From: Mangrovimonas spongiae
Lineage (GTDB): Bacteria; Bacteroidota; Bacteroidia; Flavobacteriales; Flavobacteriaceae
DNA length: 64,000 nucleotides
Assembly (NCBI RefSeq): GCF_003944795.1
Contig: NZ_RWBG01000001.1
Span: 496,001 to 560,000, forward strand
Direction: 5' to 3'
How positions within the stretch are numbered: the stretch's first letter is position 1; every line of letters starts with the position of its first letter. Below the pieces are notes generated by a model. That model saw only the letters and a list, made by a program, of their open reading frames with translations, searched no databases and had not been told where the DNA came from. Shown here piece after piece: positions 1 through 64,000 of this stretch. Both the position numbers and the translations under genes were made by a program.

Positions 1-1
1 A

Positions 2-436
2 TCGGTACTTTGGACAGAGCAAGTGTTTAGTAATAACGGATATGCAGAATATAACCCATACAACTCAGGCGATTCTTCTAATATTGGTTGGTTAATTACT
101 CCAGGTATCGATTTAGATGCTCAAGAAGGAGAATTACTATCGTTTCAAACAGAACATGCTTATCCAGATTCTGGACACGACCCATTAGACGTGTTAATTT
201 CTACTGATTTTGATGGAACAGAAGAAGGTATTGCCACAGCTACGTGGACATCTTTAGAATTTGCTGTAAGTTATATAGAAGATTACGATAGCTGGTTTAC
301 ATTTACAAGCTCTGGAGAAATAGATTTATCAACTTATTCAGGTACAGCTTACATTGCTTTTAGATATACAGGAAGTGATACTTCAAACGAAAACATGACA
401 TTACATGTAGAAAACGTAACAGTTTATGTTCCATAA
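2..436 (+). CDS. Secreted choice-of-anchor-J-like protein, C-terminal part (5' end outside window)
   Basis: The reading frame is open from base 2, so this is the last 144 residues of a larger protein; the GTG at 23 is internal. The sequence has the pattern of choice-of-anchor J modules: an asparagine/glycine-rich lead, a WLITPGIDL strand, a VLISTDFDGT strand, and a final beta strand rich in YSGTAYIAF and GSD. Such modules are usually C-terminal beta-sandwich domains in exported Bacteroidota proteins. No T9SS sorting tail follows; the protein ends directly after the sandwich. A strong hairpin terminator lies 20 bases downstream. The family call is by eye and the function of the full protein is unknown. 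Confidence 0.6.
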   Translation, partial: SVLWTEQVFSNNGYAEYNPYNSGDSSNIGWLITPGIDLDAQEGELLSFQTEHAYPDSGHDPLDVLISTDFDGTEEGIATATWTSLEFAVSYIEDYDSWFTFTSSGEIDLSTYSGTAYIAFRYTGSDTSNENMTLHVENVTVYVP

Positions 437-455
437 TTAACATGTATTAGATATA

Positions 456-487
456 ATAAAAAGCCTGCAATTTGCAGGCTTTTTTAT
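456..487. terminator. Bidirectional rho-independent terminator
   Basis: Arms AAGCCTGCAA and TTTGCAGGCTT form a perfect hairpin flanked by A-rich and T-rich runs, so it can serve both the plus-strand gene ending at 436 and the minus-strand gene ending at 487. Confidence 0.85.
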
Positions 488-1437
488 TAATAAGATTCTA
501 AAAGAATATATACAGGAAAATGGTCGCTGTAACCACCTTGGTATTTTTTACCAATATAGGTTCTAAAAGGCGCAGCTTCATATTTGCCTTTAAAAACTTG
601 TAAAAAGCGCTCGTTAAAAATATCACTTTCTTTATACGTAAGTTCACCTTTTCTTTTTTCAAAAAAATTGGTGCTAAACAAAATCTGATCAAACAAATTC
701 CAATCCGTATAATGTACCGTGGTACCTTTGTCATGAGATTGTAATGTCCTCATAGGATTAAACAGACCTTGTTTTTCGGTTAGTTGCGTCATACTTTTAT
801 TGGATGGATCATCATTAAAATCGCCCATAACAATAATTTTAGGGCTCTCATGCTCTTGTTTAATCAAGTTTATAATGTTATCCACTTCATTTGAAGCAGT
901 CAAGCGTTTTTGTTCTGTAATATCTTTGCCACCATGGCGAGATGGCCAATGATTTACAATAATATGCACTTGGGAATTGTCTAATTGACCGGTGACTAAT
1001 AAAATATCTCTTGTGTAATCTTTTGTACCATCTTCATTATAAATATCTACAGAAAAAGGTTCGGAACGTGTAACGGTAAATATGGTTTTATTGTATAATA
1101 ATGCCACATCTATACCGCGTTCGTCTGGAGAATTATAATGCACGAAATCGTATTTGTAATGTTTTAAATCGCTAGAATCAATCAAATCCTGTAAAACTAA
1201 TTTGTTTTCTACTTCGGCAAAACCTAGTAAAGCCGGAGGAAAATTAGTTTCTTCCAAGCCAATGTTTTTTATAGCGTAAGATAGTTTTCGTATTTTGTTA
1301 TAATATCGCTTAGAGGTCCAGCGCTTGGCAGAATTTGGTAAAAAATCATTGTCATGGGTTGAGTCATCATCATAAATATCAAAAAGATTCTCCAGATTAT
1401 AAAAAGCTACAGTAAACTGTTTTTTAGGCATAAGCAA
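487..1437 (-). CDS. Endonuclease/exonuclease/phosphatase family protein
   Basis: The 316-residue product shows the metal-dependent EEP (DNase I-like) fold in order: YNLEN near residues 13-17 (Asn14, Glu16), FAEVEN with Glu75, NHWPSR with His163, MGDFNDD with Asp206 and Asn208, and the terminal SDH triad at 304-306. These are the metal and catalytic residues of the family, which cleaves phosphodiester or phosphomonoester bonds. There is no signal peptide, so it is likely cytoplasmic. An ATG two codons in (at 1431) is an equally plausible start. It is divergent from hflX, with about 80 bases between the start codons. The substrate cannot be inferred. Confidence 0.85.
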   Translation of the reverse strand: MLMPKKQFTVAFYNLENLFDIYDDDSTHDNDFLPNSAKRWTSKRYYNKIRKLSYAIKNIGLEETNFPPALLGFAEVENKLVLQDLIDSSDLKHYKYDFVHYNSPDERGIDVALLYNKTIFTVTRSEPFSVDIYNEDGTKDYTRDILLVTGQLDNSQVHIIVNHWPSRHGGKDITEQKRLTASNEVDNIINLIKQEHESPKIIVMGDFNDDPSNKSMTQLTEKQGLFNPMRTLQSHDKGTTVHYTDWNLFDQILFSTNFFEKRKGELTYKESDIFNERFLQVFKGKYEAAPFRTYIGKKYQGGYSDHFPVYILLESY

Positions 1438-1504
1438 TTATGTTTTTTGTAAATATACAGATTAATAGGCGTTTCGTTTTTTCTGAAAATAACTTTAATA
1501 CTCG

Positions 1505-1512
1505 TAACTTTG
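1505..1512 (+). promoter_or_regulatory. -7 box (TAACTTTG) of hflX, 5 nt from ATG
   Basis: TAACTTTG matches the Bacteroidota TAnnTTTG -7 consensus and ends five bases before the ATG at 1518. Transcription would begin at or within a base or two of the start codon, predicting a leaderless mRNA. No convincing -33 TTG element was seen. Confidence 0.6.
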
Positions 1513-1517
1513 TAACT

Positions 1518-2726
1518 ATGTTAGAAAAGAAAAATATAGAGCTAGAAAATGCGGTGTTGATAGGGATTATAACTCAAGACCAAGATGAAGTACAATCTAA
1601 AGAATATTTAGACGAGCTTGAGTTTTTAACTTATACAGCCGGTGGTGAAGTTGTAAAACGATTTACCCAAAAACTAGATACGCCAAACCCCAAAACCTTT
1701 ATAGGTTCAGGAAAATTAGATGATGTAAGAGTTTTTATTAAAGAGAATAATATTGGTACTGCTATTTTTGATGATGAGCTTTCTCCAGCTCAAGAACGAA
1801 ATATTAGTAAAATTCTAGGATGTAAAGTGTTAGATAGAACCAATTTAATTCTAGATATTTTTGCGCAACGTGCCACGACAAGTTATGCTAGAACACAAGT
1901 AGAATTAGCACAGTGTGAATACTTATTACCACGCTTAAAAGGGATGTGGACACACTTAGAACGCCAAAAAGGAGGTATTGGTATGCGTGGGCCTGGTGAA
2001 ACTGAGATTGAAACAGATAGACGTATTGTACGCGATAAAATAGCCTTATTAAAAGAGAAAATAAAGACTATTGATAAACAAATGGCTGTGCAACGTGGTA
2101 ACCGTGGACAGCTAATTCGTGTAGCTTTAGTAGGGTATACTAACGTAGGAAAATCAACATTAATGAATGTGGTAAGCAAAAGTGAAGTATTTGCCGAAAA
2201 TAAGTTGTTTGCTACCTTAGATACTACGGTAAGAAAAGTTGTTATTAAAAATTTACCGTTTTTAATGACCGATACCGTTGGATTTATTAGAAAACTACCA
2301 ACACAATTAGTAGAGAGTTTTAAAAGTACTCTAGATGAAGTTAGAGAAGCCGATTTATTATTACATGTGGTTGATATTTCTCACCCTAATTTTGAAGAAC
2401 ATATAGAATCTGTAAACAAAATACTAGGCGAAATAGAAAGTGCTAATAAACCAACAATTATGGTGTTTAATAAAATTGATGCCTACGAACCAGAACCGTT
2501 TGATAAGGATGATTTAATGACTGAGCGGACAACAGCTAATTATAGCTTAAAAGAGTGGAAACGCACCTGGATGAATAAAATGGATGGTAATGCGTTATTT
2601 ATATCGGCATTAAACAAAGACAATATGGAGTCGTTTAGGAAGAAGGTTTATCAAGAAGTTAGGAAAATTCATGTCACACGATTTCCTTATAATAACTTTC
2701 TGTATCCAGATTATGATGAAGAATAA
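1518..2726 (+). CDS. hflX: GTPase HflX
   Basis: HflX is a ribosome-associated GTPase that splits or rescues stalled 70S ribosomes. In the 402-residue product the N-terminal HflX domain (about 10-190, with GSGKLDD and the glycine-rich KGGIGMRGPGETEIETDRR stretch) precedes the G domain: Walker A GYTNVGKST at 206-214, G3 DTVGF at 252-256 and G4 NKID at 318-321. The frame stays open upstream to 1440, but the ATG at 1518 is chosen because homologues begin there and because a perfect -7 box lies five bases before it. A bidirectional terminator follows the stop codon. Confidence 0.95.
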   Translation: MLEKKNIELENAVLIGIITQDQDEVQSKEYLDELEFLTYTAGGEVVKRFTQKLDTPNPKTFIGSGKLDDVRVFIKENNIGTAIFDDELSPAQERNISKILGCKVLDRTNLILDIFAQRATTSYARTQVELAQCEYLLPRLKGMWTHLERQKGGIGMRGPGETEIETDRRIVRDKIALLKEKIKTIDKQMAVQRGNRGQLIRVALVGYTNVGKSTLMNVVSKSEVFAENKLFATLDTTVRKVVIKNLPFLMTDTVGFIRKLPTQLVESFKSTLDEVREADLLLHVVDISHPNFEEHIESVNKILGEIESANKPTIMVFNKIDAYEPEPFDKDDLMTERTTANYSLKEWKRTWMNKMDGNALFISALNKDNMESFRKKVYQEVRKIHVTRFPYNNFLYPDYDEE

Positions 2727-2730
2727 AAAA

Positions 2731-2757
2731 AAGCGTTTCTATTTTGAAACGCTTTTT
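2731..2757. terminator. Bidirectional rho-independent terminator between hflX and DUF3078 gene
   Basis: Arms AAGCGTTTC and GAAACGCTT with a TATTTT loop, preceded by eight A and followed by a T run. It sits between convergent genes and should work on both strands. Confidence 0.9.
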
Positions 2758-2760
2758 TAT

Positions 2761-3681
2761 TTATAGGTTTACATGAATACCTAAACCAAAAACCTCTCTA
2801 ATTTGAAAACCTTCAAAGGCATCATCATCGTATATGGTTTGGAAGGTAAGGTTTGTTGAAAATATATCGTTAATTTTCATAACCATATTCATGGTGTAAT
2901 CAATATCGGTGTTTAAAGGCTTATTTAAATAATTAGAATACAGCATGATTATGTTTTCCATGCTAATATTCTTCATGATATTAAACTTATAGTAGCCTCT
3001 AACATTTAAACCAAATTCATATAAAATGCCTCTTCCTGGCGCAACACCGTAAGTTTCAACATCGTCACTAGACTCGTAAAAAACATTATTGCTATCATCG
3101 TCATTAATTGTGAAAACTTCACCTGTTAAAAAGGTAAATTTTGAAGTTGCTGGCGCTAAGTTAACATTTAAATTGTCGCTTTTTTTCCATAAAAAACCTG
3201 GTCCAAAACTCCAATAAGCTGGTTTAAATGGTCCGGAAGTTCTGTAATCTTCGTTGTCGCCGATAAAATCGTCATTATAATCGTAGCCATCAGAAAACTG
3301 GGTTTTAAAGTTCATAAAAAAGGAAAAAATCCAATTTTCATTTTTCATTTTCCTACCAGCAATGGAGTTAATTTCTAAACGATCATCGGTTTTTCTTTTA
3401 CCATCATCTTCGTTAATACTAATACCATAGTTAGCAAGAAGTTTATTATCCCATATCCAAGCACCTTTAGTATAATTAAGGTCGTAGTTTATACTAGCAT
3501 TGGCACCTAAGTTATTGTCGCCACCAGCTTGCCAATTAGCAAATGCTGTTTGGTTAACTAAGAGTGTGATTTTTCCAGAGCCTTTCCAACCTTCTAAAGA
3601 GTCTGCTTTTACAGTAGCATCTTGTGCATTAGTTATAAAATAGCACGTGATAAAGCAGATGATTAATAGCGATTTCTTCAT
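2761..3681 (-). CDS. DUF3078 family outer-membrane-like protein (copy 1)
   Basis: The 306-residue product starts with a signal peptide (hydrophobic to about residue 19, ending NAQ) and then shows DUF3078 hallmarks: a GWKGSG start, LLVNQTAFANWQAGGDN and repeated amphipathic strands such as YDLNYTKGAWIWDNKL. The terminal residues GIHVNL fit a beta-barrel end. DUF3078 proteins are common in Bacteroidota and have no established function. This gene is the last of the suf-linked minus-strand series and lies 26 bases after a second DUF3078 gene, so the two are probably co-transcribed. Confidence 0.85.
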   Translation of the reverse strand: MKKSLLIICFITCYFITNAQDATVKADSLEGWKGSGKITLLVNQTAFANWQAGGDNNLGANASINYDLNYTKGAWIWDNKLLANYGISINEDDGKRKTDDRLEINSIAGRKMKNENWIFSFFMNFKTQFSDGYDYNDDFIGDNEDYRTSGPFKPAYWSFGPGFLWKKSDNLNVNLAPATSKFTFLTGEVFTINDDDSNNVFYESSDDVETYGVAPGRGILYEFGLNVRGYYKFNIMKNISMENIIMLYSNYLNKPLNTDIDYTMNMVMKINDIFSTNLTFQTIYDDDAFEGFQIREVFGLGIHVNL

Positions 3682-3707
3682 AATACGTGTTTTTAATATT
3701 GGTTAGC

Positions 3708-4649
3708 TTAAAAAGAATAGCTTAAACCAAAAGTAGTGTAAACTTGAATATCGTTATCTACATTGTCGAATGTTGGTTCTGGATTTGTAGTGGTTGCATC
3801 GTATTGTCCTATAGCATAATTTAACGCTTCTTGTTTATTATTTCTCAAGCCAACTTCAACACCAACACCTATGCCTTTCCATAATGTATAGCTAGCAGAG
3901 TTTATCCATGTCCAGTTTGAAAGGTCTGAATCTTTATAACTTTGAAAAGCAGATAAATTAGAGATAAAGTTAATGCCACCAAAAGTTTTCGTATAGTTAG
4001 CTACAATTTTAGCACCTAAAGAGGAATCGAAAACAGCGTCATTATCAGCAAAAACAAAGTTGTAGTTTAATGGATGTACCACAACAACTAAGTCGGCATT
4101 AGGTTTCCAAGTAGCACCAACACCAACATCTAAATAACCTGGATCGTTAAAGTTATCTAATACGGTTGTTCTGTATTCGGCTAGAGTAGACACAGCAATG
4201 GTTTTTGTTAGGTTATAACCAAAAAGAGAGGTTACATTAAATACATCTGTAGCTTCGCGCCAATCTTTCTCGTCTGTCGGGTCGTCTTTATCATCAAATT
4301 TAACCCAGCTAAGATTAACATTAGCATTGTTGTACCAAAAGTAATTTTCCTTAATTAATTTAGCATAAGGTGTAAAAGTAACACCAATTTTACCAGAGGA
4401 GTTATTTGGCGAACTTTGTGCGTACCAGTTATTAAACTCTGAGAAACTACCACCAATAATACCAACAGCCCCAAATCGCCAACCAGGCATCTCATCAATT
4501 TGTTTTTGAATGTCGTCAACTCGCCCTTGAATAGCTGCAATAGAATCTTTTTTAGCAGCTTGTTTGGCTTTTAACTCTTCTAAAGTTTGAGCAAACCCTG
4601 TACTTAAGGTTAGCAAAAACAAGATGGCTGTAAGTAAATTTTTAGTCAT
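3708..4649 (-). CDS. DUF3078 family outer-membrane-like protein (copy 2)
   Basis: Starting at the ATG at 4649, this 313-residue protein has a signal peptide ending GFAQ, a short heptad-like helix (LEELKAKQAAKKDSIAAIQ), then a DUF3078-type body with a GIIGGSFSEFNNWYAQ strand and many aromatic-terminated beta strands ending in GLSYSF, a typical outer-membrane C-terminus. The frame extends upstream to 4766 but that stretch is not signal-like and would overlap the DUF2480 gene. A TATATTTG box at 4690-4697 gives it its own promoter. It shares the family but little direct sequence with its neighbour. Function unknown. Confidence 0.85.
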   Translation of the reverse strand: MTKNLLTAILFLLTLSTGFAQTLEELKAKQAAKKDSIAAIQGRVDDIQKQIDEMPGWRFGAVGIIGGSFSEFNNWYAQSSPNNSSGKIGVTFTPYAKLIKENYFWYNNANVNLSWVKFDDKDDPTDEKDWREATDVFNVTSLFGYNLTKTIAVSTLAEYRTTVLDNFNDPGYLDVGVGATWKPNADLVVVVHPLNYNFVFADNDAVFDSSLGAKIVANYTKTFGGINFISNLSAFQSYKDSDLSNWTWINSASYTLWKGIGVGVEVGLRNNKQEALNYAIGQYDATTTNPEPTFDNVDNDIQVYTTFGLSYSF

Positions 4650-4689
4650 ATGTTTTGTTTTTATTGTTGTTTTAAATTTTAAAAGCCTG

Positions 4690-4697
4690 CAAATATA
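4690..4697 (-). promoter_or_regulatory. -7 box (TATATTTG) for the DUF3078 pair
   Basis: On the minus strand TATATTTG matches TAnnTTTG 40 bases upstream of the ATG at 4649, suggesting the DUF3078 pair can be transcribed apart from the upstream sufE group. Confidence 0.5.
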
Positions 4698-4722
4698 ATA
4701 GTTAGGGTAAATAGTTGCAAAA

Positions 4723-5229
4723 CTATTTTTTCTTAAATAAAGGTACGGTAGAGCAAGCTTCACCAAACATAATCGATTTTGCTATGTGTTGTAATTTAGA
4801 AATAAGTAACGTGTAAGCAGACTCGGGGATGGGTTTATTAGCGCAGCCTTTTATAATAATAGGCTTGTCTTTGTAGTCTTCTAACGGTAAGCTATTTATA
4901 ATATTTTGGTAAATAACGGTTTCTAGCGTGTCTAAATTACCAACCGTTACAGTATTGGCAAAAGGTGTTAGTTTTGTGGTAATTAGCATAAACGCCCAAG
5001 AAGGAATAATGGCATCGGCGCTACAGGTTAATGCTATATAAGTGTCTTTATATTGACTCCAGTCGTGCTGTTCTACATAATTCCTAAAGTCTTTTTCTTT
5101 AAGAATAAGTTCTTCGTACAACCAGTCTTTTATATCAAAAACGATTCGTTGTCCTTTTGGGTAAAAGTCTTCCAAGTCTAGAGTAACTAACTTACTGTTA
5201 GCAATACGATTTATAATCTCTTCTGCCAT
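4723..5229 (-). CDS. DUF2480 family protein
   Basis: A soluble 168-residue protein typical of DUF2480, a family found in Bacteroidota beside suf genes. Visible features are an N-terminal LVTLDLEDFYPKG segment, a central CSADAIIPSWAFML segment and a C-terminal IIKGCANKPIPESAY segment; the two cysteines (in TCSAD and KGCAN) are candidates for metal or cluster contact. There is no signal peptide. It follows the sufT-like gene with a four-base gap, so it is in the sufE operon. A role in iron-sulfur assembly is inferred from this placement only; no biochemical role is known to me. Confidence 0.8.
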   Translation of the reverse strand: MAEEIINRIANSKLVTLDLEDFYPKGQRIVFDIKDWLYEELILKEKDFRNYVEQHDWSQYKDTYIALTCSADAIIPSWAFMLITTKLTPFANTVTVGNLDTLETVIYQNIINSLPLEDYKDKPIIIKGCANKPIPESAYTLLISKLQHIAKSIMFGEACSTVPLFKKK

Positions 5230-5233
5230 AATG

Positions 5234-5560
5234 TTATAACATGCCTAATTCTAACTTGGCTTCTTCGCTCATAAGGTCTTGACTCCAAGGTGGATCGAAC
5301 GTAATTTCTACTTCGGCGCTTTTAACGTTGTCTAAGGATTTTACTTTCTCTTCAACTTCCATAGGAAGTGTTTCGGCTACAGGGCAATTAGGTGTAGTTA
5401 ACGTCATTAAAATTTTAACATCGTAATCTTCGTTTACAAAAACATCATAAATTAACCCTAATTCGTAAATGTCTACGGGTATTTCAGGATCGAAAATAGA
5501 TTTTAAAACTTTTACTATTTGCTCTCCTAAGGCATTGGTATCTATTGTGGTTTCGCTCAT
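5234..5560 (-). CDS. SUF-associated DUF59/MIP18-family iron-sulfur assembly protein
   Basis: The 108-residue protein is a DUF59 (MIP18/SufT/PaaD-like) domain: DPEIPVDIYELGLIYDV at 24-40, TLTTPNCPVAE with Cys59, and the terminal DPPW motif followed by MSEEAKLELG. Proteins of this type help deliver Fe-S clusters to client enzymes. It starts one base after the sufE stop codon and ends four bases before the DUF2480 gene, so the three form one transcription unit. The C-terminal MSEEAK(L)ELG tail is typical of the form found in SUF operons of Bacteroidota. Confidence 0.9.
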   Translation of the reverse strand: MSETTIDTNALGEQIVKVLKSIFDPEIPVDIYELGLIYDVFVNEDYDVKILMTLTTPNCPVAETLPMEVEEKVKSLDNVKSAEVEITFDPPWSQDLMSEEAKLELGML

Positions 5561-5561
5561 T

Positions 5562-5984
5562 TTAACTTAATTGTGTTTGGTATGCTACAGCATACATTTT
5601 GAGTTGTTTAATCATACTTAACAAACCGTTTGCACGGGTTGGTGATAAATGTTCTTTAAGCCCAATTTTATCAATAAAATCGGTATTTGCTTCAATAATA
5701 TCTTTTGGGTGTTGATTTGAAAATACACGTATTAAAATAGCAATAATACCTTTGGTAATAATGGCATCGCTATCTGCAGTAAACACGACTTTGTTGCCTT
5801 CTAAATTGGCATGAACCCAAACACGACTTTGACACCCTTTTATAAGATGATCGTCAGTTTTGTATTGTTCGTCAATTAATGGCAATGTTTTGCCTAAATC
5901 TATCATGTATTGGTAACGTTCTTCCCAATCGTCAAACATTGAGAATTCGTCTATAATCTCATTTTGTATTTCAGTAATACTCAC
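5562..5984 (-). CDS. sufE: Cysteine desulfuration protein SufE (GTG start)
   Basis: SufE accepts persulfide sulfur from SufS and passes it to the SufBCD scaffold. The 140-residue product has the SufE pattern, with YMIDLGKTLP and the active-site Cys51 in IKGCQSRVW, followed by the DAIITKGIIAILIRVFS core. The start is taken as the GTG at 5984 (GTG-AGT-ATT); the frame runs back to a TTG at 6011, but that codon overlaps a perfect -7 box (TATTTTTG, 6001-6008), so it is probably not translated. It is first in an operon with the DUF59 and DUF2480 genes. Confidence 0.93.
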   Translation of the reverse strand: MSITEIQNEIIDEFSMFDDWEERYQYMIDLGKTLPLIDEQYKTDDHLIKGCQSRVWVHANLEGNKVVFTADSDAIITKGIIAILIRVFSNQHPKDIIEANTDFIDKIGLKEHLSPTRANGLLSMIKQLKMYAVAYQTQLS

Positions 5985-6000
5985 GTTGTTTTCTTTTATG

Positions 6001-6008
6001 CAAAAATA
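6001..6008 (-). promoter_or_regulatory. -7 box (TATTTTTG) of the sufE operon
   Basis: TATTTTTG on the minus strand lies 16 bases upstream of the GTG start of sufE. Its presence decides the start: the TTG codon inside the box cannot be part of an efficiently translated message. Confidence 0.55.
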
Positions 6009-6023
6009 CAAATAGTAAAGTTG

Positions 6024-6482
6024 CTATTCAACCTTTTCAGATAATGATAACAATTCCTCTACCAAAGCTTTAATAAGTTTAGGTGGGTTTCCATGATCAA
6101 AAGATGTGGTTTGATACGAATTATTATTACGCGTTATTTTTAAATTGGCGATTAAGGCACCATCATATTGAAACGCTTTTGAAGGGGCTTCTAGAGTTTT
6201 TAAATCGTCTAAATTTAAAACCTCTACTTTTTCTATAAGACTTTGATAAGCTTCTTTAGATACAGGTTTTGTAATAGGTTTTGAGTTTAATCCGTTTTGA
6301 TATGTGATGCTTTCCGGGGTTACTTTTATTTCTTTAAAACTTCCTCTAGTGACCGCTTTATAGTTAAAAATATAAGTGTCGTCGGTTTGTTTTAATTCAG
6401 CTAGACTTGTTGTGTTATTGTTTTTTGAAGTTCCACAAGAATTCATAACAAAGACACTAAATAATATAGTAAGAATTTTCAT
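6024..6482 (-). CDS. Small lipoprotein of unknown function
   Basis: The 152-residue product has a short hydrophobic leader and a lipobox-like VMNSC with Cys16, so it is probably an SPII lipoprotein. The mature part is mostly beta and charged: FNYKAVTRGSFKEIKV, then AFQYDGALIANLKI and SFDHGNPPKLIKALVEEL. The strand pattern and the DGA segment suggest a compact single domain, but I do not recognise a family with certainty. It lies between the metalloprotease and sufE in the same direction; no functional link to SUF is shown by the sequence. Confidence 0.7.
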   Translation of the reverse strand: MKILTILFSVFVMNSCGTSKNNNTTSLAELKQTDDTYIFNYKAVTRGSFKEIKVTPESITYQNGLNSKPITKPVSKEAYQSLIEKVEVLNLDDLKTLEAPSKAFQYDGALIANLKITRNNNSYQTTSFDHGNPPKLIKALVEELLSLSEKVE

Positions 6483-6512
6483 AGTAGTATGTTTTACTAT
6501 AATAATACAAAA

Positions 6513-6538
6513 AAGACGCCAAAGTTGACGTCTTTTTT
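6513..6538. terminator. Hairpin terminator between M43 protease and small lipoprotein
   Basis: Arms AAAAGACG and CGTCTTTT with a ten-base loop. On the minus strand it lies just after the metalloprotease stop and ends in a T/A-rich tract. Confidence 0.7.
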
Positions 6539-6560
6539 AATTTGTTATGACATAGCTTTT

Positions 6561-7634
6561 TTAATTAGCCATAGCCGATCTTGATCCTCCAGACTGGAAA
6601 ATAGCACGCATTCTCTCTTTTTGTCCTTCAGAGAACATATACATACAAGCATCATTTACATAATCCATATAGTTCATAGTCATATCGGTAGATCTACAAT
6701 TAACTGTTGGGTAAGATGGGCAACCATAGTTAGGACCATCAGATTCTGGTGTATCAGCAACAAAATCATCTCTGTTACATCTACCGTCACCCCAAATATG
6801 TCTTAAGTTTAAGTAATGCCCTACTTCGTGAGTAGCTGTTCTACCTTCGTTATATGGTGCTGCAGAACCACCTGGTAAAGAAGAATAAAGCAATACTACG
6901 CCATCTGTGTTAGAAGGACCACCTGGGAATTGCGCATATCCTAAAATGCCACCACCAAGATTACATACCCAAATGTTTAAGTGAGTTTCTGGTGTGATAG
7001 GAGGATATTCGTTTTTAACAGCATCGTTTGTTCCCCAAGATGTTTGCGGATTAGCATGTCTGAACACGCCATCAAGGGTAAAATTAATTTCAGAATCTGT
7101 TACAACACTTGAAAATTCTGAAGGCACTTGGTTTAAATCGTTATTTGTTGCTCTAAAATCTTCGTTTAAAACAGCGATTTGAGAGTTAATTTGTTGGTCG
7201 CTAACATTTTCAGCAGAGTTGCTGTAAACTACATGTACATAAACAGGAATGTTTATAACACCTAAATTATCGCCTGTTCCGCCGCCGTCTCCGCCGCCAT
7301 CATTTCCACCGCCGCCATTACCATTGCCGTTTCCTACACCATCTGGTTTTTTTCCAGCAATAAAAGCTCTTGTGTTATATTCTATATCGTACATTTTCTT
7401 TTCTAACCCAGGGTTTTCATTTAGCAATCTATTAAGATTAACCATAGAATAACAGGATTTTCCTTTTCCTTCCGCTAATCTATTTGTTTCATCTATGTCA
7501 GCATCTGTATAAACATAAAAATCGCTCATATCAATTTTAGATTGCTGATCGTTTGCTAAGTTTTCATTTGAATCGTCACTACAAGATGACAAGATTAACC
7601 CTAACGCAGTTAAGCTTAAAAATAGTTTTTTCAT
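6561..7634 (-). CDS. M43-family zinc metalloprotease lipoprotein
   Basis: The 357-residue product begins at the ATG at 7634 with a lipobox LILSSC (Cys18). A linker at about 99-123 is almost pure Gly/Asn/Asp. The catalytic domain (about 125-350) carries HEVGHYLNLRH at 269-279, the HExxHxxxxxH zinc site of the metzincins, and the Met-turn NYMDY at 321-325, typical of MEROPS M43 (cytophagalysin/pappalysin). The cysteines at about 224, 286, 305, 313 and 330 probably form disulfides. It is a surface or periplasmic protease. It lies in the gap between sufS and sufE, with hairpins on both sides, and looks like an insertion into the suf locus. Confidence 0.92.
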   Translation of the reverse strand: MKKLFLSLTALGLILSSCSDDSNENLANDQQSKIDMSDFYVYTDADIDETNRLAEGKGKSCYSMVNLNRLLNENPGLEKKMYDIEYNTRAFIAGKKPDGVGNGNGNGGGGNDGGGDGGGTGDNLGVINIPVYVHVVYSNSAENVSDQQINSQIAVLNEDFRATNNDLNQVPSEFSSVVTDSEINFTLDGVFRHANPQTSWGTNDAVKNEYPPITPETHLNIWVCNLGGGILGYAQFPGGPSNTDGVVLLYSSLPGGSAAPYNEGRTATHEVGHYLNLRHIWGDGRCNRDDFVADTPESDGPNYGCPSYPTVNCRSTDMTMNYMDYVNDACMYMFSEGQKERMRAIFQSGGSRSAMAN

Positions 7635-7748
7635 TATTAGTGTGTTTTTAATTAAAATCGGTTGAAAGTATAAAAAAAATGTTAAAAACATATGAAATAA
7701 ATTATTTTAATCCATTTTTTCGATGAAATGCATTTTTGTAAAATAAAA

Positions 7749-7771
7749 AAAGCGCCCAATTAGGGCGCTTA
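7749..7771 (-). terminator. Rho-independent terminator of sufS
   Basis: Perfect hairpin arms AAGCGCCC and GGGCGCTT separated by AATTA; read on the minus strand it is followed by a T7 run. It lies 23 bases past the sufS stop, so sufS is a monocistronic message. Confidence 0.9.
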
Positions 7772-7793
7772 ATAGTTGTAATTTGGGTGAGCT

Positions 7794-9023
7794 TTATGAT
7801 AACATCATTTTTGCTTTTTTAACCCCTTCAACTAAGGCGTCTATTTCTGCTTTGGTGTTATAAAAGGCAAACGAGGCACGAACGGTTCCTGGAATTTTAT
7901 AGTAATCCATGATAGGTTGTGCACAATGATGCCCGGTTCTAACAGCAATACCCATTTTATCTAGTAAAGTGCCTATGTCGTATGGGTGAATACCTTCAAT
8001 GTTAAAGGAAATAACCGAGGTTTTATGTTTCGAGGTGCCATAAATTTTTAAGCCTTCAATTTCGAGTAGTTTTTTTGTTCCGTACTCTAAAAGTTTATGT
8101 TCGTAATTGGAAATATTATCAAAACCAATAGCATTCATGTAGTCTATTGCAGCTCCAAAAGCAATACCGCCGCAAATGTTTGGTGTTCCTGCTTCAAATT
8201 TATGCGGTAAATTGGCGTAAGTGGTTTTTTCAAAAGTGACTTCGGCAATCATTTCACCACCACCTTGGTAAGGAGGTAATTTATTAAGCCATTCTTCTTT
8301 TCCGTAAAGGATTCCAACGCCTGTTGGCCCACACATTTTATGTGCAGATGCCACATAAAAATCAACATCTAAAGCTTGAACATTGGGTTTTATATGTGGA
8401 CATGCTTGAGCCCCATCCACTAAAACCGCAGCACCAAATTGATGCGCTTTTTTAATAATCTCTTCAATAGGATTTATGGTTCCTAAAGCGTTTGAAATGT
8501 GATTAACAAAAACTAGTTTGGTATTATTGTTAAGTAGTTTATCGTACTCTGAAATTACCAATTCGCCATCTGCATTCATAGGAATAACCTTTAAAACTGC
8601 TCCTGTACGTTCACAAAGCATTTGCCAAGGCACAATGTTGCTATGATGTTCCAAGGCCGAAACAATAATTTCATCGCCTGTATTTAATAAAGATGAAAAC
8701 CCATTGGCTACTAAGTTAATACTGTGAGTTGTCCCAGAAGTAAAAATGATTTCGTAAGGCTTGTTGGCGTTAAAATGTTTTTGAATTTTAAGCCGTGCTA
8801 CTTCGTATTTATCTGTGGCTTCTTGACTTAAACTATGCACACCACGATGTATATTGGCATTGTAGTTAGTGTAATAATCTGCAATACAATTGATGACTTG
8901 TTGTGGTGTTTGCGATGTGGCCGCATTATCAAAATAGACCAAAGGCTTTCCGTTAACCTTACGATTAAGGATAGGGAAATCTTTTCTTAAGGCTTCAACA
9001 TTAAAAGGTGTCTCTAATTTCAT
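7794..9023 (-). CDS. sufS: Cysteine desulfurase SufS
   Basis: SufS is the PLP-dependent enzyme that turns cysteine into alanine and an enzyme-bound persulfide for Fe-S assembly. The 409-residue product has the PLP lysine in SAHKMCGP (Lys229), the cofactor aspartate in VDGAQ (203), and the persulfide cysteine in RTGHHCAQP (Cys367), all diagnostic of the SufS (group II) type. The start is the ATG at 9023, which a perfect -7 box precedes by four bases. In related genomes sufS normally follows sufD directly; here a plus-strand cluster separates them and sufS has its own promoter and terminator. Confidence 0.96.
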   Translation of the reverse strand: MKLETPFNVEALRKDFPILNRKVNGKPLVYFDNAATSQTPQQVINCIADYYTNYNANIHRGVHSLSQEATDKYEVARLKIQKHFNANKPYEIIFTSGTTHSINLVANGFSSLLNTGDEIIVSALEHHSNIVPWQMLCERTGAVLKVIPMNADGELVISEYDKLLNNNTKLVFVNHISNALGTINPIEEIIKKAHQFGAAVLVDGAQACPHIKPNVQALDVDFYVASAHKMCGPTGVGILYGKEEWLNKLPPYQGGGEMIAEVTFEKTTYANLPHKFEAGTPNICGGIAFGAAIDYMNAIGFDNISNYEHKLLEYGTKKLLEIEGLKIYGTSKHKTSVISFNIEGIHPYDIGTLLDKMGIAVRTGHHCAQPIMDYYKIPGTVRASFAFYNTKAEIDALVEGVKKAKMMLS

Positions 9024-9027
9024 GGCA

Positions 9028-9035
9028 CAAAGGTA
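9028..9035 (-). promoter_or_regulatory. -7 box (TACCTTTG) of sufS, 4 nt from ATG
   Basis: On the minus strand TACCTTTG is followed by TGCC and the sufS ATG. The four-base spacing predicts a leaderless sufS mRNA. The spacer TGCC is identical to that in front of glyS. Confidence 0.6.
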
Positions 9036-9098
9036 CAAAGCATTGGTGTATCTATAAACATAAATAGAGGTGCATTTTAAGTTGTGATTGTAAAAAAC

Positions 9099-9121
9099 AA
9101 TACATTTTTATAAAATGTATT
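9099..9121. promoter_or_regulatory. Palindrome, candidate PadR operator
   Basis: Ten-base arms AATACATTTT and AAAATGTATT pair perfectly around a three-base centre. A third half-site, AAAATGTAT, follows at 9127-9135 and runs into the -7 box of padR. PadR regulators typically bind ATGT/ACAT-type palindromes, so this is a good candidate for the autoregulatory operator. It covers roughly -46 to -24 relative to the padR start codon. Confidence 0.6.
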
Positions 9122-9132
9122 TAAAAAAAATG

Positions 9133-9140
9133 TATATTTG
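9133..9140 (+). promoter_or_regulatory. -7 box (TATATTTG) of padR, 4 nt from ATG
   Basis: TATATTTG is followed by TGAT and the ATG at 9145. As at sufS, thiL and glyS the gap is four bases, predicting a leaderless message. Confidence 0.6.
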
Positions 9141-9144
9141 TGAT

Positions 9145-9483
9145 ATGTATAGTAAAGAATTGACTAAAGGAACGTTACAACCCATCATTTTAAAACTAAT
9201 TAGTAGTAGGGATAAAATGTATGGTTATGAGATTACGCAAGAGGTTAAAAAACTAACTTCTGGTAAGATTGATATTTCTGAAGGAGCGTTGTATCCCATT
9301 CTTCATAAACTAGAAGCTCAAGGAGTTTTGGTTACGGAAAAAATATATGTAGGCAAGCGTGTAAGGAAGTATTACAGTGTTACTAAAGACGGGAAACAAA
9401 AAGTGATTGAGGCAACGAAAGAGATTAACGATTTTATAATAACGTTACAAACTATTTTTAATGTTAAACCAACAATATCATGA
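9145..9483 (+). CDS. PadR family transcriptional regulator
   Basis: The 112-residue product is a minimal PadR winged-helix repressor: LQPIILKLISSRDKMYGYEI, the recognition segment SEGALYPILHKLEAQG, and the wing GKRVRKYYSVT. The ATG at 9145 is chosen over an in-frame ATG at 9115 because the -7 box at 9133-9140 lies between them. The stop overlaps the start of the next gene (ATGA), so they are translationally coupled. PadR proteins commonly control the membrane protein genes directly downstream; the palindrome just upstream suggests autoregulation. It is first in a four-gene plus-strand cluster lying between sufD and sufS. Confidence 0.93.
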   Translation: MYSKELTKGTLQPIILKLISSRDKMYGYEITQEVKKLTSGKIDISEGALYPILHKLEAQGVLVTEKIYVGKRVRKYYSVTKDGKQKVIEATKEINDFIITLQTIFNVKPTIS

Positions 9484-9908
9484 AGTTAACAGACAAACAT
9501 ATCGATTTTATAGAGCGTAGTTTAACACTTTATGGTGTTGAAGATAAAGCGTTGAGAGAGGATTTAGTTGATCATATATGCACTTATATTGAAAATGAAG
9601 AGACCAGTGATTTTAATACATTATATCAAAAAGCGATACGGAAGTTTGGTGGTTATGCGAGCTTTCAGAATTTGCAATTAGAAACCAATTATCAAAAATT
9701 TGCTAAACAGATAATTACAATTAACAGGCTGAAATTTTATGTGGGGTTTGTAGTTATCCTGCTTTTAGTTATGAGTTTAGTTTTTCAAATGATGCAATGG
9801 CCTTATGCTAATGCTTGGTTGTTAGCTGCTACTGCACTTTCAGTTTTAGTTATTCTTCCCATACACTTATATTTTAAGTATAAACTAGCTATTCATAAAT
9901 TTTCTTAA
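9480..9908 (+). CDS. PadR-linked two-TM membrane protein (HAAS/DUF1700-like)
   Basis: The start overlaps the padR stop by four bases. The 142-residue product has an N-terminal soluble helical region (1-80) with ALREDLVDHICTYIE and AIRKFGGYASFQ, resembling the HAAS/DUF1700 module that is normally paired with PadR, followed by two membrane segments at about 85-104 and 110-132. In such pairs the membrane protein is usually the regulated partner of PadR, with unknown biochemical role. The family assignment rests on the layout and the helical motif, not on a search. Confidence 0.75.
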   Translation: MKLTDKHIDFIERSLTLYGVEDKALREDLVDHICTYIENEETSDFNTLYQKAIRKFGGYASFQNLQLETNYQKFAKQIITINRLKFYVGFVVILLLVMSLVFQMMQWPYANAWLLAATALSVLVILPIHLYFKYKLAIHKFS

Positions 9909-9919
9909 ACACTATAAAT

Positions 9920-10100
9920 ATGAAAAAAATCATTTTATATTCTTGGTTTTATTACCTTTTATATTCTTGGTGTTGGTGCCATGTTTGAGTTTTTAACTTG
10001 GCCTTACAGAGGTATCATCGTATTTATTGGTTTTTTGTTTCTTAATTTTGGACTAATACCAACCTATTTTTATCAAAAATACAAGCAATGTCAGTCTTAA
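9920..10100 (+). pseudogene. Small two-TM membrane protein gene with a +1 frameshift in a poly-A tract
   Basis: The ATG at 9920 is followed by seven A. Read as is, translation stops after 22 codons. If one A is removed, the frame encodes a coherent 59-residue protein that starts MKKSFYILGFITFYILG, continues MFEFLTWPYRGIIVFIGFLF and ends in KYKQCQS at the TAA at 10098-10100, with two membrane segments. The segment EFLTWPY echoes QMMQWPY in the upstream membrane protein. Its end overlaps the next gene's start by 13 bases, as expected in an intact operon. It may be a true lesion, a slippage-controlled gene, or a homopolymer sequencing error. Confidence 0.75.
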
Positions 10101-11743
10101 AATATGGTATTGTAGTTTTTAGTTTATTGGTTGCTTGTAATGTTAATGCACAAACCAATTTTACTGAAAAGATTGATAAACTGTTAAGTGTTTACAATTC
10201 TAACGATGCGCCAGGATTAAGTGTAAAAGTTATTAATGAAGGTAAGCCTGTCTATTCCAAAGGCTTCGGACTTTCCAATTTAGATTATACTGTTAAAAAT
10301 TCAGACTCTACCGTTTACAATGTTGCATCTATTGGAAAACAATTTACAGCATCTGCTATTTGGTCTTTGATTAAAGACCAAAAGATCAGTTTGGAAGATG
10401 ACATTAGAACTTATTTGCCAGAATTTCCAGAGTATGATAAATCTATTAAGATTAAACATTTATTAAATCATACTAGCGGCATTAGAAATTATCATACTCT
10501 AATGTATTTAGCTGGTTTTGATTACGATTCAGCTTATTACGATAATAACACTGTTTTGGAATTAGCTATCAAACAAAAGCACCTAAACCATCAGCCAGGT
10601 GAAAAAGTAAGCTATTCCAATACCAATTATAATTTATTGACCATTATTATAGAGCGTATTTCTGGACAAAACTTAAACGACTATTTGAAGCATCATGTTT
10701 TTAACCCGTTAAAAATGAATACCACTTTTGTTAGGGTAGAATATGGTAAACCAGTTAAAAATAAAGCCGTTGGTTATAAAAAAGATAACAATGGTTTTAA
10801 GTTTTCAACGAGTAACCAGTTAAGCTATGGCGCAGGAAGTATGTATGCTTCTGTGAACGATTTAGCTATATGGACGCGAATGCTAAACGAACAGATCCCT
10901 CGCTTTAAACCCTTAGCGCAATTTTTAAAACACACGGAAACGTTAAACTCTGGAAAAAAAGCAAACTATGCTAGAGGACTAATGTTAGACACCTATAAAG
11001 GTTTTAATGTTGTTGGGCATAGTGGCTATGGTTTTGGTGGGCGCTCGCACTTACTTGCCCTTAAAGAAAAGCAAATAGGCATTGTTGTTTTAACAAACAC
11101 GCAAATTATCAATGCAACAAGAATCGCTTATCAAATTTTAGATATTCTTTTATACAATGAAGAGGTCGGTCAAGTGGAAAATGAAACGAATATATCCTTT
11201 GAAAATCAAGACGTTAATAATTTTGTAAGTGAGTACAAAGAAGTGAATAGCGATATGACCATGACGCTATTTGTTGAGAATGACACTTTGAAAGCTTTGG
11301 GTTCAATGGGTAAAATGCCTGTTTCTCTCGTACAATTTGCTAAGGATAAATTTCATAGAGCACAAAGTGAAAATGTGAAGTATGATTTCACTATTTCTGA
11401 AAATCATGATATGATAATTTCATTTGGTGGCACGCCATTTTATTTTAAACGCGCTCATTTTGTTGATACAAACGCGGTAAATATATCAGATTATATTGGT
11501 GACTTTTATGCTGAAGAATTAGATGTTAGCTATCATTTTTATACAGAAAACAATACGCTTAAACTAAGTTATAAAGGTCATGAAAACATTACTTTAAAGC
11601 CTATTCAATTAAACGAATTTGGAAATAACGATAGAACGCTCTATCATTTTGTGAAAGATAAAAATAATGAGATTACTGAAATGCTATTATCTTGCGACGG
11701 AACGGTGAAAGATATTGTTTTTAAAAAAGAAAAGGACCGCTAA
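10088..11743 (+). CDS. Serine hydrolase, class C beta-lactamase-like
   Basis: The 551-residue product has a signal peptide ending NVNAQ at residue 22, then the class C beta-lactamase/esterase fold with all three catalytic motifs: SxxK as Ser81-Ile-Gly-Lys84, YxN as Tyr176-Ser-Asn178 and a HSG triad at 311-313. The last 170 residues form an extra beta-rich domain typical of these Bacteroidota esterases. Such proteins are usually periplasmic D-Ala-D-Ala peptidases or esterases, and true beta-lactamase activity is unlikely. It is last in the padR cluster and overlaps the frameshifted gene. Confidence 0.9.
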   Translation: MSVLKYGIVVFSLLVACNVNAQTNFTEKIDKLLSVYNSNDAPGLSVKVINEGKPVYSKGFGLSNLDYTVKNSDSTVYNVASIGKQFTASAIWSLIKDQKISLEDDIRTYLPEFPEYDKSIKIKHLLNHTSGIRNYHTLMYLAGFDYDSAYYDNNTVLELAIKQKHLNHQPGEKVSYSNTNYNLLTIIIERISGQNLNDYLKHHVFNPLKMNTTFVRVEYGKPVKNKAVGYKKDNNGFKFSTSNQLSYGAGSMYASVNDLAIWTRMLNEQIPRFKPLAQFLKHTETLNSGKKANYARGLMLDTYKGFNVVGHSGYGFGGRSHLLALKEKQIGIVVLTNTQIINATRIAYQILDILLYNEEVGQVENETNISFENQDVNNFVSEYKEVNSDMTMTLFVENDTLKALGSMGKMPVSLVQFAKDKFHRAQSENVKYDFTISENHDMIISFGGTPFYFKRAHFVDTNAVNISDYIGDFYAEELDVSYHFYTENNTLKLSYKGHENITLKPIQLNEFGNNDRTLYHFVKDKNNEITEMLLSCDGTVKDIVFKKEKDR

Positions 11744-11760
11744 ATAGCCATCCTTTTTTT
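11729..11760 (+). terminator. Probable terminator of the padR cluster
   Basis: AAAGGA and TCCTTT arms with an inner GCT-AAAT-AGC stem, followed by T7. It overlaps the serine hydrolase stop codon; the stem has an internal loop, so it is less certain than the others. Confidence 0.5.
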
Positions 11761-11781
11761 ATTTATGTTTCTTAGTAAGAT

Positions 11782-13095
11782 TTACAAATCAAACCCAATA
11801 TCAACACCAAGTTTATTAGCAATAAGTTTGGTAATGCGTTGTTTTATTTCAGGAATTTTTACACTTTCTAAAACATTATTGCTAAAGGCATACATAAGTA
11901 ATGCTCTAGCTTCCTTTTCAGGAATACCTCGCGAACGCATATAAAACATAGCACTTTCGTCTAATTGGCCAATAGTACAACCGTGAGAGCATTTTACATC
12001 ATCTGCAAAAATTTCTAATTGTGGCTTAGAGTTGATAGTCGCTTTATCACTTACCAAAATATTGTTGTTAGATTGATAAGCATTAGTTTTTTGAGCTTCT
12101 TTTTCAACAACCACTTTGCCATTAAAAACACCTGTAGCACTGTCGCCAAAAATACCTTTGTAATCTTGATGACTTTCGCAATTAGGCTCAATATGATGTA
12201 CTAAAGTATTATGATCTACGTGTTGTTTGTCTCCAATAATAGTGATACCTTTTAAGGTAGAATCCATACGTTCACCGTTTTGATAAAAATTAAGGTTGTT
12301 ACGCGTTAATTTTCCACCAAACGAAAAGGTATGTACAGAAGCGTGACTTTCTTGCTTTTGTTTAATAAATGTATTATCTATTAAAGAGGCATTTTGATTG
12401 TCGTTCTGAATTTTGTAATAGTCAACAATAGCGCGTTTATTGGCAAAAATCTCCGTTACCGAATTGGTTAATACAGGATTATTGGTAAGACTCTGGTGAC
12501 GTTCTATAATTTGAACATGAGAATTCTCGTCAACCACAATTAAATTTCTAGGTTGAAGCATTAAAGCGGCTTCGTTACCTGTAGAAAAATGCACAATTTG
12601 AATTGGTTTTTCAACAAGCTTGTTTTTAGAAATATGAATGTAAGCACCTTCACTTGAAAATGCAGTGTTTAAAGATGATAGACTATCTTTTGTCGCAGCT
12701 TTATTAAAATAATTTTCAATAACTAAGCGATACTTAGGTTTTGCTAAAGCAGCAGACATTAAGCAAACATCTATACCATCGTGAGTTGTTTCAGAAAGGT
12801 AAGATGAGTATTTACCATCAACAAAAATAATCTTGTACGAATCAATATCGTGAATTAGGTATTTTTTTATGTCTTTGTATTCTATACTTGTTTCCTGTTT
12901 AGGGAATAAGCTGTAATCGTGTTTTAAAACAGATTTTAGAGAAGTGTATTTCCAAGCTTCATCCTTTTTTGTAGGAAAGCCTTCTTGCTCAAACAATTTA
13001 ATGGCTTGGTTTCTTACATCATGTATGGGCGAGGCGTCTTCTAAATGATCCTCGAAAGCCATAAATGATGATACTAATTTATCTTGTAATTCCAT
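11782..13095 (-). CDS. sufD: Fe-S cluster assembly scaffold subunit SufD
   Basis: SufD pairs with SufB and the ATPase SufC to build Fe-S clusters. The 437-residue product has the SufBD beta-helix, visible in HEVID-type repeats such as LIVVDENSHVQIIERHQS and in HTLVHHIEPNCESHQDYKGIF, and the C-terminal segment KCSHGCTIGQLDESAMFYMRSRGI, where the conserved CSHG motif of SufD lies. Length is normal. It is separated from sufC by an inserted four-helix-bundle gene with inverted repeats, but keeps the same direction. No terminator is visible before sufD, so it is probably still transcribed from the suf promoter. Confidence 0.95.
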   Translation of the reverse strand: MELQDKLVSSFMAFEDHLEDASPIHDVRNQAIKLFEQEGFPTKKDEAWKYTSLKSVLKHDYSLFPKQETSIEYKDIKKYLIHDIDSYKIIFVDGKYSSYLSETTHDGIDVCLMSAALAKPKYRLVIENYFNKAATKDSLSSLNTAFSSEGAYIHISKNKLVEKPIQIVHFSTGNEAALMLQPRNLIVVDENSHVQIIERHQSLTNNPVLTNSVTEIFANKRAIVDYYKIQNDNQNASLIDNTFIKQKQESHASVHTFSFGGKLTRNNLNFYQNGERMDSTLKGITIIGDKQHVDHNTLVHHIEPNCESHQDYKGIFGDSATGVFNGKVVVEKEAQKTNAYQSNNNILVSDKATINSKPQLEIFADDVKCSHGCTIGQLDESAMFYMRSRGIPEKEARALLMYAFSNNVLESVKIPEIKQRITKLIANKLGVDIGFDL

Positions 13096-13102
13096 TATGT
13101 AT

Positions 13103-13141
13103 TAGTCTTAAAGTTAAAAGTCTTAAAGTCGAAAGTTAAAA
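13103..13141. repeat. Inverted repeat, left copy, bounding the four-helix-bundle cassette
   Basis: This 39-base sequence (TAGTCTTAAAG to AAAGTTAAAA) is the reverse complement of 13540-13578 with about 80 per cent identity, best at both ends. It also contains an internal direct repeat of AGTCTTAAAGT. It lies eight bases upstream of the sufD start codon. Confidence 0.75.
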
Positions 13142-13176
13142 AAACATGACCGTTAAGACATTTATACTTAAGTGAA

Positions 13177-13536
13177 TTATTTGTTTAAATATGTTATAAA
13201 ACCACTTATAAGTTTTGAAATTTCAATGATTTCAGAACTTAATTGGTCGAATTCTTTTTGAGTTAGATAGTTTAAATCTAATGCTAAATACAATTGAGAT
13301 CTAACTTCGCCTGCCGATGCTTTTGCGACAAATAAAAAGTGGATAAATTCTTTATCGGTGTTACGTTCAAAACCTTCAGCAATATTTGACGATATTGAAA
13401 CCGAAGCTCTTCTTATTTGTCTAATTAAATCGAAATCACGTTCAAAGTTTTTATTAGTAATAGTATAAACACTTTTATTAAATAACCTGGCTTTTTGCCA
13501 AGCAATTATATCTTCAAAAGCATTTATTTTTTTCAT
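13177..13536 (-). CDS. Four-helix-bundle protein (S23/23S rRNA intervening-sequence family)
   Basis: The 119-residue all-helical protein matches the S23/IVP family: an N-terminal FEDIIAWQKAR, RQIRRASVSISSNIAEGFER in the second helix, and FLFVAKASAGEVRSQLYLA in the third. Founding members are encoded inside intervening sequences of 23S rRNA genes in Leptospira and Coxiella; many free-standing copies exist in Bacteroidota with unknown role. Here it sits between sufC and sufD, framed by 39-base inverted repeats 3 bases upstream and 35 bases downstream of the gene. The insert lies exactly between the sufC stop and sufD start, so suf reading frames are intact. Confidence 0.93.
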   Translation of the reverse strand: MKKINAFEDIIAWQKARLFNKSVYTITNKNFERDFDLIRQIRRASVSISSNIAEGFERNTDKEFIHFLFVAKASAGEVRSQLYLALDLNYLTQKEFDQLSSEIIEISKLISGFITYLNK

Positions 13537-13539
13537 TAC

Positions 13540-13578
13540 TTTTAACTTTGAGACTTTCGGCGTTCCAACTTTAGACTA
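13540..13578. repeat. Inverted repeat, right copy, bounding the four-helix-bundle cassette
   Basis: Begins TTTTAACTTTG and ends TTTAGACTA, directly abutting the sufC stop codon at 13579-13581. It is the inverted partner of 13103-13141. Confidence 0.75.
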
Positions 13579-14331
13579 TTAAACGTTAACTTCTTCTTTT
13601 ACCCAATCGTACCCTTTTTCTTCAAGCTCATGAGCTAATTCTTTAGATCCAGATTTTACGATTTTTCCTTGATGTAAAACATGTACATAATCTGGTACAA
13701 TATAGTCTAGTAAGCGTTGGTAATGCGTAATGACGATTACGGCATTGTCTTTAGTTTTTAGTTTGTTAACGCCGTTAGCTACAATACGTAATGCATCGAT
13801 ATCTAAACCAGAATCGGTTTCGTCAAGGATGGCTAGTTTTGGTTCTAGCATTGCCATCTGGAAAATTTCGTTACGTTTTTTTTCACCACCAGAAAACCCT
13901 TCGTTTAAAGAGCGAGATAAAAACTTACGGTCTATTTCTAGAAGTTCAGATTTTTCACGAATCATTTTAAGCATTTCGTTGGCTGGCATATCATCAAGCC
14001 CTTTTGCTTTTCGAGTTTCGTTAATAGCTGTTTTCATGAAATTAGTTACCGAAACCCCTGGGATTTCTACAGGATATTGAAACGATAAAAACACCCCTTT
14101 GTGAGCGCGTTCTTCGGCATCTAATTCATTAATATCTTCACCTTCAAAAATAATTTCACCTTCGGTTACTTCGTATTCTTCTTTTCCAGCAATTACAGAG
14201 GCTAACGTGCTTTTCCCAGAACCATTTGGTCCCATGATAGCATGTATTTCACCTGGGTTAACTTCAAGGTTAATACCTCTTAAAATTCCTTTATCTTCAA
14301 CACTTGCGTGTAGGTTTTTAATCTTTAACAT
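13579..14331 (-). CDS. sufC: Fe-S cluster assembly ATPase SufC
   Basis: SufC is the ABC-type ATPase that powers the SufB-SufD scaffold. The 250-residue product shows Walker A GPNGSGKST at 34-42, the SufC-type signature FSGGEKKRNEIFQ from 146, Walker B LAILDETDSGLD from 167 and the switch histidine in VITHYQR. There is no membrane part. It starts four bases after the NlpE-like lipoprotein gene. Downstream the next native gene, sufD, is displaced by the four-helix-bundle cassette. Confidence 0.97.
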   Translation of the reverse strand: MLKIKNLHASVEDKGILRGINLEVNPGEIHAIMGPNGSGKSTLASVIAGKEEYEVTEGEIIFEGEDINELDAEERAHKGVFLSFQYPVEIPGVSVTNFMKTAINETRKAKGLDDMPANEMLKMIREKSELLEIDRKFLSRSLNEGFSGGEKKRNEIFQMAMLEPKLAILDETDSGLDIDALRIVANGVNKLKTKDNAVIVITHYQRLLDYIVPDYVHVLHQGKIVKSGSKELAHELEEKGYDWVKEEVNV

Positions 14332-14335
14332 AGTC

Positions 14336-14716
14336 TTATTCGCTTCCTAATTTAACAACGTCTTTATTGTTTGGGTCTGGTTTAGAGACCTTAATAATTT
14401 CTTTTATTTCAACTCGAAATGGCCAACCTTCCTCATTTTCAGGTTTAGGTGTAATTAGTCCCATTATTTCAACAGGAACCATATCGGTATCTTCTTTTTT
14501 ATATTGTTTTACTTGGTTATCTAACTCGTGCATTTTGTCGTTAATAATAACGCCGTAAACTTCTAAGTTGGTTTGTAGCACAGCAGCATCAGCTAAATAC
14601 ACAAACTCTCCTTTTAGTAGTGTGTAATTATCACTTTCTGTATCTTGTTTTTTAGTATCGTTTTTACAGGATACTAGTAATGTAAACGTTAAAAGTAATA
14701 GTGCTAATTTTTTCAT
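14336..14716 (-). CDS. NlpE-like small lipoprotein embedded in the suf operon
   Basis: The 126-residue product is an SPII lipoprotein (LLVSC, Cys17). The mature part, LLKGEFVYLADAAVLQTN followed by EVYGVIINDKMHELD, VPVEIMGLITPKP and WPFRVEIKEIIKV, has the order of an OB-fold like the C-terminal domain of NlpE, whose FVYxADAA segment is similar. NlpE senses surface and copper stress in enterobacteria. Here the gene sits 11 bases after sufB and four before sufC, well inside the suf operon. A link between envelope or copper stress and Fe-S assembly is possible but only inferred from position. Confidence 0.75.
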   Translation of the reverse strand: MKKLALLLLTFTLLVSCKNDTKKQDTESDNYTLLKGEFVYLADAAVLQTNLEVYGVIINDKMHELDNQVKQYKKEDTDMVPVEIMGLITPKPENEEGWPFRVEIKEIIKVSKPDPNNKDVVKLGSE

Positions 14717-14727
14717 AGTGTTTGTTA

Positions 14728-16176
14728 TTATCCTACAGATCCTTCTAAGCTTATTTCTAATAACTTTTGAGCTTCAACAGCAAATTCCATAGGTAATTTG
14801 TTTAATACTTCTTTACTAAATCCGTTGACTATTAAAGCAATGGCTTTTTCGGTATCTATACCACGTTGGTTACAGTAAAAAATTTGATCTTCACCAATTT
14901 TACTGGTTGTTGCTTCGTGCTCTATCTGCGAGGTTTGATTTTTATTTTCTATATATGGAAAGGTATGTGCACCACATTCGTTACCCATTAATAAACTATC
15001 ACATTGCGAAAAGTTACGGGCGTTTTCTGCGCGCGAGTTAACTTGAACCAATCCACGGTAACTGTTTTGCGATTTTCCTGCAGAAATACCTTTGGAGATA
15101 ATGGTTGATTTGGTGTTTTTACCTAAATGAATCATTTTGGTACCTGTATCGGCTTGTTGAAAATTGTTGGTGACTGCAATCGAGTAAAATTCGCCAACAG
15201 AATTATCGCCTTTAAGTATACAGCTAGGATATTTCCATGTTACAGCACTTCCTGTTTCAACTTGTGTCCAAGAGATTTTAGCGTTTTTCTCGCACAACCC
15301 ACGTTTGGTCACAAAATTGAACACACCACCTTTACCTTCGGCATTTCCTGGATACCAGTTTTGTACGGTAGAGTATTTTATTTCGGCATCATCCAAAGCA
15401 ATTAATTCAACCACAGCGGCGTGTAGTTGGTTTTCGTCACGCATTGGTGCAGTACAACCTTCAAGGTAACTTACATAGCTACCTTCATCGGCTACAACAA
15501 GGGTTCTTTCAAATTGTCCTGTTCCTGCTTGGTTGATACGAAAATACGTAGATAATTCCATTGGGCAGCGCACACCTTTTGGAATATAACAGAAACTACC
15601 ATCGCTAAATACAGCGCTGTTTAATGCCGCATAAAAGTTGTCCTTTTTAGGAACAACGGTACCAATGTATTTCTTAACCAATTCGGGGTGTTCTTGAATG
15701 GCCTCGGAAATGGAACAGAAAATAATGCCTTTTTCTGCTAATGTTTTCTTGAACGTTGTGGCTACGGAAACCGAATCCATGACAACATCTACAGCAACAC
15801 CAGCTAGTTTTTTTTGCTCGTCTAGAGAGATGCCCAGTTTGTTAAATGTATCTAACAATTCTGGATCTACTTCATCTAAGCTTTCGTACTTAGGTTTTTT
15901 ATTTGGTGCCGAATAATACGAAATGGCTTGAAAATCTGGTTTGTCATAATGTACGTTAGCCCAATCGGGTTCTACCATATCTTGCCAAACACGAAAGGCT
16001 TCTAAACGCCATTCGGTCATCCATTCTGGTTCGTTCTTTTTCTTTGAAATAGCACGAACAATATCTTCATTTAAGCCTACAGGGAATGTGTCCGATTCTA
16101 TGTCGGTATAAAACCCGTACTCGTATTCTTTGGTTTTTAGTTCTTCTCTTAAATCGTCTTCGGTATACTTGCTCAT
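14728..16176 (-). CDS. sufB: Fe-S cluster assembly scaffold subunit SufB
   Basis: SufB is the scaffold on which clusters form and accepts sulfur from SufE. The 482-residue product is of normal length, with the N-terminal [17 protein letters not shown], the [21 protein letters not shown] segment, [17 protein letters not shown] and the C-terminal [20 protein letters not shown] containing the conserved cluster-site cysteines. It follows the IscA/SufA gene by 21 bases and precedes the NlpE-like lipoprotein gene. Confidence 0.97.
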
Positions 16177-16197
16177 TAGTTTTCTCGCTTCAAAAAG

Positions 16198-16527
16198 TTA
16201 CAGTGAAAATGATTCGCCACATCCGCAGGTTCTATTAGCATTAGGGTTGTTAAAAACAAACCCAGAGCCGTTTAATCCACCGGAATATTCTAATGTGGTT
16301 CCTATAAGGTACAAAAAGCTTTTTTTGTCAACAATAATTCTTACGTCGTTATCTTCAAAAACTTTATCGCCTTCTAGCTGTTCTTTATCAAATTTTAAAT
16401 CGTATGATAAACCAGAACAACCGCCACTTTTTACGCCAACGCGAACAAAGTCTGTCTCAGCGTTATAGCCGTCTTCAGTCATTAATTCAATGACTTTCTT
16501 TTTAGCTGATTCCGATACTTTTATCAT
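16198..16527 (-). CDS. HesB/IscA/SufA family iron-sulfur carrier
   Basis: The 109-residue A-type carrier binds and transfers Fe-S clusters. The three conserved cysteines are Cys37 in GGCSGLSYDL and Cys101/Cys103 in the terminal CGCGESF. It is the first gene of the suf operon, with a -7 box 29 bases upstream. By context it is the SufA-like carrier, but sequence alone does not separate SufA from IscA. Confidence 0.95.
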   Translation of the reverse strand: MIKVSESAKKKVIELMTEDGYNAETDFVRVGVKSGGCSGLSYDLKFDKEQLEGDKVFEDNDVRIIVDKKSFLYLIGTTLEYSGGLNGSGFVFNNPNANRTCGCGESFSL

Positions 16528-16556
16528 ATATTATTTAGATTAATTAAAATAGAATG

Positions 16557-16564
16557 CAAATATA
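16557..16564 (-). promoter_or_regulatory. -7 box (TATATTTG) of the suf operon
   Basis: TATATTTG on the minus strand lies 29 bases upstream of the first suf gene. No obvious IscR-type or other operator palindrome was seen around it. Confidence 0.55.
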
Positions 16565-16629
16565 CAATATAAGTAGGGTTTTACCATATTACCTAACATT
16601 ATATTAATAAATAGTGTGATAGGGTTTAG

Positions 16630-17712
16630 CTATTGGTTTGAGAAGTTTGGGTTGTTGATAAAGGATGGATCTGAGAGTGTGAGTAAAAAAGCTTTTAAAT
16701 CGGCTTTATCTTGATTTGAAAGTTGTACGCCGCCTTGATCTACTTTTTTCATTAAAGGATCAATGGTAGGGGAGTCTTGCAAACCTTCGCTGTAGTGGTT
16801 TATAACCTCATCTAATGTGGAGAAACGCCCGTCGTGCATGTAGGGTGCTGTGTAGGCTAGGTTTCGTAATGATGGCGATTTAAATTTGCCGTTATCGGCT
16901 GGATCGCCTGTAATTTGTCCTAAGCCGTTATCTGAAAAAGTGGTATCTAGTCCATTATTATGAAAGGCATTGTCTGTCCATAATGGATTATTAGGGTTTC
17001 CGTGACAATGAAAGCAATCGCCACGATCTTCATCCATAAAAATATTTAGACCATTTTGTTCCTGCGTTGTTAACGTCGCTTGACCTAGTAAATATTGGTC
17101 GAATTTAGAATTAGCAGAAATTAAGGTTCTTTCAAATTGCGCAATGGCTTTGGTTGTTAATTCTTTGGTGATATTTTGGTTACCAAAAGCAGCTTTAAAA
17201 AGGTCTGGATATTCTTCATGGTTGTTTAATCTAGTAACCACTTCGCTCCAAGTATTTGCCATTTCGGTAGGATCGGTTACAGGTTGTAGGGCTTGATGTT
17301 CTAACCTAAAAGCTCTGCCATCCCAAAAAAAGTTTTCGTCGTAATTCCAGGCAAGGTTGAATAGTGGCATAGAATTTCTTATGCCTAAATCGCCATTTAC
17401 ACCAGTACTAAACGTATTACTATCTGTAAATGCATTTTGAGGTAAGTGGCAACTAGCACATGCTTGAGTAAAATCTACAGATAGAATAGGGTCGAAAAAT
17501 AATTTTTTTCCTAAAGCTACGCCTTCAACTGTTTGTGGGTTATCTGTGGGGATTATTGGGGCTATGATATTGTCTTCAAAAACCTGAGGAATGTCTAACG
17601 GCGACGGTGTTGGGGTGTTTTGCGTTGGTACATAATCATTATCGGAACTGCTACTTGAGCAGGAACTTAATAGAAATATGATTATAATATGAATATACCA
17701 GCGGTTTTTCAT
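16630..17712 (-). CDS. Dihaem cytochrome c peroxidase family protein (MbnH-like)
   Basis: The 360-residue lipoprotein (LLSSC, Cys18) carries two c-type haem sites, CASCH at 85-89 and CFHCH at 233-237, the FFWDGRA segment at 128-134 and the distal-ligand region YMHDGRFSTL from 291. This is the MauG/CCP superfamily. It lies seven bases downstream of an MbnP gene; in methanobactin systems the dihaem enzyme MbnH oxidises a tryptophan of MbnP to kynurenine to make a copper site. An MbnH-like role is therefore inferred here, although classical peroxidase activity is not excluded. It is the last gene of a five-gene operon. Confidence 0.85.
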   Translation of the reverse strand: MKNRWYIHIIIIFLLSSCSSSSSDNDYVPTQNTPTPSPLDIPQVFEDNIIAPIIPTDNPQTVEGVALGKKLFFDPILSVDFTQACASCHLPQNAFTDSNTFSTGVNGDLGIRNSMPLFNLAWNYDENFFWDGRAFRLEHQALQPVTDPTEMANTWSEVVTRLNNHEEYPDLFKAAFGNQNITKELTTKAIAQFERTLISANSKFDQYLLGQATLTTQEQNGLNIFMDEDRGDCFHCHGNPNNPLWTDNAFHNNGLDTTFSDNGLGQITGDPADNGKFKSPSLRNLAYTAPYMHDGRFSTLDEVINHYSEGLQDSPTIDPLMKKVDQGGVQLSNQDKADLKAFLLTLSDPSFINNPNFSNQ

Positions 17713-17719
17713 TACTTTT

Positions 17720-18496
17720 TTATTGTGTAATTTCTCCTAATGTGAATGCGGAAGCGATGTTTTCTTGCATCATTTTTTGAGCCTCGTAATTAGGCATTAA
17801 AGATGTGTTGTAAGTATTTAAATCCCATAAGTTAGGGTTTTTAAATAGTTCGGCAAGATTAAATTGAATTTCAATTGTTGTGGTTTCAGAAATAGGTATT
17901 TCTGTCGGAAATTCAAAAGCAACAAAGTTTTGTTCAAAATTGTCTTCGCTTACCATTGCCATACCATTATGATAATTAAAAGGCATTGGCGTTGTAGTAT
18001 TAACGTTGTATTGCCCGTCAAATTGTAGGAAATGATAACCGCCACCTAACATTTCTGGCCAATTCCAAGATGCCGAATTTAAATCGGTATAGGCACCATC
18101 AATATTATCTGCTTCGTTAAATCCGTAAACAAATTTTAAAGTGTAATTTCCTGGTGTAACAGCACTTGTGGGAATAAAATTATATGTTTCAGCATCAGAT
18201 AAATCGATAAGCTGATAGCCTTGTAAAGGTGTTGTGTTGCCGTTTTCGTCTAATAGCTCAAAATGAGACAGCAAATATCTAAGTCGTGTAATAGTTAGTA
18301 CTTCTCCATTAGCATTGGTGTATTGCGTGTTTTCAATATCGGAAGGAGAAATTGCTGTGTCATCCCAATTTTGCGTAAAGGTAAATGTGGGAGTAACATT
18401 AATGTTGTTGCTGCCTAGTTTATCGTCATTATCTTCAGTACAAGAGAAAGTAAGCATTCCTAAAATGAGGATTAAAGCTATTTTTTTCATTTTCAA
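17720..18496 (-). CDS. MbnP family copper-binding lipoprotein
   Basis: The 258-residue product is an SPII lipoprotein (LTFSC, Cys19). The body follows the MbnP pattern: FTFTQNWD, LTITRLRYLLSHFEL, QLIDLSDAETYNF and, most diagnostic, the segment SWNWPEMLGGGYHFLQFDG with Trp144, Trp146 and His155. In MbnP a tryptophan in this region is converted to kynurenine by MbnH and takes part in copper binding. The partner MbnH-like gene follows after seven bases. One base separates the start from the stop of the propeller lipoprotein gene, so coupled expression is likely. Confidence 0.87.
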   Translation of the reverse strand: MKMKKIALILILGMLTFSCTEDNDDKLGSNNINVTPTFTFTQNWDDTAISPSDIENTQYTNANGEVLTITRLRYLLSHFELLDENGNTTPLQGYQLIDLSDAETYNFIPTSAVTPGNYTLKFVYGFNEADNIDGAYTDLNSASWNWPEMLGGGYHFLQFDGQYNVNTTTPMPFNYHNGMAMVSEDNFEQNFVAFEFPTEIPISETTTIEIQFNLAELFKNPNLWDLNTYNTSLMPNYEAQKMMQENIASAFTLGEITQ

Positions 18497-18497
18497 G

Positions 18498-19844
18498 TTA
18501 TTTTAAAACTGTTATTAAAAGGTCGGTAAACCCTTTGTTTTCAATGATATCAAAATCTAAACTGTTAGATTCGCCAACAGTTATAATATTACCGTTATTA
18601 ATTTGAACGGCATTGTAAAAAAAGTCTATTTGTGAGCCACCAACAGTTTTTTGCCATAATAAGTTGCCTTTGTTGTTTACTTCAAAAACCCAAGCATCGT
18701 TTTGCCCGTTGTTATTTGTTAGATTACCATCTATACTTCTAGAGCTACCAGATATGACAAAGTTATTGTTTTGAGTTTTAGAAATAGAGCGTCCAACATC
18801 GAAACCGCTTCCACCAAACGACTTTTGCCATAATAAATCGCCTTCAGGTGTTATTTTTATAAGCCATAAATCTGCCAAGCCATAGTTTGTACTGACATCT
18901 TCATTGTCACTTCTAGTATCTCCAACAATTAAGTAATTACCGTCGTTTGATTGGGTAATGGCACGTGCTTCGTCAATTTCGGTACCACCAAAGTTTTTTT
19001 CCCAAACAATGTCTCCTGTGCTAGAGGTTTTAACGATCCAAAAATCGTAAGTCCCTATATTATTGGATATGTCTACATCGTCGCTATCCGATGAGCCTAC
19101 TATTATAAAACCGCCATCATTTGTTTCGGTTACGCCATAAGGTGTGTCGGTGAAAAATCCGCCATAATAACGACTCCATTCTAAGTTTCCAGAAGCATCA
19201 AGTTTTAATGCCCAATAATCACCGCCAGCATGTCTGGCATTTGTTCTAGAATTACCTTCGCCGTTAGAAGCAGTAACATCTAACACGCCAGAAATAAGAA
19301 AGCCGTTATCCGATGTTGGAATAACAGAATATCCAGTATCTATTCCGGCATAACCAAAAGACTGTTGCCATAATAAATTCCCGTTAGGAGATAGTTTTGC
19401 TAGCCAATAATCTTTTAGTCCATGGTTATTGGTGACATCTTGATCGTTACTATCACTAAACCCTAAAACGGCTAGAGATCCATCTGGGGTTTCAATAATT
19501 GAATTTCCTCTGTCATTTCCAGTACCGCCAAAGGTTTTACTCCAAAGTAAAGTGTTTTCGCTATTAAATTTTAATACCCAAAAATCAAAACTTTCATTGT
19601 TTTTGTCTGAAATGTCGCCATCCATACTTTGTGTGTAACCTAGAATAGCATAACCGCCATCTTGCGTATTTGTAATAGATGTTGCGGCATCGTTTAAACT
19701 TCCACCAAATGTGTTTATGCTAACAATGTCTCTAGTGACAATGTTTAGTGGATTGGAGTCGTCACCTTTAGAGCAATTGTACATACTAAAAGTGGCGCAG
19801 AAAAGTAATATTATTAGTGTTGTATGTTTTGTTTTTTTAAACAT
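18498..19844 (-). CDS. Seven-repeat beta-propeller-like lipoprotein
   Basis: The 448-residue product has a lipoprotein leader (SMYNCSKG) and then seven copies of a 50-60-residue unit beginning near residue 45. Each starts with FGG(S/T)xxD, continues with T-DGGY-I-G, and closes with D-W-(V/L)K and GNLLWxKS. The third copy has an extra 10-residue insertion. Seven repeats suggest a closed seven-bladed propeller on the cell surface or in the periplasm. The repeat resembles SBBP-type repeats, but I cannot name the family. It lies in the MbnP operon, with gaps of three and one bases to its neighbours. Confidence 0.85.
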   Translation of the reverse strand: MFKKTKHTTLIILLFCATFSMYNCSKGDDSNPLNIVTRDIVSINTFGGSLNDAATSITNTQDGGYAILGYTQSMDGDISDKNNESFDFWVLKFNSENTLLWSKTFGGTGNDRGNSIIETPDGSLAVLGFSDSNDQDVTNNHGLKDYWLAKLSPNGNLLWQQSFGYAGIDTGYSVIPTSDNGFLISGVLDVTASNGEGNSRTNARHAGGDYWALKLDASGNLEWSRYYGGFFTDTPYGVTETNDGGFIIVGSSDSDDVDISNNIGTYDFWIVKTSSTGDIVWEKNFGGTEIDEARAITQSNDGNYLIVGDTRSDNEDVSTNYGLADLWLIKITPEGDLLWQKSFGGSGFDVGRSISKTQNNNFVISGSSRSIDGNLTNNNGQNDAWVFEVNNKGNLLWQKTVGGSQIDFFYNAVQINNGNIITVGESNSLDFDIIENKGFTDLLITVLK

Positions 19845-19847
19845 ATT

Positions 19848-21197
19848 TTAATTCTGACTTCTAATTATAAACAAGCCTCTATCAATATCACTTACAATAA
19901 TGTTACCGCTAGAAAAATAAGGGTAAACACTCCAAGCGCCTTGAAAATTAGCCGTATTACTTTCTGGGTAAGTATCGAAATATCCAGATTCGGTCATGGA
20001 ACCTGAAGCAAGGTTAGATACATCAATAAATCGAACACCAGCACTATAATTTGCTAGGAAAAAGTTATTGCCTTTTACATAGCCATTATGATCTATAGCA
20101 GGTGTTGGGCCTGAATAATCTAAATGAAAAGATGGGTTGTCTAAATCTGACACATCAAAAACCAAAGTTCTTGTATTGTTGCCGTAATATTGTTCATCTA
20201 GTTCGTCGCCTAAAATAAAGTATTCCATATTTTCGGTAAACCATCCTTGGTGTACATAGCCAATATTATTGTAGGTTATGGTTGAAATGATTGTAGGGTT
20301 GCTTTTATCGCTAACATTGGCAATAACAATTTCATCTTCATTACTTCCTATTAAAATCTCTTCTCCTAGATAATCATTATCTGGACCATTGTAGGTGATA
20401 ACTTGTGCATCGTGAGAATAGTCATGTAGCCCACCTTCGCTAATTGGTGATAGTGGGGTTTGAATGTTAATAAAAAGCGGTCCGCCGCCATAGGTGCCAC
20501 TTCTTGAAGTGCCAACAATGTAGGCATAACCAGAGTTTTCGTTGATTACAATGTTGTGCGCACTACCAAAATCGGTAAAATGAGTATCGGCTGTAAAGTC
20601 TTGGGGTTGTGTTATGTTTCTTAGTCTTGTAAGGTCGAAAACTTGCATACCATGCCCAGTGGCTTCACTTACAATAAAAGCGTGATTATTATACACTTTA
20701 ACATCACGCCAAATATTGCCATTATTTCCTGGATTGGCACTAGCGAGTTTTCCTATAAGTTGTGGTTGTGTTGGGTTGGAAATATCTACAAAAGCTGTTC
20801 CTTGAGTAGAACATACTAACGCATATTCTTTTCCTGTTACGGGGTCTGTCCATCCCCAACAATCATTGCCTTCGGCATTAGGTTCGGCTAGTTCATCTAA
20901 AGACATGTAACCAATAAGATCGTAGCCTTCGCAAGGGTAAATGTCTGCCATTCCATCAATACACTCTGCAAGTGGCTGCGGTGTATTGCCTTCGCATGCA
21001 TCGCCAATACCATTTTCGTTAGAGTCGGCTTGATTTGCATTGGCTACTTGTGGGCAATTATCTTCACTATCTGGAACGCCATCGTTATCTGTGTCGATTA
21101 CTGCAATTTCAGCCACAGGTTCGTTGTCACAAGATAACATAACACTAAAACTAAGTGTTATTAATAGTGTTTTTATAATACTTTTTTTAATAATCAT
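19848..21197 (-). CDS. Choice-of-anchor B family lipoprotein with a calcium-type repeat
   Basis: The 449-residue protein has an SPII leader (MLSCDNE). Next comes a thrombospondin type-3-like Ca-binding segment, DTDNDGVPDSEDNCPQ with a second DSNENGIGDAC unit. The rest is a choice-of-anchor B beta-propeller built of LVIVD-type repeats: GKEYALVCSTQGTAFVDIS, NHAFIVSEATGHGMQVFDL and GNNFFLANYSAGVRFIDVS. It ends without a T9SS tail at IRSQN. It is clearly paralogous to the upstream gene, which uses a T9SS tail instead of a lipid anchor. Four bases separate the two genes. Confidence 0.9.
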   Translation of the reverse strand: MIIKKSIIKTLLITLSFSVMLSCDNEPVAEIAVIDTDNDGVPDSEDNCPQVANANQADSNENGIGDACEGNTPQPLAECIDGMADIYPCEGYDLIGYMSLDELAEPNAEGNDCWGWTDPVTGKEYALVCSTQGTAFVDISNPTQPQLIGKLASANPGNNGNIWRDVKVYNNHAFIVSEATGHGMQVFDLTRLRNITQPQDFTADTHFTDFGSAHNIVINENSGYAYIVGTSRSGTYGGGPLFINIQTPLSPISEGGLHDYSHDAQVITYNGPDNDYLGEEILIGSNEDEIVIANVSDKSNPTIISTITYNNIGYVHQGWFTENMEYFILGDELDEQYYGNNTRTLVFDVSDLDNPSFHLDYSGPTPAIDHNGYVKGNNFFLANYSAGVRFIDVSNLASGSMTESGYFDTYPESNTANFQGAWSVYPYFSSGNIIVSDIDRGLFIIRSQN

Positions 21198-21201
21198 AAG
21201 G

Positions 21202-22650
21202 TTATTTGATAATTAGTTTTTTTATGGTTGTATTATTTATTTTAACTAAATACAAACCTGTTGTAAGTTTTTTTGTAGGTAAAACGAAAGATTTAAGGTT
21301 GATATTGTTTGATTTAAAGACAACTTTTCCTAATGTGTTGTACACTTTAATAGATTGAATTATCCCTTCTTTAGAGCTAATTTTAGTTTGATTTATTGCT
21401 GGGTTAGGTAACAAAGTGATTGTTTCTTTAGTTTTAAAAGTACTAGTGTTTAATGTGCCACTTTTTCTAACAACAAATAACCCTCTTTCAATATCACTAA
21501 TGATAATATTTCCACTAGAAAAATAAGGGTAAACACTCCATGCACCATTAAACGCTGTACCATTACTTTCAGGATGCGTATCGAAATAACCAATTTCTTC
21601 CATAGCATCTGTTGCCGCCGATATGTTAGTAATATCTAAAACACGTAATCCAGCTCTGTAATTTGCTATAAAAAATTTATCACCCAAAACGTATCCATTA
21701 TGATCAATCGCAGGTGTAGAGCCGTAGTAGGTAGATGAAAGAATAGGGTTGTCTAAATCGTTAAAATCAAAAACTAGTGTTCTAGTGTTAAAGCCATATC
21801 CTTGTTCGTCTGTTTCATCACCTAATATAAAGTATCTTTGGTCATCTGTAAACCAACCTTGGTGTGTGTATCCAATTTGTGGGTAGGTGATTTCTGAAAG
21901 CTTTACAACGTTATTTTTGTCTGTGACATCAAGTATTAAAACTTCAGACTCATTGCTACCAATATAAATTTCTTTTCCTATGTGTTCGGTGTCTGGGCCG
22001 TTATATGTGACTACTTGTGCATCGTGGGAGTAACCATCATTGGCATAGCCGCCAGCATTAGTAGGGTTGGTCGGGTTGGAAATATCAATAAATGCAGGGC
22101 CGCCAGCATAAGGACCACTTCTACTTGTTCCAACAATATAGGCATATCCAGTATCTTCGTTGATAACAATATTGTGTGCGCTTCCAAACTCTGTATAATG
22201 TGCATCGGCAGTAAATGTTACAGGTGGAGAGGTTACATTTCTAAGTCTAGTTAAATCAAAAACTTGCATACCGTGGTTGCCAACAAGATCGGCTACTATA
22301 AAGGCATGATTATTATATACTTTTACATCGCGCCAATAACTCGTTCCTGCGGCAGTATCTAAACGGCCAAGGAAAATTGGATTTATAGGGCTTGAAATAT
22401 CTACAAAAGCTGTGCTGTTTGTCATGGCTATAATGGCGTATTCTTTTCCGTTTGTTGGGTCTGTCCATCCCCAAATATCACTACCTTCCGGGTTACCTTG
22501 TGTGTTTGCTAATACCGATACTGGTATGTTGGCAAGTAAATCGTAATCGTTACAGGGGTATGCTCCTGCAAAACCGTTATTGCAAGGTGTTTGCGAAAAA
22601 AGAAGGGTTGTTATAAAAAGAGCGTAGATTAAGGGTAAAGTTTTTTTCAC
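21202..22650 (-). CDS. Choice-of-anchor B family protein with T9SS sorting domain (GTG start)
   Basis: The 482-residue product has a cleavable signal peptide ending LLFSQ, a choice-of-anchor B propeller (HAFIVADLVGNHGMQVFDL, YGSTPAIDHNGYVLGDKF), and a C-terminal type A T9SS sorting domain from about residue 410, with LLPNPAINQTKIS, VYNTLGKVVFKS and the final LYLVKINNTTIKKLIIK. It should therefore be secreted or cell-surface attached through the type IX system. The start is GTG at 22650. A -7 box lies 31 bases upstream, making it the first gene of the five-gene operon that ends with MbnP and MbnH. Confidence 0.92.
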   Translation of the reverse strand: MKKTLPLIYALFITTLLFSQTPCNNGFAGAYPCNDYDLLANIPVSVLANTQGNPEGSDIWGWTDPTNGKEYAIIAMTNSTAFVDISSPINPIFLGRLDTAAGTSYWRDVKVYNNHAFIVADLVGNHGMQVFDLTRLRNVTSPPVTFTADAHYTEFGSAHNIVINEDTGYAYIVGTSRSGPYAGGPAFIDISNPTNPTNAGGYANDGYSHDAQVVTYNGPDTEHIGKEIYIGSNESEVLILDVTDKNNVVKLSEITYPQIGYTHQGWFTDDQRYFILGDETDEQGYGFNTRTLVFDFNDLDNPILSSTYYGSTPAIDHNGYVLGDKFFIANYRAGLRVLDITNISAATDAMEEIGYFDTHPESNGTAFNGAWSVYPYFSSGNIIISDIERGLFVVRKSGTLNTSTFKTKETITLLPNPAINQTKISSKEGIIQSIKVYNTLGKVVFKSNNINLKSFVLPTKKLTTGLYLVKINNTTIKKLIIK

Positions 22651-22681
22651 GTTTTTTTGTTAAAAAATTAAAAATGACAAA

Positions 22682-22689
22682 CAAAATTA
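22682..22689 (-). promoter_or_regulatory. -7 box (TAATTTTG) of the MbnP/MbnH operon
   Basis: TAATTTTG on the minus strand is 31 bases upstream of the GTG start at 22650, at the divergent boundary with thiL. Confidence 0.5.
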
Positions 22690-22772
22690 CATGAAAATAG
22701 GGGAATTGTGTGTTTTTGAACCGTTAAAATTAAAGATTTTATGAGTTATAAGGCTATTTCAATGAAAGCGAT

Positions 22773-22780
22773 TATTTTTG
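22773..22780 (+). promoter_or_regulatory. -7 box (TATTTTTG) of thiL, 4 nt from ATG
   Basis: TATTTTTG is followed by CATT and the ATG at 22785. It is one of five perfect -7 boxes in this window that sit 4-5 bases from a start codon. Confidence 0.6.
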
Positions 22781-22784
22781 CATT

Positions 22785-23831
22785 ATGATTGAAGATAAAA
22801 ACCAAGAAAGAACACCACTTTCGGAATTAGGCGAATTTGGTCTTATAGACCACTTAACAAAGCACTTTAAAATATCTAAAGAATCTACGGTAAAAGGCAT
22901 TGGTGACGATGCTGCTGTTTTAGATTTTTCTGATAAAAAAGTAGTTGTAACCACAGATATGCTTGTTGAGCAAGTGCATTTCGATTTAAGTTATATGCCA
23001 TTAAAACATCTTGGCTATAAATCTGTTATGGTTAATTTATCTGATGTTTATGCGATGAATGCTACGGCAACACAAATTACAGTTTCTATAGCAGTTTCTA
23101 ACCGTTTTCCTTTAGAAGCACTAGAAGAATTGTATTCTGGAATTCAAACTGCCGCTGAGGTTTATGGTGTCGATTTGGTTGGTGGCGATACAACATCGTC
23201 TACTTCAGGATTAATTATATCAATTACAGCTTTAGGTGACGTTGATACAGAGAGTATTGTTTATAGAAATGGTGCTAAGCCAAACGATTTATTAGTTGTT
23301 ACTGGAGATTTAGGTGGTGCTTACATGGGATTGCAAGTATTGGAACGTGAGAAAGAAGTGTTTAAAGTTAATCCGCAAAATCAACCAGATTTAGAACCTT
23401 ACACTTATATTGTTGAACGACAGTTAAAGCCAGAAGCTAGAAAGGATATTGTTACGTTATTGAAGGAATTAGAGGTTAAACCAACGTCTATGATTGATAT
23501 TAGCGATGGTTTATCATCGGAGATTATTCATTTATGCAAACAAAGCGATGTTGGTATCGAGTTATACGAAAACAAAATCCCATTAGATCCGCAAGTTATT
23601 TCTACCTGTGAAGAATTTAATATAGATAGTACTACGGTTGCTCTAAATGGTGGAGAAGATTACGAATTATTGTTTACAATAAGTCAAGAAGATTTTCCTA
23701 AAATTAAAGGTAATCCTAATGTAACAGTTATAGGTTTTGTAAAGGATAAAAGCCAAGGCATGCACTTAATTACGCGTGCAGAACAAGCTATTCCATTAAA
23801 AGCACAAGGGTGGAATTCTTTAGAGAATTAA
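22785..23831 (+). CDS. thiL: Thiamine-monophosphate kinase ThiL
   Basis: ThiL phosphorylates thiamine monophosphate with ATP to give the cofactor thiamine diphosphate. The 348-residue product has the AIR synthase/ThiL fold: ELGEFGLIDHL at the N-terminus, the metal and nucleotide segment GIGDDAAVLDFS from residue 38, MVNLSDVYAMNATATQ, VGGDTTSS, and MIDISDGLSSEIIHL. Length is normal. The mRNA is predicted to be leaderless from the -7 box four bases before the ATG. The stop codon abuts the stop codon of a convergent small gene. Confidence 0.96.
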   Translation: MIEDKNQERTPLSELGEFGLIDHLTKHFKISKESTVKGIGDDAAVLDFSDKKVVVTTDMLVEQVHFDLSYMPLKHLGYKSVMVNLSDVYAMNATATQITVSIAVSNRFPLEALEELYSGIQTAAEVYGVDLVGGDTTSSTSGLIISITALGDVDTESIVYRNGAKPNDLLVVTGDLGGAYMGLQVLEREKEVFKVNPQNQPDLEPYTYIVERQLKPEARKDIVTLLKELEVKPTSMIDISDGLSSEIIHLCKQSDVGIELYENKIPLDPQVISTCEEFNIDSTTVALNGGEDYELLFTISQEDFPKIKGNPNVTVIGFVKDKSQGMHLITRAEQAIPLKAQGWNSLEN

Positions 23832-24083
23832 TTAAGAATAGCAAGTTTCTTGCCTTCTTTTAGTACGAGTTTTATACAAGCGTTCTAAATCTTTATTTAT
23901 TTCTTGGCGTTTTTTGGTAAGAGGGGTTAAATGCCCTCTGTCGCTTGTGGTAACTTGTTTGTTGCAGTGTATGCATCTGTATTCTTTTACCGATGCGGTT
24001 ACATACTTTTTTACTACAAATTTATGTTTGAACAATCTGCAATAGAGATTTTTCAAGATGACTGTTTTTTTAAGGTTTGACAA
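23832..24083 (-). CDS. Small CxxC zinc-ribbon-like protein (paralogue 1)
   Basis: The 83-residue basic protein has a GHK-like KHKFVVKKYVTASVKEY segment, a CIHC knuckle and a QEINKDLERLYKTR helix. It is clearly paralogous to the next gene: both share K-F/Y-V-V-x-K-x-V-T-x-x-V-K-E-Y, then CxxC-x-K-Q-(V/L)-T-T, G-x-L-T-x-L-T and E-I-N-x-x-L-E-x-(L/I)-Y. A possible second pair is Cys at NLYC with the CIHC knuckle. It resembles short phage-type zinc ribbons (DUF1660-like), but that is a guess. Its stop abuts the thiL stop on the other strand. Confidence 0.7.
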   Translation of the reverse strand: MSNLKKTVILKNLYCRLFKHKFVVKKYVTASVKEYRCIHCNKQVTTSDRGHLTPLTKKRQEINKDLERLYKTRTKRRQETCYS

Positions 24084-24172
24084 TTCAATTATTAATGAAC
24101 CACTAACTTAAAAAAATAATTGAAGTGATAAAACCTTTAGTGTTAAGATTTTATAAATTAGTGTAATTGCTG

Positions 24173-24406
24173 TTATTTTATACGTACCATTCTTCTTGTG
24201 TAGATGTCTTCAAGAATGGAATTTATTTCTTTAAATGTAGGTGTTAATTCAGTTAAGTCACCATTGCTATTAGTCGTTAGTTGCTTTTTACAACATTTGC
24301 AGGTGTACTCCTTAACATGAGAGGTGACTTGTTTGCTAACAACATACTTGTGACCAATAATATCGCAAATAATTTTAAAGGCATTTTGGTTAGTAGATTT
24401 TTTCAT
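24173..24406 (-). CDS. Small CxxC zinc-ribbon-like protein (paralogue 2)
   Basis: The 77-residue protein is the tandem paralogue of the gene at 23832. It keeps GHKYVVSKQVTSHVKEY, the knuckle CKCC, KKQLTTNSNGDLTELT and EINSILEDIYTRR. The distance between the two genes is 89 bases with no coding potential seen. The conserved IICDIIGHKY start places a cysteine before the GHK motif, as in two-knuckle zinc ribbons. Function unknown. Confidence 0.7.
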   Translation of the reverse strand: MKKSTNQNAFKIICDIIGHKYVVSKQVTSHVKEYTCKCCKKQLTTNSNGDLTELTPTFKEINSILEDIYTRRMVRIK

Positions 24407-24472
24407 AATATAAAAGATTTGGGGATTCTAAACTTAGAAAAAAATCATATAATAACAGTTAAAATTGGTGTT

Positions 24473-25246
24473 TTATTCGATGAAACGCATAATTAAGTAA
24501 GATAATTCTTTCGTATTTTCTATATGACTCATGTGTCCATCAGGGAATTCATGTAATTTAATGTTAGTAGAATGAAAGAGGTTTTTAATACTACTTGCGT
24601 CTAAAACCGTGTCTTTTAATCCGTAAATAATCATTTTTTTGCAATGTAAAGATTTGAAAAAAACGGTTCTATTTGGTCTAATTTTCATACCTTCTAGTGC
24701 AGCAATAATACCTTGAAGTGGCGTTTTTAAGGCTTCTTGTTTTACGGTTTCTATTTCAGAAGATAGCCTCTCTCTGTTGTTTTTAGCAAATAAATTAGAG
24801 ATAGCCATGCTAATAAACGCTTTATGGTTTTGTTTTACCGCTTTAATAGCGCGATCTCTATTAGCTTGCCTGTCTTTACTATCTGCTTCCGATGTCGAGT
24901 TTAACAAACAAACACTTAACGCTTTGTTAGGGATTTTTTCAAGTAATGCTAAAGCAACATAACCACCCATAGAGTGCCCAATAAAATGAGCCTTTTGAAT
25001 GTTTAATTCATTTAAAACTGCATTTACGGCCTCGGCCATATCTTCCATGGTATGTATGTAGCCTAAGCAATCTGTTTTACCATGCCCTAGTAAATCAATG
25101 GTAATAACTTGATAAGAGCTTTCAAGGTCTGAGACTAAATTATCCCACATAGATAAGTTTTCTAAAAAACCATGAAGTAGCACTACGGCTTCTCCATTAC
25201 CTATATGGCTATAATTAATGTTTATGTTTTTGTGTTTTATAACCAT
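24473..25246 (-). CDS. Alpha/beta hydrolase
   Basis: The 257-residue protein has the alpha/beta hydrolase order: oxyanion HGFLENLSMW from residue 25, the nucleophile elbow GHSMGG with Ser92, an acid loop at YGLKDTVLD and a histidine at GHMSHIEN. There is no signal peptide. The layout is typical of small esterases and of MenH- or BioH-like enzymes, but no substrate can be inferred. It starts eight bases after the stop of the ACT-like gene, so the two are probably co-transcribed. Confidence 0.9.
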   Translation of the reverse strand: MVIKHKNININYSHIGNGEAVVLLHGFLENLSMWDNLVSDLESSYQVITIDLLGHGKTDCLGYIHTMEDMAEAVNAVLNELNIQKAHFIGHSMGGYVALALLEKIPNKALSVCLLNSTSEADSKDRQANRDRAIKAVKQNHKAFISMAISNLFAKNNRERLSSEIETVKQEALKTPLQGIIAALEGMKIRPNRTVFFKSLHCKKMIIYGLKDTVLDASSIKNLFHSTNIKLHEFPDGHMSHIENTKELSYLIMRFIE

Positions 25247-25254
25247 GTGTTATA

Positions 25255-25911
25255 TTACTGTTTTAACTTTTTTATTACCGAAAATGCTTTGTCAACCAAA
25301 TCGTCTTCAACCAAAACAGTAAATTCATTCGTGGTTGACACCACTTCATAAAGCGCGATGCCTTCCCAAGCTAAACGTTTAAAAATTTGATAGTACAAAC
25401 CTGTAACTTTTGAGTTGTTTTCTGGTAAACTAATGCTTATTGCCGAAAGGTTTTCTTTTACACCTTTTTGCTTTTCATTTTTAAAGTGCTCTAGAACATG
25501 CTGTTTTTGCGAGCTTGATACAATAATATTGCTCTCTAAAATGCCTCTTGTAAAGGCATAAAATACATTGGCGTTTAAGTTGATTTGCCCTAATATTTTT
25601 GAATGACTTTCTATTAATGTATTTGAGTTTTGAAATGTAAAATCGCTTAAGTTAGATCTAACCGTGATGTCTCCTAAGCTTTTAATAACTCGCTTTAACC
25701 GTGGTGAACTGCCCAAATCTTTAGGTGGGTTGTAACGACGCAAAGCCATCATTATAGCACCTGTTTTTACAGGTTTTCTTAGCATGTCGCTTACAGGTTT
25801 TGATAGCTCCTCAGCTAATGCCGAATAGTTTATAATGTTCCGTGATAAAGCTTCTTCTAAAAATGGTTGAGCAACTAAGAGTTCTTCAACACATGCTGCA
25901 ATAGTTTTCAT
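25255..25911 (-). CDS. Hypothetical protein with a C-terminal ACT-like domain
   Basis: The 218-residue protein has a helical N-terminal region (1-60; EELLVAQPFLEEAL, YSALAEELSKPVSDMLRKP) that could be a winged-helix-like domain. The C-terminal half has SAISISLPENNSKVTGLYYQIFKRLAWEGIALYEVVSTTNEFTVLVED, whose EGIALYEVVSTTNEFTVLV portion reads like the ACT domains that end aspartate kinases. It is divergent from the aspartate kinase gene, with 106 bases between start codons. A regulatory or amino-acid sensing role is inferred. I do not recognise a named family. Confidence 0.7.
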   Translation of the reverse strand: MKTIAACVEELLVAQPFLEEALSRNIINYSALAEELSKPVSDMLRKPVKTGAIMMALRRYNPPKDLGSSPRLKRVIKSLGDITVRSNLSDFTFQNSNTLIESHSKILGQINLNANVFYAFTRGILESNIIVSSSQKQHVLEHFKNEKQKGVKENLSAISISLPENNSKVTGLYYQIFKRLAWEGIALYEVVSTTNEFTVLVEDDLVDKAFSVIKKLKQ

Positions 25912-25936
25912 ATTGTTAATTATTTAACTAAGTGTG

Positions 25937-25944
25937 CAAATTTA
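25937..25944 (-). promoter_or_regulatory. -7 box (TAAATTTG) of the ACT-like gene
   Basis: TAAATTTG on the minus strand, 25 bases from the start at 25911. Confidence 0.45.
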
Positions 25945-25986
25945 GTTTAATTTTTTCAATTTTATTTTTAAAAAGCTGCTCTACGT

Positions 25987-25994
25987 TAGTTTTG
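25987..25994 (+). promoter_or_regulatory. -7 box (TAGTTTTG) of aspartate kinase
   Basis: TAGTTTTG on the plus strand, 23 bases from the ATG at 26018, divergent to the box of the ACT-like gene. Confidence 0.45.
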
Positions 25995-26017
25995 TTCACA
26001 TAAATAAAAAATCTAAT

Positions 26018-27340
26018 ATGCAAGTTTTAAAGTTTGGAGGAACGTCGGTTGGTTCAGTGCAAAATATGACTAATGTAAAGGGCATTATAAATGATGGTAC
26101 GAAAAAAATAGTTGTGCTCTCGGCAATGTCTGGAACAACAAATGCTTTGGTAGCTATTTCTGATACTATTAAACAAGCAAAAACCAAAGAGGCTATTCGA
26201 TTATTAGATGCGTTGTACATTACTTATGTTGATGTTTTAGATGATTTGCTCTCAAACAAAACATTGTATAAAGAGGCCGAAGCTTATATCCAATCTGTAT
26301 TTAATACGCTTAATGAATTTGTACATCAGCCTTTTTCCCAATTATTGCACAACCGTATGGTGTCTCAAGGCGAGTTATTGTCTACGTTTTTGTTCAGTAG
26401 ATTTTTACAACAAGAAGGTGTTAATGCGCAATTGATTTCGGCTTTAGATTTTATGAGAATCGACAAATCTAACGAGCCCGATAATTTTTACATCAAACAG
26501 AATTTATCCAGAATTATAAACGAACTTCCCCAAGCCGATATTTACATTACACAAGGGTTTATTTGTTTAGATGCCGATGGGTGTATTGCAAACTTACAAC
26601 GTGGCGGAAGTGATTACACGGCAAGTATTATTGGTGCTGCTATTAACGCTGAAGAAGTACAAATTTGGACCGATATAGATGGGTTTCATAATAACGATCC
26701 AAGATTTGTAAACGATACACAGGCTATTTCAAACCTATCGTTTGATGAAGCGGCAGAGCTAGCATATTTTGGTGCAAAAATTCTGCATCCACAAACCGTA
26801 ATGCCTATTAGAGAGCAGAACATTCCGTTGCGATTAAAAAATACGATGGCACCAAATGCTCATGGAACAGTAATAACAAATTCCATTCATGGTGAAGGTA
26901 TTAAAGCTATAGCGGCAAAGGATGGTATTACAGCCATAAAAATTAAATCGGCAAGAATGCTGTTGGCGCACGGATTTTTAAAACGCGTTTTTGAAGTTTT
27001 TGAGAAATATGAAACGGCGATTGATATGATTACAACCTCGGAAATTGCTGTGTCTTTAACCATAGATAATACTAACTATTTAAAGGAAATAATTCAAGAA
27101 TTAGAGCAGTTTGCTATGGTTGAGGTAGATGCATACAGAACTATTGTCTGTTTAGTAGGAAATAATATTGTGTTTCATCCAGATACGCCAAAATTATTTC
27201 AAATATTACAAGATGTTAATGTAAGAATGATTGCCTATGGTGGTAGTAACAATAATATATCATTACTAATTAATACAAGCGATAAAGTAGAAACCTTAAG
27301 GAAACTAAATCGTTATGTGTTTGAAATGGAAATGGTATAG
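26018..27340 (+). CDS. Aspartate kinase, monofunctional
   Basis: Aspartate kinase phosphorylates aspartate as the first step of lysine, threonine and methionine synthesis. The 440-residue product opens with KFGGTSVGS (residues 5-13), has RGGSDYTASIIGAAI and IWTDIDGFHNNDPR in the kinase domain, and ends with two ACT domains (from about 300), including FEVFEKYETAIDMITTSEIAVSLTI and MIAYGGSNNNISLLI. No homoserine dehydrogenase domain is fused. A terminator follows 20 bases after the stop. Confidence 0.95.
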   Translation: MQVLKFGGTSVGSVQNMTNVKGIINDGTKKIVVLSAMSGTTNALVAISDTIKQAKTKEAIRLLDALYITYVDVLDDLLSNKTLYKEAEAYIQSVFNTLNEFVHQPFSQLLHNRMVSQGELLSTFLFSRFLQQEGVNAQLISALDFMRIDKSNEPDNFYIKQNLSRIINELPQADIYITQGFICLDADGCIANLQRGGSDYTASIIGAAINAEEVQIWTDIDGFHNNDPRFVNDTQAISNLSFDEAAELAYFGAKILHPQTVMPIREQNIPLRLKNTMAPNAHGTVITNSIHGEGIKAIAAKDGITAIKIKSARMLLAHGFLKRVFEVFEKYETAIDMITTSEIAVSLTIDNTNYLKEIIQELEQFAMVEVDAYRTIVCLVGNNIVFHPDTPKLFQILQDVNVRMIAYGGSNNNISLLINTSDKVETLRKLNRYVFEMEMV

Positions 27341-27360
27341 GTTTTTTTAATTAAATCAGA

Positions 27361-27387
27361 AAAGGCCGGGTTTAACCGGCCTTTTTA
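27361..27387. terminator. Bidirectional rho-independent terminator
   Basis: AAAGGCCGG and CCGGCCTTT arms around GTTTAA with A- and T-rich flanks. It serves the convergent aspartate kinase and aminopeptidase P genes. Confidence 0.9.
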
Positions 27388-27391
27388 TTTT

Positions 27392-28684
27392 TTAGGAATT
27401 CATAATATCTTCAATCTCATCGGCTTCAATAGGAATGTCGCGCATAAGATTAAATGGTTCGCCTGTTTCTTGAATAACAACATCGTCTTCCAAACGAATA
27501 CCAAAACCTTCATCTGGAATATAAATACCAGGTTCTACGGTAAATACCATATTAGCTGTCATAGGCTCGGTTAAAATACCGTAATCATGCGTGTCCAAAC
27601 CAATATGATGACTGGTACCATGCATGAAGTACTTTTTGTAAGCTGGCCAATCGGGATTTTCGTTTTGCACGTCAGCTTTATCCAATAAGCCTAAGTCTAA
27701 TAATTCTGAAGTCATTAATTTACCAACTTCAACGTGGTAATCGGCCCAAATAGTTCCTGGAACAAGCATTTTTGTGGCTTCATCTTTAACACGGTTTACA
27801 GCGTTGTAAACCTCTTTTTGGCGTTTAGAGAACTTTCCAGAAGCAGGAATCGTTCTAGTCATATCACTAGAGTAATTGGCGTATTCTGCGCCAACGTCCA
27901 TTAAAATTAAGTCGCCATCTTTACACGGTTGATTGTTTTCTATATAGTGTAACACATTAGCATTATTCCCAGAGGCCACAATAGGCGTGTAAGCAAAACC
28001 GCGAGAGCGATTTCTTAAAAACTCGTGCATGTATTCGGCTTCAATTTCAAATTCTGAAACACCAGGTTTTACAAAATTCAACACACGTTTAAAGCCTTTT
28101 TCGGTAATTCTACAGGCTTGTTGCATAATATCAAGCTCTATCTGATCTTTTACAGAACGAAGGCGTTGTAATATAGGGTTGCTTTTCTCTACACTGTGCG
28201 CTGGAAACTTCTCTCTTAACCATTTATTAAAACGGTCTTCGCGAGTTTGTGTTTCTATATTAGCTCGGTAATGTTCGTTAGTGTTAATATAAACGGTGTT
28301 GCATTGTGCCATGACTTCTCTAAAAACTTTATCGAAATCTTGAAGCCAATACACGGTTTTTATCCCAGCCGTTTCAAAAGCTTTATCTTTGGTTAGTTTT
28401 TCGCCTTCCCAAACAGCAATATGATCGTTTGTTTCAGTTAGAAATAAAATTTCACGATGCTTAGGGTTTGGACAATCAGGAAATAATAACAAAATGCTTT
28501 CTTCTTGATCAACACCACTTAAATAAAAAATATTGCGATCTTGTTGGAAAGGTATGGTACTGTCGGCACCAATAGGATAAATATCATTACTATTAAAAAC
28601 AGCTAAACTATTAGGTTTCATTTTAGCCATGAAGTTTTTACGGTTTTTAATAAATAATTTGCTGTCTATAGGTAAGTATTTCAT
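27392..28684 (-). CDS. Xaa-Pro aminopeptidase (aminopeptidase P family)
   Basis: The 430-residue M24 enzyme removes an N-terminal residue before proline. The N-terminal creatinase-like domain (1-170) contains FQQDRNIFYLSGVDQEESILLL, and the pita-bread domain carries the dimetal residues in LMDVGAEYANYSSDMTRT (two aspartates), the HGTSHHIGLDTHD histidines, EPGIYIPDEGFGIRLEDDV with the two glutamates. No signal peptide. A -7 box lies 19 bases upstream. Confidence 0.94.
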   Translation of the reverse strand: MKYLPIDSKLFIKNRKNFMAKMKPNSLAVFNSNDIYPIGADSTIPFQQDRNIFYLSGVDQEESILLLFPDCPNPKHREILFLTETNDHIAVWEGEKLTKDKAFETAGIKTVYWLQDFDKVFREVMAQCNTVYINTNEHYRANIETQTREDRFNKWLREKFPAHSVEKSNPILQRLRSVKDQIELDIMQQACRITEKGFKRVLNFVKPGVSEFEIEAEYMHEFLRNRSRGFAYTPIVASGNNANVLHYIENNQPCKDGDLILMDVGAEYANYSSDMTRTIPASGKFSKRQKEVYNAVNRVKDEATKMLVPGTIWADYHVEVGKLMTSELLDLGLLDKADVQNENPDWPAYKKYFMHGTSHHIGLDTHDYGILTEPMTANMVFTVEPGIYIPDEGFGIRLEDDVVIQETGEPFNLMRDIPIEADEIEDIMNS

Positions 28685-28703
28685 ATTAAAAATTGAATTT
28701 TTC

Positions 28704-28711
28704 CAAAGGTA
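28704..28711 (-). promoter_or_regulatory. -7 box (TACCTTTG) of aminopeptidase P
   Basis: TACCTTTG on the minus strand, 19 bases upstream of the ATG at 28684. Confidence 0.45.
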
Positions 28712-28804
28712 CTCAATCCAATAATTCTAATAAAATAAGCTTGTTAAAACTTTATTAATGCAATATTTTTTAACAAATTTGGTTATTAAACTAAACCTCA
28801 AATC

Positions 28805-29674
28805 ATGAAACATCTATTTAAAATTTGCTTTTTAACTTTTTTAATTGTCATGTCTTGTAGCGAAGATAACGATGATACGCAGCAACCTAATACACCTAAT
28901 TTAGTTATAAAGTTACAGTTTGATCCTAGTCAGGAACGCTTAAATAATATTGGCGAACCAGCCACTATACCAGATGGTAACGCCGCGCAATCACCAACTA
29001 TTTCAAGAATGAGTGCAAATTATATTGAATTAGCTCCAGGTGCATTTACACCCTTAGGAGAAGGTGAAATTATTTTTAATGGTTCGGAAACAACAGCTGG
29101 AGGTGACAGAGCGATTAATTTTCAAAACGCACGATTTGCTGGAAATAATGAGGTGTTTTTAACCTTGCCGTTAAACCAAGTTTCTGTGGGAACATACGAA
29201 TGGGTTCGTGTATCTTTGGCCTATCAAGAAGGGGATATCGACTTTCTTTTAGATGGTGTTGATTATACCGGAACTTTAGCAAGCTTTGTTGGGTATAATA
29301 CTTACATTACTACGTTCGACCTAAACGGGCAAAGTATAGATGTAAATGGAAATAGATTACAAGGCTTCTGGGCTTTTGAAGCCGAAGGATTTGCTACGCA
29401 AGGTCAAGCGCCTGCTGGAGCAACGACAGTTCCTAATCCATTATTCGATTCGTCACCTATTCCTCAAGGATCTTGTGTGGTAACTGGTGCGTTTGAAAAT
29501 GGGTTTACCATAACAGGTGAAGAAACACAAGATGTTGAAGTTGTCTTGTCATTTTCAATAAATAATAGTTTTGAATGGACAGAGGTTAATGCCGATGGTA
29601 AATACGAGCCAAGTGCAGGAGAGCAAGTTGTGGATATGGGACTTCGGGGGCTTATTCCAATGGTTTCAGAGTAA
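28805..29674 (+). CDS. Lipoprotein of unknown function
   Basis: The 289-residue protein has a clear SPII leader (IVMSC, Cys18) followed by an acidic tether. The body is beta-rich and has repeated short motifs such as LVIKLQFDPSQERL, GDRAINFQNARF and FALPLN-type strands, followed by GTYEWVRVSLAYQEGDI and IPQGSCVVTG. It looks like a surface-exposed lipoprotein widespread in flavobacteria, but I do not recognise the family. It lies upstream of sdhC in the same direction, with a separate promoter for sdh in between. Confidence 0.75.
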   Translation: MKHLFKICFLTFLIVMSCSEDNDDTQQPNTPNLVIKLQFDPSQERLNNIGEPATIPDGNAAQSPTISRMSANYIELAPGAFTPLGEGEIIFNGSETTAGGDRAINFQNARFAGNNEVFLTLPLNQVSVGTYEWVRVSLAYQEGDIDFLLDGVDYTGTLASFVGYNTYITTFDLNGQSIDVNGNRLQGFWAFEAEGFATQGQAPAGATTVPNPLFDSSPIPQGSCVVTGAFENGFTITGEETQDVEVVLSFSINNSFEWTEVNADGKYEPSAGEQVVDMGLRGLIPMVSE

Positions 29675-29744
29675 TTTCTGTTTAAAATCATTCTAAATAC
29701 CTAATTATAACGTTTGAGTTTTTGTCTAAAATTTAGATGTAGTG

Positions 29745-29752
29745 TATCTTTG
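29745..29752 (+). promoter_or_regulatory. -7 box (TATCTTTG) of the sdhCAB operon
   Basis: TATCTTTG lies 26 bases before the sdhC ATG, with a TTTG at 29723-29726 that could act as the -33 element (18-base spacing). Confidence 0.6.
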
Positions 29753-29778
29753 TTTGGATAAAAAATTAAACTTCAACA

Positions 29779-30453
29779 ATGAGCGGAATTCTAAATTCTT
29801 CGATAGGAAGAAAATTTGCCATGGCACTTTCGGCCCTCTTCCTAATGATTTTCTTGTTACAACACTTTATTATCAATTTTTCATCTATAATTAGTGCAGA
29901 CGCTTTTAACAATCTGTCTCACTTTATGGGAACCAATTGGTTAATTCAATACATTATGCAACCTGTATTGATTTTTGGTGTCGTTTTTCACTTTGTAATG
30001 GGATTTATTCTGGAGATAAGAAACAAAGGTGCTAGACAAATTAAGTATGCAAAAAACAATGGTGCTGCCAATTCATCATGGATGAGCCGTAATATGATTT
30101 ACAGCGGGTTATTCATTTTAATTTTCTTGGTTATTCACTTTATCGATTTCTGGATTCCGGAAATCAATACTAAATATATCCAAGGCGATATGTCTGGGTT
30201 GTTGCCAAGTGGTGAGTACAGATACTACGAAGAGCTTGTGCATAAATTCCAACCATTATGGCGTGTGGCGCTATATTGTTTAGGGTTTGTGTTTTTAGCA
30301 TTGCATTTATTGCATGGATTTATGTCGGCCTTTCAATCGGTTGGAGCAAACAATAAATACACAAGGGCATTAAAAGGATTTGGAAAAGCATATGCTATTG
30401 TTATTCCTTTAGGGTTTATCATTATTGCATTAGTTCACCATTTTAATCATTAA
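29779..30453 (+). CDS. sdhC: Succinate dehydrogenase cytochrome b subunit SdhC
   Basis: This is the single membrane anchor of a B-type (dihaem, five-helix) succinate:quinone reductase; no separate SdhD exists. The 224-residue product opens with SSIGRKFAMALSALFLMIFLLQHF and has five hydrophobic segments with haem-ligand histidines in QHFIINF, FHFVMGF, IHFIDFW and LHLLHGF. It precedes sdhA by 12 bases. Confidence 0.95.
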   Translation: MSGILNSSIGRKFAMALSALFLMIFLLQHFIINFSSIISADAFNNLSHFMGTNWLIQYIMQPVLIFGVVFHFVMGFILEIRNKGARQIKYAKNNGAANSSWMSRNMIYSGLFILIFLVIHFIDFWIPEINTKYIQGDMSGLLPSGEYRYYEELVHKFQPLWRVALYCLGFVFLALHLLHGFMSAFQSVGANNKYTRALKGFGKAYAIVIPLGFIIIALVHHFNH

Positions 30454-30465
30454 AATACATCTAAC

Positions 30466-32478
30466 ATGGCTTTAGATTCAAAAATACCAAAAGGTCCTTT
30501 AGCTGATAAATGGACTAATCATAAAAACAATATTAACTTAGTAAATCCAGCTAACAAGCGTTTAATAGATGTAATTGTTGTGGGAACTGGTTTAGCTGGT
30601 GGTTCTGCTGCTGCAACTTTAGCAGAGCTTGGCTATAATGTAAAAGCATTCTGTTTTCAAGACTCGCCGCGTCGCGCACACTCTATTGCTGCTCAAGGTG
30701 GTATAAACGCTGCCAAGAACTATCAAGGTGATGGCGATTCTGATTACCGTTTATTTTACGATACAGTAAAAGGTGGCGATTATCGCTCGCGTGAAGCCAA
30801 TGTATATCGTTTAGCCGAAGTATCAGCAAATATTATCGACCAATGTGTAGCACAAGGTGTTCCTTTTGCTCGTGAGTATGGTGGGTTATTAGATAACCGT
30901 TCTTTTGGTGGGGTTTTAGTATCTCGTACTTTCTACGCCAAAGGTCAAACAGGGCAACAGTTACTACTAGGAGCGTATTCTGCCATGAACCGACAAATTG
31001 GTCGAGGTAAGATTAAAATGTACAACCGCCACGAAATGTTAGATGTGGTTGTTGTAGATGGCAAAGCGCGAGGTATTATTGCACGTAATTTAGTAACAGG
31101 AGAAATTGAAAGACACTCAGCTCACGCTGTTGTTTTAGGAACTGGAGGTTATGGGAATGTATTTTTCTTATCCACTAATGCGATGGGAAGCAATGTAACT
31201 GCAGCTTGGAAAGCTCATAAACGTGGAGCTTATTTTGCTAATCCATGTTACACACAAATTCACCCAACTTGTATTCCAGTATCTGGAGATCATCAATCTA
31301 AATTAACATTGATGTCTGAGTCGTTACGAAACGATGGCCGTATTTGGGTGCCAAAACATATGGAAGATGTTAAAGCAATTCGAGAAGGTAAGTTAAAACC
31401 AACCGAAATTGCTGAAGAAAATAGAGATTATTATTTAGAGCGTCGTTATCCAGCTTTTGGTAACTTAGTGCCACGCGATGTGGCTTCTCGTGCTGCTAAA
31501 GAGCGTTGCGATGCCGGCTACGGTGTAAATAAAACAGGTGAAGCTGTTTACTTAGATTTTGCCTCGGCAATTCAACGTTACGGTAAAGAGCAAGCGCACG
31601 TTAAAGGATTAAACGAAAATGATGCGGCTTTAGTTAAAAAACTAGGTCAAGAAGTGATTAAGAATAAGTATGGAAACTTATTCCAGATGTATGAAAAAAT
31701 TGTTGACCAAAACCCATACGAAACCCCAATGATGATTTACCCAGCAGTGCATTACACTATGGGCGGTATTTGGGTAGATTATAATTTAATGACAACCGTT
31801 CCAGGATTGTATGCAATTGGTGAAGCTAACTTCTCCGATCATGGCGCTAACCGTTTAGGAGCTTCGGCTTTAATGCAAGGATTAGCCGATGGATACTTTG
31901 TATTACCATATACTATTGGAGATTATTTATCTAACGATATCCGTACTGGACCAATTTCAACAGAGTTACCAGAGTTTGAACAAGCTGAAAAAAATGTTCG
32001 TGACCGTATAGAATCTCTAATTAATAATAACGGAACACATTCTGTAGACTATTTCCACAAGAAGTTAGGTAAAATTATGTGGAATAAAGTAGGCATGTCT
32101 CGTAATGCTAAAGGTTTATCTGAAGCTATAGAAGAAATAGCAGCATTACGTGAAGAATTCTGGAAAGATGTAAAAGTTCCTGGAACAGCCGATGAATTTA
32201 ATGAAGAATTGGCTAAAGCAGGTCGTGTAGCCGATTTCCTTGAGTTAGGTGAGTTATTTGCTAAAGATGCTTTACACAGAAACGAATCTTGTGGTGGACA
32301 CTACCGCGAGGAATCTGTAGAAGAAAGTGGTGAGCAAAAAGGTGAAGCTAAGCGTGACGATGAAAACTTTAAATATGTGGCTGCATGGGAATACAAAGGA
32401 GAACCCAAAGAAGCCCTATTACACAAGGAAAATCTCGTATTTGAAAATATAGAATTAAAACAAAGAAGTTATAAATAA
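30466..32478 (+). CDS. sdhA: Succinate dehydrogenase/fumarate reductase flavoprotein subunit SdhA
   Basis: SdhA holds the covalent FAD and the succinate site of complex II. The 670-residue product shows the dinucleotide fold [12 protein letters not shown] from residue 38, the FAD-attachment histidine in [11 protein letters not shown] (His72), [10 protein letters not shown] in the capping region, [10 protein letters not shown], and the catalytic arginine region [17 protein letters not shown]. Length and motif spacing are typical of the B-type enzymes of Bacteroidota. It lies between sdhC and sdhB with gaps of 12 and 8 bases. Confidence 0.96.
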
Positions 32479-32486
32479 GGAAGACT

Positions 32487-33233
32487 ATGAATTTAACGTT
32501 GAAAATATGGCGTCAAAAAAACGCTAACGATAAAGGAAAAATGGTTGACTATCCAATAAGTGGGATAGAACCAGATATGTCTTTCCTTGAAATGTTAGAC
32601 GTTTTAAATGAGGAGTTAATTAATAAAGGGGAAGAACCTGTAGCATTCGATCACGATTGCCGTGAAGGTATTTGTGGTATGTGTTCGCTTTACATTAATG
32701 GTGAAGCACATGGACCAGATCGTGGTGTTACAACCTGCCAATTACACATGCGTATGTTTAACGATGGCGATACCATTTATATCGAACCATTTAGGGCAGC
32801 TGCATTTCCTGTTGTAAAAGATTTAGTGGTAGATAGAAGTGCTTTCGATCGTATACAACATGCTGGAGGGTTTGTTTCGGTAAACACTTCTGGAAATACT
32901 ATTGATGCGAATTCAATTCCAGTAAACAAACACGATGCAGACGACGCTTTTGATGCAGCTACCTGTATAGGATGTGGTGCATGCGTTGCTAGTTGTAAAA
33001 ATTCTTCTGCAATGCTATTTGTAGGAGCAAAAGTATCGCAATTTGCGTTATTGCCTCAAGGACAAGTAGAAGCTACAGACCGTGTTATGAACATGGTTAA
33101 ACAAATGGATGAAGAAGGATTTGGTAACTGTACTAACACAGGTGCTTGTGAAGTAGAATGTCCTAAAGGAATTTCTTTAGAAAACATTGCACGTATGAAT
33201 CGTGAGTACTTAAAAGCCTCTTTTAAAGGATAG
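32487..33233 (+). CDS. sdhB: Succinate dehydrogenase iron-sulfur subunit SdhB
   Basis: SdhB passes electrons from SdhA to the cytochrome b anchor through three clusters. In the 248-residue product the [2Fe-2S] ligands are Cys58, Cys63, Cys66 and Cys84 (CREGICGMC, then VTTC), and the [4Fe-4S] and [3Fe-4S] ligands lie in [11 protein letters not shown] and [14 protein letters not shown]. The gene ends the sdh operon, with a terminator 30 bases downstream. Confidence 0.96.
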
Positions 33234-33263
33234 ATTAGGGTTTATAAACCTACACAATAATAA

Positions 33264-33291
33264 AAGTCCCAACGTCTTGTTGGGATTTTTT
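33264..33291 (+). terminator. Rho-independent terminator of sdhCAB
   Basis: AGTCCCAAC and GTTGGGATT arms with a GTCTT loop, followed by TTTTTTG. Confidence 0.85.
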
Positions 33292-33318
33292 GTTTCTTTA
33301 CAATTCAATAAATTAAGT

Positions 33319-35088
33319 ATGCCACAGCCAATCCGTTTTTATAAAACACAATTAGATACATTTAAGCTGCAGGTTAATCGTTTTAATAAACACTTAGTAG
33401 GTTTAAGCTTTATTAGATTAGCCGTATTTGTATTAACAGTAATAGGCATTTATTTTACCTATACTAATTGGCAAATTACAGCAGCCATTAGTGTTGTGGG
33501 TATTGCGGCTTTTTTAATCACATTATCAAAATATACCGATGCTAAACGGGAACGCGACTTAAATAAGGCTTTAGTTAAAATAAATGAAGAAGAATTAAGA
33601 ATTGCTTCAGGAGAATTTCACCATAGAGACAAAGGTGCTGAATTTCAAGACTCTAAACATTTTTACAGTTTAGATATTGATTTATTTGGAAACGGGTCGT
33701 TCTTTCAGTTTATTAATAGAACGGCCATTACTGAAGGTAAAACCGCTTTAGCAAACCTTTTAAAGGCTAATAACATTACTAATATTAAATTAAAACAAGA
33801 AGCAATACAGGAGCTAAGCTCAAAACCTGAGTGGCGCCAATTATATTCAGCTACAGCATCTTTAATTCATGTTGAGGTTTCTGCAAAAAATATTATTAAA
33901 TGGTTAACACAGCACAAGCAGTTTTTACCTAAAATAATACGGTGGTTACCAATGATGTTTAGCGGGATATCTGTTCTATTTTTTGTCTTATTCCTCTTTA
34001 AAACACTAGACGTTTCTATTTTAGGATATTGGCTGTTATTGGGTTTGTTTATTACTGGAGCTTATGTAAAAAAAATAAATGTTCTTTCTTCGCAAACAGA
34101 TAAAGCTAAGGACACTTTTAAGCAGTATTCGCAACTTTTAAAGCAAATTGAAAGCACCTCGTTTTCATCAGAATTATTACAAGAAAAACAACAAAAAATA
34201 CAGAGCGACCATAAAAAAGCATCCATTATATTTAAGCACTTTTCAAAGTATTTAGATGCTTTAGATAATAGAAATAATTTAATAGGTGCCATTTTTGGCA
34301 ATGGTTTGTTTTTAACCGATTTAAAAAACAGTTATAAAATCGAACAATGGATAGCAACATATAATAAAACAGTTGCCGATTGGTTTGAAGTGGTGACTTT
34401 TTTCGATGCCTATAACTCCTTAGGAAATTATGCTTTTAACCATCCAAGGTTCGTGTTTCCTGAATTGGTGGATAGCCATGTTTGTATTAAAGCAAAACAA
34501 TTAGGGCATCCGTTATTACAAGCCGATAAACGTGTGGATAGCGACTTAAATATAGATAATGAATAGTTTTTTATTGTCACCGGAGCTAATATGGCTGGAA
34601 AAAGTACGTTTTTACGAACCGTTTCCTTACACATTGTCATGGCAAATGTAGGATTACCTGTTTGTGCACAAAAAAGTGAATATAGCCCAATAAAACTTAT
34701 TACAAGTATGCGGACAAGCGATTCGTTAACCGACGATAGTAGTTATTTCTTTTCAGAATTAACCCGATTAAAATTTATTGTGGAAGCTATTAAAACCGAA
34801 TCCTATTTTATTATTCTCGATGAGATTTTAAAAGGAACAAATAGCACCGATAAAGCTATTGGGTCTCAGAAATTTGTTGAAAAATTAGTGTCTAGCCAAG
34901 CTACTGGAATTATAGCCACTCACGATTTAAGTTTAACTAAAATTGAAGCGAGTCTAGAACAGGTAAAAAACTACTTTTTTGATGCCGAAATAAAAAACGA
35001 TGAGCTTTATTTTGATTACAAACTTAAAAAAGGCGTCTGCCAAAATATGAACGCGAGCTTTCTGTTAAAGAAAATGGAGATAGTTTAA
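33319..35088 (+). pseudogene. Membrane-anchored MutS-like ATPase gene interrupted by an in-frame amber codon
   Basis: Reading from the ATG at 33319, 415 codons run to a TAG at 34564-34566, and the same frame then continues for 173 codons to 35088. The second part starts FFIVTGANMAGKSTFLRTV, the Walker A region of MutS proteins, and holds EILKGTNSTDKA and IIATHDLSL. The first part has two paired-helix membrane regions (about residues 25-65 and 215-255) and a MutS-type lever (SFFQFINRT...GKTALANLL). The whole matches the roughly 590-residue membrane-bearing MutS homologues of Bacteroidota. A CAG-to-TAG change (Gln) would explain the stop. An intact N-terminal fragment lacks the ATPase. The ATG at 34591 is inside Walker A and is not a real start. 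Confidence 0.88.
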
Positions 35089-35095
35089 AAATAAA

Positions 35096-35121
35096 AAAGC
35101 CTCATAAATTTATGAGGCCTT
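35096..35121. terminator. Bidirectional rho-independent terminator
   Basis: A 20-base perfect palindrome centred on AATT with GCCTCATAA arms and A/T-rich flanks, between the convergent MutS-like and S46 peptidase genes. Confidence 0.85.
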
Positions 35122-35144
35122 TATTAATAGAGTAAACCATTATC

Positions 35145-37235
35145 TTATTTTTTAGGATGTACAAGTGACATTTCATCGACAAGATGTTTCGCACCAGCAT
35201 ATTTGTCTATAATAAATAAGACATAACGAATATCTACCATAATATTTCTGCAAATTTCTGGGTCATAATTCATGTCGCTCATAGTACCTTCCCAAACACG
35301 GTCAAAATTTAAACCTATTAAATTACCTTCGGCATCAATTGTTGGACTTCCAGAGTTTCCACCAGTAGTATGGTTTGTACCAATAAAGCATACAGGCATT
35401 TTACCATTGGTGTCAGCATAATTTCCATAGTCTTTAGCATTGTATAAATCGATTAATTTCTGCGGCACATCAAATTCATAATCACCAGGAACATATTTTT
35501 CCATAACACCATCTAAATAACTAACATGGTTGTAGTATACAGCATCTCTAGGAGAATATCCCTTTACTTGGCCATAAGTAACTCGTAAAGTTCCATTAGC
35601 ATCAGGAAAATAACGTTCGTCTGGTAAGGCTTTCATTAAGGCTGTCATGTATTGGGTTTGCAGTGCAGAAATTGCTTGGTTTTTCTCGGTATATTCAGGG
35701 TTTATGTCGTTAAAAAATGCTGCAATAAGAGGTTTAGCGTAAACATAAGCGGCATCGTTGTTTAATTTTTCAATAATCGTTTCAGCAGAACCTTCAAATA
35801 ACTTTAAGGCACTATCTAGCTTTGTAAAAGCAGTTTTGTCGTAAATAGTTGGGTCTACATTGTTCTTTTTATACAAAGGCATCACGGCTTCGTAAACACC
35901 TTTATCAACAGAAACATTGTAGTTTTTATGAATGCCTTTTAAAGTGTTTTCTATAGATGCTTTAGCACGATCTAACACTTCGGGTCTGTTGGTTAGGGCT
36001 TCTTCAAATTGATACGCTCTAAAAGTCATTTGCATTAGCTCGTTAGTAACTAAAAAGACCTCGATAAAGTTTCGACGTTTAATATTGATATCGGCAAAAT
36101 CTTTATAGCGTTTATCAAATTCAGGAAGAATGTTTCCGTAGGCATCTTCCAGTTTTTTGTCTTTTAGCGCTTTTTTAAAGCGTTCTTCAAAGGCTTTTCT
36201 ATTAGCAATAGCTTGACTTTTTTCGATACCTAGATTTTCGCCTATCCACTTTTTCCATGCATTGGCTATTCTGGCCTGTTTAGAAGCATATTTAATTCTA
36301 ATGTCATCACTCGCTTTCATATTCGCATCAATAACTTTTAATGCGGCTTCACGAATGGCAATATTACTTGGGTTAAATTCTTTTGTAATATGTTCTATAG
36401 CAACTGCTGGCAGATATTCGTTGGTGGTTCCTGGAAAACCAAATACCATGGTGAAGTCGTTTTCTTCAACACCATCTAACGAGACTGGTAAAAAGTGTTT
36501 TGGTTTGTAAGGGACATTGTCTTTACTGTATTTAGCAGGGCGATTATTTTTATCGGCGTAAATTCTAAATAACGAAAAATCGCCTGTATGTCTTGGAAAT
36601 ACCCAATTATCGGTATCGCTACCAAACTTTCCAATGCTACTAGGCGGGGCGCCTACTAAGCGAACGTCTTCATAACGCTCGGTAACAAATAGAAAATATT
36701 GGTTGCCTTTGTAAAACGATTTTACTTTTACATCCTGCCATGTTTCTTTGTTAACTTGTGCCTGTAATGCATTACTATTTTTATCGATAGTAGACTGCTT
36801 TGTCTTTTCATCCATAGCATTAGTAATGCCGGAAAGTACCTGTTGTGTAACATCTTCTATTCTTACAATAAACTCTACAAAAAGGCCTTCGTTAGGAAGT
36901 TCTTCATTGTAATTCATAGCCCAAAAGCCATCTTTTAGGTAGTCGTTTTCTAATGACGAATGTGATTGTATTTGACCAAATCCACAATGATGATTGGTTA
37001 ATAGTAATCCATTTGGAGAAATAACCTCGCTAGTACAACCTCCATTAAAATGTGCAATAGCATCTTTAAGGCTAGAATTGTTAACATCATAAATATCTTG
37101 AGCGGTAAGTTTACTACCTAGGTTTGTCATTTCGGTTTCATTCATGCCTTTTAAAAGTGAAGGAATCCACATGCCACCTTGTTGGGCCGAAACCTGAAAG
37201 CATAAAAATAATGCGAGAAGTTTTAAGTATTTCAT
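35145..37235 (-). CDS. S46 family dipeptidyl-peptidase, DPP11-like
   Basis: S46 enzymes remove dipeptides from peptide N-termini in the periplasm. The 696-residue product has a signal peptide ending VSAQ, the catalytic histidine in LLTNHHCGFG (residues 79-87), and the catalytic Ser628 in TGGNSGSP. The residue 18 positions after the serine is Arg646 (LNFDRVWEG). In Porphyromonas DPP11 the equivalent arginine selects Asp/Glu at P1, while DPP7 has glycine. Acidic P1 preference is thus predicted. The gene is divergent from the aminotransferase gene, with a -7 box at 37267-37274. Confidence 0.93.
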   Translation of the reverse strand: MKYLKLLALFLCFQVSAQQGGMWIPSLLKGMNETEMTNLGSKLTAQDIYDVNNSSLKDAIAHFNGGCTSEVISPNGLLLTNHHCGFGQIQSHSSLENDYLKDGFWAMNYNEELPNEGLFVEFIVRIEDVTQQVLSGITNAMDEKTKQSTIDKNSNALQAQVNKETWQDVKVKSFYKGNQYFLFVTERYEDVRLVGAPPSSIGKFGSDTDNWVFPRHTGDFSLFRIYADKNNRPAKYSKDNVPYKPKHFLPVSLDGVEENDFTMVFGFPGTTNEYLPAVAIEHITKEFNPSNIAIREAALKVIDANMKASDDIRIKYASKQARIANAWKKWIGENLGIEKSQAIANRKAFEERFKKALKDKKLEDAYGNILPEFDKRYKDFADINIKRRNFIEVFLVTNELMQMTFRAYQFEEALTNRPEVLDRAKASIENTLKGIHKNYNVSVDKGVYEAVMPLYKKNNVDPTIYDKTAFTKLDSALKLFEGSAETIIEKLNNDAAYVYAKPLIAAFFNDINPEYTEKNQAISALQTQYMTALMKALPDERYFPDANGTLRVTYGQVKGYSPRDAVYYNHVSYLDGVMEKYVPGDYEFDVPQKLIDLYNAKDYGNYADTNGKMPVCFIGTNHTTGGNSGSPTIDAEGNLIGLNFDRVWEGTMSDMNYDPEICRNIMVDIRYVLFIIDKYAGAKHLVDEMSLVHPKK

Positions 37236-37266
37236 TGTTTTATGTTGATTGAAAAATTGAATTTCC

Positions 37267-37274
37267 CAAAGATA
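37267..37274 (-). promoter_or_regulatory. -7 box (TATCTTTG) of the S46 peptidase
   Basis: TATCTTTG on the minus strand, 31 bases upstream of the ATG at 37235. Confidence 0.5.
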
Positions 37275-37321
37275 CGAGTTCTTATGATAAAAAATAGAAA
37301 GAAGTTCTTACCTTTAAAAGT

Positions 37322-38464
37322 ATGAGACATATTTCAAAATTACCCCAAGTAGGCACGACCATTTTTACAGAAATGAGTGCTTTAGCAAACAAGCACGATG
37401 CGATAAATTTATCACAAGGGTTTCCCAATTTTAAAAGTGATAAAAAATTAATGGAATACGTTACGCAGGCTATGCATTCTGGTTATAATCAATATGCGCC
37501 AATGGCCGGAAATATGGAATTAAGACAGGCCATAGCCAACAAATTTCAATCACTATATAACAGTAGTTACCAGACCGATACGGAGATTACCGTTACCGCT
37601 GGAGCTACGCAAGCCATTTTTACCATTATTTCTGCTTTTGTAAAATTAGAAGATGAAGTTATTATTTTTAGACCAGCTTACGATTGTTACGAACCAGCGA
37701 TTACATTGCATGGCGGCAAAACTGTTTCGGTGCAATTAGAAGCGCCTAATTATTTAGTGAATTGGGACGACGTGGAAGCAAAAATTTCTTCTAAAACCAA
37801 GATGATTATCATTAATACGCCACATAACCCTACAGGAACATTATGGACTAAAAGTGATATGCTAAAATTGCAGGAGTTAACCAAAAACACCAATATTATT
37901 GTGTTAAGTGATGAAGTATATGAGCATATTATTTTTGATGATGAAAAACACCAAAGCGTATGTTTATTTTCCGAGTTAAAAATGCGTAGTTTTATAACGG
38001 CTTCGTTTGGCAAAACATTTCATAATACAGGATGGAAAGTGGGGTATTGCTGTGCCCCAGAAGTATTAATGAAAGAGTTTAAGAAAGTACATCAGTTTAA
38101 TGTGTTTTCGGTAAACCATCCCATGCAAAAAGGATTAGCCGATTACATGCAAACTCCAAGTCATTATTTAGAGCTTTCGGCATTCTATCAACAGAAGCGG
38201 GATTTATTTTTAAAATTAATTAAGGATTCAAAATTTAAAGTAAAACCATCAAAAGGAACTTATTTTCAAATAGTAGATTTCTCTAATATAACAGACGAGT
38301 CCGATGTAGATTTTGCGAAACGATTAACGGTTGATTATAAATTGGCGTCTATTCCATTATCAGGTTTCAACGAAAACAATCGTGATGATAGCGTTTTAAG
38401 GTTTTGTTTTGCCAAAACCGATGAAACACTAGAGAAAGCTGCAAAAATTTTATGTAGTCTATAA
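37322..38464 (+). CDS. Methionine/glutamine aminotransferase (class I PLP, YbdL-like)
   Basis: The 380-residue fold type I aminotransferase opens with SKLPQVGTTIFTEMSALA and INLSQGFPNF, typical of the YbdL/glutamine-transaminase-K group. The PLP residues are NTPHNPTG from 165, Asp197 in SDEVYEH and Lys231 in SFGKTFHNTGWKVGY. These enzymes transaminate methionine's keto acid (KMB) using glutamine, producing methionine and alpha-ketoglutaramate. An omega-amidase gene two positions downstream would deamidate that product, so the two are probably linked in a glutaminase II-type methionine salvage route. A weak -7 box, TACCTTTA, lies five bases before the ATG. Confidence 0.88.
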   Translation: MRHISKLPQVGTTIFTEMSALANKHDAINLSQGFPNFKSDKKLMEYVTQAMHSGYNQYAPMAGNMELRQAIANKFQSLYNSSYQTDTEITVTAGATQAIFTIISAFVKLEDEVIIFRPAYDCYEPAITLHGGKTVSVQLEAPNYLVNWDDVEAKISSKTKMIIINTPHNPTGTLWTKSDMLKLQELTKNTNIIVLSDEVYEHIIFDDEKHQSVCLFSELKMRSFITASFGKTFHNTGWKVGYCCAPEVLMKEFKKVHQFNVFSVNHPMQKGLADYMQTPSHYLELSAFYQQKRDLFLKLIKDSKFKVKPSKGTYFQIVDFSNITDESDVDFAKRLTVDYKLASIPLSGFNENNRDDSVLRFCFAKTDETLEKAAKILCSL

Positions 38465-38538
38465 GTTTGTTAAAGAATAATAAAAAAGTAACTTTTTTCA
38501 ATTTTTGTGTCTAAATCATAAATTAAACTATTTAAATT

Positions 38539-39015
38539 ATGAAAAAGTTATTAAGTGTTGTTTTTCTAATGTTTTTAATACTTTCATGTGGTACAACCCA
38601 TAAAGTAATTATGGATAATCATGAAGTTTACGAAGTGAAAGGCGACAAGATTTTTAAAGATGGCACAGAAGTTACAGAAACGTTAAAAAAAGACAGAAGA
38701 GACGCTATTTTAGATACTTTAGAAGAACGCCTAGAAAAACAAGAAGAACTTGAAGAACAACAAGAAGCTTTAGAAAAAGCACAAAAAGAAGCTGAAGAGC
38801 AACAAAAAGAAATAGAAAAAGAATTAAAAGAAAAAGAAGATGCTAGAGAAGCTTTTTTTGACGCAAAGGAAAAATTAAAAGATCAAAAAAATAAATATGA
38901 GCGTCTTCATAAAAACGGAAAATTGTCGCCAAATGATGAAGAAAAATGGGCTAAGAAGCTTAAAAAATTAGCCGAAGATGTTGCAGAAGCCAAAGAGAAC
39001 CTAAATAAATTATAA
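38539..39015 (+). CDS. Coiled-coil lipoprotein of unknown function
   Basis: The 158-residue product is an SPII lipoprotein (LILSCGTT, Cys17). Residues 20-50 form a short beta segment (KVIMDNHEVYEVKGDKIF) and about 50-155 form a long, highly charged coiled coil, starting LKKDRRDAILDTLEERLEKQ and ending AEAKENLNKL, with almost only Glu, Lys, Gln and Ala. It is probably attached to a membrane and acts as a spacer or scaffold. It lies between the aminotransferase and omega-amidase genes, one base before the latter's TTG codon. Confidence 0.75.
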   Translation: MKKLLSVVFLMFLILSCGTTHKVIMDNHEVYEVKGDKIFKDGTEVTETLKKDRRDAILDTLEERLEKQEELEEQQEALEKAQKEAEEQQKEIEKELKEKEDAREAFFDAKEKLKDQKNKYERLHKNGKLSPNDEEKWAKKLKKLAEDVAEAKENLNKL

Positions 39016-39016
39016 T

Positions 39017-39796
39017 TTGAGTAACACCCTAAACATAGCACTTGTACAAACCCATTTGGTTTGGGAAAATCCTATAACAAACAGAACAAACTTAGCACAT
39101 AAAATACAAACCATTTCTAAAGATGCAGATCTTGTTGTGCTACCAGAAATGTTTTCTACTGCGTTTACTATGAATGCTTCTGAAGTTTCAGAACCAATGA
39201 CTGGCAAAACGGTAAATTGGATGATACAACAAGCCAAAGACAACAAGGTTGCTATTGTTGGGAGTTTGGTAATAGAAGCCCAAAATAATTTTTACAACAG
39301 ATTATTGTTTGTGTTTCCTAATGGAGATTTAGAGTTTTACGATAAAAGGCATACGTTTTCACTAGCAGGAGAAGATAATGTTTATACAGCGGGCAAAAAA
39401 AAACTGCTTGTAAATTACAAAGGGTGGAAACTTTGCCCAATGATTTGTTACGACTTGCGTTTTCCTGTTTGGGCTAGAAATACAGAAGATTACGATGTGC
39501 TAATTTATGTGGCTAATTGGCCTAAAATACGCATACATGCATGGGACGCTCTGTTAAAAGCACGTGCCATAGAAAACATGACGTATTGTATAGGAGTAAA
39601 CCGTGTTGGACTAGATGGTAATGGCCATGAATACAATGGCCATTCTATGGCGTTTAATGTGTTAGGGAATCGTATAGATACTATTCCTGAAAGCAAAGAA
39701 ACAGTTGAAGTAATATCACTTTCAAAAGATCATATTAATAAAAATCGTAAAAAATTTAATTTTTTAGAGGATCGGGATCACTTTCAGATAGAATAA
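39017..39796 (+). CDS. Omega-amidase, nitrilase superfamily (YafV/Nit2-like, TTG start)
   Basis: The enzyme hydrolyses the amide of alpha-ketoglutaramate or related omega-amides. The 259-residue product has the Glu-Lys-Cys triad of nitrilases: Glu44 in LPEMFSTAF, Lys110 in FYDKRHTFSLAGE and Cys144 in MICYDLRFPVW. Such FSLAGE and DLRFPVW motifs fit the YafV/Nit2 branch. The start is TTG at 39017, one base after the stop of the coiled-coil lipoprotein gene; no ATG exists before residue 45. Its 3' end overlaps the convergent Ig-like lipoprotein gene by 41 bases. Confidence 0.9.
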   Translation: MSNTLNIALVQTHLVWENPITNRTNLAHKIQTISKDADLVVLPEMFSTAFTMNASEVSEPMTGKTVNWMIQQAKDNKVAIVGSLVIEAQNNFYNRLLFVFPNGDLEFYDKRHTFSLAGEDNVYTAGKKKLLVNYKGWKLCPMICYDLRFPVWARNTEDYDVLIYVANWPKIRIHAWDALLKARAIENMTYCIGVNRVGLDGNGHEYNGHSMAFNVLGNRIDTIPESKETVEVISLSKDHINKNRKKFNFLEDRDHFQIE

Positions 39797-41387
39797 ATTC
39801 TTGTACTAAATCCCATCCAGAGCGCACATCAAGTTTTTCTGGATAATAACTTACGCGTTCAGGTTGTTGTTTTTTTAAGAAATTACCCGAGTCGTATTCT
39901 TGGTTGCCATTTGTATCAAAAATAACTCTTAAAAAATATTGCCCAGGCGTAGTGTTTCTAAAATCTATAGGTTCGGGTTTGTTACTTATTTTTTCAAAAG
40001 CCACATCACCTTTGTCGTCGGTTAATTGAATAATTACTGGGTAAGTAGCGTTTTTTAAATTAACGCGAACATTACCATAATCGGAAAATTCTTTAGTTGA
40101 AAGATTATAGCTTAGCGTGTCGTTGCTATTACCAAACAAATCGGTAACACTATTGGGTAAAAAAGTAATGTTGTATTTGTTTTTTTCGGTTTTATCAAAT
40201 TCAAGATAGTACTTGTTTGATAAGGTGTCTAAACGGGTTTTAAAATCTACTTTTGTAGAGTCTTTATCAAGAATAGTAATGTGTTCTTTTTTTAAATCGA
40301 CTAATGGTGTACTACCTGTAATGCTAAAATGATCGCTAAAATTTATGCTTCCTTTAGGTTCTGGAGTAATGTTTAACGTATCGCGAGATTGTTCGCTTAT
40401 TTTTACGGTAAACTCTTCTGTGTAATTTTTGTTATTAGTGACTTTAAATATTAAAGAATCGGTTTTAAGTCTAGGAACATACCAGAAATTAAGCGAATCG
40501 GTTTTAGGGTCTTTTGTTATGCGATAATTAAAACTATCAGATACTTTAGAGAGTAATTTAATATCGAAATTTTTGTAATCGCCTTCATAACCAAATGCTA
40601 TTTTTTCACCAGAAATTAAGCGTGGTCTTATAATTCTATCATCGGTTTTTTCCTTGAAAAGTTTTATCGTGTAAGTTGTATCGGAAGGCACAGTAATAAA
40701 GGTGTTATGAAATCCTATTTTGTCTGCTTTCTGTTGAAATTTATTGTCTTGGTTTTCATCTTTCATAGCAACGAGCAAATAGGTTCCTTTTTTAATATTA
40801 TTTATAGAAAAATTGGTAGTGCTATCTAGTGTATTGGTAATGTATTTAGGGTTTTCTTTATAAACAATAGAGTCGGAATACGTGGAGTCTATTTCATACA
40901 ACATAACAGAAACGAAATCGTCTGGTTGGCGTTTTGTGGCATCGATAATATTCCCTTTTACCGAAAGCGAATCAATGTAATCTCCTGTTGAAATAACATA
41001 GCGATAATACGGATAAGGATTTCCTTCGTTATTATCTACAATACTATTACCAAAATTAAATGCATACGTTGTGTTGGGTTCAAGTGTATCGTTAATTTTT
41101 ATAGAAATATATTTACTAGCGGTTCCTAAAGGAATTATTTCTGGTGCAGGCTCTATTGGTGGCGAAATAATAAGCTGTTTTTGAATGTTATTTACTTTAA
41201 TAAACTCGTTAAAGTAAATGCGGATTTCGTTTCCTTCAAAATTGGTAGAGAAGTTTTTAGGAGTCGCTCTAACAATTTCTGGAGGTGTAACGTCTTTTGG
41301 TCCACCACTTGGGCGCCCTCTATTAGCACAATTAGCCATAAGTAACAGGCAAACGATAAGTAAAACGTTGTAAAAGTATTTCTTCAT
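39756..41387 (-). CDS. Large Ig-like-domain lipoprotein
   Basis: The 543-residue SPII lipoprotein (LLMANC, Cys20) starts CANRGRPSGGPKDVTPPEIV, the signature of the Bacteroidota Ig-like lipoproteins with an SbsA-type Ig-like domain (about 35-130, EIRIYFNEFIKVNNIQ). Several beta-sandwich repeats follow and the C-terminal section has a carboxypeptidase-regulatory-like unit (GQYFLRVIFDTNGNQEYDSG). Function is unknown, presumably structural or envelope related. Its last 41 bases overlap the end of the convergent omega-amidase gene. Confidence 0.88.
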   Translation of the reverse strand: MKKYFYNVLLIVCLLLMANCANRGRPSGGPKDVTPPEIVRATPKNFSTNFEGNEIRIYFNEFIKVNNIQKQLIISPPIEPAPEIIPLGTASKYISIKINDTLEPNTTYAFNFGNSIVDNNEGNPYPYYRYVISTGDYIDSLSVKGNIIDATKRQPDDFVSVMLYEIDSTYSDSIVYKENPKYITNTLDSTTNFSINNIKKGTYLLVAMKDENQDNKFQQKADKIGFHNTFITVPSDTTYTIKLFKEKTDDRIIRPRLISGEKIAFGYEGDYKNFDIKLLSKVSDSFNYRITKDPKTDSLNFWYVPRLKTDSLIFKVTNNKNYTEEFTVKISEQSRDTLNITPEPKGSINFSDHFSITGSTPLVDLKKEHITILDKDSTKVDFKTRLDTLSNKYYLEFDKTEKNKYNITFLPNSVTDLFGNSNDTLSYNLSTKEFSDYGNVRVNLKNATYPVIIQLTDDKGDVAFEKISNKPEPIDFRNTTPGQYFLRVIFDTNGNQEYDSGNFLKKQQPERVSYYPEKLDVRSGWDLVQEFILSESDPDPLKN

Positions 41388-41448
41388 GTTTTGGGCACCT
41401 CTATTTTAATACAAAGAAACAATATATTTATCATTAAATAAACTGTCC

Positions 41449-42126
41449 TTAAGCGATTGCCATAGTGGCAATACTTATTTTAACATTTTTCGCCTGATGT
41501 AGTATAGAAATACAAGCTTCCATAGTGGCGCCAGTAGTAATAATATCGTCAACTAAAAGAATATGCTTATTCTCTATTTTAGAAGCATTTTTTAGTTGAA
41601 ATACTTCTTGATTAGACAACCACCTTTTAAATCGTTTTTTACCTACTTGCGATGTTACATTACGAACTTTTATTAACACATCTTGGTAGTATTTGGCTTC
41701 CAAAGCACAAGCAATTTCATGCGAACATTTATCAACTTGATTATATTTTCGTTTTCGTAGTTTCTTTTTATGAATAGGTACAGGAATAACAATATCTATA
41801 TCTTTTTTAAGAGAAGTTTCTTTAATGGTTTCCCCTAACCACTTCCCTAAAAAAACACCAACCTGTTCGTAACCTCGATATTTTAGGTTGTGTAACAATT
41901 TTTGTGTAATGCCCTTTTTTTCAAAACGTAATAACGATATAGCCGATTCTATTTTAACACGTCCATAAAGCGCCTTGTAAGTACTGTTATTTTTACCAAA
42001 TTCTTGGTTAGTAACCGGAAGATTGTGTCTGCAAGACGTGCAAATATAAATTTCATTATCGGTTAACATTTGGGTACAAGCTAGGCAAACATCAGGAAAA
42101 AATAGTCGGATAATACTTTCAAACAT
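41449..42126 (-). CDS. comF: ComF family phosphoribosyltransferase-like protein
   Basis: ComF proteins take part in natural DNA uptake or in processing of incoming single-stranded DNA. Starting at the ATG at 42126, the 225-residue product has a four-cysteine zinc ribbon (Cys14, Cys17, Cys29, Cys32) and a phosphoribosyltransferase domain with IVIPVPIHKKKLRKRKYNQ, RWLSNQ and the PRPP-site ILLVDDIITTGATMEAC. The in-frame ATG at 42171 is less likely because it adds a non-conserved leader. No competence operon genes are adjacent. Confidence 0.88.
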   Translation of the reverse strand: MFESIIRLFFPDVCLACTQMLTDNEIYICTSCRHNLPVTNQEFGKNNSTYKALYGRVKIESAISLLRFEKKGITQKLLHNLKYRGYEQVGVFLGKWLGETIKETSLKKDIDIVIPVPIHKKKLRKRKYNQVDKCSHEIACALEAKYYQDVLIKVRNVTSQVGKKRFKRWLSNQEVFQLKNASKIENKHILLVDDIITTGATMEACISILHQAKNVKISIATMAIA

Positions 42127-42220
42127 GGTATTTATAACGATTTCATAATGTTGATAAAACAAGTTTAACAATTTTTTTACCGTTTTATCGATAAAAATTA
42201 AAAAACTCTTTACATGTTCT

Positions 42221-42228
42221 TAATTTTG
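42221..42228 (+). promoter_or_regulatory. -7 box (TAATTTTG) of the coiled-coil membrane protein gene
   Basis: TAATTTTG lies 39 bases before the ATG at 42268. Confidence 0.4.
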
Positions 42229-42267
42229 TGGTTTACAATTGATTAATCCATTTTTTTAGAAATTAAG

Positions 42268-43068
42268 ATGATAGTTACCCCTCAATTATTTAACTACAGA
42301 TTAATTATCGGTACATTGTTGTTTTCCATTGTTGCTTTAGGGTCGTATAGTTTGGCAAACTACAACGCTTTAAAAGAACAGCAAGATTTTTTAGAACAAG
42401 AAAGGTCTTTGGTTCAGAGTGAATTAACCGAAATAATTACCCTGTATGAAACATTAAGTCTTAATAAGAATATATTGCAAAGCGATTTTAAAAAATCAAA
42501 ACAGCAGTTGTTACTTGTTCAGGATTCACTTAATATAGAAAAAGCCAATGTCGCGTCGCTTTCTAAGTATAAAGCCCGATTAAGCGAAGTAAAAAAGCAA
42601 AATAAAGCGCTTTTTACACTAATAGATTCCTTAGAGAGAGTCAATAAAAACTTAAAACAAACAATACAATCTGTAGAAGCCTTACAGGCTACAAGTATAA
42701 AGGCAGAAGCTTTAAGAACAGTAAGCTTAAACGCTATTTATCCAACTAATAAAGCAGACAAAGCAGATCATATTAAAGTTTGTTTTAATCTAAAGAATAA
42801 CACGTTTGTACCCGAAGGAAACAAAACCATCTATGTGCAAATACTAGATCCAAACCACCAAGTAATTGCAGGTAAAGGTGTTGCCAGTTTTAATGATAAA
42901 TCTTTGGCTTACAGCGGAAAAACTACGGTTAATAACCTTAAAAGAGAGCAGGAGGTTTGTGCAAAGATTGATGTGAACAAGGACAGCAAACTTATAAAAG
43001 GCGATTATTTAGTAAGCATTTTTCAAGAATCCTATTTTTTAGGGAAAACACAACTGAAACTCAATTAA
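42268..43068 (+). CDS. Single-pass coiled-coil membrane protein
   Basis: The 266-residue protein has one N-terminal membrane helix (about 11-30, LIIGTLLFSIVALGSYSLA), a long coiled coil (about 34-145) and a C-terminal beta domain with VCFNLKNNTFVPEGNKTIYVQILDPNHQVIAGKG that looks like a periplasmic immunoglobulin-type domain. Such architecture is widespread in flavobacteria next to glyS but has no known function. A terminator hairpin lies 24 bases after its stop and merges into the glyS promoter. Confidence 0.75.
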   Translation: MIVTPQLFNYRLIIGTLLFSIVALGSYSLANYNALKEQQDFLEQERSLVQSELTEIITLYETLSLNKNILQSDFKKSKQQLLLVQDSLNIEKANVASLSKYKARLSEVKKQNKALFTLIDSLERVNKNLKQTIQSVEALQATSIKAEALRTVSLNAIYPTNKADKADHIKVCFNLKNNTFVPEGNKTIYVQILDPNHQVIAGKGVASFNDKSLAYSGKTTVNNLKREQEVCAKIDVNKDSKLIKGDYLVSIFQESYFLGKTQLKLN

Positions 43069-43091
43069 TTTACCAAATATATTTTTGTACA

Positions 43092-43120
43092 AACCGTTCT
43101 TCTTGTCAGAACGGTTTTTT
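43092..43120 (+). terminator. Terminator hairpin overlapping the glyS promoter
   Basis: ACCGTTCT and AGAACGGT arms with a TCTTGTC loop, followed by a T tract. The last T of the tract is the first base of the glyS -7 box, so the end of one transcript and the start of the next are fused. Confidence 0.8.
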
Positions 43121-43127
43121 ATTTTTG
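43120..43127 (+). promoter_or_regulatory. -7 box (TATTTTTG) of glyS, 4 nt from ATG
   Basis: TATTTTTG, then TGCC, then ATG at 43132, the same spacer as in sufS. A TTG at 43103-43105 in the hairpin loop could contribute to the -33 region, but the spacing (14 bases) is short. Confidence 0.6.
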
Positions 43128-43131
43128 TGCC

Positions 43132-44673
43132 ATGGCAAATAACGACGATCAATTTAAAAAAGTAATCGCTCACGCAAAGGAGTATGGTTACGTATTTCAA
43201 AGTAGTGAAATTTACGACGGACTAAGTGCTGTTTACGATTACGCTCAAAACGGTGTAGAACTTAAAAAAAACATTTGCGACTATTGGTGGAAAGCCATGG
43301 TACAAATGCACGATAATATTGTAGGCTTGGACGCAGCTATTTTTATGCATCCAACCACTTGGAAAGCTTCTGGGCATATCGATGCCTTTAACGATCCATT
43401 AATAGACAATAAAGACTCTAAGAAACGCTATCGTGCCGATGTTCTTGTAGAAGATTACTGCGGAAAGCTTGAGGCTAAAATTGAAAAAGAAATCAAAAAG
43501 GCCAAAAAACGCTTTGGCGATGCCTTCAACAAAGAAGAATTTGTTTCCACAAACGGAAGAGTGTTGGGGTATCAAGAAAAAATAGACACCATTTTAAAAC
43601 GCTTAGGGAAGTCTTTAGAAAATGAAGATTTAGCCGATGTGAAAGCATTGATTGAAGAATTGGACATTGCTGATCCTGTTTCGGGTTCTAAAAATTGGAC
43701 CGATGTGAAACAGTTTAATCTAATGTTTGGCACCAAGTTAGGTGCTTCGGCCGATTCTGCCATGGATTTATACTTGCGTCCAGAAACCGCACAAGGTATT
43801 TTTGTTAATTTCTTGAATGTTCAAAAAACAGGACGAATGAAAATTCCGTTTGGTATTGCCCAAATAGGAAAAGCCTTTAGAAATGAAATTGTGGCGCGCC
43901 AGTTTATCTTCCGTCAGCGTGAGTTCGAGCAAATGGAAATGCAATTTTTTGTAAAGCCAGGTACGCAAAAAGAATGGTATGAGTCTTGGAAAGATACCCG
44001 AATGAAATGGCATTTATCACTTGGTTTAGGAAAGGATAACTACCGTTTTCACGACCACGAAAAATTAGCACATTACGCCGATGCTGCTGCCGATATAGAA
44101 TTTAGATTTCCTTTTGGGTTTAAAGAGTTAGAAGGCATCCATTCGCGTACCGATTTCGATTTAAGCCAACACGAGAAATTCTCAGGCAAGAAAATGCAGT
44201 ATTTCGATCACGAAGAGAACAAAAGCTATGTGCCTTATGTTATTGAAACCTCAATAGGTTTAGATAGAATGTTTTTGGCGGTATTTTCTAATGCTTTAAT
44301 GGAAGAAGAATTAGACAACAATACCACAAGAACAGTATTAAAATTACCAGCCGTTTTAGCGCCAACCAAAGCCGCTGTGTTACCGTTGGTGAAAAAAGAT
44401 GGTTTACCAGAAATTGCCAAGAAAATTGTAGATGATTTAAAATGGGATTTTAATGTAAGTTACGACGAAAAAGATGCTGTTGGGCGTCGTTACCGTAGGC
44501 AAGATGCCAATGGGACACCATTTTGTATTACTGTAGATCACGATACTTTGGAAGATAACACGGTTACCATTCGCCATCGTGATACTATGGAGCAAAAACG
44601 TGTTAACATTGAAGAATTACGCGACATTATTAAAAAAGAAGTCGACGTAAAAGAGTGGTTAATGAAGATGTAA
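43132..44673 (+). CDS. glyS: Glycyl-tRNA synthetase, dimeric type
   Basis: The enzyme charges tRNA-Gly. The 513-residue product is the alpha2 class II form: class II motif 2 in FRNEIVARQFIFRQREFEQMEMQFF, LYLRPETAQGIFVNFL and motif 3 in YVIETSIGLDRMFLAV, with the C-terminal anticodon-binding domain from about 400 (APTKAAVLPLVKK). The sequence is conserved in length. A strong terminator follows 30 bases after the stop. Confidence 0.96.
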   Translation: MANNDDQFKKVIAHAKEYGYVFQSSEIYDGLSAVYDYAQNGVELKKNICDYWWKAMVQMHDNIVGLDAAIFMHPTTWKASGHIDAFNDPLIDNKDSKKRYRADVLVEDYCGKLEAKIEKEIKKAKKRFGDAFNKEEFVSTNGRVLGYQEKIDTILKRLGKSLENEDLADVKALIEELDIADPVSGSKNWTDVKQFNLMFGTKLGASADSAMDLYLRPETAQGIFVNFLNVQKTGRMKIPFGIAQIGKAFRNEIVARQFIFRQREFEQMEMQFFVKPGTQKEWYESWKDTRMKWHLSLGLGKDNYRFHDHEKLAHYADAAADIEFRFPFGFKELEGIHSRTDFDLSQHEKFSGKKMQYFDHEENKSYVPYVIETSIGLDRMFLAVFSNALMEEELDNNTTRTVLKLPAVLAPTKAAVLPLVKKDGLPEIAKKIVDDLKWDFNVSYDEKDAVGRRYRRQDANGTPFCITVDHDTLEDNTVTIRHRDTMEQKRVNIEELRDIIKKEVDVKEWLMKM

Positions 44674-44705
44674 TTTTGTTTTCAAAAGAAAGCATCTATA
44701 AAATA

Positions 44706-44738
44706 AAAAACACCCAAGTGAAACGCTTGGGTGTTTTT
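44706..44738. terminator. Bidirectional rho-independent terminator
   Basis: CACCCAAG and CTTGGGTG arms with a TGAAACG loop, flanked by A and T runs, between the convergent glyS and RND adaptor genes. Confidence 0.9.
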
Positions 44739-44749
44739 GTTATCATTAC

Positions 44750-45898
44750 TTAATGACTATGTCCACCGCCTTCATTATCATTTAAAAGCATTCCAATGCC
44801 TTTAACCAAAATAGGTTTGTTTTTTAAGGCTTCCGAGTTTAAAATTTCTACAGAGTTTTCGTTTTGTTGTCCTATGTCAACGGCAATTTTTTTAAAACGA
44901 TATTCATTATCTAGCTTTTCATCTAGAACAAGAATATAGTTGTTATCATCAACAGAGGTTAGGGCTTCTTTGGGTAGTCCCATTCCTGAGTTACTTCCAG
45001 TAATGATATTGGCTTCTACAAACATACCAACAATAAAGTTTTGCTCATCATTATCGACGTGACCGTGAACTTTCACACGTCTTGTGGTTTCGTCTATTGT
45101 CGTGCCAACCAAATGAATATCGGCTTTATAAGTATCGTTGGAAGCTTCGGGTATTTTAAATTGAATGTCTTGCCCTTTTTTAATATGCATAATGTCTTTC
45201 TCAAACACCGATAATTCTAAGTGAATGTGATCTATATCTACAATTTCCAAAATCACATCGTTTGGCGACACATAAGCACCATTACTAACATTTACCTTGG
45301 TAACGTGTCCGTTTATTGGTGCGTACAAGTTAATAGTTGAGGTAATTTGCCCTTGCTCAACAGTTTTAGGGTTAATATTCATCATCTGTAATTTTTTGCG
45401 TAAGCCATTGTAAGTTGCCAAGCTACTTTTGTAGGTGCTTTGAGCTTTTAAATAGTTTTTTTCTGAAGTTATGTTTTCATCGTAAAGTGTTTTTTGTCTG
45501 TCGTATTCAGCTTTTAAATAATTAAGTTGCTCGGCAATTTCCAAGTAGCCTTGCTGGATTTCGACATACTCAGGGTTTTTTAAACTGACCAAAAGTTGTC
45601 CTTTTTTTACTTCATCACCAACCAAAAGAGGCGTGTGAGAAATATAACCACCTACAAATGTGGTAATACTGGATTTGTTTTTAGGCGGAACATCTATCAT
45701 TCCTGTAACTTGTATTGTATTGTTAAACTGCAAGGTTTTAATACTGTCTAAAGCCATTTTTTCACTGTCAAATTGAGCTTTAGTAACGGTTACAATGTTA
45801 CTTTTGGTTGTTTTTTGCTCAATAGAATCTGAGTTGTTTTCTTTATTTCCGCAGGCTAAGAATACAAGCGAAAAAAGAAGGATATATATGTTTTTCAT
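44750..45898 (-). CDS. Periplasmic adaptor (membrane fusion) subunit of a heavy-metal RND efflux system
   Basis: The 382-residue lipoprotein (FLACGNK, Cys16) is a CzcB/CusB-type adaptor: HlyD barrel-sandwich segments IQVTGMIDVPPK and GGYISHTPLLVGDEVKKGQ, a helical hairpin (about 120-170), and the GHVTKVNVSNGAYVSPND strand. It ends GGGHSH, a likely metal-binding tail. It joins the inner-membrane pump to the outer-membrane channel. It follows the pump gene by 93 bases on the same strand, so it is probably in the same operon. Confidence 0.92.
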   Translation of the reverse strand: MKNIYILLFSLVFLACGNKENNSDSIEQKTTKSNIVTVTKAQFDSEKMALDSIKTLQFNNTIQVTGMIDVPPKNKSSITTFVGGYISHTPLLVGDEVKKGQLLVSLKNPEYVEIQQGYLEIAEQLNYLKAEYDRQKTLYDENITSEKNYLKAQSTYKSSLATYNGLRKKLQMMNINPKTVEQGQITSTINLYAPINGHVTKVNVSNGAYVSPNDVILEIVDIDHIHLELSVFEKDIMHIKKGQDIQFKIPEASNDTYKADIHLVGTTIDETTRRVKVHGHVDNDEQNFIVGMFVEANIITGSNSGMGLPKEALTSVDDNNYILVLDEKLDNEYRFKKIAVDIGQQNENSVEILNSEALKNKPILVKGIGMLLNDNEGGGHSH

Positions 45899-45991
45899 AG
45901 GTTTAAAATTTTCAAGAACTATTGGTTCAGTTATTTACTTTTCTAAAGTTATTGGTCTCTATTTGCCAAATGCCCATTATGGGCTTTCATT

Positions 45992-48900
45992 TTAGTTAAT
46001 ATTTAATATCAAGTGATTAATTTGTATTACGGTTTGATTGTAAGCGTTTAAATCGTTAAGATAAGAGAGCTCGATTTCGCTAGCATTTTCAAGACTTTGT
46101 ATGTATTGAAAAAAGTTAATCTCCCCTTCTTTAAACGTCCGGTTGGCCGTTTTTATAATTTGCTCTTTTAGAGTGCTTCCTTCGCTTTTATAGTAATTAA
46201 CAGCTTCTTTATGTTGCTCGAGTGTTGCAATAAGCGATTGGTATTTAGCTTCTAGTTTTGTTTTATAATCTAGTTCTTGCTGTTCTACAATATCTCGCGC
46301 AATTTTAGATGCTTTTATTTTCGAGGCATTTCCAGAAAACAATAACGGAATTTTCAATCCCAATTGATAGCCTTGAATGTTGTCGTTTAATTGACTGTTA
46401 GAGCCTTGAAAATATTCCACACTAATATCGGGCAAGAGGGTTTGTTTTTCTTTGCTATATATTGCTTTTTGATAGGTTTTAGCATTTTCAAAATATTGTA
46501 ACCCAAGGTTATCGGTTGTTGAGATACTTTGTAGTTCTAGCTGTTGTAAAGGTTGGTCCACAATATCTATCGTATCTACTTGCACGACACTTTTTAGTTG
46601 TTCTTTTGAAAAAGCGACTTCTTTTAAGGCTTGTTTGTATAAAGTTTCTAGCTGTTTTTGTTTGGACTTGGCGGTAATCATTTCCAGATAATTAGTTTCA
46701 CCTAGTTCAAAACGACGCTCCGATTTTCTAGCAAAATCTTGATACAAACTATCTAAATATTTATAGGTTTTCACCTTGTTTTTTGCGTAGCTTAATTGAT
46801 AATAATTAGCATAAACAGCCTTTTGTAGTTGCTGTAATTGCAAATTGTAATGGGTTTCTTCCAAACCAACTTTGGCTTTATTGGCTTTTTTATCAGCAAA
46901 ATAAATGGTTGGGAATTTAAAATCTTGTGCAATACCAAAAACTTTAAGCGGTTCGTTGTTTACAGCTAGATTGTTTTCGTCGTAACTGTAATAGACAGAT
47001 GTTTTATCAAAATTAAAAGCGCTTCCAACTAACGCTTTGCTTTCATCTACTTTTAGGTTAGAAGCTTTTAAACCCGCATTGTTTTCAATAGCTAGGCTTA
47101 AAGTTTCTTCAATAGTTAATTTTGATTGCGCATTAACATTAGTTAGAAAAAAGAAACCTATAATGCCAATAATGGCTGTTTTATTCATTTTTAATTCTTT
47201 TTTTGTTTCAAACCACGCATAAAGTACGGGCAGGACAATTAAAGTTAAAACGGTTGCGGTAATAAGACCCCCAACAACAACCGTGGCTAAGGGGCGTTGT
47301 ACTTCGGCACCAGCATTGGTAGATACAGCCATTGGTAAAAATCCAAGTGCTGCAGCAGAAGCTGTTAGCAATACGGGTCTTAATCGATCGGCAGTACCAA
47401 TTTTTATACGTTCTTCAATATCATCTATGCCTTGTTCTTTTAATTCTTTAAAATGTTCAATAAGCACAATACCATTAAGCACAGCAATACCAAAAAGTGC
47501 AATAAACCCTACGCCAGCAGAAATACTAAACGGTAAATCACGTAGCCAAAGTAATAGGACGCCGCCAACAGCCGATAATGGGATGGCAGAATACACCAAT
47601 AAGGCTTCTTTGGCAGAGCCAAAAGCAAAATACAGTAAGATAAATATTAAAGCCAATGCCACTGGCACAGCAACAAGCAATCGCGCTTTGGCACTTTGTA
47701 AATTTTCAAATTGTCCGCCATAAGTTACGTTGTATCCCGCAGGTAAATGTAAGTTGTTTTCAAGAATATTTCTTACATCGTCTACAACGGACTGCAAATC
47801 GCGGTTACGCACATTAATACCAACAACAATACGACGTTTAGTATCGTCTCTTGAAATTTTTGCAGGTCCGGTGGTGTATTTTATATCGGCTAATTCGCTT
47901 AATGGAATTTTAACACCATTAGGTGTATCGACATATAAGTTTTGAAGGCTAGCTAGGTTTTTTCGGTTGTTTTTATTTAGGCGCATCACTAAGTCAAAAC
48001 GTTTTTCACCTTCAAAAATGCTTCCTACTGTGCCGCCAGCAAATCCCATTGAAATCATTTGATTAACATCGGAAATATTAAGTCCGTAGCGCGCAATTTT
48101 ACTGCGGTTGAATGTTACGCTCATTTGTGGTAAGCCTTCTACTTTTTCAATAACAATATCCGAAGCGCCTTCAACATCTTTAATTAATTCTTTTACTTCG
48201 TCTGCTTTGTTGGCTAGTATGGATAAATCTTCACCAAAAATTTTAATGGCCACATCGGCTCTAACTCCTGTAATAAGCTCGTTAAAACGCATTTCTATAG
48301 GTTGTGTAAACTCCACTTCCATACCAGGAATTACGGTGAGTGCTTCTTTAAATTTATCGGCTAATTCGTCTTTGCTTTCTGCCGAAACCCATTCGTCTTT
48401 TGGTTTTAGTTTTATTATGACGTCGCTTTCTTCCATAGACATTGGGTCTGTTGGTACTTCGGCGGCACCAATACGCGTCACAACTTGATCGACTTCGGGG
48501 AAATTGTCTAGTAGAATTTGTTCGATTTTGGTGGTTATTTCAATCGTTTTTCCTAATGATGTTCCCGTTTTTAAAACGGGTTGAATAACAAAATCGCCTT
48601 CGTCCAATGTAGGTACAAATTCGCCACCCATTTTACTGAAAACCCAAACGCTTAAGGCAAGTAAAACACTAGCCAAAACAACAACTAGCTTTTTGTGTTG
48701 TAAGGCCCAATGTATAGATGGTTTGTACCAACTATTTAAGACTTTCATTAACCTAACCGAAATATTTTTATCGCTTGGCTTTTTGGGTTTTAAGAATAAT
48801 GATGATACGACAGGAACATATGTTAAACACAATAGCATTGCGCCAATTAACGCAAAGCTAAACGTGAGTGCCATGGGTTTAAACATTTTGCCTTCTACAC

Positions 48901-50311
48901 CGCTTAATGATAAAATGGGGATAAATACAATTAAGATGATAAGTTGCCCAAAAATGGCCGAATTCATCATTTTTGAAGCACTTTTTAAGGTGATTTGATC
49001 GATTTTCGACTGTTTTTCTACTTTTGAAAGTGTTTTTAGTTGGTCGCTTTGTGTAATAATTTTAAAAGCAATAAACTCGACAATAATCACAGCGCCGTCA
49101 ATGATAATACCAAAATCTATGGCGCCAAGACTCATTAAATTGGCATCGACACCAAAAATATTCATTAGAGAAATTGCGAATAATAAGCTTAACGGAATAA
49201 CCGATGCCACTACTAATCCAGAGCGTAAATTACCCAACAATAAAACCACAACAAAAATCACGATTAGCGACCCTAAAATGAGGTTTTCAGAAACGGTAAA
49301 AGTCGTTTTTCCTATGAGTTCGCTACGCTCTAAAAACCCGTTTATGTAAACACCTTCTGGTAGCGTTTTTTGAATGGAGGCAACGCGTTCTTTCACGGCA
49401 TCGATAATAGCTTTGGAGTTCCCGTCTTTAAGCATCATAATTTGCCCGAGCACTTTTTCGCCTTCACCATTACCGGTAATAGCACCAAAACGTGTGGCGC
49501 CACCAAAACCAACGGAAGCAACATCTTTAATGTAAATAGGAGCACCTTGGTTTTTAACCACGATTTGCTCAATGTCTTTTAGGTTTTTTACCAAACCTTC
49601 ACCGCGTATAAAATAGGCTTCGTTGCTTTTTTCAATATATCCGCCACCGGCGACACTATTATTTTTTTCTAAGGCATCGTAAATTTCCGATACCGTAATA
49701 TTCATAGCGTTTAGTTTATTTGGGTTAATGGCAACTTCGTATTGTTTTAAATAACCACCCCAAGTATTGACTTCGACAACCCCAGGAATACCCGATAATT
49801 GACGTCTCACAATCCAATCTTGAATGGTACGTAATTCGGTTATAGTATATTGATCTTCATAACCAGGTTTTACATCTAAAATGTATTGGTAAATTTCGCC
49901 TAAACCTGTGGTAATTGGCCCCATTTCTGGAGAGCCAAAACCTTCGGGGATTTTCTCGGAAGCCGATTTTATTTTTTCGGCAATAAGTTGCCTTGGAAGA
50001 TAGGTTCCCATATCGTCTTCAAAAACGATAGTAACTACAGAAAGCCCAAATTTAGATACCGATCTAATTTCTTCAACACCAGGTAAATTAGCCATTTCTA
50101 ACTCGACAGGGTAGGTGATAAATTGCTCGACATCTTGAGTAGACAAGTTACGTGATGTTGTGATAACTTGAACTTGATTATTGGTTATATCTGGTACAGC
50201 GCCAATAGGAATTTGGGTTAAAGAGAAAATTCCGAAACCAATAATAAACGCTGTTAATAGGAAAATGATTAGCTTATTGTTTAAGCTTAATTTTATGATT
50301 TTTTCTAACAT
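45992..50311 (-). CDS. CzcA-type RND heavy-metal pump fused to a TolC-type outer-membrane channel
   Basis: The 1439-residue protein fuses two parts of a tripartite pump. Residues 1-1041 are an RND transporter with the DFGIIIDGA signature from Asp399 in the fourth membrane helix, as in CzcA, and membrane helices to EHFKELKEQGIDD. From Met1042 (MNKTAIIGIIGFFFLTNVNA, then QSK) comes a sequence that looks like a signal peptide, then a TolC-type channel protein (SKLTIEETLSLAIENNAGLKASN, to the end). Fused proteins of this kind occur in flavobacteria. How the two parts are processed is unknown. The CzcA signature suggests divalent cations (Zn, Co, Cd) rather than Cu/Ag, but this is only a guess. 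Confidence 0.93.
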   Translation of the reverse strand: MLEKIIKLSLNNKLIIFLLTAFIIGFGIFSLTQIPIGAVPDITNNQVQVITTSRNLSTQDVEQFITYPVELEMANLPGVEEIRSVSKFGLSVVTIVFEDDMGTYLPRQLIAEKIKSASEKIPEGFGSPEMGPITTGLGEIYQYILDVKPGYEDQYTITELRTIQDWIVRRQLSGIPGVVEVNTWGGYLKQYEVAINPNKLNAMNITVSEIYDALEKNNSVAGGGYIEKSNEAYFIRGEGLVKNLKDIEQIVVKNQGAPIYIKDVASVGFGGATRFGAITGNGEGEKVLGQIMMLKDGNSKAIIDAVKERVASIQKTLPEGVYINGFLERSELIGKTTFTVSENLILGSLIVIFVVVLLLGNLRSGLVVASVIPLSLLFAISLMNIFGVDANLMSLGAIDFGIIIDGAVIIVEFIAFKIITQSDQLKTLSKVEKQSKIDQITLKSASKMMNSAIFGQLIILIVFIPILSLSGVEGKMFKPMALTFSFALIGAMLLCLTYVPVVSSLFLKPKKPSDKNISVRLMKVLNSWYKPSIHWALQHKKLVVVLASVLLALSVWVFSKMGGEFVPTLDEGDFVIQPVLKTGTSLGKTIEITTKIEQILLDNFPEVDQVVTRIGAAEVPTDPMSMEESDVIIKLKPKDEWVSAESKDELADKFKEALTVIPGMEVEFTQPIEMRFNELITGVRADVAIKIFGEDLSILANKADEVKELIKDVEGASDIVIEKVEGLPQMSVTFNRSKIARYGLNISDVNQMISMGFAGGTVGSIFEGEKRFDLVMRLNKNNRKNLASLQNLYVDTPNGVKIPLSELADIKYTTGPAKISRDDTKRRIVVGINVRNRDLQSVVDDVRNILENNLHLPAGYNVTYGGQFENLQSAKARLLVAVPVALALIFILLYFAFGSAKEALLVYSAIPLSAVGGVLLLWLRDLPFSISAGVGFIALFGIAVLNGIVLIEHFKELKEQGIDDIEERIKIGTADRLRPVLLTASAAALGFLPMAVSTNAGAEVQRPLATVVVGGLITATVLTLIVLPVLYAWFETKKELKMNKTAIIGIIGFFFLTNVNAQSKLTIEETLSLAIENNAGLKASNLKVDESKALVGSAFNFDKTSVYYSYDENNLAVNNEPLKVFGIAQDFKFPTIYFADKKANKAKVGLEETHYNLQLQQLQKAVYANYYQLSYAKNKVKTYKYLDSLYQDFARKSERRFELGETNYLEMITAKSKQKQLETLYKQALKEVAFSKEQLKSVVQVDTIDIVDQPLQQLELQSISTTDNLGLQYFENAKTYQKAIYSKEKQTLLPDISVEYFQGSNSQLNDNIQGYQLGLKIPLLFSGNASKIKASKIARDIVEQQELDYKTKLEAKYQSLIATLEQHKEAVNYYKSEGSTLKEQIIKTANRTFKEGEINFFQYIQSLENASEIELSYLNDLNAYNQTVIQINHLILNIN

Positions 50312-50342
50312 GATTCATAATTAATTAAAAATTAAGATTTAT

Positions 50343-50359
50343 CTGATTTAATAAATCAG
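50343..50359. promoter_or_regulatory. 17-base palindrome between pump and small His-rich gene
   Basis: CTGATTTA and TAAATCAG arms around one A. It lies 31 bases upstream of the pump start codon and may be an operator or a processing hairpin. No further evidence. Confidence 0.35.
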
Positions 50360-50376
50360 CATCGTTTTTTTAAAAA

Positions 50377-50766
50377 TTATGCGTGTTTTGGGGGCTGAAA
50401 AACTGTAGGTTTTTCAAAGGATGTGAAGCTTTCTTTGTAAAAGAAGTTACAAGGAATTTCAATAAATTCTTCGTTACTTATTTTAAAGGAAGTATTTGGG
50501 CTAATAAAAGTTGCATTAATGTGTGTGCAAAGGTGATGACAATCTTTAAAAGGAAGGTCTTCATGTTCTCTGTGATGACTTTCGTGGTTCTCTTTTGCAT
50601 CGCCATAATGTTCCGCTAAAAACTGAACAAACGAATCACCATACATTTCTTTATGAAATTGGGCATGTTCCATCAAGGCATTAATTTTATTAATGTCTTC
50701 TAAGTTAATATTAAAACTCTGTAGAAGAATTAAAAGCGAATATGTTAATGCCACAACTTTACTCAT
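50377..50766 (-). CDS. Small His/Cys-rich periplasmic metal-binding protein
   Basis: The 129-residue protein begins with a hydrophobic leader (VVALTYSLLILLQSF) and has a dense metal-binding segment at 60-82, NHESHHREHEDLPFKDC followed by HHLCTH, with His61, 64, 65, 68, 77, 78, 82 and Cys76, 80. It directly precedes the CzcA-TolC gene on the same strand. The likely role is metal binding or sensing in the efflux system, but there is no formal family call. Confidence 0.75.
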   Translation of the reverse strand: MSKVVALTYSLLILLQSFNINLEDINKINALMEHAQFHKEMYGDSFVQFLAEHYGDAKENHESHHREHEDLPFKDCHHLCTHINATFISPNTSFKISNEEFIEIPCNFFYKESFTSFEKPTVFQPPKHA

Positions 50767-50858
50767 AACAGCACGAAATTATAAAAAATTAGGTATTTAT
50801 CTGTGACAAAAGTTACATAGTAACGCTAATATAGAATGTTTATAATTAACGTATTAAG

Positions 50859-51893
50859 CTATAAAATGCTTTTTGCTAAATACTTGGCATCTTTTTTTAT
50901 GCCTCCTAAAGTAGCAGATCCTCTTGTGTGTAACCATGGTAATCCTATAAAATAGAGTCCTTTTGTAGTGCTTATTCCTCTGTGGTGTTTTGGGTAGCCG
51001 TCTTGATTAAGTTCAATATTTTTTATCCAATTAAAATTGGGTTTGTAGCCTGTTGCCCAAACAATGTTTTTAACATCGTTAAGTGTTTTTTTAGAGGTTT
51101 TAATCGTGTTATTATCTGCATCTAAAGTGTAACCTACAGGAGTAACATTATCCCGTTTAATAATAGATTTGACATCGGTGCCAATTATGGGTTGTTTAGA
51201 CTTGCTAATCTTTTTACCTATCCATGAGTTTTTACTAAAACTCAAAAAACCTGTTATGGTAAACCACCACCAAAGTGTTTTTCCTAAAATTTCTTGAGGC
51301 AAGGTTCTTATGTTAGTGTCTCCAGAAAAATAGGTGGTTTCTGAGGTGTTTTTAGAAATTTCATCTAGAATTTGAAACCCGCTGTCGCCACCACCAACAA
51401 CTAAAGTTGCCCCTTTTTGTAATTGCTCTGGATTTTTATAATAATTGCTGTGTATTTGAAACATCTCCTCGGAAAGTTTGTTGTGAAACTTCGGTGTGTA
51501 TGGGATGTGAAACGGTCCAGTCGCCACAATAACTTCTTTACATGTTAAATTGCCTTGATTGGTTTTTATAATAAAATGATTGTTTGTTTTCTCAATGCTT
51601 TCAGCAAGGGTATTTAATTGTACTGGAAAATCAAATTTTTTTACATAAGCTTTAAAATAATCGGCAACTTCATATTTATCTGGATAATGTCCTTTTGGGG
51701 CAGGAAAAGGCATGCCTGCCAAATGATTAAATTCGGTTGGCGTAAATAATTTTAATGAGTTCCAACGGTTAAGCCAAGAGGCGCCAATTTGGTCTTCTTT
51801 ATCTATGATTAAAAAATCTTTGTTACGCTGTTTTAAAAAATACGCCATAGAAAGTCCAGCTTGAGCTGCACCAATTATTATAAAATCCTTCAT
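50859..51893 (-). CDS. Flavin-dependent monooxygenase-like oxidoreductase (CzcO-like)
   Basis: The 344-residue protein has an FAD-binding start MKDFIIIGAAQAGLSMAYFL (the usual GAGxAG is here GAAQAG, residues 8-13), a NADP-binding TLVVGGGDSGFQILDE segment, the ATGPFHIP motif and a second ATG motif in IVWATGYKPNF. This layout fits the class often annotated CzcO, found with Czc genes. It is cytoplasmic. The substrate is unknown. It lies immediately upstream of the metal efflux genes and on the same strand, which supports a link, but a separate unit is possible. Confidence 0.85.
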   Translation of the reverse strand: MKDFIIIGAAQAGLSMAYFLKQRNKDFLIIDKEDQIGASWLNRWNSLKLFTPTEFNHLAGMPFPAPKGHYPDKYEVADYFKAYVKKFDFPVQLNTLAESIEKTNNHFIIKTNQGNLTCKEVIVATGPFHIPYTPKFHNKLSEEMFQIHSNYYKNPEQLQKGATLVVGGGDSGFQILDEISKNTSETTYFSGDTNIRTLPQEILGKTLWWWFTITGFLSFSKNSWIGKKISKSKQPIIGTDVKSIIKRDNVTPVGYTLDADNNTIKTSKKTLNDVKNIVWATGYKPNFNWIKNIELNQDGYPKHHRGISTTKGLYFIGLPWLHTRGSATLGGIKKDAKYLAKSIL

Positions 51894-52062
51894 GTATACA
51901 ATTGTGGTTGTTGGGGAGTATACATCTTTTCGTGGTTTTATACAAGTTGAAGCGGCGTGTATTTTTTAAACATTACACATATTTCCTATAATTCCCACTT
52001 ATTACTTCAAGTTGGTGTTTTAGGGTTTAAATCTTTAGCTTAATTTAAAAGTTTTTTAGATA

Positions 52063-52081
52063 ATTACGGTTTTTCCGTAAT
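52063..52081. promoter_or_regulatory. Perfect inverted repeat ATTACGG-N5-CCGTAAT
   Basis: Seven-base arms ATTACGG and CCGTAAT around TTTTT, about 140 bases upstream of the lipoprotein ATG at 52221. It could be an operator for a dimeric regulator; a hairpin role is possible since the loop is only five bases. Confidence 0.5.
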
Positions 52082-52116
52082 GGTTTAGCTGTATTTGGGT
52101 GGTATACTAGGCAAAA

Positions 52117-52132
52117 TACGTAGTTATACGTA
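52117..52132. promoter_or_regulatory. Paired TACGTA elements
   Basis: Two TACGTA palindromes four bases apart (TACGTA-GTTA-TACGTA). The first starts 35 bases after the end of the ATTACGG repeat. Together they form a clustered symmetric motif upstream of the lipoprotein. Confidence 0.45.
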
Positions 52133-52220
52133 TAAAAAACCTAAGGCTTATGTAATAATTTGCTACCAATAACACCATTTAAAAAGCAAAACTATTTAAT
52201 TTTATAAAGTGTTTAAACTT

Positions 52221-53756
52221 ATGGAGAAAAGAAACCGATTAAAAATTCCCTTAAAATCTATAGTATTACTGTTTGGTGTTTTATTTATATTAACCAATTG
52301 CCAGTACGACGATACTGTAGGAGACATTAATGGCACCCAAGACCAAGTAAAAAGCAAGATACCTTTTAAATTAAAAGAGAAAACCTTTGCCGAGTTACAT
52401 GATGATTCTAGGTTTGTAGGTGCAGTAAACCATGTTTTTAGTAAAGGAAAAGCTAATGCAAATTTTAATGCTAGAACAGTTATGGAAGAGCAATATGGGT
52501 TTACCATAGACTCCACACTAATAAAAGAAATTTCAACAGAAGGTTATACGTCTTACACGTTTTTTATTCGTAGAGATACCATTTCTGATAATTTTATTGA
52601 AAATCTAGTGGTAGAAATAGACAGTACAAATATTCCAAAAGCATATATCATTAAATATGTATTGAATTCAGAATCTAGATACATTGCAGATGATAAGGCA
52701 TATATTTTAGATGCAGAAACTGAAATAACACCTATAGAGTATAATAATTCACAACTTAAGACAACTTACGACTCTTATGGTTGTGTTATTACATTAATGT
52801 GTCCTTGGAAAGGAGATCATCCAGCAGGAGATGCTTGTATTGCTGCAGACAGGGGTGATTTGTATTGGTCCGATCCTGAGTGTCCAGAATTTCCTACTAG
52901 TAGCGGAACGTCTTCTAGTGATGGTGGTGATGGCGGCGGTGGTGGAAGCGGCGGTAGTTCTTCTGATGGTAGTGATGATGACTTTGACCACAGTTGCAAG
53001 GGTTGTGGTGATACAGGTGAAGTTATAACAACACCTATTATTGATGAGGAGATTCAAGAGACGGAAGAAGACTGCATAAAATTAAAAAATTTAATTAGCA
53101 AATCCGTTACTAACCAACTACCAAGAAAAGAAGTTGGAACATTATTGAACCAACTTCAGGATAGTTCATCTACTACCACAAAAGAAATGGGATATTTTCT
53201 AAATCCAACAGATACAACAGAATCTCAATTTATTCCTTCTTATTTTGAAGGTGAAGAAAATGCAGACGAAGTTGCTATGGATTTAGGAACAAATGCTGTA
53301 AGTGTTTTAATGCACCTACATTACAACAACGAAACAGAAAATAAAAAACAACTTTCAGTTTTCTCACTACAAGATATTTACGAAATGTATCAATTTATCG
53401 GTACTGGTCATATTTTTAGCCCAAATACGTTTACTAATTTCTTAACAACCGAACATGGCACAAATTATGCTATACAAATTAACGACTCTAATGCTTTTGT
53501 GAATTCAAGTTTCGCTATTAAATATTTTATAGGCTGGGAGTTTAGCAATTTTCGTGAAGAAGCTGAAAACCAATACGGAGCTAAACGATATAATATATTG
53601 CCAGACAAAACTAATGGACAAAATGAATTAGCATTTACTAAATTTTTAGCAAACGAAAATTTAGGCTTAACATTATTTAGAGCGAATGATGATTTTACAG
53701 AATTCACAAAAATAGAATATAAAAACGGAACATTTAAAGAAACACCTTGTAACTAA
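52221..53756 (+). CDS. Lipoprotein with a Gly/Ser-rich linker, possible diverged JAMM-like domain
   Basis: Starting at the ATG at 52221 (a GTG four codons earlier is less likely), the 511-residue SPII lipoprotein (LTNC, Cys27) has an N-terminal domain (about 30-200), a CPWKGDHPAGDACIAADRGD segment, a Gly/Ser/Asp linker near 225-255 and a CKGCGDTGE knuckle. The C-terminal domain has HLH (His365, His367) and a later FSLQDIY (Ser382, Asp385), a set reminiscent of JAMM-type H-x-H...S-x-x-D sites, though the spacing is wrong for a classical JAMM protease. Unrecognised family. It heads the plus-strand island of exported proteins. Confidence 0.7.
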   Translation: MEKRNRLKIPLKSIVLLFGVLFILTNCQYDDTVGDINGTQDQVKSKIPFKLKEKTFAELHDDSRFVGAVNHVFSKGKANANFNARTVMEEQYGFTIDSTLIKEISTEGYTSYTFFIRRDTISDNFIENLVVEIDSTNIPKAYIIKYVLNSESRYIADDKAYILDAETEITPIEYNNSQLKTTYDSYGCVITLMCPWKGDHPAGDACIAADRGDLYWSDPECPEFPTSSGTSSSDGGDGGGGGSGGSSSDGSDDDFDHSCKGCGDTGEVITTPIIDEEIQETEEDCIKLKNLISKSVTNQLPRKEVGTLLNQLQDSSSTTTKEMGYFLNPTDTTESQFIPSYFEGEENADEVAMDLGTNAVSVLMHLHYNNETENKKQLSVFSLQDIYEMYQFIGTGHIFSPNTFTNFLTTEHGTNYAIQINDSNAFVNSSFAIKYFIGWEFSNFREEAENQYGAKRYNILPDKTNGQNELAFTKFLANENLGLTLFRANDDFTEFTKIEYKNGTFKETPCN

Positions 53757-53770
53757 AAACATATAAAAAA

Positions 53771-54388
53771 ATGAAAAATATAATTTTAACTTTAATCATA
53801 TTATTTACATTAAGTTGTAAAGCGCAATCACCAATCGTAAACATAGCATCAGATTATGATTCTGATGATATTGTAGATGGTTGTTATTTAAAAGATGTCA
53901 ATAACTCTTTTGCACCATTTATAGGTACTTGGCAATGGACTAATGGAACGGATACACTTACTATAGTTTTTTCTAAAATTGAAATGGTCTACAATAATTT
54001 AAGTGAAATGTATACGGATCAATTGATTGGTAAATACAAATATGTAGAAAATGGTGTAGAAATATTTAATACATTAGATTATGATATTAATGCTAATAAC
54101 GCATGGGATTTACACCCAAACTACCCTAAAAGAATGTTAGCTCCAATGTTAGGAGCATGTTATCGTAATACAACACTTGCAGATTTTTCATTTATGGACT
54201 ATTTAAAAGATAAAGGAGAAGTAGCTAAGTTTGAATTATTAGATTTACTAACAGATTTAAATGGTGAATTTAATGTTACTCAAGCTAAACTAACTTTAAG
54301 CAATAGAGAACATTGGAATGTAAATGGACAAAACCCAAGAGACCCAGAGTTTACCATACCAAATAATATAACTCTAACAAAACAATAA
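53771..54388 (+). CDS. DUF6705-type small exported protein
   Basis: The 205-residue protein has a short leader ending LFTLSCKAQS (Cys16), typical of the DUF6705 group of flavobacterial small exported proteins. The mature part is a lipocalin-like beta barrel with FIGTWQWTNGTDTLTIVFSK, then DQLIGKYKYVENGVEIFN. It is 14 bases downstream of the preceding lipoprotein. No function is known. It is one of at least three DUF6705-type sequences in the island (with 56670 and the remnant near 57.5 kb). Confidence 0.7.
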   Translation: MKNIILTLIILFTLSCKAQSPIVNIASDYDSDDIVDGCYLKDVNNSFAPFIGTWQWTNGTDTLTIVFSKIEMVYNNLSEMYTDQLIGKYKYVENGVEIFNTLDYDINANNAWDLHPNYPKRMLAPMLGACYRNTTLADFSFMDYLKDKGEVAKFELLDLLTDLNGEFNVTQAKLTLSNREHWNVNGQNPRDPEFTIPNNITLTKQ

Positions 54389-54458
54389 AAACTAACCACA
54401 ACCACGTATATAAAAAATAGTAGTTAAGGGGTAAACTTAAAGTTTAGTTCTTTTCTGC

Positions 54459-54466
54459 TATCTTTG
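54459..54466 (+). promoter_or_regulatory. -7 box (TATCTTTG), far upstream of the 54624 gene
   Basis: TATCTTTG matches the consensus but is 157 bases before the next start codon, so a long leader or another target is implied. Confidence 0.35.
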
Positions 54467-54539
54467 TTTCACGACAGAAAAATAGCACATATAAGCCTAC
54501 TGCTTTTCATATGCGAGACCTTTGTAGCCAATTAGAGAA

Positions 54540-54565
54540 ATGAACTTTCCTGAAATAGGTTGACT
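54540..54565. repeat. 26-base direct repeat, copy 1
   Basis: Starts ATGAACTTTCC and ends GTTGACT. It matches 57535-57560 at 22 of 26 positions, including a perfect 14-base core CTTTCCTGAAATAG. The core could be a relic of an insertion-sequence end; not confirmed. Confidence 0.5.
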
Positions 54566-54623
54566 AAAAATTAATCATTTAATTAAAGTTGAGTGATTTT
54601 AGAAACGTAGAGTTTATAAAACA

Positions 54624-55019
54624 ATGAAAACAGCACAAAGAATTTTAAGTGTAAGCATATTGGTTATAGCACTCTTGGGGTTTGCTCAATCACAACAGCA
54701 ACCAACCGAAGAAGAGCTTATTGTTGGCACTTGGCATATTGAAGAAAACCCTTCCGACTATTTGTTTGTTGTGAATAATGATTACACCGCAACAAAAGAG
54801 TATGGTGGTGATTTTGAAACCGACTATTATAGTTGGCAAATAACCGAATCACAAACCCCAAGTGGTTTAACCGTTAGCCATTTAATTTTAACTAATATAG
54901 CTAACACTGACGAGCAATATGATTACGAGATCGATACCTTAAATAATGAGAGGTTAGTTTTGATATATCAACGCCCTGGAGGTGGTATAGGTAAGTTAAC
55001 CACCTATTTACGCCAATAG
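54624..55019 (+). CDS. Small exported lipocalin-like protein
   Basis: The 131-residue product has a leader ending LGFAQSQ and a mature domain starting EEELIVGTWHIEENPSDYLFVVNNDYTAT, followed by DYYSWQITES and ending LTTYLRQ. The G-T-W start and strand pattern are lipocalin-like and resemble the DUF6705 neighbours without clear identity. The function is unknown. The next start codon is 12 bases downstream. Confidence 0.65.
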   Translation: MKTAQRILSVSILVIALLGFAQSQQQPTEEELIVGTWHIEENPSDYLFVVNNDYTATKEYGGDFETDYYSWQITESQTPSGLTVSHLILTNIANTDEQYDYEIDTLNNERLVLIYQRPGGGIGKLTTYLRQ

Positions 55020-55031
55020 TGTTCGCAAACA

Positions 55032-55499
55032 ATGAAAAAGAGTAATTTTATAATTCCAATGTTATTTTTCTTTGCAATAAGCTGTAAGGCTCAAAATAAC
55101 TCGATAAGTAAAAACCAAGCAACAATTAATGATCATATAGTCTTTAAAGCTTCAAGCAATTTTTTAATTGAAAATTTTGGCCAACCAGAAAGTATTGAAA
55201 GTTATTTTTTTGAAACTGAGGATTCATCGGGTGAAATTTATCATTATTTAGGAGCCTCTTTTTATCTATTAGATGACAAAATTGATAGTTTTGAAATTGA
55301 CTCAAATCTATACAACTTCACGAGTAATAGTATTTCGGTAGGGGATAGTATTGATTCAATTCAAAATATATATCCATTTAGTTACTCAAACAGAGAGAAT
55401 GGGGAAATCATAATCACTTTTACTGATGCAGATTATTTTATTTCAATACATTATGACGCTAATGATTTTATTCATAAAATAAATCTAAATGTATATTAA
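55032..55499 (+). CDS. Small exported protein, island paralogue A
   Basis: The 155-residue protein has a leader ending FAISCKAQN (Cys18). The mature part, LIENFGQPESIES, GEIYHYLGASFYLLDDKIDSFEI, SISVGDSIDSI, IITFTDADYFISIHYDANDFIHKI, follows the same order as the proteins at 55558 and 56103. The pattern of short strands around SxGD resembles a BLIP/SmpA-like fold, inferred only. A 38-base part of its leader-coding sequence is identical to one in the gene at 56670. Confidence 0.65.
   Translation: MKKSNFIIPMLFFFAISCKAQNNSISKNQATINDHIVFKASSNFLIENFGQPESIESYFFETEDSSGEIYHYLGASFYLLDDKIDSFEIDSNLYNFTSNSISVGDSIDSIQNIYPFSYSNRENGEIIITFTDADYFISIHYDANDFIHKINLNVY
55050..55087 (+). repeat. 38-base repeat in signal-peptide coding region, copy 1
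   Basis: Perfectly identical to 56688-56725, covering the core of the leader IPMLFFFAISC. The mature proteins are unrelated, so the leader appears recycled. Confidence 0.9.
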
Positions 55500-55557
55500 A
55501 AAAGACTCCTTTCGCCACTACAAGAATTTTTACATAGTGGTTGGGTTAAAACATCAT

Positions 55558-56076
55558 ATGAAAAAAGCAATAACAATATTAGCATTCTTTTTTATAGGAA
55601 TGGGTTGTAAGTCACAACCAGCAACAAATGAACTTACTCAGGAGCAATTTGATAACATAAGAATTGATGGAATTCTTAAGTTGGATATTGAGCAAACAAA
55701 TGGTGATGTTGAAGAAATGGCATCTCTTTTTGGAACGCCACAATCCATGGTTGACAAAGGTGTTGAAATTGGAGAACATACTAGAAAGTTTGTTTATGTC
55801 AATAACTCCTGTATTGTTTTTAATGGCTTATCTTCTAACTTAACAACACCAAGCATTTCTTATTTTAATGTAAATTCCATCACGATAAATAATCAAACAG
55901 CAAGTATTGGAGATAACATCAATGTGTTAGGTGACGACATAATTATGAATGAGAATGTTGATGGAACTCAGTCTATTATTTTTTCTCTTTTTGATTATGA
56001 TGGGTTTTCAATTATAATTGAATTTGACCAAAGCTCAGATTTGATCACTAAAATTGAGTATTTTGTTTGGACTTAA
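55558..56076 (+). CDS. Small exported protein, island paralogue B
   Basis: From the ATG at 55558 the 172-residue product has a leader ending GMGCKSQ (Cys17), then EQFDNIRIDGILKLDIEQT, MASLFGTPQSMVDKG, SYFNVNSITINNQTASIGDNINVLGDD and FSIIIEFDQSSDLITKIEY. It is a clear paralogue of the frameshifted gene downstream and a more distant relative of the gene at 55032. The region 5' of the ATG (from 55489) is open but leader-less and unlikely to be translated. Confidence 0.7.
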   Translation: MKKAITILAFFFIGMGCKSQPATNELTQEQFDNIRIDGILKLDIEQTNGDVEEMASLFGTPQSMVDKGVEIGEHTRKFVYVNNSCIVFNGLSSNLTTPSISYFNVNSITINNQTASIGDNINVLGDDIIMNENVDGTQSIIFSLFDYDGFSIIIEFDQSSDLITKIEYFVWT

Positions 56077-56102
56077 GTAATTTCTTTGCTAAAGATGGAA
56101 TT

Positions 56103-56617
56103 ATGATGAAAAGCATAGCTTTAATATTATTAATAGTTTTTACAAGTGTGGCACAATGCCAAACAGCTAATGTAATTTCAGAAACAGAGTTTAACGACAT
56201 AGAGATTAATGGCAACAAATTAATTGATATAAAAGATACATATGGCAATCAAAATGCTATGGCGTTGTTATTTGGAGTGGCAGATGAAACAATTATCGAT
56301 TCTGATGGAGAATTTCACATTATACATATAACGGATTTAGCATTGGTTTTTCAGCTATGACAAGCAGTGACCAAAGCCAAACCGAAATAGGAAGTTTTGA
56401 GATTGTCAATAGTAATTATAATATTACAATTCAAGGAACGACAATAACTGTAGGTGATAACATAAGTCTTTTAGGCGATGTGGTATTTAACACAATGAAC
56501 AATGGAGACCAAAGCATTGTTTATATGCCTTGTGATGGATGTAATAATTTTATTTCCATAAGGTTCAATCAAGAAACTAATGTTATTTCCAAAATAATAT
56601 ATATCGAAAAAACATAG
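56103..56617 (+). pseudogene. Small exported protein, island paralogue C, with a -1 frameshift
   Basis: From the ATG at 56103 one frame encodes a leader (IALILLIVFTSVAQCQ) and EFNDIEINGNKLIDIKDTYGN up to about 56320, then ends prematurely at 56360. The frame one base back continues in-register with the paralogue at 55558: YTYNGFSIGFSAMTSSDQSQ, TITVGDNISLLGDVVFN and ISIRFNQETNVISKI. A single missing base near 56316-56322 explains the break. The separate downstream frame starting at 56357 is thus not an independent gene. Either a true pseudogene or a sequence error. Confidence 0.8.
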
Positions 56618-56669
56618 CCTACAGTAGCGGCTCTAAAGATTATAATCCGATTGCAAACTGTAATCAATT

Positions 56670-57101
56670 ATGAAAACAATAGCTTTAATAATTCCAATGT
56701 TATTTTTCTTTGCAATAAGCTGTAAAGCTCAATCTCAAACAAATTTATATGATGCTCAGGAAATTACAGGTGTATGGAATTGGCAAAATGATAACGGAAA
56801 GCATATAACAGAAATAAAACTTAACTTTGTTGATTCAAATGAAAATGAATTACAAGGTAATTATTGTTCTGTGTTTTTTAACGGTTCTAAGGTTGATTGC
56901 GAGGAACTTGAGTCCTCATATTGTATTAATTTAAGTCGAACAGAGGATAATACTTACGAAGGAACATTTCAAAGTTTTTCTCATGGCGGTACAGGAACAT
57001 TAAGAATTATCTATGATGCTATTAATGATAGTATAACTTTAGATGTGTTAACTAGTGAAGGTGTTTTTTATTTACCACAGCATACCACATTTAATAGGTA
57101 G
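56670..57101 (+). CDS. DUF6705-type small exported protein
   Basis: The 143-residue protein has a leader ending FAISCKAQS (Cys18) and a mature domain with ITGVWNWQNDNGKHITEIKLNF, LQGNYCSVFFNG and GTFQSFSHGGTGTLRIIYD. The G-V-W-x-W start and strand order make it lipocalin-like and a relative of the protein at 53771. A 70-base stretch containing its 3' end recurs at 57555-57624 with three mismatches. No known function. Confidence 0.7.
   Translation: MKTIALIIPMLFFFAISCKAQSQTNLYDAQEITGVWNWQNDNGKHITEIKLNFVDSNENELQGNYCSVFFNGSKVDCEELESSYCINLSRTEDNTYEGTFQSFSHGGTGTLRIIYDAINDSITLDVLTSEGVFYLPQHTTFNR
56688..56725 (+). repeat. 38-base repeat in signal-peptide coding region, copy 2
   Basis: Identical to 55050-55087; see that entry. 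Confidence 0.9.
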
Positions 57102-57117
57102 AGTTATGTTTTAAAAA
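57048..57117 (+). repeat. 70-base direct repeat, copy 1 (3' end of DUF6705-type gene)
   Basis: Starts TTAACTAGTGAAGG and runs past the stop codon. It matches 57555-57624 at 67 of 70 positions. Confidence 0.9.
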
Positions 57118-57128
57118 AACCGATCTAT

Positions 57129-57428
57129 ATGCCTAATAAAGTACCAGATTACCCTATGTTGTTTTACATAGTTAGAATAGTAAACATATTTTGTTTATTG
57201 GTTTATCTTTTTTTTGTGCTTTTTGAAGTGATTTATGGCTATCTTTATTTATTGGTCTATTTCTATTTTTGGTTATTGATCGTTCTTTCAATCATTGAGA
57301 TAGGGTATGTTATTAAAGGCGATAAAGAGCTTTTTAAGAAAAAAAGAGTAACAAATATCTTTTTTCTAATTATTTATTTTTTAACTATTGCTATTGTCTT
57401 TTTCCCTATTATTTTAAACTTTTTCTAG
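57129..57428 (+). CDS. Small three-TM membrane protein
   Basis: The 99-residue protein is very hydrophobic, with segments at about 10-32 (FYIVRIVNIFCLLVYLFFVLF), 38-60 (YLYLLVYFYFWLLIVLSIIE) and 75-97 (NIFFLIIYFLTIAIVFFPII), separated by a charged KGDKELFKKKR loop. No family recognised. It is the last complete plus-strand gene of the island. Confidence 0.55.
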   Translation: MPNKVPDYPMLFYIVRIVNIFCLLVYLFFVLFEVIYGYLYLLVYFYFWLLIVLSIIEIGYVIKGDKELFKKKRVTNIFFLIIYFLTIAIVFFPIILNFF

Positions 57429-57534
57429 AATTAATTTTTTTAAAAAATTCATAAAAATAATTTAATAATATTGTGCGTATTAGGCTTTATTTTTAGTTGC
57501 AAAGCACAGCTTCAACTTGAAAGACTTAATAATT

Positions 57535-57560
57535 ATGTGCTTTCCTGAAATAGTTTAACT
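57535..57560. repeat. 26-base direct repeat, copy 2
   Basis: Matches 54540-54565; lies exactly at the junction between the leader remnant and the duplicated 3' end. Confidence 0.5.
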
Positions 57561-57624
57561 AGTGAAGGTGTTTTTTATTTACCATAACATGCCACATTTA
57601 ATAGGTAGAGTTATGTTTTAAAAA
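57555..57624 (+). repeat. 70-base direct repeat, copy 2
   Basis: Copy of 57048-57117 with three mismatches. It reaches seven bases into the 3' end of the large minus-strand gene, covering its stop codon. Confidence 0.9.
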
Positions 57625-60600
57625 TACGCCTTTAACTGGATGTTTCCCGTATGGATAACACGACTGGTTTCGCTTTTTCTGCCTAAGTAATTTAAGTTTA
57701 AGTCTAAGTATTTGGTAATCTTTTTTTGTGCTAAAAGGCTCCATGTAAAATTGGTACCTGGTTGTAAACCCTCCAACATTTGGTAGGCAACAGGTGTATT
57801 ATTATCTCCAGAAAAAGTATTGGAGAAGTAATTAAACTCCCCATTTAACGCTATTTTTTCGGTATTGGAATAGGCAAAAGACACACCATAACGTTGTTGC
57901 GATAAGGTTTCTAAACTACCAATAGTATTTTCTTTACTGCTGTATTGGTAAAAAACATCAAATTGGGCATTGTCGTTAAACAAATAAGAGAGTTTTGGAT
58001 GGATGTTGTTTTCATCAATATTAAAGTTTTTACTTGTAAAATTTTCACTAAAACTCTCGTTGTTGTTATAGTTGCTTTCCAAATTAAGCAACCAACTTTT
58101 AGCAAATTTATGCGTAAACTGAAATTTATGACTAGTTAAAGCATTTTCAATAAGGCCAACACTTAAGGTGTTTTTGGTGTTATTCTGTAAATATGTGTAC
58201 GATGTGGTGTAGCGTTGTTTACCGCGGTTAAAAAATAACACATGCCTAAAATTAGATTGTAACCCTAATTCGTTTTCGGCATCACTTTTAAAAGGGTTTA
58301 GGTTAAAATTATTGCCTTCACGACGTTGTTTGCGGTCAACTAAATATGATGTCTGACTGTAAAAACGAGATAGTATTTTTAAAACCCCATTATTGCTTGT
58401 GGACCATTGTTGCGGATTAAGTGTTAAATTTAAGCTTAATCTATTTTGATGCGTTTTTATATAGACTTGATTAGGGAGTAAAACGCGAATATATTTTCCT
58501 TGATCTTGAAATTGCGCTACTTCAAACTCTTCCAATTCCTGAATGCCATTTTGATTGTAATCTATCCAAACGTACGCGCCTTGTCCGGGTTCTACTTCAA
58601 CAAAAGTGTAATCTTGTTGTGGTAAGGTTCCCGAGTTGGTTTCGTAAGCAGTATTCAAAAATATTAATTGCTTGAATAAGCGTTGGCTAAACTGCAATCT
58701 AGAATTTATAGAGTGTTCATCCTCTAAAGTATCATCGTCATGTTTCAGTGTTCTGTAATTGGCGTAAAGCGATAAGTTTGTTCTTTGGTTTTTTATAAGT
58801 CGCGAGTTTAAATAATAGGTGTTTGAGGTGTTTACTTGTTGTAATTGATTGTTTTGCAAACTATCGTTTACACGAAATTTATATCCTGCTTCAACAAACA
58901 CATTGGTGCTATCGCCAATACCAGCAAATAGATCGGCCGATTTATAGCGTTGACTTAATGGGGTGTAATTATTGGTCGCTTTTTCTTTCTGTTCGTTGTC
59001 TTCAATGGCTAATTTTGTGCCAATCCATGCTTTGTTAAAACTATATGTAATGCGATTGTAACTGCGCAAAAAGGTTGAGGTATTTACCGTTGATGAGGCG
59101 TTTAAAAAACTAGAATTTGATGCGATATGCCAACGATTTAACATTAGATTGGTATTAAATACATGACGACTGCCATTAAAGTTTTCAGAATAATTTAAAT
59201 ATTCAAATTGATATTCGGCAAATCCTTTTTTATGATGAAAGGCTTGCAAGCCAGATTTTAATAACGTTTGATGCCCTAAATTGGTAGCAATGTAAGAGTC
59301 TGAGCTGTTGCCTAAATTCCAATCGCGGTTAAATTCGGCATTATAGATACGTTGAATAGATTTGAAGTTTTCATTTATATAATCGCCATCTACCATAGCA
59401 TTTAAATTCCAAAGACTATCTTTTTTTACAATGGATTGGTTAATTTTTAGTTTCGCTGCGTAGCCGTCGTTATCATCATCATTTATATTAGAAAACAGGT
59501 TTAAGTCGTTTTTACTACCTGCAACCTCAAAGGCGATATCTGTTTTTTGGGTGGGTTTGTAATTTCCGTTTAAAACAGCCATTTGTAGTTTTGTAGGAGC
59601 GACAAGGCGTACTACAGGATCGTAATTACCTTGCGGGATACCATTTATAGGCGCAACATATTCGTAAATATTGCTAATAGTGTTACTCGTACTTATAATA
59701 TAATTTCCTTGATTATCGCCAACTAAAGTAAACTGAACATTAAATAACTCATATTCTGGATTGTTAGAGAACACAAAAATTTCTTCGCCATTAACTAGTT
59801 CTTTTCGGTATAAAATACGATTTTCGTTGTACTCTTCTGGCGTACTTGACGGTGCCAACATAAGGTCTTGGTTATCGCCAGCATTGGCAAGAATGTCAAT
59901 TTGTTCGGTGGAAAGATTTTGTTGTAAGGGGTTGTTTTTCGAATCGTTTTCGCTATATACAGAAACGCCTAAGTTAAGATTGTCGCTTTCGTAACGTCCG
60001 CCACCAAAAACAACCAATCGCGAGTAATTACGTTCGCTATATTGATAATCTACAGTAACACGCATTTCTGAGGTTACCGGAAAATTAGCATTAAAAATAA
60101 TTTCACCGGCATTATAATCAATAATATAATCGTTGTTTTCACCGCGCTCTAAAGCAATACCGTTAACATAAACGGTTTCACTTCCCGAAACAATAAGCAC
60201 AAAAAGTTCTTGGTTGGGGCCACGCAATTTATATGGTCCTTGATTGCCTTCTTGTGCCGTAAATTGACTTGTTGTAAACTGCCCACGAACCAAAGCACCA
60301 GAGGCAAATAAATTGGTGTTAGACGCCTTGTGATTAAGTTTAGCTTGAATGCTTAATCCTTGAACACGCTTGGAGAAATTAGCAAAATAGGAGTGTGTGT
60401 TTGTAAGGTCGATATCACCAGCACGAATTTTCCAATTGTCGCTAAAAAGCTCGACAAATACTTGGTCAAACTCGTCTAAACGTTGCGAATACCCACTTTC
60501 TTGTAGCGGGATATTGGAGTCCTGTATTGAGGCTTTTAAAGAAATTTTATCGGTGAGTTTTCCTGTTACTTGTAAATCTAATTCACTATTTAAAACCGAG

Positions 60601-61052
60601 TTTTGATTGTTGCCAATAACAATTCCACGCGAGATGCTACCAGAAGTGGTTAAGCCATCAAACGGCGTAAAGGTTTTTTGGTCGCTTGGTTGCGAAAACT
60701 TATAAAGTTTTTGAAGATTATTGCTGCGCTCTACAATAATGTTTTCGTCAAGTTGCTTGTAGGTTTTCGTTAAAAAATCAGGATAGTTTAAATAATCAAT
60801 AATTAACGAGTCGCTATTAATAGGTTTTTTAATTGTTAAGAGAGATTTTGTGTAATCTATTTTGTAGTAACTATCATCTAGGTAAACGCCATTTTTTGTT
60901 TTTAAAGAAAAGAAATTCGGGTTAATACTTACACTATCAATAACAATACTATCGGCAACAGCCACACGTTTTGTTTTGTAATTACTGTTTGTGTCTTGGG
61001 CAAAAGCACCAAGTCCAAATAGAAAGATAAGAAGTAAAAGAATTCCTTTCAT
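57618..61052 (-). CDS. Very large putative outer-membrane protein
   Basis: The 1144-residue protein has a signal peptide (LLLLIFLFGLGAFAQ) and no recognisable enzymatic motif. An N-terminal domain (about 20-130) precedes FDGLTTSGSISRGIVIGNNQNSVLNSELDLQ, the start of a long series of amphipathic beta strands. A middle segment, LRGPNQELFVLIVSGSETVY followed by VNGIALERGENNDYIIDYNAGEIIF, resembles parts of large Bacteroidota outer-membrane proteins such as SprA. The C-terminus (NIQLKAYF) ends in Phe, as outer-membrane barrels do. Role unknown. Its stop overlaps a duplicated repeat. Confidence 0.75.
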   Translation of the reverse strand: MKGILLLLIFLFGLGAFAQDTNSNYKTKRVAVADSIVIDSVSINPNFFSLKTKNGVYLDDSYYKIDYTKSLLTIKKPINSDSLIIDYLNYPDFLTKTYKQLDENIIVERSNNLQKLYKFSQPSDQKTFTPFDGLTTSGSISRGIVIGNNQNSVLNSELDLQVTGKLTDKISLKASIQDSNIPLQESGYSQRLDEFDQVFVELFSDNWKIRAGDIDLTNTHSYFANFSKRVQGLSIQAKLNHKASNTNLFASGALVRGQFTTSQFTAQEGNQGPYKLRGPNQELFVLIVSGSETVYVNGIALERGENNDYIIDYNAGEIIFNANFPVTSEMRVTVDYQYSERNYSRLVVFGGGRYESDNLNLGVSVYSENDSKNNPLQQNLSTEQIDILANAGDNQDLMLAPSSTPEEYNENRILYRKELVNGEEIFVFSNNPEYELFNVQFTLVGDNQGNYIISTSNTISNIYEYVAPINGIPQGNYDPVVRLVAPTKLQMAVLNGNYKPTQKTDIAFEVAGSKNDLNLFSNINDDDNDGYAAKLKINQSIVKKDSLWNLNAMVDGDYINENFKSIQRIYNAEFNRDWNLGNSSDSYIATNLGHQTLLKSGLQAFHHKKGFAEYQFEYLNYSENFNGSRHVFNTNLMLNRWHIASNSSFLNASSTVNTSTFLRSYNRITYSFNKAWIGTKLAIEDNEQKEKATNNYTPLSQRYKSADLFAGIGDSTNVFVEAGYKFRVNDSLQNNQLQQVNTSNTYYLNSRLIKNQRTNLSLYANYRTLKHDDDTLEDEHSINSRLQFSQRLFKQLIFLNTAYETNSGTLPQQDYTFVEVEPGQGAYVWIDYNQNGIQELEEFEVAQFQDQGKYIRVLLPNQVYIKTHQNRLSLNLTLNPQQWSTSNNGVLKILSRFYSQTSYLVDRKQRREGNNFNLNPFKSDAENELGLQSNFRHVLFFNRGKQRYTTSYTYLQNNTKNTLSVGLIENALTSHKFQFTHKFAKSWLLNLESNYNNNESFSENFTSKNFNIDENNIHPKLSYLFNDNAQFDVFYQYSSKENTIGSLETLSQQRYGVSFAYSNTEKIALNGEFNYFSNTFSGDNNTPVAYQMLEGLQPGTNFTWSLLAQKKITKYLDLNLNYLGRKSETSRVIHTGNIQLKAYF

Positions 61053-61176
61053 TAACAGTAAAACTTGATAACTTTAAAAATATTTTATGGCTATGAGATG
61101 TTAAAAGCCTTTTAATTTAATGGTGTAAAAGTAACGCATTATTTATTTTAGCTGAAATTCTTAAAAAATCATTCTT

Positions 61177-61941
61177 TTGAAAATAATTTCATACAACGTA
61201 AATGGCATTCGTGCCGCTATAAGAAAAGGATTTACCGATTGGTTAAAAACAGCCAATCCAGATGTTATTTGTATTCAAGAAACAAAAGCCCTGAAAGAAC
61301 AGGTTGATGTTGCCGTTTTGGAAGAAGCTGGTTATAAGTATCATTATTGGTTTTCAGCACAGAAAAAAGGCTATAGTGGTGTAGCTATTTTTTGTAAAGA
61401 AGAGCCCAATCATGTAGAATATGGAACGGGAATTCAATCTATGGATGCCGAAGGCAGAAACCTAAGAGTAGATTTTGATGATATTTCTATTATGAGTTTG
61501 TATTTGCCATCAGGGACGAACATTGCTAGATTAGAACATAAATTAGACTACATGGCCATGTTTCAAGAGTATGTAAATACCTTAAAGCAAGATTATCCTA
61601 ACTTAGTTATTTGTGGTGACTATAATATTTGTCACGAAGCCATAGATATTCACGATCCTGTAAGGAACAAAAATACATCTGGCTTTTTACCTGTAGAACG
61701 TGAGTGGATAGGCAATTTTATAGAAAGTGGTTTTATAGATTCGTTTAGATTTTTTAATAAAGAACCACATCATTACAGCTGGTGGAGTTATCGTGCTAAT
61801 GCAAGAGCTAACAATAAAGGTTGGCGGATAGATTATGCCATGGTAGCAAATCCATTACAAGAAAAACTTAAACGCGGCGTTATATTGCCAGAAGCAAAAC
61901 ACAGTGACCATTGCCCCATAATGGTTGAAATAGAACATTAA
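61177..61941 (+). CDS. xth: Exodeoxyribonuclease III (TTG start)
   Basis: The 254-residue EEP-family enzyme repairs abasic sites and trims 3' ends. Conserved parts: IISYNVNGIRAAIRKG (Asn in YNVNG), ICIQETKALKEQ with the metal-binding glutamate, VICGDYNICHEAIDI, and the end YAMVANPLQ then KHSDHCPIMVEIE. The start is TTG at 61177, directly before AAA-ATA-ATT; no ATG is in frame upstream. The TTG start is unusual and supports careful start assignment in this organism. Confidence 0.94.
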   Translation: MKIISYNVNGIRAAIRKGFTDWLKTANPDVICIQETKALKEQVDVAVLEEAGYKYHYWFSAQKKGYSGVAIFCKEEPNHVEYGTGIQSMDAEGRNLRVDFDDISIMSLYLPSGTNIARLEHKLDYMAMFQEYVNTLKQDYPNLVICGDYNICHEAIDIHDPVRNKNTSGFLPVEREWIGNFIESGFIDSFRFFNKEPHHYSWWSYRANARANNKGWRIDYAMVANPLQEKLKRGVILPEAKHSDHCPIMVEIEH

Positions 61942-61962
61942 AAAATGAACAACTTATTTATT

Positions 61963-62922
61963 ATGAAAAAACAACTTGCAACATCTGTATTCGGCGTTAT
62001 TTTAGCCACTTCATGCGTATCACCCAAAGTCTATAAAGATTTAGAGAGTAAGTATGCTACCTTAAAAAAAGAGAATAAAGCACTCGCCGAAGAAAATGAA
62101 GGTTTGCTTAGTAAAGCCACAACAGCAGAAAACGAGTTGTCGCAACTTCAGCAAGCTTACGATGAAGCCATAGCAGAAAGAGACCAATATCAACAAGATT
62201 ATAAAGCAGCAAAAACAAATTTAGATAACTTAAAGGCATCTTATGAAGCCTTGGAAAAAAACAGTTCGGCTTCCATTGCCAAAAACGCACAAAAAAACAG
62301 AGAGCTTTTAGCACAATTAGAAGCTAAGGAAACTGCTTTAGCTGCCGAGAATGCTAGATTAGAAAAACTTAAGAGAGAATTAGAAGAACGCTCTAATCGT
62401 GTAGCAGAACTTGAAAGTGTTATTGCAGCAAAAGACCAAGCCATGACAAAGTTGAAAGATGCTATTTCTTCGGCTTTAACCGATTTTGAAGGTAAAGGAC
62501 TAACTGTAGAGCAACGCGATGGAAAAGTATATGTGTCTATGGAGAATAAACTCTTATTTCAATCAGGAAGTTGGGCTGTAGGTGGTAAAGGAACCCAAGC
62601 CGTAAAGCAATTAGGAACTGTTTTGGCAGATAATCCAGATATTGCTATCCTTATTGAAGGGCATACCGATAATGTACCATATTCTGGACGTGGCCAATTA
62701 ACCAGTAATTGGGATTTATCTACAAAAAGAGCCACAGCTATCGTTAATATATTAAGAGATAACCCAAATATTAATCCAAGTAATTTAACAGCAGCTGGTC
62801 GAGGAGAGTTTGCACCTATCGCAAGTAATGAAACCTCAGAAGGGCGAGCAAAAAATAGACGAATAGAAGTTATTTTAACACCAAAACTAGATGAGGTGTC
62901 AAAACTGCTAAACGATATTTAG
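61963..62922 (+). CDS. OmpA family lipoprotein with coiled coil
   Basis: From the ATG at 61963 (an ATG six codons earlier at 61945 gives a poorer leader) the 319-residue product has an SPII leader (LATSC, Cys18), a long coiled coil (about 25-145; KKENKALAEENEGLLSK) and a C-terminal OmpA peptidoglycan-binding domain with SGSWAVGGKGTQAVKQLG, IEGHTDNVPY and SNWDLSTKRATAIVNIL. It probably bridges the outer membrane and the cell wall. It follows xth by 21 bases from the stop codon. Confidence 0.9.
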   Translation: MKKQLATSVFGVILATSCVSPKVYKDLESKYATLKKENKALAEENEGLLSKATTAENELSQLQQAYDEAIAERDQYQQDYKAAKTNLDNLKASYEALEKNSSASIAKNAQKNRELLAQLEAKETALAAENARLEKLKRELEERSNRVAELESVIAAKDQAMTKLKDAISSALTDFEGKGLTVEQRDGKVYVSMENKLLFQSGSWAVGGKGTQAVKQLGTVLADNPDIAILIEGHTDNVPYSGRGQLTSNWDLSTKRATAIVNILRDNPNINPSNLTAAGRGEFAPIASNETSEGRAKNRRIEVILTPKLDEVSKLLNDI

Positions 62923-62942
62923 TAAAAAGTAATTAACAAATA

Positions 62943-62970
62943 GGCGCATCGTAAGATGCGTCTTTTTTAT
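62943..62970 (+). terminator. Rho-independent terminator after the OmpA-family gene
   Basis: CGCATC and GATGCG arms with a GTAA loop and a T6 tract. Confidence 0.8.
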
Positions 62971-62979
62971 TAAAACAAA

Positions 62980-64000
62980 ATGAAATATACCACACTACCT
63001 AATACCAATATAAAAGTTAGTAAAATTTGTTTAGGAACCATGACTTGGGGTAACCAAAATACCCAAGAAGAAGGTTTTAAACAAATGAATTTTGCCTTAG
63101 AAAAAGGCGTCAATTTTTTTGATACTGCCGAACTCTATCCTGTGCCAGCTTGTGCCGAAACATATGCCGAAACCGAACGTATTATTGGTAATTGGTTTCA
63201 AAAAACAAAAAATAGAGATAAGGTTGTACTTGCAACAAAAATAGCGGGGAATGGCGATTATACAGCGCATATAAGAACCAATGGGTTTTCCAAAGAAGCT
63301 TTAAACAATGCTGTAGATAACAGTTTAAAAAGACTGAAAACAGATTATATCGATTTATACCAACTACATTGGCCAGAACGCGATACCAATACGTTTGGCA
63401 CACGTGATTTTAAATATAATCCTAATGATAAGTGGGAAGATAATTTTCAAGAGGTTCTTCAATCGCTTCAAGAGATAGTAACATCTGGAAAAGTTAGGCA
63501 GATAGGAATATCAAATGAAAAAGCTTGGGGAACCATGCGCTATTTAGAAGAAGCCAAACAACATAATCTGCCAAGAGTAATCACGATTCAAAATCCGTAT
63601 TCGCTTTTAAATAGAACTTTTGAGGGCGATTTAGCAGAAGTTTCCATGAGAGAAAATGTAGGCTTGTTAGCCTATTCCCCAATGGGATTTGGCGTACTTT
63701 CAGGAAAGTATATTAAAGGATTAGATAGCGAAAACTCACGATTAAATCAATTTTCAAGATATACAAGGTATAGTAGTAAGATGGCAACCTTAGCAACTAA
63801 AAAGTATATGGCAATTTCAGAAAAATACGGATTGTCTATGGCAAAAATGGCATTAGCTTTTGTAAATCAGCAATCATTTATAACCTCTAATATTATAGGG
63901 GCTACAAATATCAATCAGTTAGAAGAGAACATTAATAGCATCCATATTTCGCTAGATTCTGAAATCCTACATGAGATTAACGAGGTTCATGCCGAAATAC
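62980..64000 (+). CDS. Aldo/keto reductase (3' end outside window)
   Basis: From the ATG at 62980, 340 codons are open to the end of the window. Features: LGTMTWGNQNTQEEGFKQM, catalytic FFDTAELY (Asp and Tyr), VLATKI (Lys) and LYQLHWPER (His), then IGISNEKAWG and SYSPMGFGVLSGKY-type AYSPMGFGVLSGKY. This is the Tas/NADP(H)-dependent AKR group. Related proteins are about 345 residues, so only a few residues are missing. It is 19 bases past the terminator of the previous gene. Confidence 0.92.
   Translation, partial: MKYTTLPNTNIKVSKICLGTMTWGNQNTQEEGFKQMNFALEKGVNFFDTAELYPVPACAETYAETERIIGNWFQKTKNRDKVVLATKIAGNGDYTAHIRTNGFSKEALNNAVDNSLKRLKTDYIDLYQLHWPERDTNTFGTRDFKYNPNDKWEDNFQEVLQSLQEIVTSGKVRQIGISNEKAWGTMRYLEEAKQHNLPRVITIQNPYSLLNRTFEGDLAEVSMRENVGLLAYSPMGFGVLSGKYIKGLDSENSRLNQFSRYTRYSSKMATLATKKYMAISEKYGLSMAKMALAFVNQQSFITSNIIGATNINQLEENINSIHISLDSEILHEINEVHAEI

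What the first reader, a model, noticed from the sequence alone, without database searches (positions are those of the whole stretch)
16630..22689. MbnP/MbnH pair in a five-gene exported-protein operon with three propellers
MbnP (with Trp144/Trp146) and an MbnH-like dihaem protein follow two choice-of-anchor B proteins and a seven-repeat propeller, all spaced 1-7 bases apart from a single -7 box. In methanobactin systems MbnH converts an MbnP tryptophan to kynurenine to create a copper site. Here no methanobactin genes are seen, so this could be a separate copper-handling surface complex.
Basis: partly seen in the sequence, partly recalled or inferred. Interest (0 to 1): 0.75.

Follow-up and report, generated by a model that had tools for sequence, protein, structure and literature searches.

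The report
Kynurenine-copper gene pair with surface propellers
A flavobacterium carries a known pair of genes, one for a copper-binding protein and one for the haem enzyme that probably alters it to hold copper, in one operon with propeller-shaped exported proteins, and related bacteria have placed such pairs beside the same propeller genes at least twice, which suggests that they work together.

Summary
Five minus-strand genes (choice-of-anchor B propellers ancB1 and ancB2, a seven-repeat propeller 'P448', MbnP, MbnH) lie 1-7 nt apart behind one -7 box. MbnP passes its Pfam cut-off and its model matches the Methylosinus MbnP structure. MbnH has two CxxCH motifs and a Tyr where MauG has axial Tyr294. 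The genome has no MbnB-family match, but MbnPH pairs beyond methanobactin producers were reported in 2013.

New here: ancB-P448 sits in a thiL-sufA slot in Flavobacteriaceae. It precedes MbnP in 67 of 100 MbnP loci read in the family and 0 of 40 outside it. Two separate MbnH lineages sit behind it (AU p 1.6e-96), so recruitment happened at least twice. Yet 52 of 151 family genomes with P448 have no MbnP match: ancB-P448 also persists alone.

The second is Val in 50 of 78. Four relatives have Phe at the first.

Best reading: a surface-lipoprotein version of the kynurenine-copper pair, functionally coupled to propellers that may bind metal. Kynurenine formation, copper binding, surface location and contact are inferred. 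New variant of a known kind.

The parts
22682..22689 (-). Bacteroidota-type -7 box TAATTTTG, its first base 39 nt upstream of the ancB1 start codon
   Evidence: the only TAnnTTTG found in the 200 nt before the operon; more frequent before the first ancB in relatives (31 of 74) than before inner genes (3-4 of 77)
21202..22650 (-). ancB1: choice-of-anchor B propeller (482 aa) with a type IX secretion C-terminal sorting domain; His159, 209, 263, 317 and Asp108, one per blade, conserved throughout the ancB examined
   Evidence: TIGR04312 544 bits; PF18962; AF2 pLDDT 85
19848..21197 (-). ancB2: choice-of-anchor B propeller (449 aa) with an N-terminal lipobox-like LSC and a thrombospondin type 3 repeat; 62% identical to ancB1 over 376 columns
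18498..19844 (-). P448: seven-repeat beta-propeller, putative lipoprotein (448 aa), no named family; similar to the propeller part of CylK
   Evidence: lipobox in 76 of 77 relatives
17720..18496 (-). MbnP: copper-protein family, putative lipoprotein (258 aa from TTG, 256 from ATG 18490); Trp144/Trp146 (142/144 from ATG), His155 and His176 (153/174), Met234 (232)
16630..17712 (-). MbnH-like dihaem c-type cytochrome, putative lipoprotein (360 aa), CxxCH at 85 and 233, Trp130, Tyr307 at the MauG Tyr294 position

Best explanation
This is an MbnP-MbnH pair recruited to a gene pair that makes exported propellers (ancB and P448). Proposed course: the operon is read from one promoter; MbnP, MbnH, P448 and ancB2 are exported as outer-membrane lipoproteins, probably to the surface, and ancB1 leaves through the type IX system. 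MbnH, with its Tyr-ligated haem, oxidises the first Trp of the WxW motif of MbnP to kynurenine. Modified MbnP then holds Cu(I) with the conserved His174 and a second ligand (the type-specific invariant His153, or Met232). Copper-loaded MbnP serves the propellers, most likely by handing copper to, or taking it from, the ring of four invariant His residues at the mouth of ancB. Shown here: genes, families, conservation, order, slot, the two recruitments, candidate residues. Inferred: kynurenine formation, copper binding, surface location, contact with the propellers. The confidence covers a surface kynurenine-copper pair that is functionally coupled to ancB-P448; the hand-over to ancB alone is much less certain, about 0.2.
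For: MbnP: PF20243; AF2 model (pLDDT 76) against 7l6g MbnP, Foldseek E 4e-7, VIA Z 14.9 over 208 residues with the next entry at 7.5. In the window's type the first Trp is Trp in 74 of 78, His153, His174 and Met232 are invariant in 78 of 78. MbnH: best PDB hit 6e1c (E 1e-55); Tyr307 aligns with chain index 294 of MauG, where the peroxidase 3o5c has Met; both haem motifs, Trp130 and Tyr307 in 78 of 78. Coupling: ancB-P448 next to MbnP in 67 of 100 family loci, 0 of 40 outside the family; thiL, sufA and sufB all present around 68 of 82 module loci; two MbnH lineages behind ancB-P448, their union rejected with AU p 1.6e-96; of the 5 loci with the second type of MbnP, 4 have thiL upstream and 3 also sufA downstream. 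Lipobox in 77 of 77 MbnP, 77 of 77 MbnH and 76 of 77 P448, Asp/Glu-rich at +4 to +6 in MbnP.
Against: 52 of 151 family genomes with P448 have no PF20243 match; in 20 of 20 such loci read, ancB-P448 stands without MbnP or MbnH. MbnPH without ancB-P448 is common (31 of 100 family loci, 40 of 40 outside). Four of 78 MbnP have Phe for the first Trp although their MbnH looks intact. The curated NCBIfam cut-offs are missed: TIGR04039 270 against 363, TIGR04052 16.5 against 140. The MbnP model is weak around the Trp (block pLDDT 59), and the sequence profile reaches 7l6g only at E 0.07. The ancB ring is invariant also where no MbnPH is present and outside the family, so it does not depend on MbnP. 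One of the 67 module loci (L145) and the orphan L100 show no MbnH next to MbnP.
Confidence: 0.5

Rival explanations
1. Passenger pair: MbnPH works in copper handling on its own and merely shares a promoter in a very stable chromosomal slot between thiL and sufA; the propellers do something unrelated.
For: ancB-P448 without MbnPH, mostly in the same slot (sufA in 19 of 20, thiL in 16 of 20 stretches), one clade of P448 (SH-aLRT 98, quick tree); MbnPH without these propellers in 31 of 100 family loci and 40 of 40 outside; the slot is stable.
Against: A second, distant MbnH lineage came to the same position; spacing of 40 nt or less in 73 of 77 for P448-MbnP and 73 of 77 for MbnP-MbnH; shared lipoprotein export.
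Confidence: 0.25
2. MbnH acts on another residue or on the propellers, or the MbnP of this type uses its two invariant histidines without a kynurenine; the Trp is a structural leftover.
For: Four of 78 MbnP lack the first Trp while keeping His153, His174, Met232 and an intact-looking MbnH; the second Trp is lost in 50 of 78; ancB has invariant Trp60, 62, 106, 266 and 371.
Against: The first Trp is kept in 74 of 78. The exceptions look like one event: the three of the four that were sampled in the MbnH tree (L078, L105, L115) form one starred clade, though L078 stands apart from the other three in the P448 tree.
Confidence: 0.15
3. MbnH here is an ordinary dihaem cytochrome c peroxidase that removes peroxide at the cell surface.
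For: CCP_MauG family; similarity to several bacterial peroxidases.
Against: Tyr at the position where the peroxidase 3o5c has Met, in 78 of 78; nearest solved structure is MbnH 6e1c; next to MbnP in all 78 loci of the window's type used.
Confidence: 0.06

Closest known systems
MbnP-MbnH of Methylosinus trichosporium OB3b (7l6g, 6e1c)
   Same: Protein families, fold of MbnP, WxW motif, conserved His in the motif aligned with VHVGSTG, dihaem enzyme, adjacent genes.
   Different: No MbnB in the genome; both proteins carry lipobox signals; extra invariant His153; second Trp dispensable; operon with propellers; curated NCBIfam cut-offs missed.
MopE/SACCP and CorA/CorB of methanotrophs
   Same: A surface protein with a Trp-derived kynurenine at copper, next to a dihaem peroxidase-like gene (PMC3912023, passages).
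   Different: In CorA the site is Kyn62-x-His64 plus His114; here Trp144-x-Trp146, no His two residues on. The 50 solved-structure rows shown for the MbnP model contain neither, which does not exclude them.
Methylamine dehydrogenase with MauG (architecture recalled)
   Same: A MauG-type dihaem enzyme that modifies Trp in a protein whose complex contains a seven-bladed propeller.
   Different: A methylamine dehydrogenase light chain was not sought; the resemblance found here is to MauG only.
XusB surface propeller lipoprotein of Bacteroides
   Same: Seven-bladed propeller as a surface lipoprotein in metal acquisition (PMC13142918, passages).
   Different: XusB is a DUF4374 protein that partners a TonB-dependent transporter; here TIGR04312 proteins and no transporter in the operon.
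Sb-PTE phosphotriesterase propeller (5hrm)
   Same: Top Foldseek match of ancB1 (E 4e-11) and the longest alignment among the rows shown in the second look (335 residues, Z 30.1).
   Different: 15% identity; Z tied with many WD40 propellers; metal ligands not compared.

Membership tests
MbnP (PF20243) | Pfam score above the gathering cut-off | tested here: met
   104.6 bits against 27
MbnP (PF20243) | MbnP fold | tested here: met
   AF2 model against 7l6g: Z 14.9, 208 residues, 3.4 A; Foldseek E 4e-7
MbnP (PF20243) | WxW motif with its first Trp, the kynurenine precursor (recalled from Manesis 2021, paper not held) | tested here: met
   Trp144-Asn-Trp146 in the window; the family motif aligned with GMAWNWQAG of 7l6g in a weak profile match, E 0.07; first Trp 74 of 78 in the type
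MbnP, NCBIfam TIGR04052 (equivalog) | score above the curated cut-off | tested here: not met
   16.5 against 140 bits: not filed as this equivalog
MbnP (PF20243) | Trp converted to kynurenine and Cu(I) bound | not testable with these tools
   needs mass spectrometry and metal analysis
MbnH, NCBIfam TIGR04039 | score above the curated cut-off | tested here: not met
   270.3 against 362.85 bits; called MbnH-like here
MbnH/MauG type of the CCP_MauG family | two CxxCH haem motifs | tested here: met
   CASCH 85, CFHCH 233; 78 of 78 in the type
MbnH/MauG type of the CCP_MauG family | Tyr in place of the axial Met of the peroxidases (MauG Tyr294; role and number recalled) | tested here: met
   Tyr307 aligned with chain index 294 of MauG 3rn1, Met in 3o5c; 78 of 78 in the type
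MbnH/MauG type of the CCP_MauG family | gene next to its Trp-bearing partner | tested here: met
   7 nt downstream of MbnP
Methanobactin operon | MbnB (PF05114) in the genome | tested here: not met
   no match in the genome held (99.95% complete)
MopE/CorA | Kyn-x-His copper ligands | tested here: not met
   Trp144-x-Trp146, no His at +2; ligands of CorA
choice-of-anchor B (TIGR04312) | score above the curated cut-off | tested here: met
   543.9 and 528.8 against 100 bits
Sb-PTE-like metallo-propeller | metal site in the propeller channel with matching ligands | tested here: inconclusive
   fold match only; profile match E 1.2; no coordinates available to me

The most novel reading that the evidence does not exclude
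The module makes a new kind of surface metalloenzyme with a protein-derived cofactor: MbnH builds kynurenine in MbnP as MauG builds TTQ in methylamine dehydrogenase, and MbnP-Kyn-Cu works as the small redox subunit of an ancB/P448 propeller enzyme whose ring of four invariant His residues binds a second metal. Different flavobacteria equipped the same propeller pair with such a subunit at least twice.
Probability: 0.1. Interest if true: 0.85.

Novelty: new variant of a known kind. Interest (0 to 1): 0.52.

Why it matters
Kynurenine-copper sites are rare protein metal sites, and what they do outside methanotrophs is open. Here the pair has a fixed set of partners in a widespread bacterial family and was joined to them at least twice, which makes the question testable: what do the choice-of-anchor B propellers, for which no function was found in the library searched, need copper or a MauG-type enzyme for? 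The natural variants (52 of 151 genomes with P448 but no MbnP match, 4 Phe variants, one orphan MbnP) supply ready comparisons.

Tried and rejected
Ordinary peroxidase: unlikely, because Tyr stands where the peroxidase has Met. Methanobactin locus: rejected. Five-gene obligate complex: rejected as stated, since ancB-P448 stands alone in 20 of 20 P448 loci read from genomes without an MbnP match. Trp146 as kynurenine site: unlikely, Val in 50 of 78. Chance neighbours: rejected. ancB as a member of the phosphotriesterase family: not claimed, Z values tie across WD40 propellers. MopE and CorA did not appear among the listed fold matches of MbnP, which does not exclude them. phmmer of the single MbnP against the PDB found nothing at E up to 1; a profile of 16 rows found 7l6g only at E 0.07. 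The sigma-70 and terminator scan was uninformative: 32 promoter-like sites against 26.2 expected; 9 terminator-like sites against 4.7, none of them between MbnH and sufA. The Pfam scan of four neighbours of the other MbnP type gave no family above cut-off. Literature: the phrase 'choice-of-anchor B' occurs in none of the 19 papers that hold any term, all 19 listed; searches listed no paper on MbnP or MbnH with these propellers or this slot, but the lists of 13, 74 and 84 were cut (20 of 206, 20 of 26, 10 of 34). The two key papers (PNAS 2021, JBC 2019) are not in the library, and their neighbourhood analyses may contain this arrangement. What I state about the first Trp of WxW and about His/Met ligands in Methylosinus MbnP is recalled from the PNAS abstract. 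PMC3621798, PMC3912023, PMC5080379, PMC9426467 and PMC13142918 were seen as passages only.

Rows and limits: of the places printed I fetched 100 (80 consecutive rows from E 1e-36 downward, leaving out the window itself, and 20 chosen by me from the top part); of those printed I fetched 40 regions outside the family, my choice. One search did not list all its matches. At least three rows are present twice (identical P448 of L041/L126, L042/L117, L036/L123), so 82 module loci and 78 MbnP are not all independent. Of the 52 genomes with P448 and no MbnP match I read 20, my choice. The MbnH tree used every third type A row; that used 37 rows picked by hand. The trees are quick ones without a mixture model. 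The group joined for the AU test was named after the first tree had been seen. The lipobox pattern and the type IX tail pattern are permissive patterns of my own. The family and phylum names rest on the named relatives; the genome itself is unnamed.
Full report
What is there. The minus strand holds five genes at 22650-16630 with gaps of 4, 3, 1 and 7 nt: ancB1, ancB2, P448, MbnP, MbnH. Both ancB are choice-of-anchor B proteins (TIGR04312, over 500 bits); ancB1 ends in a type IX sorting domain, and ancB2 begins with a lipobox-like LSC and a thrombospondin type 3 repeat. P448 has seven repeats and matches the propeller-bearing CylK. MbnP is PF20243 at 104.6 bits, MbnH is CCP_MauG. NCBIfam's stricter models rate both below their cut-offs (TIGR04052 16.5 against 140; TIGR04039 270 against 363), so this is a divergent branch. 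A single TAnnTTTG box begins 39 nt before ancB1; relatives have it before the first ancB in 31 of 74, against 3-4 of 77 before inner genes and 2 of 77 in a coding control. The finding is confirmed; co-transcription is likely but not shown.

MbnP. A model from 17 aligned sequences (pLDDT 76) matches the crystal structure of Methylosinus MbnP, 7l6g, with E 4e-7 and Z 14.9 over 208 residues, the next entry having Z 7.5. Among 78 MbnP of the window's type that stand with ancB-P448 (window, 62 loci of the family sample, 15 named genomes; at least three present twice) W142 is Trp in 74 and Phe in 4, W144 is Trp in 28 and Val in 50, and H153, H174 and M232 are invariant; in 71 MbnP of the usual type without the propellers W142 is Trp in 71, W144 in 70, H174 His in 70, and position 153 is not conserved as His. 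By recall of the PNAS 2021 abstract, Methylosinus MbnP forms kynurenine at the first Trp of WxW and binds Cu(I) with His and Met. The added invariant His153 could make a two-His site as in CorA (Kyn62, His64, His114; PMC3912023, passages), but the Kyn-x-His pattern of that protein is absent.

MbnH. The best solved relative is MbnH 6e1c (E 1e-55). Tyr307 falls on chain index 294 of MauG, whereas the peroxidase 3o5c has Met there. Haem motifs, Trp130 and Tyr307 are present in 78 of 78 of the type; in 70 MbnH of the usual type without propellers the Tyr is kept in 57. In four relatives (L078, L098, L105, L115) MbnP has Phe for the first Trp though MbnH looks intact; this speaks against a universal kynurenine role. 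The three of them sampled in the MbnH tree form one clade, which suggests a single change.

Setting. I read 100 MbnP places in the family (Flavobacteriaceae by its named relatives) and 40 outside it. ancB-P448 accompanies MbnP in 67 of 100 (62 with the window's type of MbnP, 5 with the usual type; MbnH follows in 66) and 0 of 40, plus 15 of 15 loci in named genomes such as Mangrovimonas, Formosa, Bizionia and Olleya. Of 82 module loci 68 have thiL, sufA and sufB around them: a fixed slot. In the family sample of 299 genomes P448 (E up to 1e-90) is in 151, MbnP in 139, both in 99, P448 alone in 52, MbnP alone in 40 (Fisher p 2e-11 without correction for kinship). In 20 of those 52 genomes I read the P448 locus: 20 of 20 have ancB next upstream and none has MbnP or MbnH; 19 of 20 have sufA downstream and 16 of 20 thiL in the stretch. 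On the P448 tree these 20 are one side of a branch (SH-aLRT 98), so one gain or loss of MbnPH suffices there. Of the 5 module loci with the usual type of MbnP, 4 have thiL upstream and 3 also sufA downstream. Their MbnH (4 rows; the fifth locus shows none) nests within the usual family MbnH, far from the window's type; holding the two groups together is rejected (AU p 1.6e-96, with the group named after a first tree). Hence at least two MbnPH lineages came to sit behind ancB-P448, by insertion or replacement. This is the strongest argument for a working link, and the stand-alone ancB-P448 loci are the strongest argument against an obligate complex.

Location. With permissive patterns of my own, a lipobox is found in 77 of 77 MbnP, 77 of 77 MbnH, 76 of 77 P448 and 60 of 123 ancB of the module relatives; 58 of 123 ancB have a type IX-like tail. 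After the Cys the residues +4 to +6 of MbnP are Asp or Glu in 87%, 47% and 78%, comparable to the export signals of surface lipoproteins in Capnocytophaga, Bacteroides and Flavobacterium (PMC5080379, passages). SprA of the type IX system is in the genome. Surface location is therefore likely but not shown.

ancB. The model of ancB1 (pLDDT 85) is a beta-propeller that aligns over its residues 22-401 with seven-bladed WD40 propellers; the best Foldseek hit is Sb-PTE 5hrm (E 4e-11), but in the second look many WD40 propellers tie at Z near 30. Residues D108, H159, H209, H263 and H317, spaced 50-54 apart at or next to the start of a strand, are present in 129-130 of 130 ancB of module loci (the window's two counted; one row has a gap at three of the five), 20 of 20 stand-alone and 14 of 14 outside the family. 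Such a ring suggests a metal or substrate site in the channel mouth. It belongs to the family and does not depend on MbnPH; ancB is also widespread in the phylum (60 of 148 genomes, 50 over the cut-off).

Reading. A kynurenine-copper pair of the MbnP/MbnH kind, probably placed on the surface and coupled to propellers that also exist without it. The pair itself is known and widespread: Kenney and Rosenzweig noted it beyond methanobactin producers in 2013 (PMC3621798, passages), and a 2022 paper lists MbnPH-like genes in copper operons (PMC9426467, passages). The propeller partnership and the twofold recruitment I did not find in the library (searches, some with cut lists), with the two key papers unread.

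Noticed in passing
16557-16564: sufA, the next gene downstream of MbnH and on the same strand, has its own TAnnTTTG box (TATATTTG, beginning 37 nt before its start), so the SUF operon need not be read through from MbnH.
   Followed up: partly
13177-13536: A 119-aa protein that resembles the four-helix-bundle 'S23/IVS' proteins (label recalled, no search made) is encoded between what look like sufC and sufD.
   Followed up: no
L078, L098, L105, L115 (MbnP): MbnP with Phe for the first Trp of the motif but with an intact-looking MbnH gene: natural tests of what MbnH does.
   Followed up: partly
L100 (thiL-sufA slot): Orphan MbnP of the window's type without ancB, P448 or MbnH in the stretch; it has lost the type-specific His153 and Met232 (Tyr, Thr) but keeps the first Trp.
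   Followed up: partly
L045:7126-7962: Second MbnP copy in tandem with the motif WYWP kept but His174 replaced by Asn.
   Followed up: no
Window's genome G000, contig C5, 40391-41269: A second TIGR04039-like dihaem stretch in the window's genome whose frame carries one TAG and one TAA.
   Followed up: no
L048-L146, loci without propellers: Usual MbnPH pairs of the family lie next to a small protein with a CNGKC-type motif, a Cys-rich outer-membrane-like protein, or a TonB-receptor-like protein with a lipoprotein (labels are mine); Pfam names none of the four examples tested.
   Followed up: partly
ancB1 residues 277-282: The motif GDE-x-DE of choice-of-anchor B proteins is conserved in nearly all members examined and may add to the site formed by the four His.
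   Followed up: no
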